A stretch of DNA of 36,104 nucleotides, from assembly GCA_945905295.1 (NCBI GenBank), contig CAMDPX010000052.1, forward strand, positions 1-36,104, given 5' to 3'. This stretch comes from Planctomyces sp. SH-PL62 (GTDB taxonomy: Bacteria > Planctomycetota > Planctomycetia > Planctomycetales > Planctomycetaceae). Both the position numbers and the translations under genes were made by a program. Under the pieces are notes generated by a model that saw only the letters and a program-made list of their open reading frames with translations, was not told the origin of the DNA and did no database searches. This document shows positions 1 to 36,104 of this stretch, one piece after another. The stretch's first letter is position 1; each line of letters begins with the position of its first letter.

Positions 1-17
1 AGTTCGCCACGGGACCG

Positions 18-40
18 GGGGGCTGACGCCGCACCGCTCG
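18..40. repeat. Truncated GC-rich palindromic element (right arm)
   Basis: This is the right arm of the same family found complete at 2651-2720 and 22851-22941: a G run, GCTGACGCC and then CCGCTCGC. The left arm would lie before the window start. It sits 3' of the VanZ-like gene. Confidence 0.6.
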
Positions 41-89
41 CCAGAACGTCTAACGGATGACCGTGCGAGGTACAACCAATTCGACGGCT

Positions 90-503
90 TCAGATCTGGC
101 TTTGGTTTTCCGTCTCGCGTCGGTTCAGCACTCGGCGGCAGAGTTGCCACACGAGCAACCCGCAGACGGCTCCGGTGAGGTCGGCCAGCCAGTCGAGGAA
201 TTCGCACTGGCGGTTGATGCCGGGCAGCATTTGCGTCAGCTCATCGACGACGCCGGTCAGCGCGACCAGGCAGCCAATCGCCAGAGTCGCACGCCACGTC
301 ACCGGCCGCAGAGTCCATAACCGAGTGGCCATCAGGAATGCCAACCCGAAGTACGCGCCGAAGTGCAGCAACTTGTCGTTGCCTTCGAGCGAGATCACAT
401 CTTCGGGATGCGGCAGGTGCGTGCCGGTGATCAACGCGGTCAGATAAACCAGCAGTACGACACCGCTCCAACGCCGCAGCCACTTCGTATCGCAGAATGA
501 CAT
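90..503 (-). CDS. VanZ-like family membrane protein
   Basis: A 137-residue protein with about four hydrophobic segments (roughly residues 12-28, 46-62, 70-88 and 106-122). It has the pattern typical of VanZ-like proteins: an early 'GNDKLLHFGAYFGLAFL' stretch (conserved K and H at the first loop) and a later 'DELTQMLPGINRQCEFLDW' stretch (E, Q, R and D). VanZ-like proteins are small integral membrane proteins; VanZ gives low-level teicoplanin resistance, but the role of most homologues is unknown. The ATG lies 9 nt after the stop of the STAS gene on the same strand and has no clear Shine-Dalgarno, so translational coupling is likely. It is the last gene of the signalling cluster. Family is fairly sure; function is open. 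Confidence 0.82.
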   Translation of the reverse strand: MSFCDTKWLRRWSGVVLLVYLTALITGTHLPHPEDVISLEGNDKLLHFGAYFGLAFLMATRLWTLRPVTWRATLAIGCLVALTGVVDELTQMLPGINRQCEFLDWLADLTGAVCGLLVWQLCRRVLNRRETENQSQI

Positions 504-512
504 GGCGGCATG

Positions 513-857
513 TTACCCGGCGCTCAGGAAGCTCGCGACCGCGTCGATGACCGAATCGAACGTGTCGAGATGATGGTCCAGGCGCGTGATCTCGAACAGT
601 TTTTGTCCGGTTTCGGTCAGGCTACAGATCTTGAGATTGCCGCCATGCTGCCGCAGTTCGTCGCGCAGGTCGAGCAGCGCGGTCAGCCCCGCGCTATCGA
701 ACGTCTCGGTGCGGTCCATCTGAGCGACGACGCAGACGGTCCCTTGCGACACCGGCGTCTCGAGTGCGTTCATCAGTTCGCGCGCGGCGTCTTCGTGAAA
801 TTCTTCGGGCGTGTGCGCGACGAGAACTCGGCCAAAGGTTTCGGTGTTGATGGCCAT
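513..857 (-). CDS. STAS-domain protein (anti-sigma factor antagonist type)
   Basis: A 114-residue protein consisting of a single STAS domain. The conserved 'FDSAGLTALL' stretch contains Ser55, the position phosphorylated in SpoIIAA/RsbV-type antagonists, followed by a typical 'LRQHGGNLKICSL' strand-loop and a C-terminal 'LDTFDSVIDAV' helix. I chose the ATG at 857 because AAGGAA lies 8 nt upstream; the frame is open further, but that part runs into the hairpin element at 875-940 and would be a non-native leader. Such proteins bind anti-sigma kinases in partner-switching systems. No RsbW-like kinase is in the window, so the partner is unknown. It lies between the diguanylate cyclase and vanZ-like genes. 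Confidence 0.88.
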   Translation of the reverse strand: MAINTETFGRVLVAHTPEEFHEDAARELMNALETPVSQGTVCVVAQMDRTETFDSAGLTALLDLRDELRQHGGNLKICSLTETGQKLFEITRLDHHLDTFDSVIDAVASFLSAG

Positions 858-874
858 GCGGCAATTCCTTGTCG

Positions 875-940
875 GTAGCCACGCTCGCCAGAGCGTGGGT
901 TTTCTGGTGACGCGGCCCACGCTCTGGCGAGCGTGGCTAC
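875..940. repeat. GTAG/CTAC double-hairpin element
   Basis: GTAG (875-878) is followed by the hairpin CCACGCTC-GCCA-GAGCGTGG, an 18-nt spacer, an inverted copy of the same hairpin (917-936) and CTAC (937-940). The hairpins are identical. The element fills the gap between the diguanylate cyclase and STAS genes. The layout resembles a BIME made of two inverted REP units. Confidence 0.85.
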
Positions 941-968
941 GTTTGGTTGCGACTCCGCCACTTCAGTT

Positions 969-2576
969 TCACCGCAGCGTAAATTGAATGGACTCGTCCA
1001 GCGCGGCGATCTTCGGTTGCAAGGGATCGTGTGCCTCGACGCGATTACGGCCATCGTTTTTGGCGCGGTACAGGGCTTTGTCCGCGAGTCGAATCAGCCG
1101 TGAGGCGTTGGTCGCGGGACGGTTCAGTTCGGCGACACCGAAACTGGCGGTTACGTGAAGTCGATTGCTGTTGTGAGTGACAGGATGAGCCTCCAAAGCG
1201 GCGCGGAGCATCTCGGCCAGTTCCATCCCGCGTTCGAGCGTTTCGCCAGGCAGAGCGCAGATGAATTCCTCGCCGCCGTACCGAGCCATCACGGCATGGT
1301 CGGGCATAATCGCCTTCGACCAGATGGCCACTTCTTGCAGCACCTTGTCCCCCGCCTGATGGCCGTAGTTGTCGTTGCAGCTTTTGAAGTCATCCAGATC
1401 GCTCATCACCACCGTCAGCGGTTGGCCGCGTGTGTGGGCGTCCTCGGTCAAGCGTTCCAGCTCTTCGAGGAACGACGCATGGTTGAGCAAACCGGTCAGG
1501 CTATCGCGTCTGGCCATGTCGTCGATGGCTCGGAAGAGCTGCGCGTTCTTCAGGCTGAGCGCGCAGTGGTTGGCCAAGATATGCAACATGCGGACGAAGG
1601 TGGGCCCCTCGTCCGCGGCGTCGTTGACGACTAACACGCCGATCAAATCCGCACCGACCAGCAGCGGCGCGACAGCGCTTGGCAGCGAGCGGCCCGACAA
1701 TTCCACGGCGTCCACTTTGCCGGCGTTCAAATCGCGCCGTGTCAGAATGCGCTGTTGATTGCGAACCCATTCGAATTCGGCGGGAGTCGCCGCGGATTGA
1801 GCGAGGACGTCGCGCATCGAATCGGGAACCGGCACACCGTCCGCCGGAGCCGCATTCGTAAAGCGACCATCCCGCACGCTCCACAGATGCAGTTCGGCCT
1901 GTCCGCAGCGGAGCACTTCTTTCGCCGTATCCAGAATGGCGGAGACCAGCGCGTTGAGTTCCAGTTCGGACGACAACCGGTGTCCGATCTGCTGCATCGA
2001 GAGCAACAGCATCGCGAAGTCGAACACGTCGGGGTCCAACACGGGGGACGTCGGCGCGTCGGCGAAGTCGGCCAACATCTGGCCGAACGCCGGGTCCACG
2101 TTCGCCGACTTGCGAGAGGGGACCGGTGGAGGATTCAAGCCGAAGACCGGAATCTCTCCGGAATTGCACAGGCTGCGATCGTAGGCATACAGCTTGCGCA
2201 CCAACTCCATTTGTTGAGACTCCAAATCGTTGATCTTTTGCAGCCGGTTCCGGCTGGATTGGCAGACCAGCAAGCTCAGGATCAGCAGCGGCACTGTGCC
2301 AATCACACTGCACAGCAGGGCTTGTGAAATCGAGAGATCCGCACCCTCGATCCAGCAGACTCCCATCCCCAAGGTGGCCGAGGCTCCTGCCAAGAGTTGG
2401 GTTGTTTTCTCGTCCCCTCGCAACGCCACGAGCGCCATCACGACCATCAGCACCAGAAACGTCCCCAGACCGGCGATCCACGGATGCCACGACGTCAACT
2501 GCGCCATCACAACCGTGATGCCGCCTAGCGTCAGCAGATGCCGAGCGATCGAGTTTTCGGTCAAGAAGGTCAACAT
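969..2576 (-). CDS. Membrane GAF-GGDEF diguanylate cyclase
   Basis: A 535-residue protein predicted to make cyclic di-GMP from two GTP. About four hydrophobic segments lie in residues 12-107, then a linker, a GAF-like sensor domain (about 205-345) and a C-terminal GGDEF domain starting at 'DSLTGLLNHASF' (358). The active-site motif is GGEEF (434-438), which is a catalytically competent form. The usual inhibitory I-site RxxD, nine to six residues before GGEEF, reads PDHA here, so product inhibition at that site should be absent. The ATG at 2576 is preferred to an upstream in-frame TTG at 2627. The gene lies 54 nt after the response-regulator gene, so a phosphorelay-to-c-di-GMP link is plausible, though not shown by the sequence. 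Confidence 0.9.
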   Translation of the reverse strand: MLTFLTENSIARHLLTLGGITVVMAQLTSWHPWIAGLGTFLVLMVVMALVALRGDEKTTQLLAGASATLGMGVCWIEGADLSISQALLCSVIGTVPLLILSLLVCQSSRNRLQKINDLESQQMELVRKLYAYDRSLCNSGEIPVFGLNPPPVPSRKSANVDPAFGQMLADFADAPTSPVLDPDVFDFAMLLLSMQQIGHRLSSELELNALVSAILDTAKEVLRCGQAELHLWSVRDGRFTNAAPADGVPVPDSMRDVLAQSAATPAEFEWVRNQQRILTRRDLNAGKVDAVELSGRSLPSAVAPLLVGADLIGVLVVNDAADEGPTFVRMLHILANHCALSLKNAQLFRAIDDMARRDSLTGLLNHASFLEELERLTEDAHTRGQPLTVVMSDLDDFKSCNDNYGHQAGDKVLQEVAIWSKAIMPDHAVMARYGGEEFICALPGETLERGMELAEMLRAALEAHPVTHNSNRLHVTASFGVAELNRPATNASRLIRLADKALYRAKNDGRNRVEAHDPLQPKIAALDESIQFTLR

Positions 2577-2630
2577 GAATGACTCACGGTTGGCAGGCCA
2601 AGTGTCTGCACGCGATGTTTGGGACAACGT

Positions 2631-3137
2631 CTAATTTGCGAGGACTTCTGGCGAGCGGGGCGGCGTCAGCCCCCCGGTACTTTCGCCGTAGGACCGTGGG
2701 GCTGACGCCGCCCCGCTCGCCTGTCCGACATCGAGACTCGCGAGTCCTGGATTCGCGACCGAGGCGGAGGCTTCCAACAATGTGTTCGCCAACGCGATCA
2801 GTTCGCGCGGTGAGAACGGCTTACAAAGAACCTGGCTCACGCCGTACTCCTGACGGATTTCGTCCTCTTCCAATTCAAAGCCCTTGGCCGTCAACAGGAT
2901 CACCGGCAAGTCGTGCAGTTTCGGGTCCGACCGCAATCGCTTGATCAATCCCAAGCCATCCAGCCGGGGCATCTGCAAATCGGTGATGAGCAGTTGCGGA
3001 GGCTGACGCTGGATCGACTCCCACGCGGCTTGGCCGTCGTTGGCGCTCGTGACCTGAAAGCCGGCTTTGGAAAACTTCAACGACACCGCCAGCACGATAT
3101 GCGGTTCGTCGTCACAGACATGAATGTGGTAGCTCAT
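2631..3137 (-). CDS. CheY-like response regulator with repeat-encoded tail
   Basis: A 168-residue single receiver domain. The acidic pair is Asp9/Asp10, the phospho-acceptor is Asp53 in 'ITDLQMPRLDG', Thr83 lies in 'LLTAKGF', and Lys106 in 'LCKPFSP'. No output domain follows; the receiver ends near residue 125. Residues about 140-162 are encoded by the palindromic element at 2651-2720 and read as a Ser/Ala/Pro/Gly-rich tail, so the end of the protein is acquired rather than ancestral. The gene is 73 nt downstream of a histidine kinase on the same strand, its likely phosphodonor. Confidence 0.92.
   Translation of the reverse strand: MSYHIHVCDDEPHIVLAVSLKFSKAGFQVTSANDGQAAWESIQRQPPQLLITDLQMPRLDGLGLIKRLRSDPKLHDLPVILLTAKGFELEEDEIRQEYGVSQVLCKPFSPRELIALANTLLEASASVANPGLASLDVGQASGAASAPRSYGESTGGLTPPRSPEVLAN
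2651..2720. repeat. GC-rich palindromic element (GCGAGCGG family)
   Basis: The left arm starts GCGAGCGGGGCGGCGTCAGC and the right arm is its inverted copy ending at 2720, with about 20 nt between. Each arm folds by itself (a G run, GCGTCAGC, then a C run). It lies at the 3' end of the response-regulator gene and encodes its C-terminal tail. Same family as 18-40 and 22851-22941. Confidence 0.85.
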
Positions 3138-3159
3138 AACGGTCTTTCAATTTCAGTTC

Positions 3160-3219
3160 GTAGCCTGACTCTCCGAGTCGGGACTTCGTCGCAGCACCCG
3201 ACTCGGAGAGTCAAGCTAC
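3160..3219. repeat. GTAG/CTAC double-hairpin element (GACTC-TCC-GAGTC)
   Basis: GTAG (3160-3163) precedes the hairpin GACTC-TCC-GAGTC; the inverted unit GACTC-GGA-GAGTC lies at 3200-3212 and CTAC at 3216-3219. It fills the kinase to response-regulator gap. The last two kinase codons and its TGA stop are read from this element. An interrupted copy of the same family lies at 26812-26969. Confidence 0.86.
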
Positions 3220-4662
3220 GACGGCTTCCGGTTTGTTTTCCGTCTTCTTAGGTCGTTTTGAGTCGTGATGTCCCAGCGGAATCCGCATCGAGAACTTCGA
3301 GCCGACACCAACGGTGGACTCGACGGCGATGTGGCCGTTGTGCATGTCCTGGACGATCGACTGCACGAACGCCAAGCCCAGGCCGGTCCCTTTGGCCGAG
3401 TGCTGATGTTCGGGGACTCGATAGAACCGGTCGAAAATCTTCGGCAGCGATTCGAGCGGAATGCCGTAGCCGGTGTCCTCGACCGAAATGATCGCTTCCA
3501 GCTCTTCCATGTGGCTGCGAAGCGTGATGCGGCCGTTCTCCGGCGTGTACTTCACGGCATTCGACAGCAGGTTGATGATCGCCTGACCGAGCAAATCGCG
3601 ATCGACATGCACCGGCAGGTAAAGCTGACTGAGGTCCGCGACGAATTGCTGACCGCGCTCGTCGGTCAGCGGTTTGATCACGTCGATCGCCTTGTTGACG
3701 ACGTCGTTCAGGTCGCAGTCCTCGCGAGTGACCTTGACCGCGCCGCTCTCGATGCGGGCCAGGTTCAGCAGGTTGCTGACCATCCGGTTCAAGCGATCCA
3801 CCTGGTAGTCGATCTTCTCGAACATCTCTTTCTGCTCGTCAGGCTCAGAGACGTCGCCATCGACCAGCAGTTCGAGGAACGCCTTGATGCTGGCCATCGG
3901 CGTCTTGAATTCGTGAGCGACCGACGACACGAAATCGGCGTGCCGAGTCTTCGCCGACTTCTCTTCGCGCACGTCGGTCAACACCGCCAGCGTGCCGAGC
4001 AGTTCGCCCTGGTCGTCGAACAGCGCCGTCACGGTCGCACGGAATGGGACGGCCTGCTGATTGATCGTAAAGATCAATTCCGCCGTCCGCCGCGGAGCCG
4101 CTGCCGCTCGCGTGCGTGTGTCGTGGATCAACTGCTGAAACGCCACCAGCTTTTTGAGATCGCCATACGTGCCGGAAGGGGACGCCCCTTCGGCTTCGGC
4201 GATCCCTAAGTGGCGCGCGCCCGTATTCGCAAACAGCACATGGTCGCGCGTGTCGCACAGCACGACTGGCTGATCGATCGCACGCAGCGCCGCGTCCAGC
4301 CGCCGGGCTTGTTTCTTTTGCAACTTCGTGGCGACTTCCAGTTCCCCTTTCGTCGAGTTCAGCCGTTTCAATTCCGACTCGTACTGCTGCAACAGGATGA
4401 CCGCGGCTTGAGTCACTTCACCGAAGATGCCGCCGGAATTCCGTGTGCCGGAAAGTTCCGGATGTCGCAGCCGAGCCTTCGCCTCCTGCTGCCCGCGATG
4501 CACCCAGACAGCGGTCAGCAGGCTGCCGGCCACGGCCGAGACGCCCACGCACAAGGGCATCAGTACTCCCGGTGCGATGCACAACGAGAGGACGACGCCG
4601 CCCGCTCCCGCGCTCAACGCTGGCCAGCCAGAGTTCCAAAGAGTATGACGATCCCAGTTCAT
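3211..4662 (-). CDS. PAS-containing sensor histidine kinase
   Basis: A 483-residue kinase. Two hydrophobic segments lie near residues 18-54, then a short coiled region (about 90-125), a PAS-like domain (about 126-235), HisKA with the H-box 'SSVAHEFKTPMASIK' (His250), and HATPase_c with N-box Asn368 in 'INLLSNAVKYTP', the G1 box DTGYG (396-400) and the G2 box GTGLGL (425-430). All catalytic motifs are present. The ATG at 4662 has AAGGAT 8 nt upstream. The hydrophobic segments are close together, so there is little extracytoplasmic sensor. It probably phosphorylates the response regulator encoded next. The stop codon comes from the hairpin element at 3160-3219. Confidence 0.93.
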   Translation of the reverse strand: MNWDRHTLWNSGWPALSAGAGGVVLSLCIAPGVLMPLCVGVSAVAGSLLTAVWVHRGQQEAKARLRHPELSGTRNSGGIFGEVTQAAVILLQQYESELKRLNSTKGELEVATKLQKKQARRLDAALRAIDQPVVLCDTRDHVLFANTGARHLGIAEAEGASPSGTYGDLKKLVAFQQLIHDTRTRAAAAPRRTAELIFTINQQAVPFRATVTALFDDQGELLGTLAVLTDVREEKSAKTRHADFVSSVAHEFKTPMASIKAFLELLVDGDVSEPDEQKEMFEKIDYQVDRLNRMVSNLLNLARIESGAVKVTREDCDLNDVVNKAIDVIKPLTDERGQQFVADLSQLYLPVHVDRDLLGQAIINLLSNAVKYTPENGRITLRSHMEELEAIISVEDTGYGIPLESLPKIFDRFYRVPEHQHSAKGTGLGLAFVQSIVQDMHNGHIAVESTVGVGSKFSMRIPLGHHDSKRPKKTENKPEAVVA

Positions 4663-4816
4663 GCGGCACGATCCTTACGATTGACACCATCGGCGCAGCG
4701 GTGCTCCACCTTGGCCGACAAAACGTAGGTCACGTTCCGCGATGCGTCCAAAAGACAACGGAGATTTCCCCCAAGTTGCCTGGCCGGATGCCGCGAACCG
4801 ACAGCCGATCGCCGTT

Positions 4817-4852
4817 ATTTCAAATTTCAAATCTCAGATCTCAAATTTCAAA
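4817..4852. repeat. AT-rich AAATTTCAAATC repeat
   Basis: A run of ATTTCAAATTTCAAATCTC units centred on the palindrome CTCAGATCTC, ending 10 nt before the start codon of the nagA-like gene. The same family occurs in frame at 16801-16846 and at 35401-35438. It stands out by its low GC against a GC-rich background. It may displace the native ribosome-binding region of the gene. Confidence 0.7.
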
Positions 4853-4862
4853 GAGCCCCTCC

Positions 4863-6014
4863 ATGCAACTCTGCGGACGCAGCTATGTGAACGGAGAACC
4901 GATCTGCGTAACGGTCGAAGGCGAACGCATCGCCCGCGTCGAACCCGCGTGGCCCGAACGAGACGCCGCCGAGTGGCCGTGGATCGCGCCCGGCCTGTTC
5001 GACTTGCAGATCAACGGTCACAAAGGCGTTTGGTTCTGCGATCCGAAGCTGACCGAGCAGCAAGTGCTGTCGGTGCTCGACGCGCATTTCGCCTTCGGGA
5101 TCACACGACTCTGCCCGACGCTCATTACCGCCAGTTTCGCTGCGCTCGCCGCCGGTGTCGGCGCGATTCGGCAAGCGTGCGAGTCCGCATCGTGGGCCGA
5201 CAAGATGGTCCCCGGCATTCATCTGGAAGGACCAAGCATTTCGCCGGAAGAAGGCCCGCGCGGAGCGCACCCGCTGAATCAGATCCGCCCCGCCGATTGG
5301 AAAGAATTCAGCCGCCTGCAAGAGATCTCCGGCAATCGCATTCGACTCGTGACGCTCGCGCCGGAGACCGGCAACGCGGTCGAGTTCATTCGCCAGGCGG
5401 TCGCATCGGGCGTGACGGTCTCCATCGGCCACACCGCCGCGACTCCGGAACAAGTGACCGCCGCGGTCGACGCCGGAGCAACCCTCAGCACGCATCTGGG
5501 CAACGGCGCTCACGGCATGATTCGCCGGCATCCCAACTACATCTGGGAGCAACTCGGCGACAAGCGTCTGTTCGCCTGCGTCATCACCGACGGACATCAT
5601 CTCCCGGCCAGCGTGATCCGTTCGATCGTCCGGGCGAAATCGACGCTGCACACGATCATCACCTGCGACTCCGCCGGCTTGGCCGGCTGTCCCCCCGGCC
5701 GCTACCAGATCGAATCGGGAGAGGTCGAAATCCTGCCCGAAGGGAAGATCGTGGTCGCCGCGAACCCACAGTATCTGGCCGGCTCGGCACAACTGACCGA
5801 TGCTTGTGTGGCCTACGCGATTCAGGCCGCCGGCCTCTCACTGCACGACGCCTGGAACATGGCCAGTCGCAACACCGCGCGAGCTCTGAAAGTCGAAGAG
5901 CACCGCCTCGCACGCGGCTCGCGAGCCGACCTGACGCTCTTCGATTGGAACGGTCCCGGCGACAGCATCCGGATCCGCGCCACCATCGCCGCCGGAGAGC
6001 GGCGATTTGGGTAG
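4863..6014 (+). CDS. nagA: N-acetylglucosamine-6-phosphate deacetylase family protein
   Basis: A 383-residue amidohydrolase that fits NagA, which removes acetate from GlcNAc-6-phosphate during amino-sugar and cell-wall recycling. Visible motifs are 'PGLFDLQINGH' (43-53, the first metal-site strand), HLEGP (120-124, with the metal-binding Glu122), 'SIGHTAATPEQV' (His190), 'THLGNGAHGMIRRHP' (His211, the place of THLFNAM in classical NagA), 'TDGHHL' (242-247) and 'TCDSAGLAG' with Asp269 as the likely catalytic Asp. The loop after His211 differs from the classical form, so substrate preference could vary. The start is the ATG right after the AT-rich repeat; the Shine-Dalgarno is weak. The frame is open far upstream, but that part overlaps the divergent kinase promoter region. 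Confidence 0.85.
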   Translation: MQLCGRSYVNGEPICVTVEGERIARVEPAWPERDAAEWPWIAPGLFDLQINGHKGVWFCDPKLTEQQVLSVLDAHFAFGITRLCPTLITASFAALAAGVGAIRQACESASWADKMVPGIHLEGPSISPEEGPRGAHPLNQIRPADWKEFSRLQEISGNRIRLVTLAPETGNAVEFIRQAVASGVTVSIGHTAATPEQVTAAVDAGATLSTHLGNGAHGMIRRHPNYIWEQLGDKRLFACVITDGHHLPASVIRSIVRAKSTLHTIITCDSAGLAGCPPGRYQIESGEVEILPEGKIVVAANPQYLAGSAQLTDACVAYAIQAAGLSLHDAWNMASRNTARALKVEEHRLARGSRADLTLFDWNGPGDSIRIRATIAAGERRFG

Positions 6015-6031
6015 AACCTGTTTCAAAACTC

Positions 6032-6112
6032 GTAGGTCAGGCTTTCTAGCCTGACTCGAATTGGCAAAACACGTCAATCGTTGACCGGGTCAGCCTGGAA
6101 AGGCTGACCTAC
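6032..6112. repeat. GTAG/CTAC double-hairpin element with compensatory arms
   Basis: GTAG (6032-6035) precedes GTCAGGCT-TTCT-AGCCTGAC; the inverted unit GTCAGCCT-GGAA-AGGCTGAC is at 6089-6108 and CTAC at 6109-6112. Read in the same direction, the two stems differ by a paired G:C to C:G swap. It lies just 3' of the nagA-like gene and could help end transcription. The rest of 6113-6323 shows no gene I can support. Confidence 0.84.
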
Positions 6113-6323
6113 TATTGCTATTGTCGCTTTCTCGCGACATGCTGCCGAATGGCAACATCGCCGTGAGTCAGGAACCCCACGCTTGTTCGCGACACTCGGT
6201 GATTTCGCGAGGTTTCCCGCTCTCGGTGCCGTCGGCTCGGCTCGGCGTGGCACTGGCTTTGCTTTTGAGATCCACGTCTTCATTCGGATCGCTCAGTTTG
6301 CGTACTCACGGGGAGTCACAACG

Positions 6324-7196
6324 GTGAATCAAAGGCTCGTCGCAGAATTCACGGCAATGGTGGCGGCACAGGCCCCTCTCATCATTGAGGGGACGGTACC
6401 GCTCGCCGAAGGACCGTTGTGTGTCTATTGGCAACACAGCAAGACGCTGTGGCCGCGTCGCCGGCGGGAACTCGAAGAGCTGTGTTCGCAGCCCGACTCC
6501 ATAGCACCTTTCGATCGAGTTCCGCGAATGGTCGCGATCGCGAGCGACCTCTTGGTTGGCGAGCTGCTGACTCGTGTGGCGGGAGCGGTCCTGACCGCCT
6601 GCGATCGCCGACAACGCTTGAAACGCGCCGAGCCGATTGCTCGCAACGTGCTGGCGGTCCATCAGCAGTGCCGAGCCAGCGTGTTGAAGATCTTGCTGCA
6701 TTCGACCAGCCTGCCGGCGGATCAACTGGCCGAACTGGACCGCTTGCGGCGGCGAGTCGAACGCTGGGTGGATGTGTTGCTCGGCCCCTTGATCGCTCAC
6801 TATGGCAACGAGCTGTCCGACTTCGCGTTCGATCCGCGCCGCGCCCGGGACTTCGGCGAGGAACAATCCCCAGCACGATTTCAGTCCACTTCGCAACCAC
6901 GCTGGAGCTTCTTGCTCGCGGGATTGCGTTCGGCTTTTCCCAACGGTTCGACAACCGTTTCCAGCAACGATCCGTCGATGCCGATTCTGCGTTCGGTCAT
7001 GGCTCTGTTTCCTGACAACGTCTTTCAGGCCGAGGGCCCGATCCAATCGCTGCGACAATCTCGCATCGTCCGCAGCAGCGAACAGTCGGAAGGACCGCTC
7101 GAACTCTCGGACGAGTCGTTGCAGTGCTTGCGACACGATTTGGCTTCGTCCACCCGCCGCGCTCCACCACCGTCGTCTCAGCAATGGATGTCGTAG
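6324..7196 (+). CDS. Conserved-looking protein of unknown function
   Basis: I do not recognise this 290-residue protein. It looks soluble: no signal peptide or membrane segment, an N-terminal part with 'LIIEGTVPLAEGPLCVYWQHSK', a helical Arg-rich middle ('LDRLRRRVERWVDVLLGPLI', about residues 180-200) and a low-complexity Ser/Arg/Pro C-terminus. I chose the GTG at 6324 because GGGGAG lies 7 nt upstream; the frame is open to the left but has no better start. The stop codon TAG is part of the GTAG foot of the hairpin element at 7193-7258. Codon use matches a GC-rich coding region. It follows the nagA-like gene at about 310 bp, so a shared operon is uncertain. Confidence 0.6.
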   Translation: MNQRLVAEFTAMVAAQAPLIIEGTVPLAEGPLCVYWQHSKTLWPRRRRELEELCSQPDSIAPFDRVPRMVAIASDLLVGELLTRVAGAVLTACDRRQRLKRAEPIARNVLAVHQQCRASVLKILLHSTSLPADQLAELDRLRRRVERWVDVLLGPLIAHYGNELSDFAFDPRRARDFGEEQSPARFQSTSQPRWSFLLAGLRSAFPNGSTTVSSNDPSMPILRSVMALFPDNVFQAEGPIQSLRQSRIVRSSEQSEGPLELSDESLQCLRHDLASSTRRAPPPSSQQWMS

Positions 7197-7258
7197 CCGC
7201 GTTCGCCAGAACGTGAGCCGCGAGCAAAGCAACCCACGCGCAGGTGAGGCGTGGCTAC
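7193..7258. repeat. GTAG/CTAC double-hairpin element between convergent genes
   Basis: GTAG (7193-7196) precedes CGTTC-GCCA-GAACG; the inverted unit CCACGC...GCGTGG is at 7234-7254 and CTAC at 7255-7258. The right unit resembles the family at 875-940; the left unit has diverged but keeps its stem and GCCA loop. It occupies the gap between convergent genes and could serve as a two-way terminator. Its GTAG supplies the TAG stop of the upstream gene. Confidence 0.75.
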
Positions 7259-7275
7259 GACGCATTACTGGCCCA

Positions 7276-8139
7276 TCACTTCTTCAGCGCTTCGCCGACG
7301 AACTCAAACAGCGCCTTCGTGGATGGATCATCGGGCAGTCCCAGCTCCGCGTTGATCCGCGTGTGGTTGGTCTCTTTGGCGCCGAAGACCGTGACGGGAA
7401 GTCCCGCGTCCTTCAGCACGGCACCGAGTCGTTGCGCCTGCGCCGCGTTGTCGGGATGGTCGGCGACGTGCAGGATCAGGAACGGAGGGATGTTCTTGCC
7501 CTTCGCCACATGCGTGACGGCGGAGAGGTCGCGATGTTTCTCCGGAGTGTTGCCGAACTTCTCACGGTGACCAACTTTGGCCTGCGGCTGACCATGCACT
7601 CGGCGGCGCGTCTCGGCCGTCTCAATGATGGCCGGCACGTCGTAGGTGTCGCCATCGACGGGCACGCAACCTTTGAGAACGTTGAACGGAACGCCTTCGG
7701 CCTTCAAGTAGCGATCGTCGATGCTGATTAACGCGGCGAGCTGCGCTCCGGCGGAATGCCCCATGACAAAGATCCGTTTCGGATCGCCACCATGCTCGGC
7801 GATGTGCTTGTGGACCCAGCCCAGCGACTTCGCCACATCGCGAATGATCGTCTCCATGTCCACGCCCGGCAGGAGTCGGTAGTTGGTGGCGACAAAGACG
7901 AATCCCTTCTCCACAAAAATCTGCGGCTTCAGTTGAACGCTGGTTTTGTCACCGGCCTGCCAGCCGCCTCCGTGAATCCAGAAGACCACAGGCAGGTTCT
8001 TCGCACCTGCCGGCGAATAAACATCGAGCACCTGCCGCTCGTGCGCCGGCTCGGCGTAGGGGATGTTGCGTTTGACGTCCTGAGCTTGTGCTTCAGGCAA
8101 GAGAACGAAGGCGACGAGGAGCAGGGTGAGGTGTTTCAT
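7276..8139 (-). CDS. Secreted alpha/beta hydrolase (esterase/lipase type)
   Basis: A 287-residue enzyme with a Sec-type signal peptide ('[17 protein letters not shown]', cleavage likely near residue 19-20). The fold-3/carboxylesterase-like signature is clear: the oxyanion motif HGGGW (56-60), the nucleophile elbow GHSAG (Ser129), an acid candidate Asp227 in 'LHVADHPDN' and His259 in 'KETNHTRIN'. Such enzymes hydrolyse esters, and planctomycete versions may act on acetylated polysaccharides. The start at 8139 is supported by GGAGG 7 nt upstream and by the signal peptide; the frame continues upstream without meaning. It converges with the unknown gene ending at 7196. Confidence 0.9.
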
Positions 8140-8351
8140 GCGGTGCCTCCAGCAGTGAGGAACGATCAGCCAAGAACGCGAGAGTATCTTATGAGTCCTT
8201 CTGCGTGGCTCGGAAGGCAGTCCCGAAACCCGGTCAACACGAATGAGGTTGAAACTTTGAACCGGGGCTAGTGGCACAGATCAGAATTCACCTTCCGCCA
8301 GAACCATCGCTTGTTGCCTGTTGATCAGAACGTGAAATTCAGGCCGATGTT

Positions 8352-8434
8352 CCCCACGGATGGCATGGAGATACCACGGATAAAACAACGCTTCTCGTTT
8401 TTCATCCGTGGTATCGCCATTCCATCCGTGGGGG
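8352..8434. repeat. ATCCGTGG double inverted repeat
   Basis: The left arm CCCCACGGATGGCATGGAGA, then TACCACGGAT, is mirrored by ATCCGTGGTATC and CCATCCGTGGGG on the right. Each arm holds two copies of CCACGGAT. It lies in the 568-bp gap between the hydrolase and the repeat-protein gene. It has no GTAG foot, so it is a separate family. Apart from this element and the small ORF at 8491-8670 I see nothing in the gap. Confidence 0.75.
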
Positions 8435-8490
8435 TTTTGGACTCCATGACAGTTCAATTGCGATCTGTGGCACGAGCGCCCTGCGGCTCA

Positions 8491-8670
8491 TTACTTCGAC
8501 GGGGCCGGCTTGCGCTTTTCATCGAGGCGAGCCGAGGGCGGCGTGACTTCTGCCAGAGTGGTTGCTTCGATGGCGTGGTCGATGAGGATCGTCTCTGGGA
8601 TGTCGATCGTGGCGCGCATCAAACCGATCTGAAAGAAGGCCACGTTCTCGTCGAGCAGCGTGGCGGTCAT
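8491..8670 (-). CDS. Possible small ORF or gene remnant
   Basis: A short reading frame downstream of the secreted repeat-protein gene on the same strand. It has coding-like third-position GC bias and a sensible composition ('LLDENVAFFQIGLMRATIDI' then a Lys/Pro-rich end). The frame stays open to 8718, but neither the GTG at 8673 nor the ATG at 8670 has a convincing ribosome-binding site. It could be a small protein of about 60 residues or the surviving 3' end of a larger gene. No family recognised. Confidence 0.3.
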   Translation of the reverse strand: MTATLLDENVAFFQIGLMRATIDIPETILIDHAIEATTLAEVTPPSARLDEKRKPAPSK

Positions 8671-8707
8671 CACGCGCGGCTCAGGGAGAATTACCTTTGC
8701 CGCGAGT

Positions 8708-9676
8708 TCAATCAGAGATCAACTCCTCGACCACGTCGTACGTCGTGACCGGGACTTGCTCGATGAACTGCTGAGGGACCATCTTCTTCACGGGAACCTG
8801 GACTTGCTTGGTGACGACGTACGGCACTTGCACGGAGAAGCTCTCGATCTTTTGTTGCGGCACCGAGCGTGTCCCGTTGACTTGGTGTGTGCGGACTTCG
8901 ACTTTCGGGACATGCACGGTTTCCGGAACCGAGCGGGTGCGAAGTTCGGTGCGGTAGGCGGTTTGCTTGACCATCCGCGTGCGCATCTCCGGGCGATTGA
9001 CTTGGACGTCGTAGGCGATGGTTTGTTCGAAGAGCTGTGGGCGCGTCACCGTGACCAACTCTTGAGCTTGGGAACTGCCTTGCACTTCGCGGTGCGCCCG
9101 CACGCCACCCAGTTCGGATTTCCTCGAGCGTTTCACGACCTCGGCGTCGCTGATCGTGGTCCGCAATTCCGTGCTGGGGACGTCGCGGCTGACCAATTGT
9201 TTGCGAGTGCGTGTCTCGGTCTGAACGTTGTCGACGGCATAGGTTTGCCGGACCAATTGCTCGTAGGGGACTTGGACATGGAAGGTTTCCGTGCGGTGGC
9301 GCGTCTCGGGGACCAAGACGGTGTGCTCGGTCGTGACCTGGTGCGTTTCGGGAACTTGTTCGTAGACGGTGACGGATCGCTCGCGGACTTCGTTGCGGTA
9401 CTCGACCGACTGAACCTGCCGAGTCTCCAGGACGGTGGTCGGGACCATGCTGGTTTTGGTCACGGTTTGATACGTTGTGCGCGGCACGATTCGCCGCACG
9501 GTCTGCGGTGCGGGACACGGGACGACCGGCAACTCGCACTGCACCGGGACCGTCGGGCAGTTGTCGGTGGCGAATGAATCCAGAATGACGATGCTCTGCG
9601 GGATCTCGTGATCGGCCTGAACCGCAGAACCAAAAACCAAACCGGGAATCATGGCGAGAGTAAAGAAGCGTTTCAT
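8708..9676 (-). CDS. Secreted repeat protein resembling YTV-family proteins
   Basis: A 322-residue secreted protein. The signal peptide is about residues 1-21 ('FFTLAMIPGLVFGSAVQA'). After a short Cys/Pro-rich section with three cysteines, the body is a tandem of 15-25-residue degenerate units rich in Val, Thr, Arg and Glu, with a recurring aromatic-x-Val, then Val-Pro-x-Thr, then Arg rhythm (for example 'HTVLVPETRHRTETFHVQVP' and 'YEQLVRQTYAVDNVQTETR'). This suggests alternating beta strands. The pattern recalls the YTV repeats reported from planctomycete secreted proteins. The start is firm: AGGAG lies 7 nt before the ATG. It is transcribed away from the Ldh_2 gene with 57 bp between the starts. 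Function unknown, possibly cell-surface or matrix. Confidence 0.75.
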   Translation of the reverse strand: MKRFFTLAMIPGLVFGSAVQADHEIPQSIVILDSFATDNCPTVPVQCELPVVPCPAPQTVRRIVPRTTYQTVTKTSMVPTTVLETRQVQSVEYRNEVRERSVTVYEQVPETHQVTTEHTVLVPETRHRTETFHVQVPYEQLVRQTYAVDNVQTETRTRKQLVSRDVPSTELRTTISDAEVVKRSRKSELGGVRAHREVQGSSQAQELVTVTRPQLFEQTIAYDVQVNRPEMRTRMVKQTAYRTELRTRSVPETVHVPKVEVRTHQVNGTRSVPQQKIESFSVQVPYVVTKQVQVPVKKMVPQQFIEQVPVTTYDVVEELISD

Positions 9677-9733
9677 GACAATCTCCTGATGGACAACAAT
9701 GGGGCAACATCGAGAGAGGACAGCAGACTGACC

Positions 9734-10819
9734 ATGCTTTTGAAAAAAGTCCAGTACCCGTCCGAAAAACTTTGCGACTTTGTCCGCCGAATGTTCGTTG
9801 CGGCGGGGGTTGCCGAGCCAGAGGCGGCCGAGATCGCCGCGAGTTTGATCGAGTCCAATCTGCGCGGCCACGAGTCGCACGGGGTGCTCCGCGTCGGGGA
9901 CTATCTCGCCGCGTTGAAAACCGGCGAGCTGTGCGGCGGGGTCGAGTGGCAAGTGCTCACCGAGACCCCAGCCGTGCTGGTGGCCGATGGCCGCCGCGGC
10001 TTCGGACAAGTGCTGGCTCGACGGCTGGTTGCCGCGCTGGCCATGAAATGCCGCCCGCTCGGAATTGCGTGTGGCACGCTGAAGAATTGCGGACATGTCG
10101 GACGATTGGCCGAGTGGGTCGAACTGGCGGCGCACAGCGGCTTCGCGGCGATGATGTCGGTCAACGACAACGGCGTGCTGCGCTGCGTCGCGCCCCCCGG
10201 AGGACTCGACGCGCGAATCAGCACGAACCCCTTGGGTCTCGCCGTACCGACCGGTGACGAACCGCTGGTGCTCGATCTTTCGACGAGCATCGTGGCGAAT
10301 GGCAAAGTCAAAGCGAGGTTGTTGGCCGGTGAATCATGCCCGCCGGGATGGCTGCAAGACGCGGACGGAAATCCGACGACCGATCCCGCCTCGCGATTCA
10401 GCGATCATCCGGGCACGCTATTGCCGCTGGGTGGCGAGTCGCACGGTTACAAAGGATTCGGCTTGGGATTGCTGCTGGATGTGTTGACCGGCGGCCTGTC
10501 GGGCGGATCGTGCCCCCCCGCTGGACCGTCCGAGATCGGCACGAACAACGTCGTGATGGTGCTCTGGGATCCCGCGCGATTCGCCGGCGCGTCGCACTTT
10601 CTCGGTGAGGCGGACAAATTGATCGACTACGTTCGTTCGACGCCGCGCAAGCCTGGAATTGATTCCATCACGCTGCCGGGTGATCGCAGCACGGCGATTC
10701 GCCGTGAGCGGTTGGCGAACGGAATTCCGCTCGACGCGGGAACGTGGTCGATGTTGTGCGACGCGGCGAAAGAACTCAACGTAGCCATCATCGCTCCGCG
10801 TGATGAGCCGAGCGCTTGA
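9734..10819 (+). CDS. Malate/L-lactate dehydrogenase family (Ldh_2) oxidoreductase
   Basis: A 361-residue protein of the Ldh_2 family, which oxidises or reduces 2-hydroxyacids such as malate, lactate, sulfolactate or ureidoglycolate with NAD(P). It shows the family motif RGHESHG (44-50) near the N-terminus, a central 'TLKNCGHVGRLAEW' segment, 'NPLGLAVPTGDEPLVLDLST' and the Gly-rich 'HGYKGFGLGLLLDVLTGGLS'. Exact substrate cannot be told. The ATG at 9734 fits the family N-terminus. The last 12 residues (350-361, 'VAIIAPRDEPSA') and the stop are encoded by the hairpin element at 10781-10892. It is followed by eutB on the same strand after 106 bp. Confidence 0.87.
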   Translation: MLLKKVQYPSEKLCDFVRRMFVAAGVAEPEAAEIAASLIESNLRGHESHGVLRVGDYLAALKTGELCGGVEWQVLTETPAVLVADGRRGFGQVLARRLVAALAMKCRPLGIACGTLKNCGHVGRLAEWVELAAHSGFAAMMSVNDNGVLRCVAPPGGLDARISTNPLGLAVPTGDEPLVLDLSTSIVANGKVKARLLAGESCPPGWLQDADGNPTTDPASRFSDHPGTLLPLGGESHGYKGFGLGLLLDVLTGGLSGGSCPPAGPSEIGTNNVVMVLWDPARFAGASHFLGEADKLIDYVRSTPRKPGIDSITLPGDRSTAIRRERLANGIPLDAGTWSMLCDAAKELNVAIIAPRDEPSA

Positions 10820-10892
10820 TACCGCTGCATTCACCAGACCATTGTTGCCGCCGTGAAGCGCTCGGCTCGTCACGCGGATCGATGACGGCTAC
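10781..10892. repeat. GTAG/CTAC element (GCTCCGCGTGACGAGC family)
   Basis: GTAG at 10781-10784 and CTAC at 10889-10892 flank long inverted arms of about 37 nt that contain GCTCCGCGTGATGAGCCGAG. The stem CATCA/TGATG in the left arm is CGTCA/TGACG in the right arm, a paired substitution. It overlaps the 3' end of the Ldh_2 gene and fills most of the gap to eutB. Same family as 25721-25807. Confidence 0.85.
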
Positions 10893-10925
10893 GTTTCCTG
10901 TGGCATCGCCGATTGGAGTTGTCTT

Positions 10926-12371
10926 ATGCCCTATCACGCCACGATCCGCAGCGAGTCGTTCACGTTCGCAGACCTGCGCGAGTTGTTTGCGAAGGCGAAC
11001 GAAGAGAAGTCCGGCGACCAACTCGCCGGCGTGGCAGCGGCGAGCGTTCTCGAGCGAGTCGCCGCAAAGTGGGCGCTGGCCGACGTAACGCTCGAAGAGA
11101 TTGTCTCGAACCCGGTGATCGATCCCGATCAAGACGATGTCTCGCGACTGATCCTCGACACTCACGATCGCCCTGGCTTCGCCGAACTTCAATCGCTGAC
11201 CGTCGGTGAGTTCCGCGAGTTCCTGCTCTCAGAACGCGCGGACGAAGCCACGTTACACCGGTTGCGATTCGCGATCACTCCGGAGATGGCGGCAGCGGTT
11301 GCGAAGTTGATGAGCAATCAAGACCTCGTCCTGGCGGCGGCGAAGATCCGCAACGTGACACACTGTCGCAACACCCTCGGCGAACGCGGCGTGCTGGCGA
11401 TTCGCGTGCAGCCGAATCATCCCAGCGATGACTTGCGCGGGATCGTGCTCTCCGCGCTCGGCGGCCTGCTGTTCGGCTGCGGCGACGCGGTGATCGGTGT
11501 CAATCCGGCGGCCGAATCGGTCGAGAGCGTTGCGGCCATCGAGCACACGTTGCAGCGGCTGATCGAAACACTCGGCGTGCCCACACAGTCGTGTTGTCTC
11601 GCGCACATCAGCACGCAGTTGGCGGCGCTGGAACGTGGTGCTCCGATCGACTTGTTGTTTCAGTCGATTGCTGGGACGCAGGCGGCAAATCAGTCGTTTG
11701 GCGTGTCGTTGTCGTTGCTGCGCGAGGGACGCGAGCAGGTTTTGGAACATCACGTTGCTCGCGGGATTGGTAAAAACGGTATGAGGGCTGACGGTTGTCG
11801 GCCATCGGCTGTCAGCCGGCACAATGTGATGTACTTCGAGACGGGGCAGGGGAGCTCTTTGTCGGCGGAGGCACATCACGGAGTCGATCAAGTCACGTTG
11901 GAGGCGCGGGCCTACGGAGTGGCTCGCGTGTTCGAGCCGTTTCTGGTCAACAGCGTGGTCGGGTTCATCGGGCCGGAGTATCTCGCCAACGAGAGGCAGA
12001 TCATTCGAGCAGGACTCGAAGATCACTTCCTGGGCAAGCTGCTGGGGCTGCCGATGGGTTGCGATGTCTGCTACACGAATCACGCGGACGCGGACCAGAA
12101 CTCGGCCGACAACCTGCTGATGCTTTTGACGGCGGCGGGCTGCAACTATTTCATGGGCGTCCCCTGTTCCGATGACGTGATGCTGAACTACCAGTCGACC
12201 AGCTACCACGACGCGGCCGCGATGCGTCGCCTGTTCGGCTTGCGACCCGCCCCGGAATTTGAAGCGTGGTTGCAAACAACCGGCGTGTTCGACGGCTCGC
12301 AGTTGGCCCTGGCTGGCGATGAACCACGACAACGATTGATTGGCCAACTGGACCGAGTACTTCAGCGATAA
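10926..12371 (+). CDS. eutB: Ethanolamine ammonia-lyase large subunit
   Basis: A 481-residue EutB, the active-site subunit of the adenosylcobalamin-dependent lyase that turns ethanolamine into acetaldehyde and ammonia. Conserved blocks include 'AKIRNVTHCRNTLGERG', 'LSARLQPNHP'-type 'AIRVQPNHPSDDLRG', 'MYFETGQGSSLSAEAHHGVD', 'GLPMGCDVCYTNHADADQNS' and 'YQSTSYHDAAAMRRLFGLRP'. GGAG lies 7 nt before the ATG. About twelve residues at 286-298 are encoded by a small palindromic repeat (11786-11817) placed just before the conserved FETGQGS block, in a loop that is short in the usual protein. No eutC follows: the next gene is convergent and unrelated. Whether the enzyme works depends on a eutC elsewhere. 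Confidence 0.93.
   Translation: MPYHATIRSESFTFADLRELFAKANEEKSGDQLAGVAAASVLERVAAKWALADVTLEEIVSNPVIDPDQDDVSRLILDTHDRPGFAELQSLTVGEFREFLLSERADEATLHRLRFAITPEMAAAVAKLMSNQDLVLAAAKIRNVTHCRNTLGERGVLAIRVQPNHPSDDLRGIVLSALGGLLFGCGDAVIGVNPAAESVESVAAIEHTLQRLIETLGVPTQSCCLAHISTQLAALERGAPIDLLFQSIAGTQAANQSFGVSLSLLREGREQVLEHHVARGIGKNGMRADGCRPSAVSRHNVMYFETGQGSSLSAEAHHGVDQVTLEARAYGVARVFEPFLVNSVVGFIGPEYLANERQIIRAGLEDHFLGKLLGLPMGCDVCYTNHADADQNSADNLLMLLTAAGCNYFMGVPCSDDVMLNYQSTSYHDAAAMRRLFGLRPAPEFEAWLQTTGVFDGSQLALAGDEPRQRLIGQLDRVLQR
11786..11817. repeat. In-frame palindromic repeat inside eutB
   Basis: GGCTGAC at 11786-11792 is inverted as GTCAGCC at 11811-11817, with GGTTGTCGGCCATCGGCT in between. It is read in frame as 'RADGCRPSAVS'. 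The same GGCCATCGGC / GCCGTCAGCC vocabulary occurs in frame in the second DUF1553 gene at 21880-21911 and 23725-23758. Confidence 0.7.
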
Positions 12372-12517
12372 TTTGGAACGCGGTGCAGGTGGATGTCGGC
12401 GAGGAAGCGTGGCATCGGACGACGCTAGGCGATTTCCCAGGCTTCGTTCAGGTCGCTCGGCGCGCTCTCGGGGTTAGTGCGTGCGCCGGTGAGACTCCGC
12501 AGCCACCATTGGCTTCA

Positions 12518-12538
12518 CCAACGGCACAAGGCCGTTGG
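12518..12538. terminator. Hairpin between convergent eutB and DUF1501 genes
   Basis: CCAACGGC-ACAAG-GCCGTTGG forms an 8-bp GC-rich stem in the 199-bp gap between two convergent genes. There is no U-tract on either strand, so if it ends transcription it is not a classical intrinsic terminator. Nothing else in the gap is convincing; in particular no eutC remnant is visible. Confidence 0.4.
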
Positions 12539-12570
12539 GGTCGAAGATACAACAGTCGAACGACCATCAC

Positions 12571-14016
12571 TCACGCCAGCAACTTCGTCACGACATTCCC
12601 ATGCACGTCGGTCAGGCGGTATTCGCGGCCTTGGTAGCGGAAGGTCAGGCGTTCGTGGTCGAGGCCCAGCAGGTGCAGCACGGTGGCGTTGAGGTCGTGT
12701 GTGTGGACAGGATCTCGCGCGACGTTGAAACCGAACTCGTCGGTTCCGCCGTAGGAGATTCCGCCGCGGATGCCGCCGCCGGCCAGCCACATTGTGTAGG
12801 CGTCTTTGTGGTGGTCGCGGCCGGGGTCGGTCTTCTTGCCGTCGCCGTCGATCCCCTGACGCAGCGGCGTGCGGCCGAACTCGCTCCCCCAGACGATCAA
12901 GGTTTCGTCGAGCAGGCCACGCTGCTTCAGATCGCGAATGAGTGCGGCCATCGGTCGATCGACGTCGCGGCATTTCTCCGGCAGACGTTTCGTGAGACCG
13001 GAGTGATGGTCCCAATCGGAATCAAACAGTTGGACCATGCGGACGCCACGCTCGATCAACCGCCGGGCCAGCAAGCAATTGTTGGCGAACGACGCCCGGC
13101 CCGGACTCGCTCCGTAGAGTTCCAACGTGTGCGACGTCTCTTGCGACAGGTCCATCAAGTCGGGGACCGATGCCTGCATCCGGTACGCCATCTCGTACTG
13201 GCTGATTCGCGTGGCGATCTCGAGGTCGCCGACCTCGTCGAGTTGGATGCGATTGAGTGACTGCACGGCATCGAGCACTTGCCGGCGATCCTCTCGCGCG
13301 TGGCCAGCGGGGTTGCCGAGAAATAACACCGGCTCGCCGCTGGAGCGGAAGGGGATCCCTTGATAGACGCTCGGCAGAAACCCCGTGGACCACAACGACG
13401 TCCCCGCACCGCCGGGCGGGCCGGACAACAGCACGACATACGCCGGCAATTCTTCGCTCTCCGAACCGAGGCCGTAAGTCACCCAGGCTCCGAGGCTCGG
13501 CCGACCGCCCCGTCCGAAGCCGCTGTGCAAGAACATCTGCGCCGGAGCGTGATTGATCTCGTTCGTGTGCAGACTCTTCACCACGCAGATGTCGTCCGCG
13601 ACCGATCCGAGATGCGGCAACAGTTCCGAAAGCTCAAGCCCGCTTTCTCCGTGCTGGTCAAAGCGAAACCGCGGACCGGCCAATTGCATCTCGCCACCGA
13701 TGAAGGCGAAGCGTCTGCCGCGAGTCAGCTCTTCCGGACACTTCTGCCCGTCGCGCTCTTTCAACGCCGGCTTGTAATCGAACAGGTCCAATTGCGACGG
13801 AGCTCCGACCATGTGCAGATAAATAATGTGCTTCGCGCGCGGAGCCAAATGCGTCGCCTGAGCCAGCAGCGGATTGGCATGAGTCGCATCGGCCTCATCC
13901 GCTCGCAGGTCGCGCGCGAACAGCGAACCGAGTGCCATCGCTCCGAGACTCAGGCCGCTCTGCCCGAAGAATCGGCGGCGAGACACTTCCAGAAAGTCAG
14001 GCGCGTGGTGTGACAT
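12571..14016 (-). CDS. DUF1501 family protein, Tat-exported
   Basis: A 481-residue DUF1501 protein, a family related in fold to sulfatases/alkaline phosphatases and very abundant in planctomycetes. The N-terminus '[20 protein letters not shown]' is a twin-arginine signal. Typical family blocks follow: '[17 protein letters not shown]', '[20 protein letters not shown]', '[20 protein letters not shown]', '[11 protein letters not shown]' with nearby '[17 protein letters not shown]', and the C-terminal '[15 protein letters not shown]'. The ATG at 14016 has GAGGAC 7 nt upstream. It follows the DUF1553 gene, the usual genetic partner, on the same strand. The biochemical role of the pair is not settled; degradation of sulfated or complex polymers is often suggested. 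Confidence 0.92.
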
Positions 14017-14056
14017 CGTGGTCCTCAATAACTAACCCTACTGCGCACGATCGCTC

Positions 14057-14109
14057 GTAGTGACCCGATTTATCGGGTTCGGCCTCGACCCCATAAATGG
14101 GGTCACTAC
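14057..14109. repeat. GTAG/CTAC double-hairpin element between DUF1553 and DUF1501 genes
   Basis: GTAG (14057-14060) precedes ACCCGA-TTTA-TCGGGT; the inverted unit ACCCCA-TAAA-TGGGGT is at 14088-14103 and CTAC at 14106-14109. Read in the same direction, the stems differ by a paired G:C to C:G change. It lies in the 104-bp gap within the presumed operon. Confidence 0.84.
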
Positions 14110-14120
14110 GAGCGCCCGTG

Positions 14121-17100
14121 TTATCCCTTGGTAATCGTTTCATCGAGATTCATCAGGGCCGAACTCACCGCGTACCACGCGGCGAATTCGGCAGGTGTCG
14201 TGTGATCGGGACGCGAGACATTCTCGAACAGCCGTTTGGCAAACGACTCGTCCGCCTCGTGACGGCGAAGTTGTTGTTCAAAGAGTTGTCGCAGCACCGC
14301 GAGTTCCTGCGGCTTCGGCGAACGAGACACAGCGATGCGGAACGCGTAGTCGATGCGCGATGCGACGTCCGCCTGCGGGCGTTCGGTGATGATCCGCCGC
14401 GCGAAGGCGCGTGTGGCTTCGACGTAGACCGGATCGTTGAGCAGCGTCAGCGCCTGTAGCGGCGTGTTGGACCGCGAGCGTTTGACGACGCAAGCCATGC
14501 GCGACGAGGCATCAAAGTTGACGAAGCTGGGATAGGGCGAGCCGCGCTTCAACACGACGTACAGGCCGCGCCGGAATTGCCGCTCGCCGGGACTGACTTC
14601 GTAGTTGTATTGCTGGCCGCCGACTTTGCGCCACAAGCCGTCGGGCTGCGGCGGCCGAATCGGCAAGCCCCCTTTGTTCAAGCTCAGCAAGCCCGCAAGA
14701 CTCAGAGCGTTGTCGCGGATCGCTTCGGCATCCAACCGGAATCGGGGGCCGCGCGCGTACCACCGGTTCAGATCGTCCTGAGCCAGCAACTCTGGAGTCA
14801 CTCGCGCGGATTGGCGATACGTGGCGGACATCACGATCAGCTTCAGCAAGCGTTTCAGCGACCAGCCCTGCTCCTGAAAGTCGACCGCCAGCCAGTCGAG
14901 CAGTTCGGGATGCGTCGGCGGTTCTCCTTTGATGCCGAAGTCTTCGACGGTTGTCACCAAACCCCGCCCGAAGATCTCCGCCCACCAGCGATTCACGGTG
15001 ACTCGCGCGGTCAACGGGTTCTCGCGCGAGACCAACCAGCGCGCCAACGTCAGCCGATTCGGTGGGCCATCCGCGGCCAACGGCAAGATCGCGGGAGTCC
15101 CCGCCGTTACCGGTTCTCCCGGCTGCGTGTATTCGCCGCGCTGAAACAGAGTCGTGCTGCGCGGCTCCCGCAACTCGCGCATCACGAGCGTCGATTCCAC
15201 TTCGAGCGCCGCGATCCGCTTCTCCAATTCGGCCTTTCGTTCTGTGAGCGGCACGGCGCTAGCCGCCGGTTGAGTCGCAGCAGGACCGGTGGCTAGCGCC
15301 ATTCCGCTCACTTTGGATCTATTCTTGGCAGCGAGCGGCGCGATGACCGAATCGGGGCTTCCAAAAACCGCCGACAATCGGAAGCAACCAATGACTCGGC
15401 CACTTCCGAAGTTCTGCACCATCTTCACCCGCAACAGCGAACCATTCGGGACATCCAACGGCTCCTCCAGCACGAACACCGCCGAATGCGACCGGTCGAA
15501 GGCCGGAGCAATCGCCCAAGCCGTCTGCAGATCACCATCGATCGCACCTGCCGCTGAGAACTTCGCTTGCTCAAACGTTGCGTGAGCCGACTTGAAGCGA
15601 AGTCGTGTGTTCTTCGTGGGTAGCCGAAGTCGTGAGACTTCGGTCTCCGAACTCTCACGAGTTCGGCTACTGGAATCAGACTTCGGCGGCACGAGTTCCG
15701 CTTCGAGTTCATGCAGCACGAAGTTCGTCCGCTGCGAGTCACCTCGACCTGGACCGCCTCCCGGCAACGACGCATGTCGCAACGTTTCCAACTGGATCGC
15801 ACTGAGTTGTTTGCCGGCAATCGGCAGCTCGACCGAATACGTGTCCTTCTCCGGAACATCGCCAGTCAGCAGGACCGAGCCGTCCGCTTGCAGCTCCGAA
15901 TCCGCACCGCTCGCGGCATCGAAGCCGTCTACTTTGAGCACCTCGACCCGCGCGGACGCGACCGCTGTTTGCTTCGGCTTCTTTTTCGGGGAAGTGGCGT
16001 CGCCTTTCGTGTCACTCGCGAGCGGCTGTGATTCGTTGATCTGACGATTCAGCTTCGCCAGTTCAGCTTTCAGAGCGGCTCGTTCGGAATCCTTCTGCGC
16101 ATCGGCCAGCGTCAGGCTGGGACCAAGAAACCGAATCGACCCGGGCACTTTCGGATTCGAGCGGTCAGCCTCGGCCTCGGTGTTGTTGAAGTACGCCAGC
16201 AGCCGGTAATAGTCGCGCTGCGTGAACGGGTCATATTTGTGGTTGTGGCACTGAGCACATTCCAGCGTCGTCCCCAACCACACGGCTCCGGTGGTGTTGA
16301 CGCGGTCGATGACCTGGTTGATCCGGCTCTCTTCCGGCTCGGTTCCCGCTTCGACGTTCGTCGGCGTGCAGCGATGAAAGCCGGTCGCAATCAATTGATC
16401 CTGCGTCGGATTCGCCAACAGGTCGCCGGCCACTTGCTCGATCGTGAATTGATTGAACGGCATGTCCGCGTTGAGCGCGTTGACGACCCAATCGCGATAC
16501 GCCCACACGTCCCGCAAATCGTCTCGCTGAAACCCATGCGAGTCAGCATACCGCGCCAGATCGAGCCACGGCCGCGCCCATTTCACTCCGAACTCATCCG
16601 ACCGCAACAACCGATCGACCAGCTTCTCGTAAGCGTTCGGCGCGGTGTCATTCACGAACGCTTCCACATCAGCCGGCGACGGCGGCAAACCGATCAAGTC
16701 CAACGACAGACGCCGTGCAAGCGTCGCGCGATCCGCTTCCGGCGACTGTGATATGCCTTCACTCACCAGCCGAGCCACAACAAACGCATCAATCGGATTG
16801 TGAATCTGAAATTTGAAATCTGAAATTTGAGATTTGAAATCTGAACCGAGCTTCGGAACCTCCGGCCGCACGGGTTTCACGTACGCCCAATGCGTCGCCG
16901 ATTCGGCGTTCTCCGGCCAATTCGCACCGCTGGCGATCCAGTCGCGGAGCACTTTGATTTCCCGCGCCGACAGCGGCTTACCTCGCGGCGGCATCGCCTC
17001 TTCATGCCCACGAGCCAGACTAACTCGACGCAGCAATTCGCTCTCCTCCGGCCGGCCGGCGATCAAGACGCGACCACTATCACCCCCGCGCAACGCCGCA

Positions 17101-17300
17101 TCACGCTGATCGAACCGCAAGCCACCCTCGTGCTTCTCGGCCCCGTGACATTCAAAACAAACTCGCCGCAAAATCGGACGCACGTCTTTGACAAAGTCGG
17201 CAGCCGACGACAAATGTCCCAACAGACTCACGATGACCGCAGCCATCCAAAGTGACTGGGTTCCGACTGCTACTTCCGGCAAGAACACGCGCCATTTCAT
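14121..17300 (-). CDS. Planctomycete cytochrome C / DUF1549 / DUF1553 protein (copy 1)
   Basis: A 1059-residue exported protein. A hydrophobic N-terminal segment (about 15-33) is followed by the PSCyt1 domain with the haem-binding motif CFECH (Cys48, Cys51, His52), DUF1549 (about 168-390) with a second CxxCH in 'CAQCHNHKYDP', a variable middle, and DUF1553 (about 745-1030; 'LARWLVSRENPLTARVTVNR', 'RSRSNTPLQALTLLNDPVY'). These proteins probably carry c-type haem at the cell surface and act with DUF1501 proteins; the reaction is unknown. Three different palindromic elements lie in frame at residues about 152-167, 544-560 and 664-686, all in linkers or the variable middle. The ATG overlaps the stop of the upstream antitoxin-like gene (ATGA). 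Confidence 0.93.
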   Translation of the reverse strand: MKWRVFLPEVAVGTQSLWMAAVIVSLLGHLSSAADFVKDVRPILRRVCFECHGAEKHEGGLRFDQRDAALRGGDSGRVLIAGRPEESELLRRVSLARGHEEAMPPRGKPLSAREIKVLRDWIASGANWPENAESATHWAYVKPVRPEVPKLGSDFKSQISDFKFQIHNPIDAFVVARLVSEGISQSPEADRATLARRLSLDLIGLPPSPADVEAFVNDTAPNAYEKLVDRLLRSDEFGVKWARPWLDLARYADSHGFQRDDLRDVWAYRDWVVNALNADMPFNQFTIEQVAGDLLANPTQDQLIATGFHRCTPTNVEAGTEPEESRINQVIDRVNTTGAVWLGTTLECAQCHNHKYDPFTQRDYYRLLAYFNNTEAEADRSNPKVPGSIRFLGPSLTLADAQKDSERAALKAELAKLNRQINESQPLASDTKGDATSPKKKPKQTAVASARVEVLKVDGFDAASGADSELQADGSVLLTGDVPEKDTYSVELPIAGKQLSAIQLETLRHASLPGGGPGRGDSQRTNFVLHELEAELVPPKSDSSSRTRESSETEVSRLRLPTKNTRLRFKSAHATFEQAKFSAAGAIDGDLQTAWAIAPAFDRSHSAVFVLEEPLDVPNGSLLRVKMVQNFGSGRVIGCFRLSAVFGSPDSVIAPLAAKNRSKVSGMALATGPAATQPAASAVPLTERKAELEKRIAALEVESTLVMRELREPRSTTLFQRGEYTQPGEPVTAGTPAILPLAADGPPNRLTLARWLVSRENPLTARVTVNRWWAEIFGRGLVTTVEDFGIKGEPPTHPELLDWLAVDFQEQGWSLKRLLKLIVMSATYRQSARVTPELLAQDDLNRWYARGPRFRLDAEAIRDNALSLAGLLSLNKGGLPIRPPQPDGLWRKVGGQQYNYEVSPGERQFRRGLYVVLKRGSPYPSFVNFDASSRMACVVKRSRSNTPLQALTLLNDPVYVEATRAFARRIITERPQADVASRIDYAFRIAVSRSPKPQELAVLRQLFEQQLRRHEADESFAKRLFENVSRPDHTTPAEFAAWYAVSSALMNLDETITKG
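15244..15311. repeat. In-frame GGCGCTAGCC element in DUF1553 gene 1
   Basis: Left arm GTGAGCGGCACGGCGCTAGC then CGCCGGT, right arm ACCGGTGGCTAGCGCC then ATTCCGCTCAC. Each arm contains a GGC-GCTA-GCC mini-hairpin. It is read as an Ala/Pro/Thr-rich stretch (residues about 664-686). The same family forms the core of the element at 32677-32809 and a partial copy at the window end. Confidence 0.8.
15620..15670. repeat. In-frame GTAG/CTAC double hairpin in DUF1553 gene 1
   Basis: GTAG (15620-15623) precedes CCGAAGTC-GTGA-GACTTCGG; the inverted unit CCGAACTC-TCAC-GAGTTCGG is at 15647-15666 and CTAC at 15667-15670. The two stems differ by a paired G:C to C:G swap. It is translated on the minus strand as a Ser/Arg/Glu-rich stretch (residues about 544-560). 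This shows that the GTAG class can enter genes. Confidence 0.84.
16801..16846. repeat. In-frame AT-rich repeat in DUF1553 gene 1
   Basis: Tandem and inverted units of GAAATTTGAAATCTGA, read on the minus strand as 'SDFKSQISDFKFQIHN' (residues about 152-167) in the linker between PSCyt1 and DUF1549. Same family as 4817-4852 and 35401-35438. Confidence 0.75.
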
Positions 17301-17521
17301 GACTCAGCATCCAGTTGGGCTTCGATTCGCTCCCAAGTAACCACGTTGATCGGATCGGATTCGTACCCAGCGATCCGGCGGTCCAATTCTGCGCGAAGCG
17401 GGTCCGTGATCTTAGTAACTCCGCTGTCGTCAGCGATGCTGTCCCAAATCTGATTCACCAATTCGACGCGGTCATCGACGCTCCAAGACTTGATCGCGTT
17501 TAAGGTTTCCGAGTGGCTCAT
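17297..17521 (-). CDS. Orphan addiction-module antitoxin-like protein
   Basis: A 74-residue protein matching the pattern of the 'putative addiction module component' family (Unstab_antitox): a short helical start, then 'SVDDRVELVNQIWDSIADDS', then 'LRAELDRRIAGYESDP' and an acidic, amphipathic C-terminus. Family members normally sit directly before a RelE/ParE-type toxin. No toxin follows here; the next gene is the DUF1553 protein, which starts inside this stop codon (ATGA overlap at 17297-17300). The gene start overlaps the end of the upstream unknown gene by 50 nt. It may be a solitary antitoxin that was co-opted, or a remnant. Confidence 0.75.
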   Translation of the reverse strand: MSHSETLNAIKSWSVDDRVELVNQIWDSIADDSGVTKITDPLRAELDRRIAGYESDPINVVTWERIEAQLDAES

Positions 17522-18197
17522 CGCCCTGCTCCCGAAGGATTGATGTTCCGATCAAAGCCGTTTCGACTTTGAGAGATACTGCAACTTGTTGAAGCGTACT
17601 GCGGACTTCTCGAATCGTGTTGAGTAAGTCAGCATCACTCAATTCCCTTGTGTTTTTTGCTAGCCCAACGTTCCATATGCGGGACATATTTTGAACGCGA
17701 TCGCTCGCCTCAAGAACGCTCGCCAAAACCGATCCAAGTTTTCCACCATACTTCTCTGCGGCTCTCCGGAACCAATGCATCTTGGCCAAATGGTCAATTG
17801 AGTTCTGCAACTTCGAAAGAGCAATGCCGTACCTCTTCCGAAATCTCCAGATGTCCGTCTCCATTGAAATTTCGGTTTCCAGATTTCGCGCATCTGCAAT
17901 GAACTTGGAAATCACTTCTATGACAACGATTTGAAATGCGCGTTCTTCTCCCAAAAGAAAACTCTCTTGAGGCTGGCCGAAAGAGTTCCCTGTGCATGGA
18001 TCGTCGTTACCTTCCAAAGTCGTGCTGACTGGAGGCATGGCCTGACAAGCCCGTGCAAAATATCCCGCCGACCACTCGTCATCCGGCAGGTCGCTAAGCC
18101 AATGTGAGCAATCAACCTGGCACGGCGGTAAGGCTTTGACACTCTTACGCTCAAAGCGTCCCTCGGTCCAATCGGCGTTGGAAAGCTGCCTATTCAT
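17472..18197 (-). CDS. Protein of unknown function, AT-richer than its surroundings
   Basis: I do not recognise this 241-residue protein. The N-terminal half has several Cys and Trp residues ('PPCQVDCSHWLSDLPDDEW'), and the second half is strongly helical and probably coiled ('FLLGEERAFQIVVIEVISKF' to 'LLNTIREVRSTLQQVAVSLK'), with no membrane segment. I chose the ATG at 18197, which has GAGGGA 8 nt upstream, over a longer start at 18290 that lacks one and overlaps the upstream gene. Base composition is visibly less GC-rich than the flanking DUF1553/DUF1501 genes, as in the next gene upstream, suggesting a small acquired segment. It overlaps the antitoxin-like gene, so the two are probably co-expressed. 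Confidence 0.6.
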   Translation of the reverse strand: MNRQLSNADWTEGRFERKSVKALPPCQVDCSHWLSDLPDDEWSAGYFARACQAMPPVSTTLEGNDDPCTGNSFGQPQESFLLGEERAFQIVVIEVISKFIADARNLETEISMETDIWRFRKRYGIALSKLQNSIDHLAKMHWFRRAAEKYGGKLGSVLASVLEASDRVQNMSRIWNVGLAKNTRELSDADLLNTIREVRSTLQQVAVSLKVETALIGTSILREQGDEPLGNLKRDQVLERR

Positions 18198-18234
18198 CTC
18201 ATATCCCTCTTTGACCCAACCGTAACCGCGGCAT

Positions 18235-18663
18235 TCACGTTCGATCCAAAACTCGCAATTCGAAGATAACTCCAGGAACCACTCCCTCATTGCAGGTCAG
18301 ACGAAATTCGTAAACGCCCACAGATGGAAATGGGACTCTCTTCAATTGAAACGCGAAATCGACGCCAGCCAACCGATGAACATCTTCAAAGTCAACCTGA
18401 TGAATTGAACTGCGACCACACAAACGCCGTGTTCCATCCGGTTTGACTTGGCACATTTCCACCATTACTTCAAACGTTCCAATTCCGCCAGCCAATTGCG
18501 TGTAGACCCAAAACTCTTCGACTCGAAAAGGAAACTTGGCTCCTTCCGGCAGCGCGACCACGGACCACGGATGTTTCAAAACCCATTTTTCGTCGTCTGC
18601 CAAGTACTCCGCGTGGTCACACGCAAACAGCAGCCGAACTGTCGGAAGAACGCTGTTTGCCAT
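18235..18663 (-). CDS. Small protein of unknown function
   Basis: A 142-residue protein without signal peptide or membrane segment. The sequence reads as alternating beta strands ('VRLLFACDHAEYLADDEKWV', 'FPFRVEEFWVYTQLAGG', 'FEVMVEMCQVKPDGTRRLCG', 'GVYEFRLTCNEGVVPGVIFE'), which suggests a compact beta-sandwich. No family recognised. The ATG at 18663 has GGAG 6 nt upstream and is preferred to a longer start. It lies 37 nt upstream of the helical unknown gene on the same strand and shares its lower GC content, so the two look like one transcriptional unit and may act together. Confidence 0.62.
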   Translation of the reverse strand: MANSVLPTVRLLFACDHAEYLADDEKWVLKHPWSVVALPEGAKFPFRVEEFWVYTQLAGGIGTFEVMVEMCQVKPDGTRRLCGRSSIHQVDFEDVHRLAGVDFAFQLKRVPFPSVGVYEFRLTCNEGVVPGVIFELRVLDRT

Positions 18664-18757
18664 GTGACTCCATTTGCTCCTTTGAAGCGGCGGTCTACTC
18701 GTCAAATCAAGAACAGTATACTCCGTGAATCATGTTTCGCGACCGGTTGATTTGACA

Positions 18758-20191
18758 TCACGCCAACAACTTTGTCACGACATTCCCATGCACGTCGGTC
18801 AGGCGGAAATCGCGGCCTTGGAAGCGGTAGGTCAGCTTGGTGTGGTCGAAGCCGAGCAGGTGCAGGATCGTGGCGTGCAGGTCGTGGACGTGGACCTTGT
18901 CGGTGGTTGCGTTGAAGCCGAACTCGTCGGACTCGCCGAGCGTTGTGCCGGGCTTCACGCCGCCGCCGGCCAGCCACATGCTGAAACAATTCGGGTGATG
19001 GTCGCGGCCGTCGTTGCCCCCTTGGACCATCGGTGTGCGGCCGAACTCGCCGCCCCAGATGACCAGCGTGTCGTCGAGCAGGCCCCGTTGCTTGAGGTCA
19101 CGCAGCAGCGCGGCGGCGGGTTTGTCGGTCGCGCCGCATTGCTCTTTGAGTCCGCCAACTAAACCGCCGTGATGGTCCCACGCTTCGTGGAAGAGTTGCA
19201 CGCAGCGGACGCCACGCTCGATCAGTCGCCGAGCCAGCAGGCAGTTGTTCGCGAAGCTCAGCTTGCCCGGTTCCGCGCCGTACATTTCGAGGATGTGTTT
19301 GGGTTCGTTGGAGATGTCCATCAACTCCGGCGCGCTGGTCTGCATCTTGGCGGCCATCTCGAAGGCACTGATTCGCGCGGCGATCTCTGGGTCGCCGACC
19401 ACGCCGAGCCGCAGTTCGTTCAACTGCCGCAGCGTGTCGAGCGATTCGCGGTTCGTCTGCGAGTCGATGCCGCGCGGGTTGTCGAGAAACAGCACCGGCT
19501 CGCCCGATGACCGGAACAGCACGCCGTTGTTGACCGTCGGCAGAAAGCCGCAGCCCCAATTCGATTGCCCGCCGCTCGGCCCCTTCTTGCCCGACGAGAA
19601 AACGATGAACCCCGGCAAGTCATGAGCCTCGCTGCCGAGTCCGTACATCGTCCACGCGCCGAGGCTCGGCCGGCCGAATTGTTGGGCTCCGGTATTCATC
19701 ATGATCTGGCCGGGAGCATGATTGAACGCATCCGTGACCATCGACTTCACGATCGCGATGTCATCGACGACACCCGCCAGATGCGGCAGCAACTCGGACA
19801 ACTCCGCTCCGCAATCGCCGTGTCGAGCGAACTTGAACTTCGGCCCCAGCAGCGTCGAGTTCGGATTGATGAACGCCGCTCGATAATTCTTGATGAGTTC
19901 CGGCGGCGGCAGCTTGCCGTCCCACTTGGCCAACTCCGGCTTATTGTCGAACAGCTCCAAATGCGAAGGAGCTCCGGCCATGAACAGATAAATCACCCGC
20001 TTCGCCTTCGGAGCGAAATGCGGTTGCCGCGCGGCGAGCGAAGTCGTTGTCGACGTCGCCGCGCCAGCTTGGTCATTCGCCAGTAGCGACGCCAACGATG
20101 CTGTCGCCAAGCCAACGCCGCAGTCTCGGAAGAACCAGCGGCGAGTGATCTGCTGACGAACATCATTGAAGGTCTGTCGCAACGAATTCAT
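18758..20191 (-). CDS. DUF1501 family protein, Tat-exported (copy 2)
   Basis: A 477-residue paralogue of the protein at 12571-14016. A twin-arginine motif lies at Arg17-Arg18 ('[20 protein letters not shown]'). Family blocks are '[20 protein letters not shown]', '[20 protein letters not shown]', '[20 protein letters not shown]', '[20 protein letters not shown]' and the same C-terminal '[12 protein letters not shown]'. GGAGG lies 7 nt before the ATG. It begins 1 nt after the stop of the retropepsin-like gene, so its ribosome-binding site is inside that gene. It is therefore the last gene of a four-gene operon with the second DUF1553 protein. Confidence 0.92.
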
Positions 20192-20192
20192 G

Positions 20193-20633
20193 TCATGCCT
20201 CCAACTCGTCCCAGAGGGACTCCAATGTTGTTGTGCGAAACGGCTGGTCGAATTCAATCCGAAACGCATCAAAGAAGACTCGCCGACCGATCAGGCTGAC
20301 GGATTCGCCCGATGCGAAAAAGATGGGAATGACCAAGCGGCGATCGACTCCGGATATCGAAATCTCAACGTCATGGATGCGGCCGATGATGTTGCACTCT
20401 TCACGTCCCGCAATTCCCGAGACGACCATCGGTTGGCCATCTTCCCATGGAATGCCCAGGAATTCGCATAACGAGCGCGGAGCCATGCTGTACTCCGCTC
20501 CGCTGTCGATCAGGAATTGCCAATGGACCGATTGCCCGTTTTGGTCTGACAACAAGACGTCGAGCATCGGTTCGAAACCCAACAACGTTCCGTCGGCAGT
20601 CATGTCGCATGACCAGTTTTTGTGAATCTTCAT
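20193..20633 (-). CDS. Retropepsin-like aspartic protease family protein
   Basis: A 146-residue single-domain protein. The catalytic-type motif is '[13 protein letters not shown]', with Asp43-Ser-Gly-Ala46 in a retropepsin-like context, and a second hydrophobic motif '[16 protein letters not shown]' lies near the C-terminus. This size suits an enzyme active as a homodimer. No signal peptide or membrane anchor is seen, so it looks cytosolic. It overlaps the small upstream gene by ATGA and is followed after 1 nt by the DUF1501 gene. Its place between a DUF1553 gene and its DUF1501 partner is unusual. Substrate unknown. Confidence 0.78.
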
Positions 20634-20917
20634 GCTGGCTGAAACCTGAATCGAGAACGCGGGAAAGGCACGATGTAGAGCCGGCTACGATCAAAGGTCG
20701 CGATCTTCGGAAGAAGCTCTCCAAGCGTCGGCGCGGTTGCGACAACTTCACATTCAAGAACGGCGACGTTTTGCTGAAAATACTTGGCCAACTCATTCGG
20801 CGGCTGTTGCCAAAACCAATCGGATGAACGTCTGGCAGATTCCATTGCCGCTGCCTGCTCCGGAGTTGGAACAAACTTTCGGATCTTCTGACGACTGGAA
20901 GCATCAAGTGTGTTCAT
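20630..20917 (-). CDS. Small partner of the retropepsin-like protein (DUF5678-like)
   Basis: A 95-residue protein. The segment 'FWQQPPNELAKYFQQNVAVL' followed by 'ECEVVATAPTLGELLPKIAT' has the alternating layout of the DUF5678-type small proteins, with a strand, then 'VVA', then a helix starting 'LxELL'. I give this as resemblance only. The ATG is 4 nt after the DUF1553 stop, and the stop overlaps the retropepsin start by 4 nt (20630-20633), so it is translated together with the protease. Such small protein/retropepsin duos are worth testing as a functional pair. Confidence 0.65.
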   Translation of the reverse strand: MNTLDASSRQKIRKFVPTPEQAAAMESARRSSDWFWQQPPNELAKYFQQNVAVLECEVVATAPTLGELLPKIATFDRSRLYIVPFPRSRFRFQPA

Positions 20918-20921
20918 GGCA

Positions 20922-24227
<3,306 letters not shown>

Positions 24228-24319
24228 CGCAAGAGTCCTTGAAGTTGACTGGTCGTTGAGAGGTTCACCGTAGCTACGGCGACTAGACACGTCCACGTTC
24301 CGGCAACTGATTGGGACCG

Positions 24320-25666
24320 TTAGAGCAATTGCCGAGCGCGAGTGTCGGAGGCGTCTTCTTCAACCGGACGATCACAACCGCTTTGATTCGCCTGTCTCAG
24401 CAGTAACAGACCCAGGCCGATCACGGTCAGCGTGTAGACTTGCACGCCGGAGATTCGAGCCAGCGGTTGACTGAACCACGAGGTGAGGGCGATCGCCAAA
24501 GTCCAATAGGCCAGGCCAGAATCTGTCAGCGAGGTTGTCGACCGTCGCTCTCTCAGTAACACGTCGGCCGCGAGCAGCACGCTCTGCACGACGAAGATCG
24601 AGTCATAGATGCCGACGTAAAGATTCAGAATCGGCAGCCACGCGAGGGTCGCTGCCCAGAGCCATTGCCGCTGAGGCAACGTCAATCGTTCCCATCGCGA
24701 CCAGGAGACGGCCAACCATCCGAATGGGAGGCAGGCCAAAACCGCGAACATCGCCATCCGCGCCGATGATGGTCCGCTCCACAGCATTCGCAGAGCGTTG
24801 TTGAGGTCCACGTATTTCCAAGTCAGGATTTGCAAGCCGCCACCGGAAGTGCTCTTGCGAAAGGAGAGCAGCACATCGAGGTAGCCGACACTGACATCCC
24901 ACCCGACCAGCGCGAACGAGAGCCCCGCCAAGAGGACTCCGGTGATGGTCATGCCCATCAAGATTCGCCAGCGGCGGCCGATCACGAGCAGCGGCAACGT
25001 CAGCAATAACAACGTCGGTTTGTAGAAGCTCAGCCCCAGCGCCATGCCGGCGGAGATCGGACGATTGCGGTTCAAGAAGTACCATGCCAGCGCGTAGCTG
25101 AAAAAACCCACGGCCGAAAGTTGACCGCCCAACCAGCACTCCATCAAGAACGGCTCGAAAGACAGAGCCAGCAGCATCACGAGACCGGCCTGCTCACGCA
25201 GCACATCCGACGATGAGCGAGTCAGCAGCCAGACGCCGGCCATGAACAGGCTCAACGAGGCCAGCAACCACAGGGCAACTGCCGCCTCATACGGCAACCA
25301 AGTCAGCGGCCGCAGCACGCCGGCCACGAATGGCGGATGCACATACGGAATCGAATCATTCGGATCGAGCTTCGGCAGCAACTCGTGATAAAGCTGGTCG
25401 TGTAACGCTCGGTCGTACAACTGAGCGGCTTGGCCGTGATCCAGAATCTGAGCGGCCACAAAGAAGCCGGCGAAGTCATTCCCCAACGGTTGGCCGAACG
25501 ACGTTTGACCTCGATCCGAGGTCGCGAACGACACACACAGCAAGACTCCGCCGACAATCAAGACGGCGACCGAAATCCATCGCAGATAGTCCGGCTGCAA
25601 TCGCGCATCGATCGCGCTGCGGAGTCCCGTTCTCAGGCGATTCATCCTTGAAGCATCAGATCCCAT
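24320..25666 (-). CDS. GT87-like integral membrane glycosyltransferase
   Basis: A 448-residue polytopic protein with about ten hydrophobic segments. The first outward loop has 'GNDFAGFFVAAQILDHGQA' with an acidic Asp, and 'LYDRALHDQLYHEL' and 'YVHPPFVAGVLRPLTWLPYE' follow, a layout typical of the GT87 (DUF2029) family whose members use polyprenyl-phosphate sugars, such as mycobacterial mannosyltransferases. 'GLSFYKPTLLLLTLPLLV' is another typical family segment. The acceptor is unknown. Start uncertain: ATG at 25666 or 25645, neither with a strong Shine-Dalgarno. It stands alone, upstream of DUF1553 copy 2 by 92 bp. Confidence 0.75.
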   Translation of the reverse strand: MGSDASRMNRLRTGLRSAIDARLQPDYLRWISVAVLIVGGVLLCVSFATSDRGQTSFGQPLGNDFAGFFVAAQILDHGQAAQLYDRALHDQLYHELLPKLDPNDSIPYVHPPFVAGVLRPLTWLPYEAAVALWLLASLSLFMAGVWLLTRSSSDVLREQAGLVMLLALSFEPFLMECWLGGQLSAVGFFSYALAWYFLNRNRPISAGMALGLSFYKPTLLLLTLPLLVIGRRWRILMGMTITGVLLAGLSFALVGWDVSVGYLDVLLSFRKSTSGGGLQILTWKYVDLNNALRMLWSGPSSARMAMFAVLACLPFGWLAVSWSRWERLTLPQRQWLWAATLAWLPILNLYVGIYDSIFVVQSVLLAADVLLRERRSTTSLTDSGLAYWTLAIALTSWFSQPLARISGVQVYTLTVIGLGLLLLRQANQSGCDRPVEEDASDTRARQLL

Positions 25667-25720
25667 CGTGATGGCAGTCTGACAGACATCGCGGCAGATC
25701 GCCAAGACGGAAGCTTTACG

Positions 25721-25807
25721 TAGCCGTCACCGCTCCGCGTGACGAGCCGAAGCTTCAAACGACGTCGAACGCGCGATCGGCTCGTCACGCGGAGCGGTGA
25801 CGGCTAC
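25721..25807. repeat. GTAG/CTAC element (GCTCCGCGTGACGAGC family)
   Basis: GTAG at 25721-25724 and CTAC at 25804-25807 enclose arms of about 32 nt with CGTCACCGCTCCGCGTGACG and GAGCCGA. It occupies most of the gap between the secreted unknown gene and the GT87-like gene. Same family as 10781-10892, here with identical stems. Confidence 0.85.
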
Positions 25808-25824
25808 GTTGATTGACGGCATCG

Positions 25825-26787
25825 TCATTTCCGTAGTGCTTCCGCCTGCCAGCCGAGCGATTCGATGCGGCGCAACTCGGCGTCGATGTCGGCTCCCTCG
25901 AAGAACGACAGCCAGCCGCGCAGGGTTTGTGTTTCGCCCGGAGCACAGTCCGGGAACTTCGGGTCCGAGTGCAGACACGGACACGGCGCATTGCCCCACG
26001 GACGATGACATGGCTCCCACGCGGTGATGATCCAGTGCTTCTTCGAATCGTCATGAACCGCCACGAACGGTTTGCGAAACAGCTTGTTGTCGTTCGTCTG
26101 CGCCGCGAAGCCGCTGGCTCCTTTGAGCATCACGCAGTTCTGCACGCGCAGGTCCGACAGCTTTTCTTTGGAGCCGTTCTTCAACCACAGCTCCATGCGC
26201 ACCGCTTCTCGTTGAGGAACAACGAGCGCCCCGAACTCGATGCCGTTCGGCAACCTGCGTTGGATGTCGAGCGAGCCGTCGTTGCGGCGATTCCATTCCA
26301 GACGTTCGAGCGTGATTCCTTGCTTGGACCAAATCGTGTCGACGTGTGTGTGTGCCAGATACGTCAGGCCGAGGTTCGACCACAACGCCTCCGGCACATC
26401 GACGACGACATAGCTCTTGTCTTCCCAAGGCGTGAAGACGCTGACCTTCGTCTCGCGTTGCGGATTGACCGCTCCGTCAAGAAACCCGATGCGCGGATGC
26501 CGGCCGCCCGGATAGGGCAACACCAATAACGGAGCATTCGCCGCGTGAGCCGGGCGATTGTCGTCGCGGATGTCGAACTTCGTTCGCGCGGCTTTGATCT
26601 CGTCGGCCATCAAGCCCGTCACGGAGGTGATTTCGTCGTTCGAGTAGCGGTGATGCCAAATCATGTTCTCCAACCAGACGCGGAGCTCGGCATCATTCTT
26701 TGGTCGCCGTGCATTCGACGGATCGTCGGCGAAGGTGGGAACGACGAAGACGAGAGTGACAATGACGAGCCAGTGAATTCGAGTCAT
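25825..26787 (-). CDS. Secreted protein of unknown function
   Basis: A 320-residue protein with a signal peptide (residues about 1-19, 'IHWLVIVTLVFVVPTFA'). The mature part starts with an Arg/Asp-rich helical region ('ELRVWLENMIWHHRYSNDEI') and continues with strand-rich sequence, including 'GRHPRIGFLDGAVNPQRETK', 'WIITAWEPCHRPWGNAPCPC' and 'DPKFPDCAPGETQTLRGWLS'; the clustered cysteines and His residues in the last third may form disulfides or a metal site. No family recognised. The ATG at 26787 has AAGGACC 9 nt upstream. In-frame sequence further upstream belongs to the nested repeat and is not coding. Confidence 0.7.
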   Translation of the reverse strand: MTRIHWLVIVTLVFVVPTFADDPSNARRPKNDAELRVWLENMIWHHRYSNDEITSVTGLMADEIKAARTKFDIRDDNRPAHAANAPLLVLPYPGGRHPRIGFLDGAVNPQRETKVSVFTPWEDKSYVVVDVPEALWSNLGLTYLAHTHVDTIWSKQGITLERLEWNRRNDGSLDIQRRLPNGIEFGALVVPQREAVRMELWLKNGSKEKLSDLRVQNCVMLKGASGFAAQTNDNKLFRKPFVAVHDDSKKHWIITAWEPCHRPWGNAPCPCLHSDPKFPDCAPGETQTLRGWLSFFEGADIDAELRRIESLGWQAEALRK

Positions 26788-26811
26788 GAGTTGTTGGTCC
26801 TTCGAGTTTTC

Positions 26812-26969
26812 GTAGCCCGACTCTCCGAGGCTGTGAATAAATGACGTGGGGCACGTTTTCAACGTGCCCAATCAGCCTATTTTCGAGCACGTTGAAAACG
26901 TGCTCCACGAAAACTTCACAGTCTCTCCGAGTCGGGACTGCGACCTCCCGACTCGGAGAGTCAGGCTAC
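26812..26969. repeat. GTAG/CTAC element split by the 91-bp element
   Basis: GTAG (26812-26815) and CCCGACTCTCCGAG start a copy of the 3160-3219 family; the rest of that copy resumes at 26923 and ends with CTAC at 26966-26969. The 91-bp element 26831-26921 sits inside its first hairpin, flanked by the 9-bp direct repeat CTCTCCGAG (26821-26829 and 26923-26931). The region separates the APH-type and secreted-unknown genes. Confidence 0.85.
26831..26921 (+). mobile_element. 91-bp non-coding insertion element, copy 1
   Basis: Terminal inverted repeats CTGTGAA/TTCACAG enclose two hairpins, GGGCACGTT-TTC-AACGTGCCC and GAGCACGTT-GAA-AACGTGCTC. By reading, it is identical to the reverse complement of 32362-32452. 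It has a perfect 9-bp duplication of its target, so it moved as a unit. It encodes no protein; helper enzyme unknown. Spurious short ORFs arise from it. Confidence 0.85.
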
Positions 26970-26973
26970 GGGG

Positions 26974-28017
26974 TCAGCACGAACAAACCGCTTTGAGGCG
27001 CATTCGCAAATCGCCGAATGCGGAATCCACGCGATCCGGCGGCGACAGCAGCCAGTCGCGTGTGACCTCACGCACGAAAGACTGAGCTTCCGAAGTCAAA
27101 TAGTCCACCGTGCTCTTGCCGTCGACGCGAGCTCGCATGCAGGCGGCCAAGTGCGCGACGGTGCGTCGCTCATCGGCAGGTTGAAAATCTTCCCCACGAT
27201 AGGCGGACCAGAATGCGCGGATCATGTCGAAGAAGTCGTCCGCTCGCGCCGCATGCTTGATCGTTTTCAGCAGCAGATGGCTCAGGAAGAAGCCGAGATC
27301 GAACGCCGGATCGCCAAAGTGTCCGGTCTCGAAATCGACGAGCACGAGTCGCGGTTGCTGACCATCGCTCCCCGATTCGCTTGGCACGAGCAGGATGTTC
27401 TTGGGGCTGAAGTCGCCGAGCACCAGGCAGGTCGTCGTCGCCATTGTCTCGTCGATCAGACGTTCCAAAGCGGGACGGAGGTCGGCCTGTCGTTGCGCCA
27501 TGTAACGATAGAACGGGTCGAGCCGCAGTTCGTCGAAGATCGTGCGGTCGCCCAGCCGCTCGCGCAGGTCGGCATCGTTCGTCGTGCGCGAGTGAATCGC
27601 GGCCAGAATCTCGCCGAGCCGGTGGGCGATCGAAGCATCAACCTCGCCGTTCAGCAGGGAAGACTTCCAAACGAGGTGCTCGCGCGGGATCGCTTCCATC
27701 GCGAACAGATAATTGTCGCGGTCCTCGAATAGCCGTTTCGGCACAACGCCGGCGGGAGTCACGCGCGACAGGACATCGAGCACATCCCGCTCGCGCCAGA
27801 TGCGTTCGGGCTGGCTGAACCAAGCGGCCTGGGTGCGCAGTTGTGCTCGCGATTGTTTGACGACGAAGTCCTCGCCACTGGGAACGCCAACGCGCATCAC
27901 CACGTTGGAGACTCCGCCGGACAGCGCTTCCGCGTACGACTTCGCCGCATCCGCCGACGATAGCCGGCCGGTGCGACCGAGGTAATCAATCAGGTTGTCG
28001 GGACCGAGTTCGAGCAT
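26974..28017 (-). CDS. APH-family small-molecule kinase
   Basis: A 347-residue protein of the aminoglycoside phosphotransferase/choline kinase/methylthioribose kinase fold. The N-lobe has 'LSGGVSNVVMRVGVPSG' and the ATP-binding Lys54 in 'DFVVKQS'. The catalytic loop is 'LGDFSPKNILL' (Asp202, Asn207; the usual HGD is LGD here), and the metal-binding Asp228 is in 'VDFETGHFGDPAFDLG'. The Gly-rich start and 'DFETGHFGDPAFDLGFFLSH' recall 5-methylthioribose kinase-like proteins, but the substrate cannot be told. Phosphorylation of a sugar, choline-like compound or aminoglycoside is possible. The start at 28017 lacks a strong Shine-Dalgarno. Confidence 0.82.
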   Translation of the reverse strand: MLELGPDNLIDYLGRTGRLSSADAAKSYAEALSGGVSNVVMRVGVPSGEDFVVKQSRAQLRTQAAWFSQPERIWRERDVLDVLSRVTPAGVVPKRLFEDRDNYLFAMEAIPREHLVWKSSLLNGEVDASIAHRLGEILAAIHSRTTNDADLRERLGDRTIFDELRLDPFYRYMAQRQADLRPALERLIDETMATTTCLVLGDFSPKNILLVPSESGSDGQQPRLVLVDFETGHFGDPAFDLGFFLSHLLLKTIKHAARADDFFDMIRAFWSAYRGEDFQPADERRTVAHLAACMRARVDGKSTVDYLTSEAQSFVREVTRDWLLSPPDRVDSAFGDLRMRLKAVCSC

Positions 28018-28030
28018 GAGAGTTGTCCGG

Positions 28031-28124
28031 GGTCAGGCACCGCAGAATTCAGAATTGGCGGAGCAGCAGGTTCTTAGCAGTCGCAGCTCAATTCCGCCAA
28101 TTCTGAATTCTGCGGTGCCTGACC
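28031..28124. repeat. Perfect 32-bp inverted repeat between divergent genes
   Basis: Arms starting GGTCAGGCACCGCAGAATTC and continuing AGAATTGGCGGA match exactly over 32 nt, with a 30-nt spacer. It fills most of the 244-bp gap between the divergent APH-type and TolC-like genes, so it sits in both promoter regions and could form a cruciform. No other member of this family in the window. Confidence 0.85.
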
Positions 28125-28261
28125 GCGGCCAGCCGAATGCCAATATCCAGGTTGCTCCAAAAATCCTGGATTGACTAGCATCCGGCCCCGTCACTTTTCT
28201 GCGAATCGGCCCCTCCTCCTCCTCCCCTCTCATTCCCAACTCCCTTTCTCATTGACCCAAG

Positions 28262-30130
28262 ATGAACTGTGGGCGATCACGTTTGGTGTTCTGCCTTGCC
28301 TGGAGCCTTGCGATGTCGCTGGGCGGCTGGGGCTGCGCACATTTTCCGGACTCGACTGCCGACAGATGGAGCGACCAGACGCCCAAGGGATCGACTGCCT
28401 CACCACACATTGGAGCTGGCGTGACTCCCGCAACATTGACTGCCGGATCAGAGACGGAATCTTTTTCGGGATTGTCTGCGACGGCTCCGCCAATTGGTGG
28501 CAGCGGTACGCCGCCGCTCAATCTCGCGTCCGCGCCGCGTCGGCCGCTGGCGTTGCAGCAGGCGGTGCTCATGGGGTTGCGGCGATCGGAAATCGTGCGC
28601 ACGTTGAGCGGTTCGGTGCGCATCGAACCGATCACGACGCTGGACCCGTCGATTGCCGATGCGGAATTCCGCAAGGAGTCGGCGCGGTTTGATTCAAAGG
28701 CTTCGGCGGCTTACATCGGGGGACAGATCAATCAGCCGCCAGACTCGTTCTTCGGGCCGGGCTTGGAAACGAATACGCGGCGCGACGAAGCGAACTTCGC
28801 GGCCGGTCTGGAAAAGCTGTGGCCGTGGGGGACGACGACGCGAATCATCTACGACCCCTCGCTGGGCTATTTATTTTTTCCGCAGGGAACGTCAAGCGGC
28901 TTCAACCCGGCGTACACGACGACGACCGTGTTTGAAGTGCGGCAGCCGTTGTTGCGGGCCGGTGGTTGGAAGGTGAACACGGCTCCGATTCAGATCGCGG
29001 CGGCGCGAGCGGATCAGACGCAGTGGGAGGTCACGCAGGTGACGATCGCGCAACTGCGCAGCATCACCGACGCGTACTGGAAGCTGCACGCGGCCATGAT
29101 TGCGTTGCAGGCTGTCGAATCGGTGCTGCCCTTGGGCGAGGAAGTCGTGCGGATCGAGCAACTGCGGTTGGAGTCGCAGCGGTCGATCTACATGGACGTC
29201 GCGCGAGCCAGCGTGAATCTGGAGAACCTCAAGCGGCAGCGCAGCCAGGCTCAGCTCGGTGTGGTGCAGTGCGAATACGACTTGCGACAGTTGCTGGGAA
29301 TGCCCGCCAGCGACGGGACATTGCTGACGCCGATCGACACGCCGGTCCAGTTCAAGACGAGCTTCGATGTCGGGACGCTCGTGCAGACGGCGTACACGCG
29401 GCGTCCCGATTTGAATCGCCGCCGCTCGCGGCGCGAGGAACAGGAGTGGCGACTGGTGGCCGCTCGCAATGGCAAGCTGCCGCAGCTCGACTTGCGGGCG
29501 CTGACTCGCACCAGTGGGTTGGATGCGCGGTTGGACGATTCGCTGAATCAGTTATCGACTTTCGAATACACCGATTGGACCGTCGGTCTGGAGTTCTCGG
29601 TGCCGCTGGGCAATCGCCGCGCGAAAGCGGATGTCGAGTCGGCGGAACTGCAACTGATGCGCGAACTGGCCTTGTTGCGCGGGTTTGAAGAGCAAGTCGT
29701 GTTTGAGTTCGCCGGGCTGATTGCCGAACTGCAAACGACGTGGGAGCGTTACGAAAGCGCGCAGCGGCAAGTGCAGTACACGCAGGAGTGGCTACGTCTG
29801 GCGCGCATCCGCTTCGCGAGTCCACCGGCCGCCAATCGCGGCGACGATTGGTTGCTGCTGGCGTTGTACGACTATCAGGTCGCGATGCAGTCCTACATCA
29901 CCGCGCTCAGCACGGCCAGCCAGATGCTGGCCGACTACAACACGCTGCTGGTCCGCATCGAGGAAGCGCAGGGCACGTTGTTGGATCGGTGGCAGATCCA
30001 GTTCTCCGATGATCAGCAGATTCCACCAGCGGCAGCGCCCGTGCCGACGAGCGCCTCGCCCAACATTGGCGGTCACTCGATCGTCAGCCAGGCTATTCCA
30101 CCAGTCCGAGAACCGGCCGTTGCGCGTTGA
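28262..30130 (+). CDS. TolC-like outer-membrane efflux protein
   Basis: A 622-residue protein of the outer-membrane factor type. A lipoprotein-like signal (residues about 8-25, 'LVFCLAWSLAMSLGGWGC', Cys25) precedes a Thr/Ser/Pro-rich linker (26-95) and the OEP body. It has two long coiled-coil helices ('IAQLRSITDAYWKLHAAMIA' to 'LENLKRQRSQAQLGVVQCEY', and a second set from 'AKADVESAELQLMRELALLR' to 'LADYNTLLVRIEEAQGTL') with beta regions 'EVRQPLLRAGG' and 'GLEFSVPLGNRRAKADVE'. These form a channel for export together with an HlyD-type adaptor. A candidate adaptor is the M50/HlyD fusion at 32908-35394, separated by the Tad genes. The last 38 nt overlap the convergent TadG-like gene. Confidence 0.88.
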   Translation: MNCGRSRLVFCLAWSLAMSLGGWGCAHFPDSTADRWSDQTPKGSTASPHIGAGVTPATLTAGSETESFSGLSATAPPIGGSGTPPLNLASAPRRPLALQQAVLMGLRRSEIVRTLSGSVRIEPITTLDPSIADAEFRKESARFDSKASAAYIGGQINQPPDSFFGPGLETNTRRDEANFAAGLEKLWPWGTTTRIIYDPSLGYLFFPQGTSSGFNPAYTTTTVFEVRQPLLRAGGWKVNTAPIQIAAARADQTQWEVTQVTIAQLRSITDAYWKLHAAMIALQAVESVLPLGEEVVRIEQLRLESQRSIYMDVARASVNLENLKRQRSQAQLGVVQCEYDLRQLLGMPASDGTLLTPIDTPVQFKTSFDVGTLVQTAYTRRPDLNRRRSRREEQEWRLVAARNGKLPQLDLRALTRTSGLDARLDDSLNQLSTFEYTDWTVGLEFSVPLGNRRAKADVESAELQLMRELALLRGFEEQVVFEFAGLIAELQTTWERYESAQRQVQYTQEWLRLARIRFASPPAANRGDDWLLLALYDYQVAMQSYITALSTASQMLADYNTLLVRIEEAQGTLLDRWQIQFSDDQQIPPAAAPVPTSASPNIGGHSIVSQAIPPVREPAVAR

Positions 30131-31403
30131 TGTCGGCTCCACTGAGTCGCACATACGAACCTTTTTCGATCGACAGCTTGCGGCAAATGATCGATGCGGC
30201 CAATGAACCGACGATGCTGACGCCGCCATCGTCTTCGAGATCATAGTCTTCGCTTTCGGACTCCCAGTCTTCGTCGGAATCCAAATCGGTGTTCTTGAAT
30301 TTCACCTCGGAATTGGGAGCGTAAATGATCCCTGAGAAATCGAGATCCTTGTCGTTCCTGAACTCGATTTTGCTCTTGGAACCACCGTTTTGAAACAATG
30401 TCACTCCTCGGTAGGTTCCTGTGGTTGGCGGCGACAGAGTGATATTGCCGCTGCCCTTAAACTTGGCCCCCTTTTTTCCCGCGCTATAGATCGTCACGCC
30501 ACTCCCGTCGATGCTGCAGGAGTCCTTGAGCGAGATCTCACCCTCGACGTAGTACGTGCCGGGTGACAGTTTGATGAGGTCGTCCTTATCAAACTTCAAT
30601 TCTTTGTATTTTCCCGGTAGCAGATTGAATACGTCCCGGCCGCCAACACTCGTCTTGAAATCCTTGGGGTCTCGGTCGGTCCCCTTGGCCGGCGAGGGAA
30701 GCGAGGCCAATGGATCAGGGGACGGTTCGACACCCGTCATGACGGTGGCGTCGATTAACCCTTTCGATTTCTTGTCGATCCCTCCGGCCACAAGCAGGTG
30801 GTTGGCGATGAGCTGGGCTTTCTTATCCACCTTCACCGCGCGTTTGTTGGCCGAGTTGACGATCACATCACCCGCGACTTCGAGCGTCGAGGTTTTGCCC
30901 TTCAGCTTGAGTGAGTCTTTACGTTTGGGGTCGAGCACCATCACGCTGGCCCGGCCGGATCCGATGGTCCCCCCCGCAACGGCGCGGGTGGTCACAATGA
31001 GATCACCCTTGCCAAAGACGGAGCTGAAAGTGCGGCTGATCGGTGCGTTGATAATCACTTCCACATAACCAAGTTGTCCCGCAAACGAACCGGACTCCGG
31101 AGGGATATTCACGGTCACCGTGTCCGGAGCGTATCCGTTGCCACGGGCGAGTTCTAAAGCCGAGGCCCGTGCGGCCCCGTCGCCATCCCGTCCACCGAAT
31201 TTCTCCCGAGTCGCATACAGTGCGATGCCCGCCGCATCGGCCGCCGCGTCGGCTGCGGCTTGGGTGTTTCGTCGTTCGCGGTACAGACGGCCCGCATCAA
31301 CCGCCAAGGCCGTCACACCAATCAGGAGAATCAGACTGACGGCGACGATCACCATCACCGCCCCTGTTCGATCCCGTATCCGACGAACTTGTTGTTTTCG
31401 CAT
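30093..31403 (-). CDS. TadG-like pilus assembly protein (Tad domain)
   Basis: A 436-residue protein with a prepilin-like N-terminus: a basic start 'RRIRDRTGAVMVIVAVSLIL', a membrane segment (about 14-36) and then 'LAVDAGRLYRERRNTQAAAD', the hallmark of the Tad N-terminal domain found in TadG proteins. The rest is strand-rich and predicted extracytoplasmic, with a long Lys/Asp/Gly-rich region, an acidic patch 'NTDLDSDEDWESESEDYDLE' and a beta-helix-like end ('GVTIYSAGKKG', 'GSLAASIICRKLSIEKGSYV'). Classical TadG ends with a VWA domain; I see no clear MIDAS motif here. GGGAC lies 7 nt before the ATG. It is the last of three pilus genes. Confidence 0.82.
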   Translation of the reverse strand: MRKQQVRRIRDRTGAVMVIVAVSLILLIGVTALAVDAGRLYRERRNTQAAADAAADAAGIALYATREKFGGRDGDGAARASALELARGNGYAPDTVTVNIPPESGSFAGQLGYVEVIINAPISRTFSSVFGKGDLIVTTRAVAGGTIGSGRASVMVLDPKRKDSLKLKGKTSTLEVAGDVIVNSANKRAVKVDKKAQLIANHLLVAGGIDKKSKGLIDATVMTGVEPSPDPLASLPSPAKGTDRDPKDFKTSVGGRDVFNLLPGKYKELKFDKDDLIKLSPGTYYVEGEISLKDSCSIDGSGVTIYSAGKKGAKFKGSGNITLSPPTTGTYRGVTLFQNGGSKSKIEFRNDKDLDFSGIIYAPNSEVKFKNTDLDSDEDWESESEDYDLEDDGGVSIVGSLAASIICRKLSIEKGSYVRLSGADINAQRPVLGLVE

Positions 31404-31421
31404 GATTGTGTCCCGCCAGAG

Positions 31422-31865
31422 TCAGTTCGAAACCAATGCGTTCGAGGTGCTGGAAAACATCACCTCTCCAAAAAACGCCTCCGCGACCCAACGGTAATTC
31501 ACCGTCACCGCAACAGTTCGCCGATCCGCGCTCCAGGCCAAGTCGTAAGTCAGCTTGCTCGGATCAAAGCCGACGGCTCGCGTCTTGATGACTTCGTTGT
31601 AGAGGTCCGTGGTGGTCACGGCTGACAGTCGATTGTTCCGGCTGTCGTAGTTCTTGCCATGCACGGACGCCCAACGGGCACCGGCATGAGCCAATGCGGC
31701 CACTTGGTTGTAGCGAAAGATTCCCAGCCCCATGACCACCAGGCCAATCATGGTCAGAATGAGCACCGGACTGACCAATGCAAACTCCACGGTGGTCGCT
31801 CCCCGACGGAGACGGCCGGGATTTCGGGAAGCTGGCAGCGGCGGTCGAAGACGGACAAGTCGCAT
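31422..31865 (-). CDS. TadE-like pseudopilin
   Basis: A 147-residue TadE-like protein. The motif 'RRGATTVEFALVSPVLILTM' gives the Gly-x-x-x-Val-Glu pattern of prepilin cleavage sites, with the hydrophobic helix at about 23-48 and a globular C-terminal part. TadE/TadG pseudopilins belong to the tight-adherence (Flp) pilus machinery. It starts 4 nt after the stop of the other TadE gene and ends 18 nt before the TadG start: one operon. No TadA/B/C ATPase or platform genes are in the window. Confidence 0.85.
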   Translation of the reverse strand: MRLVRLRPPLPASRNPGRLRRGATTVEFALVSPVLILTMIGLVVMGLGIFRYNQVAALAHAGARWASVHGKNYDSRNNRLSAVTTTDLYNEVIKTRAVGFDPSKLTYDLAWSADRRTVAVTVNYRWVAEAFFGEVMFSSTSNALVSN

Positions 31866-31869
31866 GAGA

Positions 31870-32286
31870 TTAGGTCTCTCTTTCCAAGACCGCGGCTGGG
31901 TACATGCGAGCGCGCACCGTTCGCGTGATCGTTACGGATGACGGTGTGGCGATGACCGGGTGGAAGGTGTAGTTCACGGTGACTTCGTAGTAACGGTTTC
32001 CCACGCCATCGATGCCATCCCGGCTGGTGAAGGTCGGTGGGGGACTCAAGTCGCTCGCGCTGGCGAGAATGGCCGCCTCGACAGTCGCATAGGGCGAATT
32101 GTCGGCCATGTCTGGATTGCTCAGATACATGGCACCCATTCGAGCGCTATCGGCCACGACCTGAGTGCAACGATAAACGCGCGCAAAATCGTTGACCGCC
32201 ATCAACGGCACGAGTAGCAGCGGAAACACCAACGCGAATTCCACAGCAGCGGTCCCGCGTCGAGGATGAGATCTCCGAGTTGTCAT
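31870..32286 (-). CDS. TadE-like pseudopilin
   Basis: A 138-residue TadE-like protein, first of the three pilus genes. 'RRGTAAVEFALVFPLLLVPL' is the prepilin-type segment (membrane helix about 14-34), followed by 'YRCTQVVADSARMGAMYLSN' as usual for TadE, and a strand-rich C-terminus. The ATG at 32286 has an AAAGAG-like site 9 nt upstream; the frame is open further, but only through palindromic repeats. It differs clearly from the second TadE, so the two are likely distinct minor pseudopilins. Confidence 0.85.
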   Translation of the reverse strand: MTTRRSHPRRGTAAVEFALVFPLLLVPLMAVNDFARVYRCTQVVADSARMGAMYLSNPDMADNSPYATVEAAILASASDLSPPPTFTSRDGIDGVGNRYYEVTVNYTFHPVIATPSSVTITRTVRARMYPAAVLERET

Positions 32287-32320
32287 TGTCACACACTCTT
32301 TGGGGCGGCGAAGCCGCAAT

Positions 32321-32471
32321 GTGGCACGACGCTCCGCGTCGTGAATCGCGACGCGGAGAGCCTGTGAAGTTTTCGTGGAGCACGTTTTCAACGTGCTCGA
32401 AAATAGGCTGATTGGGCACGTTGAAAACGTGCCCCACGTCATTTATTCACAGCCTCGGAGCATCACGCCAC
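32321..32471. repeat. CGACGCTCCGCGTCG element split by the 91-bp element
   Basis: GTGGCACGACGCTCC at 32321-32335 is mirrored by GGAGCATCACGCCAC at 32457-32471 (about three mismatches). The left unit is a CGACGC-TCC-GCGTCG hairpin. The 91-bp element 32362-32452 breaks the right unit between CGCGGAG (32352-32358) and CTCGGAG (32454-32460). It lies upstream of the pilus operon. Confidence 0.75.
32362..32452 (-). mobile_element. 91-bp non-coding insertion element, copy 2
   Basis: The same element as 26831-26921 in the opposite orientation, with no difference that I can see over 91 nt. It sits inside another palindrome, again at a hairpin with a TCC loop; flanking repeats are imperfect (core CTCCG-x-G on the minus strand). 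Identity despite 5.4 kb distance points to recent movement or gene conversion. Confidence 0.85.
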
Positions 32472-32676
32472 AATCTTGCAGAAAAAATATCGCCTTCGGC
32501 GATAACGATGTCGGTCCTCCCCGGTGATGTCCAAACACATGCAACCGCCGTGAATGGACAGAAAGGGGAATTTGAAGAAAGGATCGCTCATCAAAACACT
32601 AGCTCACCTTTTCAGAGCGTGCGGTCACTTTGTCGAGGAAGCGCGAATGAACTCAACGAATGCGCATTCGCCTGCG

Positions 32677-32809
32677 GGCGTAAGCCCAATGGCACTTACT
32701 TTGAGCGGAATGGCGCTAGCCACCGGTGTTGTGGGTGTGATGTTCCTCGCGAAATACCGGCGGCTAGCGCCTCGCCGCTCACTAAAGTCAGTGCCATTGG
32801 GCGTAAGCC
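32677..32809. repeat. Long compound palindrome with GGCGCTAGCC core
   Basis: Outer arms GGCGTAAGCCCAATGGCACT on the left and AGTGCCATTGGGCGTAAGCC on the right (close but not exact inverted repeats), with inner units GGCGCTAGCC (32712-32721) and GGCTAGCGCC (32762-32771). The inner part is the family seen in frame at 15244-15311. It lies in the 621-bp gap between the pilus and M50/HlyD genes. A plus-strand reading frame over it is repeat-derived; the gap holds no gene I can support. Confidence 0.75.
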
Positions 32810-32907
32810 TGTTGATCGAAATCGTAGAGCCGGTTCGATGTGGTCAATTCGCATCGTGAAGTCGACCGGCTTTTCGAGAAAGCCGGATTTCTGGCGGCGG
32901 TGCTCGC

Positions 32908-35394
32908 TCACCACCAGAACTCGGTGCGGAGGTAGCGCATCGCTTTCGACAGCATGACGGCTCCGAGCGTGCGGTGGCCTCGGAAGATGCGGCCGAAGCC
33001 GGTCATTCCGGAGCGGAGGCGACCGTCTTGGTTGTTGAGTTCGCAATGCACGACCAGGACGTTGCGTTGCTTGGGCACTTGCATCGTCGCGGCGGTCGCG
33101 ATGTGTTCGACCGTCGCTTCAAACGTGTCGAACGGCAGGGCACGCGCCTTCAAAATGACCGACTGCCCCGATGAAACGCCGAGCACGTCGTCCTCGCCGA
33201 CGGCAATTTCGACGCGCGAGGTCGCCGCGTTTTCGATCACGCAGATCAGCAAGCCTTGAGTCGCCAACTGCCCGATCTTTTCGTGCATACGCGGCGTCGC
33301 AACGACTCCGCTGACCGATGATCGCACGACGAGTTTGTCCTTCTGCGAGTTGTAGAACCGCAGTTGTTCTTGCAGTTGTTCCTGGCGAGCGACTTCGGCG
33401 GCGATCTCTTCCGGGCGTGTGCCGGCTTGCAGCAGATCCCATTGGCTTTCGGCGTCGGCCAGCTCCTGTTCGCGGCGTGAGATTTCGGCCTCGATGTTTC
33501 GCAAGCCGTTCGCCTCTTTCACACGGCGGTCGGCTTCGGCTTCGGCGATTTGCGTGCCGAGCACCGAGAGTTGCATCTGCTCCGATTTCAGTTGTGCTCC
33601 GGCCAGGGCCTTCAATTGAAACAGCTTTTCGGACTCGGCGTAGGTCTGCTTGGCGAATTCCCATTGAGTCTTCGTCCGCTCGATGCGCTGGTCGATGGCC
33701 TGCAACTCTTGCTTGTGCGCCTCGCGAGCGCGTTCGAGTTCCTGATGGCCGAGCTTGACCCAATTCCGCAGCCGGGTGGCTTTGTCGCGTGTGGCGGTGA
33801 GCTGTTCCGGTCGCGGGCCGAGTCTCAGCTTGCCGAGATTCGCCTCGACGCCGCGCAGTTCCGCTTCCTTCGTGGAGATTTGAGCCTCCAGGTCCGGCGA
33901 CTTGAGATGTACGACCGGATCGCCTTTCGCGACACGGCTCCCCTCTTCGATCAGGATGCGGCTGATGAAGCCGGTGACCGGTGCGTGAATTTCGTGGCGG
34001 TCGCCCGGCCGCACCTCGAAGTCGCCGGTGGCGTAATGCTTCACCGGTACGAGGAACAGCACGGCGGGAATCGCCGCTCCGCCCAGCAACCACGCGAACG
34101 TCCGCTTGTGTCGTGTCTTGATCATGGTCATGCACTCGCTTTTGAAGAAACCTCGAAAGACTCGCTTGAACGCGAACATCATCAGCAGGCTCGTGGAGAA
34201 CACCCCCAACGTGCCGAACTCGTTGCTGACGTATTTGAGCATCCGAAAAAACACGACATTCAAAAAACCGATGGCGAACATCCAAGACATCGCCCCATAG
34301 CCGAACAACACTCCGCCGCGCGATTCCCGCTGCGGGCGCGCGGCTCCCCACAACCAGTAGCGCAGGTGAGCCATCAAGTACTCCTGCGATCGCTTCCGCA
34401 GGTTGGGCAGGCTCAGCCCATCGCTGAGCAGGTAGTAGCCGTCCAATCGCAGCAACGGGTTGAAGTTGATCGCCCCGCGCGCACCGCAAACCGTCAGCAC
34501 CACGAACGCCAAGTAGTTGACGAGGCAGTCGGGCACGGTCACTCGCCAGACAAACACAGCCAATGCCGCCAGACACAGATCGCAATAGCCACCCGCCGCC
34601 GTGATCAGCAGTCGCTTCGACTTCTGCGGAATCAGCCAGGCATCCGAGACGTTGCAATACAGACAGGGCATGAAGAACAACAACATGACGCCCGTGTCGT
34701 GAACCTCGCCGCCGAAGTGCTTGAGCGTCAGCCCGTGAGCGCACTCGTGCAGCGCGGTCGCCGCCGTTACGGCCAGCCACACCAGCAGTACCGTCTCCCA
34801 GCGCAACGCATCCGAAAACGAAGCGGTCAAATCCTGCCAATTGCTGGTGACGATCAGCAGCGCGAAGCACATGGCCGCGCTCGATACGGCCACGAACGCG
34901 CGAGTCCACACCCACCGAATCTGCGGCTCCAGCCACGCGAACAGCCGATCCGGATCGAACAACCTGACGCGAAAGAAGAGCAGGCTTTGCCGCTGATTCG
35001 GCGTGTCCTCGTCGTCGTCGTCCTCGTCGTCTGTGTGCGACTTTTGCGAGCCGGAGGGCGTTAGCCCCCGGACGGTGTTCGAACGAGACGTCCGGGGGCT
35101 AACGCCCTCCGGCTCACCCATTTCCCGCTCCAGCAGCTTGCGCGACCTGGCGATCTCGATGAAGTCATCGACATCGCGTGCGGAGATTTCCTCGCGGAAC
35201 TCTTTCTCAAACGCTTCCAGCAGCGAGTCGATCGTGGCGATGCCGTCGAACTGTTGCAGCAAAAAAGCTTCGCCGGCACCGATACTGAAATACTCTCGCT
35301 CCGAGGGCAGCTTGACGACGAAGTCCTCATCGGTCAGCCGTTGGACAACGGCATCGCTGCGCAGCTTCGGCAATGTCGCGGTGCTCGTGGACAT
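32908..35394 (-). CDS. PqqD-like / M50 metalloprotease / HlyD fusion protein
   Basis: An 828-residue protein. Residues about 8-90 resemble a PqqD-type winged helix ('FLLQQFDGIATIDSLLEAF'). A linker follows, with an in-frame palindromic element (94-115) and an acidic run 'DDEDDDDED' (122-130). The M50 part has several membrane segments, the zinc site HECAH (216-220) and the second motif 'NPLLRLDGYY' (312-321). The last 380 residues are an HlyD-type adaptor: a lipoyl half ('HAPVTGFISRILIEEGSRVA'), a long coiled coil, then the second half ('VRSSVSGVVATPRMHEKIGQ'). Such fusions are known as putative peptide zinc metalloproteases; a peptide export/processing role is inferred. The upstream TTG start is repeat-derived, so I use the ATG at 35394. 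Confidence 0.9.
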   Translation of the reverse strand: MSTSTATLPKLRSDAVVQRLTDEDFVVKLPSEREYFSIGAGEAFLLQQFDGIATIDSLLEAFEKEFREEISARDVDDFIEIARSRKLLEREMGEPEGVSPRTSRSNTVRGLTPSGSQKSHTDDEDDDDEDTPNQRQSLLFFRVRLFDPDRLFAWLEPQIRWVWTRAFVAVSSAAMCFALLIVTSNWQDLTASFSDALRWETVLLVWLAVTAATALHECAHGLTLKHFGGEVHDTGVMLLFFMPCLYCNVSDAWLIPQKSKRLLITAAGGYCDLCLAALAVFVWRVTVPDCLVNYLAFVVLTVCGARGAINFNPLLRLDGYYLLSDGLSLPNLRKRSQEYLMAHLRYWLWGAARPQRESRGGVLFGYGAMSWMFAIGFLNVVFFRMLKYVSNEFGTLGVFSTSLLMMFAFKRVFRGFFKSECMTMIKTRHKRTFAWLLGGAAIPAVLFLVPVKHYATGDFEVRPGDRHEIHAPVTGFISRILIEEGSRVAKGDPVVHLKSPDLEAQISTKEAELRGVEANLGKLRLGPRPEQLTATRDKATRLRNWVKLGHQELERAREAHKQELQAIDQRIERTKTQWEFAKQTYAESEKLFQLKALAGAQLKSEQMQLSVLGTQIAEAEADRRVKEANGLRNIEAEISRREQELADAESQWDLLQAGTRPEEIAAEVARQEQLQEQLRFYNSQKDKLVVRSSVSGVVATPRMHEKIGQLATQGLLICVIENAATSRVEIAVGEDDVLGVSSGQSVILKARALPFDTFEATVEHIATAATMQVPKQRNVLVVHCELNNQDGRLRSGMTGFGRIFRGHRTLGAVMLSKAMRYLRTEFWW
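35048..35115. repeat. In-frame GGAGGGCGTTAGCC element in the M50/HlyD gene
   Basis: Perfect 27-nt inverted arms, GAGCCGGAGGGCGTTAGCCC then CCGGACG on the left, with a 14-nt spacer. It is translated as a Pro/Ser/Gly/Arg stretch (residues 94-115) in the linker between the PqqD-like and M50 parts. The design resembles 22851-22941 but the sequence differs. Confidence 0.88.
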
Positions 35395-35400
35395 GATGCG

Positions 35401-35438
35401 GATCTGAGATTTCAAATCTGAGAGTTGAGATTTGAAAG
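35401..35438. repeat. AT-rich AAATCTGAGA repeat at a gene junction
   Basis: GATCTGAGATTTCAAATC and following GAGAGTTGAGATTTGAAAG units between the ParB-like and M50/HlyD genes. It supplies the last residues and stop of the ParB-like protein and the region just before the M50/HlyD start. Same family as 4817-4852 and 16801-16846. Confidence 0.7.
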
Positions 35439-35906
35439 AATCTCGTCGATGTTCGGTCCGTCCAGCAGCACCGCGCGGCTTTCGTCTTCGGAAAGCAGAT
35501 GCACGAAGTACGGCCGCCCCAGTTCCAGACAGCGAGCGGCACGATGATGGCCGTCGATCAGCACATGGCCGTGCAAGACGTTACCGTCCGGTTCGGGATA
35601 CCAAATGTGAGCGATGATGCCGGGAAACTCCGGGTTCACATGCTTGACGTGTTGCGGGTAGATGCGCGAGGTATCGACGCTGAACCGCACATCGTCCGGT
35701 TCCAGCTCGACTGGCTCACGACCGTCGCTGGTCAGCTTGCGAGCTTTGTCGATGTCGAACCGGTAAATGCTCTTCATGTAACGAAACGATTCCGAACCGC
35801 CACGGCAGTGCGGGCAGTTCTCGCGGCTGGTCCGTTCCTGGACGTTCGCCGCCACCTGCCGCCGCTTCGCCGCCACTTTCTTCTTTCGCTTTATTGCCGT
35901 GACCAT
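35412..35906 (-). CDS. ParB/sulfiredoxin-like nuclease-fold protein
   Basis: A 164-residue protein. A basic N-terminal tail (1-27, Lys/Arg-rich) is followed by 'CPHC' (31-34), a possible zinc site with no second pair visible, and a core ending in 'VLIDGHHRAARCLELGRPYF' (Asp118, His120, His121, Arg122). This last block resembles the DGxHRxxA motif of ParB-like nuclease domains. The C-terminal 'NLNSQI' is encoded by the AT-rich repeat at 35401-35438. GGAG lies 7 nt before the ATG. It is 17 nt upstream of the M50/HlyD gene on the same strand, so the two are probably co-transcribed; a role in chromosome partitioning seems unlikely in this setting. Confidence 0.7.
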   Translation of the reverse strand: MVTAIKRKKKVAAKRRQVAANVQERTSRENCPHCRGGSESFRYMKSIYRFDIDKARKLTSDGREPVELEPDDVRFSVDTSRIYPQHVKHVNPEFPGIIAHIWYPEPDGNVLHGHVLIDGHHRAARCLELGRPYFVHLLSEDESRAVLLDGPNIDEILSNLNSQI

Positions 35907-36075
35907 GCCCGTGCTCCGAGTATGACGCTTGTGGAGATTTCACAACGACTGCGGAACTCTAGGACACCGATTCGGCCATGCCGGAAAGAATCCAATTCCC
36001 GTCCGCAGCGGTACGACTTCACGGCACGCAGAATCGCTACGACTGTCTCATACGGATCGCAGGAATTAGCCGCGC

Positions 36076-36091
36076 GGCGCTAGCCCCGGTT
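36076..36091. repeat. Partial GGCGCTAGCC unit at the window end
   Basis: GGCGCTAGCCCCGGTT matches one unit of the family at 15244-15311 and 32677-32809. The inverted partner would lie beyond the window or is lost. The remainder of 35907-36104 shows no gene. Confidence 0.45.
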
Positions 36092-36104
36092 CATGCGGTG
36101 TAAC

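Follow-up and report, generated by a model that had tools for sequence, protein, structure and literature searches.

Wrapped REPINs: non-coding elements lying in the hairpin loops of other REPs in a planctomycete draft genome

The 36,104-nt window analyzed here spans contig C52 in full, comes from a draft genome of 8.6 Mb, and contains two copies of a non-coding element of approximately 100 bp, in which a REPIN (two inverted REP hairpins with a GTAG-like tag) is enclosed by constant arms and the whole unit lies in the apical TCC loop of another REP hairpin. We call such elements wrapped REPINs and tentatively propose, at a little short of even confidence, that they are non-autonomous and insert into REP loops through an exchange between like hairpins, most likely with a Y1/HUH transposase acting in trans. 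The copies at 26831-26921 (plus strand) and 32362-32452 (minus strand) had been described in the initial annotation as identical, inverted 91-bp repeats, and the identity was confirmed across all 91 bp (none in 100 shuffles). Genome-wide, the pattern CTGTGAA-N62..90-TTCACAG gave 97 exact elements versus 0 for the reversed control pattern. Once diverged ends were allowed, using a mismatch-tolerant pattern and a similarity search with both flanks present in each case, at least 107 copies were obtained, 43 of type A, to which the window copies belong, and 64 of type B (B1 and B2). The bodies of the two types are equal in length (91 bp); type A contains the hairpins GGGCACGTT-TTC-AACGTGCCC and GAGCACGTT-GAA-AACGTGCTC, and type B reads GGTAGCTGAACTCGCCAGAGTTCAG ... 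CTGAAGTCTGGCGACTTCAGCTACC. The mean pairwise identity between copies was 96% for A and 98% for B1 and B2, and the outer flanks were unrelated (27-30% identity). A search of the window against Rfam matched no known RNA family.

The true ends of the element were read from its junctions. On the TCC strand, the layout is stem-C-TCC-GAGS-CTGTGAA ... TTCACAG-SCTC-TCC-G-stem'. Irrespective of the target, GAG comes after the left TCC in 101 of 107 copies, and 99 of 107 have CTC before the right one; TCC is retained on both sides in 90 of 107. The target arms are variable (GACTC/GAGTC, GTCAC/GTGAC, CACAC/GTGTG, and GACGC/GCGTC), and the repeat in GTCAC-, CACAC-, and GACGC-type targets is TCC alone or at most CTCCG (3-5 bp). 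Therefore, the element, hereafter W1, is not 91 bp but approximately 97-99 bp long, with the ends GAGSCTGTGAA...TTCACAGSCTC. A perfect 9-bp duplication, CTCTCCGAG, had been reported at copy 1; the loop is indeed repeated there, but the 9 bp are partly a coincidence because GACTC/GAGTC targets by chance extend the element's own CTC/GAG ends. As a true target repeat, the 9 bp were rejected, since they fail in GTCAC-type targets.

Copy 1 as a whole occupies 26827-26925 on the plus strand (99 bp, GAGG-CTGTGAA ... TTCACAG-TCTC) between two copies of the TCC loop at 26824-26826 and 26926-26928, each in an invariant C-TCC-G junction. Outside them lie the two halves of the split REP, namely, the GTAG tag with the CCCGACTC arm at 26812-26823, of which intact equivalents are known, and the GAGTCGGG arm at 26929-26936. 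The interrupted GACTC-TCC-GAGTC hairpin claimed for this copy is borne out as a GTAG REP, and its REPIN retains an intact partner hairpin, GTAGCCTGACTC-TCC-GAGTCGGG, at 26947-26970 on the minus strand. Copy 2 occupies 32358-32456 on the minus strand between loops that appear as GGA at 32355-32357 and 32457-32459; the halves of its REP read, on the minus strand, GCGTCGCG (3' half, 32347-32354) and GTGGCGTGATGC (5' half, 32460-32471). The TCC-loop palindrome that this copy was said to split also proved real and is the second hairpin of a GACGC-type REPIN (minus strand GATGC-TCC-GCGTC). The intact partner REP hairpin, GTGGCACGACGC-TCC-GCGTCGTG, adjoins copy 2 at 32321-32343 on the plus strand and includes CACGACGC-TCC-GCGTCGTG at 32325-32343. 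As anticipated, intact and interrupted targets occur in one window, which contains three empty TCC-loop hairpins (3171, 26957, and 32333); at 3159-3221 on the plus strand, both loops of an empty REPIN of the W1 target family are uninterrupted.

W1 is short and non-coding, has 11-bp inverted terminal arms, and has the loop repeated on either side, all of which are features of MITEs. An alternative that we regard as unlikely is that these are MITEs of a DDE insertion sequence with IS3/IS1397-like targeting, having TIRs of approximately 11 bp and inserting into REP loops with a 3-5 bp duplication, and that the REPINs hitch-hike. DDE transposases duplicate target sequence, and both the inverted ends and the loop repeats on either side agree with this alternative. 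In addition, the IS3-family element ISPsy8 produces a 3-bp repeat on the symmetry axis of a REP hairpin (PMC1525189).

Approximately 99-104 of the 107 copies sit in hairpins, and three (L047, L053, and L064) are clearly outside. The targets are GTAG-tagged REPs with arms that co-vary over five REP families; among the 107 copies, stem positions 2, 4, and 7 are paired 98, 93, and 93 times, compared with permuted-arm means of 46, 49, and 52, and the target motif is CNC-TCC-GNG. The count of free sites covered 1.03 Mb of retrieved sequence (12% of the genome). Free tagged C-TCC-G hairpins in this sequence belonged to the families gggac (18), gactc (14), gtcac (4), cacgc (3), cacac (2), gacgc (2), and gggtc (1), and 19 tagged hairpins were occupied. 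The gggac hairpins (GGGAC-TCC-GTCCC), the sole large family without the CNC/GNG apex, were never occupied (0/18 versus 19/45, p = 5e-4). For intergenic CNCTCCGNG sites, occupancy was estimated, with a crude intergenic mask based on ORFs of 150 aa or more, at 0.29 in hairpins and 0.056 in non-hairpins; five of the eight "non-hairpin" copies involve REPs in tandem, shifted, or rearranged form, and the other three give an occupancy of approximately 0.02. Motif-bearing hairpins are thus used several-fold to more than 10-fold more than intergenic sites that have these letters but form no hairpin, and both the letters and the stem pairing matter for insertion. The initial annotation had described both window targets as REP-like with a TCC loop, which holds for nearly all of the 107 copies, and had offered hairpin structure or CTCCG as the guide; the motif and the occupancy difference indicate that both contribute. 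Its proposed check, that most copies should share target structure and duplications, gave a positive result on both counts.

The targets also bear on two other explanations. An IS110/IS1111-type DEDD recombinase could act in trans with a guide RNA, TCC being the core and the REP loop the target, but the stems vary with compensatory changes (GACTC, GTCAC, CACAC, and GACGC), which a guide RNA is not expected to follow; we consider this route improbable. Alternatively, nesting might have occurred only a few times, and the composite of REP and insert might spread as a unit by the transposase of the target REP or by gene conversion. This seems to us very improbable, and the presence of the same element in five REP stem families and three non-hairpin sites argues against it.

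The orientation of the copies relative to the TCC strand was 43:0 for A, 14:0 for B2, and 44:6 for B1, and two of the six exceptional B1 copies are recombinants carrying two left-type flanks. The B2 body is nearly the B1 body in reversed orientation. Insertion of W1 is strand-specific, 3' of a short target and with respect to the CTCC strand, as in IS200/IS605-type elements. Two relatives (G108 and G109) contain 20 diverged A-like copies with TTGTGAA ends at the same kinds of site; the polarity is the same in approximately 18 of the 20, with one clear reversal, and others are decayed. Sister species therefore retain both target and polarity. A polarity that is near-absolute despite symmetric 11-bp ends counts against MITEs of a DDE element. 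IS110-type elements have a fixed orientation, a core at both ends, and a circular intermediate, and the orientation, the core, and the putative circle of W1, being of this kind, favor the IS110 route. Such elements also have REP targets (PMC1525189), a further likeness, and are reported to use a guide RNA (PMC11187229, PMC11208160). The fixed orientation within subfamilies is in line with the spread of a composite; the retention of the same targets by A in sister species argues against it. We also considered a rule in which the base next to CTGTGAA sets the polarity; it fits A, B1, and B2 and was rejected because it fails in G110 and G112.

A and B have a common wrapper and different bodies. 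The B passenger has the form GGTAGC-hairpin...hairpin-GCTACC, and the A passenger consists of GTGG-tagged hairpins. Unwrapped REPINs resembling the B passenger were found at L160:9173-9237, L167, and L168, and those resembling the A passenger at L155, L157, and L162. The earlier description of the invader as a non-coding double hairpin is correct as to coding, but the double hairpin is itself a REPIN, of a kind also found unwrapped. Single copies from five relatives have the same wrapper with other bodies, and the passengers differ among A, B, G110, G112, L243, and L245. Only five further records came from a strict search across 84,980 species genomes; each is a MAG and planctomycete by name or kinship, and two of them (L243 and L245) have inverted GGGACTGGC/GGACAGGCACC-type arms in the body. 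The relatives of the genome in public collections are likewise planctomycete MAGs, and an order-wide search for the wrapper ends gave only background counts beyond the genus. These results show that the wrapper and target are constant and that the REPIN-like cargo is exchangeable. REPIN-like palindromes occur in every version seen, which is a further point against MITEs of a DDE element.

In their passenger of two inverted GTAG-type hairpins, in belonging to families also present unwrapped here, and in their more than 100 copies, these elements resemble RAYT-moved REPINs. To our knowledge, however, the REPIN as described has no constant arms around it, does not enter another REP's loop, and is not bordered by that loop sequence on either side. 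GTAG-15 of Anabaena variabilis and CGTC-1 of Halothiobacillus neapolitanus are similar in being REP dimers inside a conserved outer palindrome, but in those two species the palindrome always came with REPs, and there is no report of its entering other REPs (PMC3733652). Unlike these, wrapped REPINs lie in a second, pre-existing REP, and empty sites are known. Various IS elements target REPs; all or most copies of IS1397, ISPsy8, ISPpu9/10, ISPa11, and IS621 are located in REPs, some at the symmetry axis (PMC1525189). These elements carry a transposase gene, whereas the invader here is non-coding and made of REPs; the parallel with IS1397 drawn in the initial annotation is apt for the target and only for the target. 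Among open-licence papers, a literature search turned up no account of REPINs that enter REP loops inside a mobile wrapper.

REPINs in which both hairpins are occupied, with the elements 36 nt apart, were found at L051, L072, and L073 (L005 is similar). At L021, B1 and A stand in tandem around one common TCC, giving TTCACAGCCTC-TCC-GAGGCTGTGAA; this joined-end hairpin, seen here naturally, folds at -11.2 kcal/mol. At the orthologous place of copy 2, the relative G112 precisely lacks the 209 bp of window 32300-32508, that is, the REPIN and the nested element together, and at the copy 1 locus both are absent in G106, G107, G110, and G113. The proposed comparison with empty sites in relatives, made at the two window loci, thus confirmed the absence of the element, but the whole REPIN was absent too, and an intact REP without the element was not found at either orthologous site. 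The joint absence in G112 is in line with the spread of a composite, as are the REPINs with both hairpins occupied or recombined (L051, L072, L073, L034, and L097); against this reading, the outer flanks are unrelated and the partner hairpin is in many cases uninterrupted.

W1 is read most economically as the product of an exchange between two like hairpins, and we propose the following route. The unit, a REPIN passenger made of two inverted hairpins of resident REP families between the constant arms GAGSCTGTGAA / TTCACAGSCTC, enters the apical TCC loop of CNC-TCC-GNG REP hairpins and leaves the loop sequence at both ends. If its ends were joined, as in a circular intermediate, they would form the hairpin TTCACAGSCTC-TCC-GAGSCTGTGAA, with an apex like that of the target. 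Because the apex is of the same kind in the joined-end and target hairpins, insertion may be a strand exchange between them within the loop. The asymmetric TCC core would set the orientation and pass it on, as the core copied with the element must match the target; orientation would thereby be inherited, and a rare flip would found a new lineage. Comparison of the sequences suggests that the circle, the single-stranded state, and a Y1/HUH transposase of the REP-associated kind acting in trans are the probable ingredients. Four features favor Y1/HUH, namely, the polarity, the REPIN cargo, the size of approximately 100 nt, and a transposase repertoire with 13 Y1 genes versus one IS110 and five rve. 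Against it, we know of no studied REP transposase that leaves the loop at both ends. Those studied cleave single-stranded REPs outside the loop, at a CT next to the hairpin, and GTAG has a guide role for them (PMC8266576); the guide-tetranucleotide logic of IS200/IS605 and class 3 HUH proteins of planctomycetes have also been described (PMC6006769).

A source gene for the enzyme that moves the elements was not identified in the genome or in the fetched loci of relatives. None of the 13 Y1 genes of the genome is flanked by the wrapper, nor do A or B REPs lie a few hundred bases or less from any of them, as a cognate RAYT would be flanked by the REPs of its REPIN. Among 47 loci around the Y1 genes of relatives, neither the wrapper nor, nearby, the A or B REPs were found as flanks. 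The occurrence of Y1 genes without the wrapper counts against Y1/HUH. It is also odd for a REP-reading enzyme that the constant part is the wrapper and not the REP hairpin. TIR-flanked tyrosine transposases have been described (PMC3733652), and in TIRtrons and TIRYT inverted repeats are tied to Y1 transposases (PMC3733652, PMC6006769). Long inverted repeats are present here at the Y1 genes L143-L145; unlike in those systems, the CTGTGAA wrapper flanks none of the Y1 genes examined. The single IS110 gene lacks these ends and has unrelated surroundings, which weakens the IS110 route, and the five rve matches, a low number for MITEs of a DDE element, showed no link. IS110/IS1111 elements combine a DEDD recombinase with a guide RNA, and IS3-family elements carry transposase genes between TG...CA ends; the element here is non-coding, with the ends GAG...CTC. 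The initial annotation had also suggested searching for an autonomous relative with the same ends. None was found in a search covering about half of the possible subterminal bases, which returned only a chance coding match to GAGGCTGTGAANNS; this also argues against the DDE explanation.

As for the spread of REPs and REPINs, single-stranded REP DNA is cleaved in vitro by REP transposases, but integration has been difficult to observe. One genome here offers more than 100 insertions whose ends are clear and whose target is defined, along with empty sites, a fixed polarity, and sister species at different stages; such a set makes the site of strand exchange readable from the sequence and testable. 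If the loops are truly landing sites, this would be a natural case of insertion in which the shape of the DNA counts as much as its sequence.

A second wrapper family, W2, has the arms GCCCAATGGCAC ... GTGCCATTGGGC and lies within the GTCA loop of REPs from another family (GGCGAGCGGGG-GGC-GTCA-GCC-CCCCGGT). Approximately 28 copies with a common junction, most of them 119 bp, were found in this genome and its relatives; their passengers are of three or more kinds, GTAG REPs in G112 among them. The wrapper-in-REP-loop design is therefore general. The orientation of W2, counted by eye, was approximately 13:9 and is not polar. In two W2 copies, the left and right loops are the same variant (GTAA/GTAA and GTTA/GTTA), whereas no concordant variant loops were seen in W1. 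The simple core-inheritance model can thus not be transferred unchanged to W2. Unpolar insertion and concordant variant loops fit target-loop duplication; a DDE transposase with a short duplication is a better fit to W2 and a worse one to the polarity of W1, and Y1/HUH is a poor fit to the concordant loops of W2. A further explanation, plausible but on the doubtful side, is an undescribed route in which a small hairpin circle, consisting of the REPIN and the joined-end hairpin, swaps strands with a chromosomal hairpin loop; it would serve at least two wrapper families (TCC and GTCA) whose REPIN passengers are exchangeable, with REPs as both cargo and landing sites for one another. In the window, a W2 element, GCCCAATGGCACTTACTTT-REPIN-AAAGTCAGTGCCATTGGGC, is located at 32684-32802 on the plus strand (119 bp) and is bordered on either side by GTAA (32680-32683 and 32803-32806). 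This second family, approximately 230 bp from copy 2, was absent from the initial annotation, as were the polar insertion and the exchangeable passenger. Empty targets of the W2 type are also present in the window, where an empty REPIN of this kind, GGCGAGCGGGGGGC-GTCA-GCCCCCCGGT, lies at 22850-22942.

Among the type A copies of W1 (the wrapped REPINs inserted in TCC loops of GTAG-tagged REP hairpins) that split REPs of the GACTC stem family, the tag of the occupied REP was GTCG in 9 and GTAG in 11 (flanks of A copies at, for example, loci L003, L006, L010, L013, L017, L025, and L028), whereas GTCG was rare in empty REPs, at 1 versus approximately 22 GTAG (p = 0.003 for the occupied/empty contrast). 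This excess in occupied REPs may mean either that tags decay once an element has inserted or that the elements prefer certain targets. In addition, three consecutive elements of body type B were found at 473 to 817 of locus L073 with a period of 127 bp; the middle element has a 3' REP half on each side, an arrangement suggestive of recombination between adjacent nested elements.

The GTCA loops of another REP family hold a second family of wrapped REPINs, W2, with copies at window 32684 to 32802 and at L312, L313, L314 to L329, and L330 to L346 (orientation approximately 13:9). GTAA flanks the window copy on both sides, and GTTA likewise flanks L346. Two Y1 transposase genes (L147 and L148, on contigs C225 and C147) lie amid many copies of the GTAGGTTGGGAC-TCC-GTCCCGACC REP, the TCC-loop family left unused by the W1 elements. 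The inverted repeat GGGGTCAGGCACCGCAGAATTC... at window 28024 to 28131 is of the GGGGWSAS type, reported to adjoin TIR-flanked tyrosine transposases.

The called start of a TadE-like ORF (window 31870–32442; ATG at 32442) falls inside element copy 2, a type A element; because the alignment to the related genome G112 ends at 32299, the real start is probably further inside the ORF. The long direct repeats at 12571 to 13383/18758 to 19549 and 14846 to 15057/21662 to 21873 (70–84% identity, spacing approximately 6.2 and 6.8 kb) are a duplicated gene block. AT-rich TCTGAAATTTGAAATC-type repeats are dispersed in the window at 4812 to 4852, 16785 to 16853, and 35397 to 35437, and genome G075 has similar tracts. 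In the genome search, public MAGs named Candidatus Kuenenia stuttgartiensis (CAMAWN and CAMDPK; L246 and L247) were kin of the source genus, and this label looks wrong.
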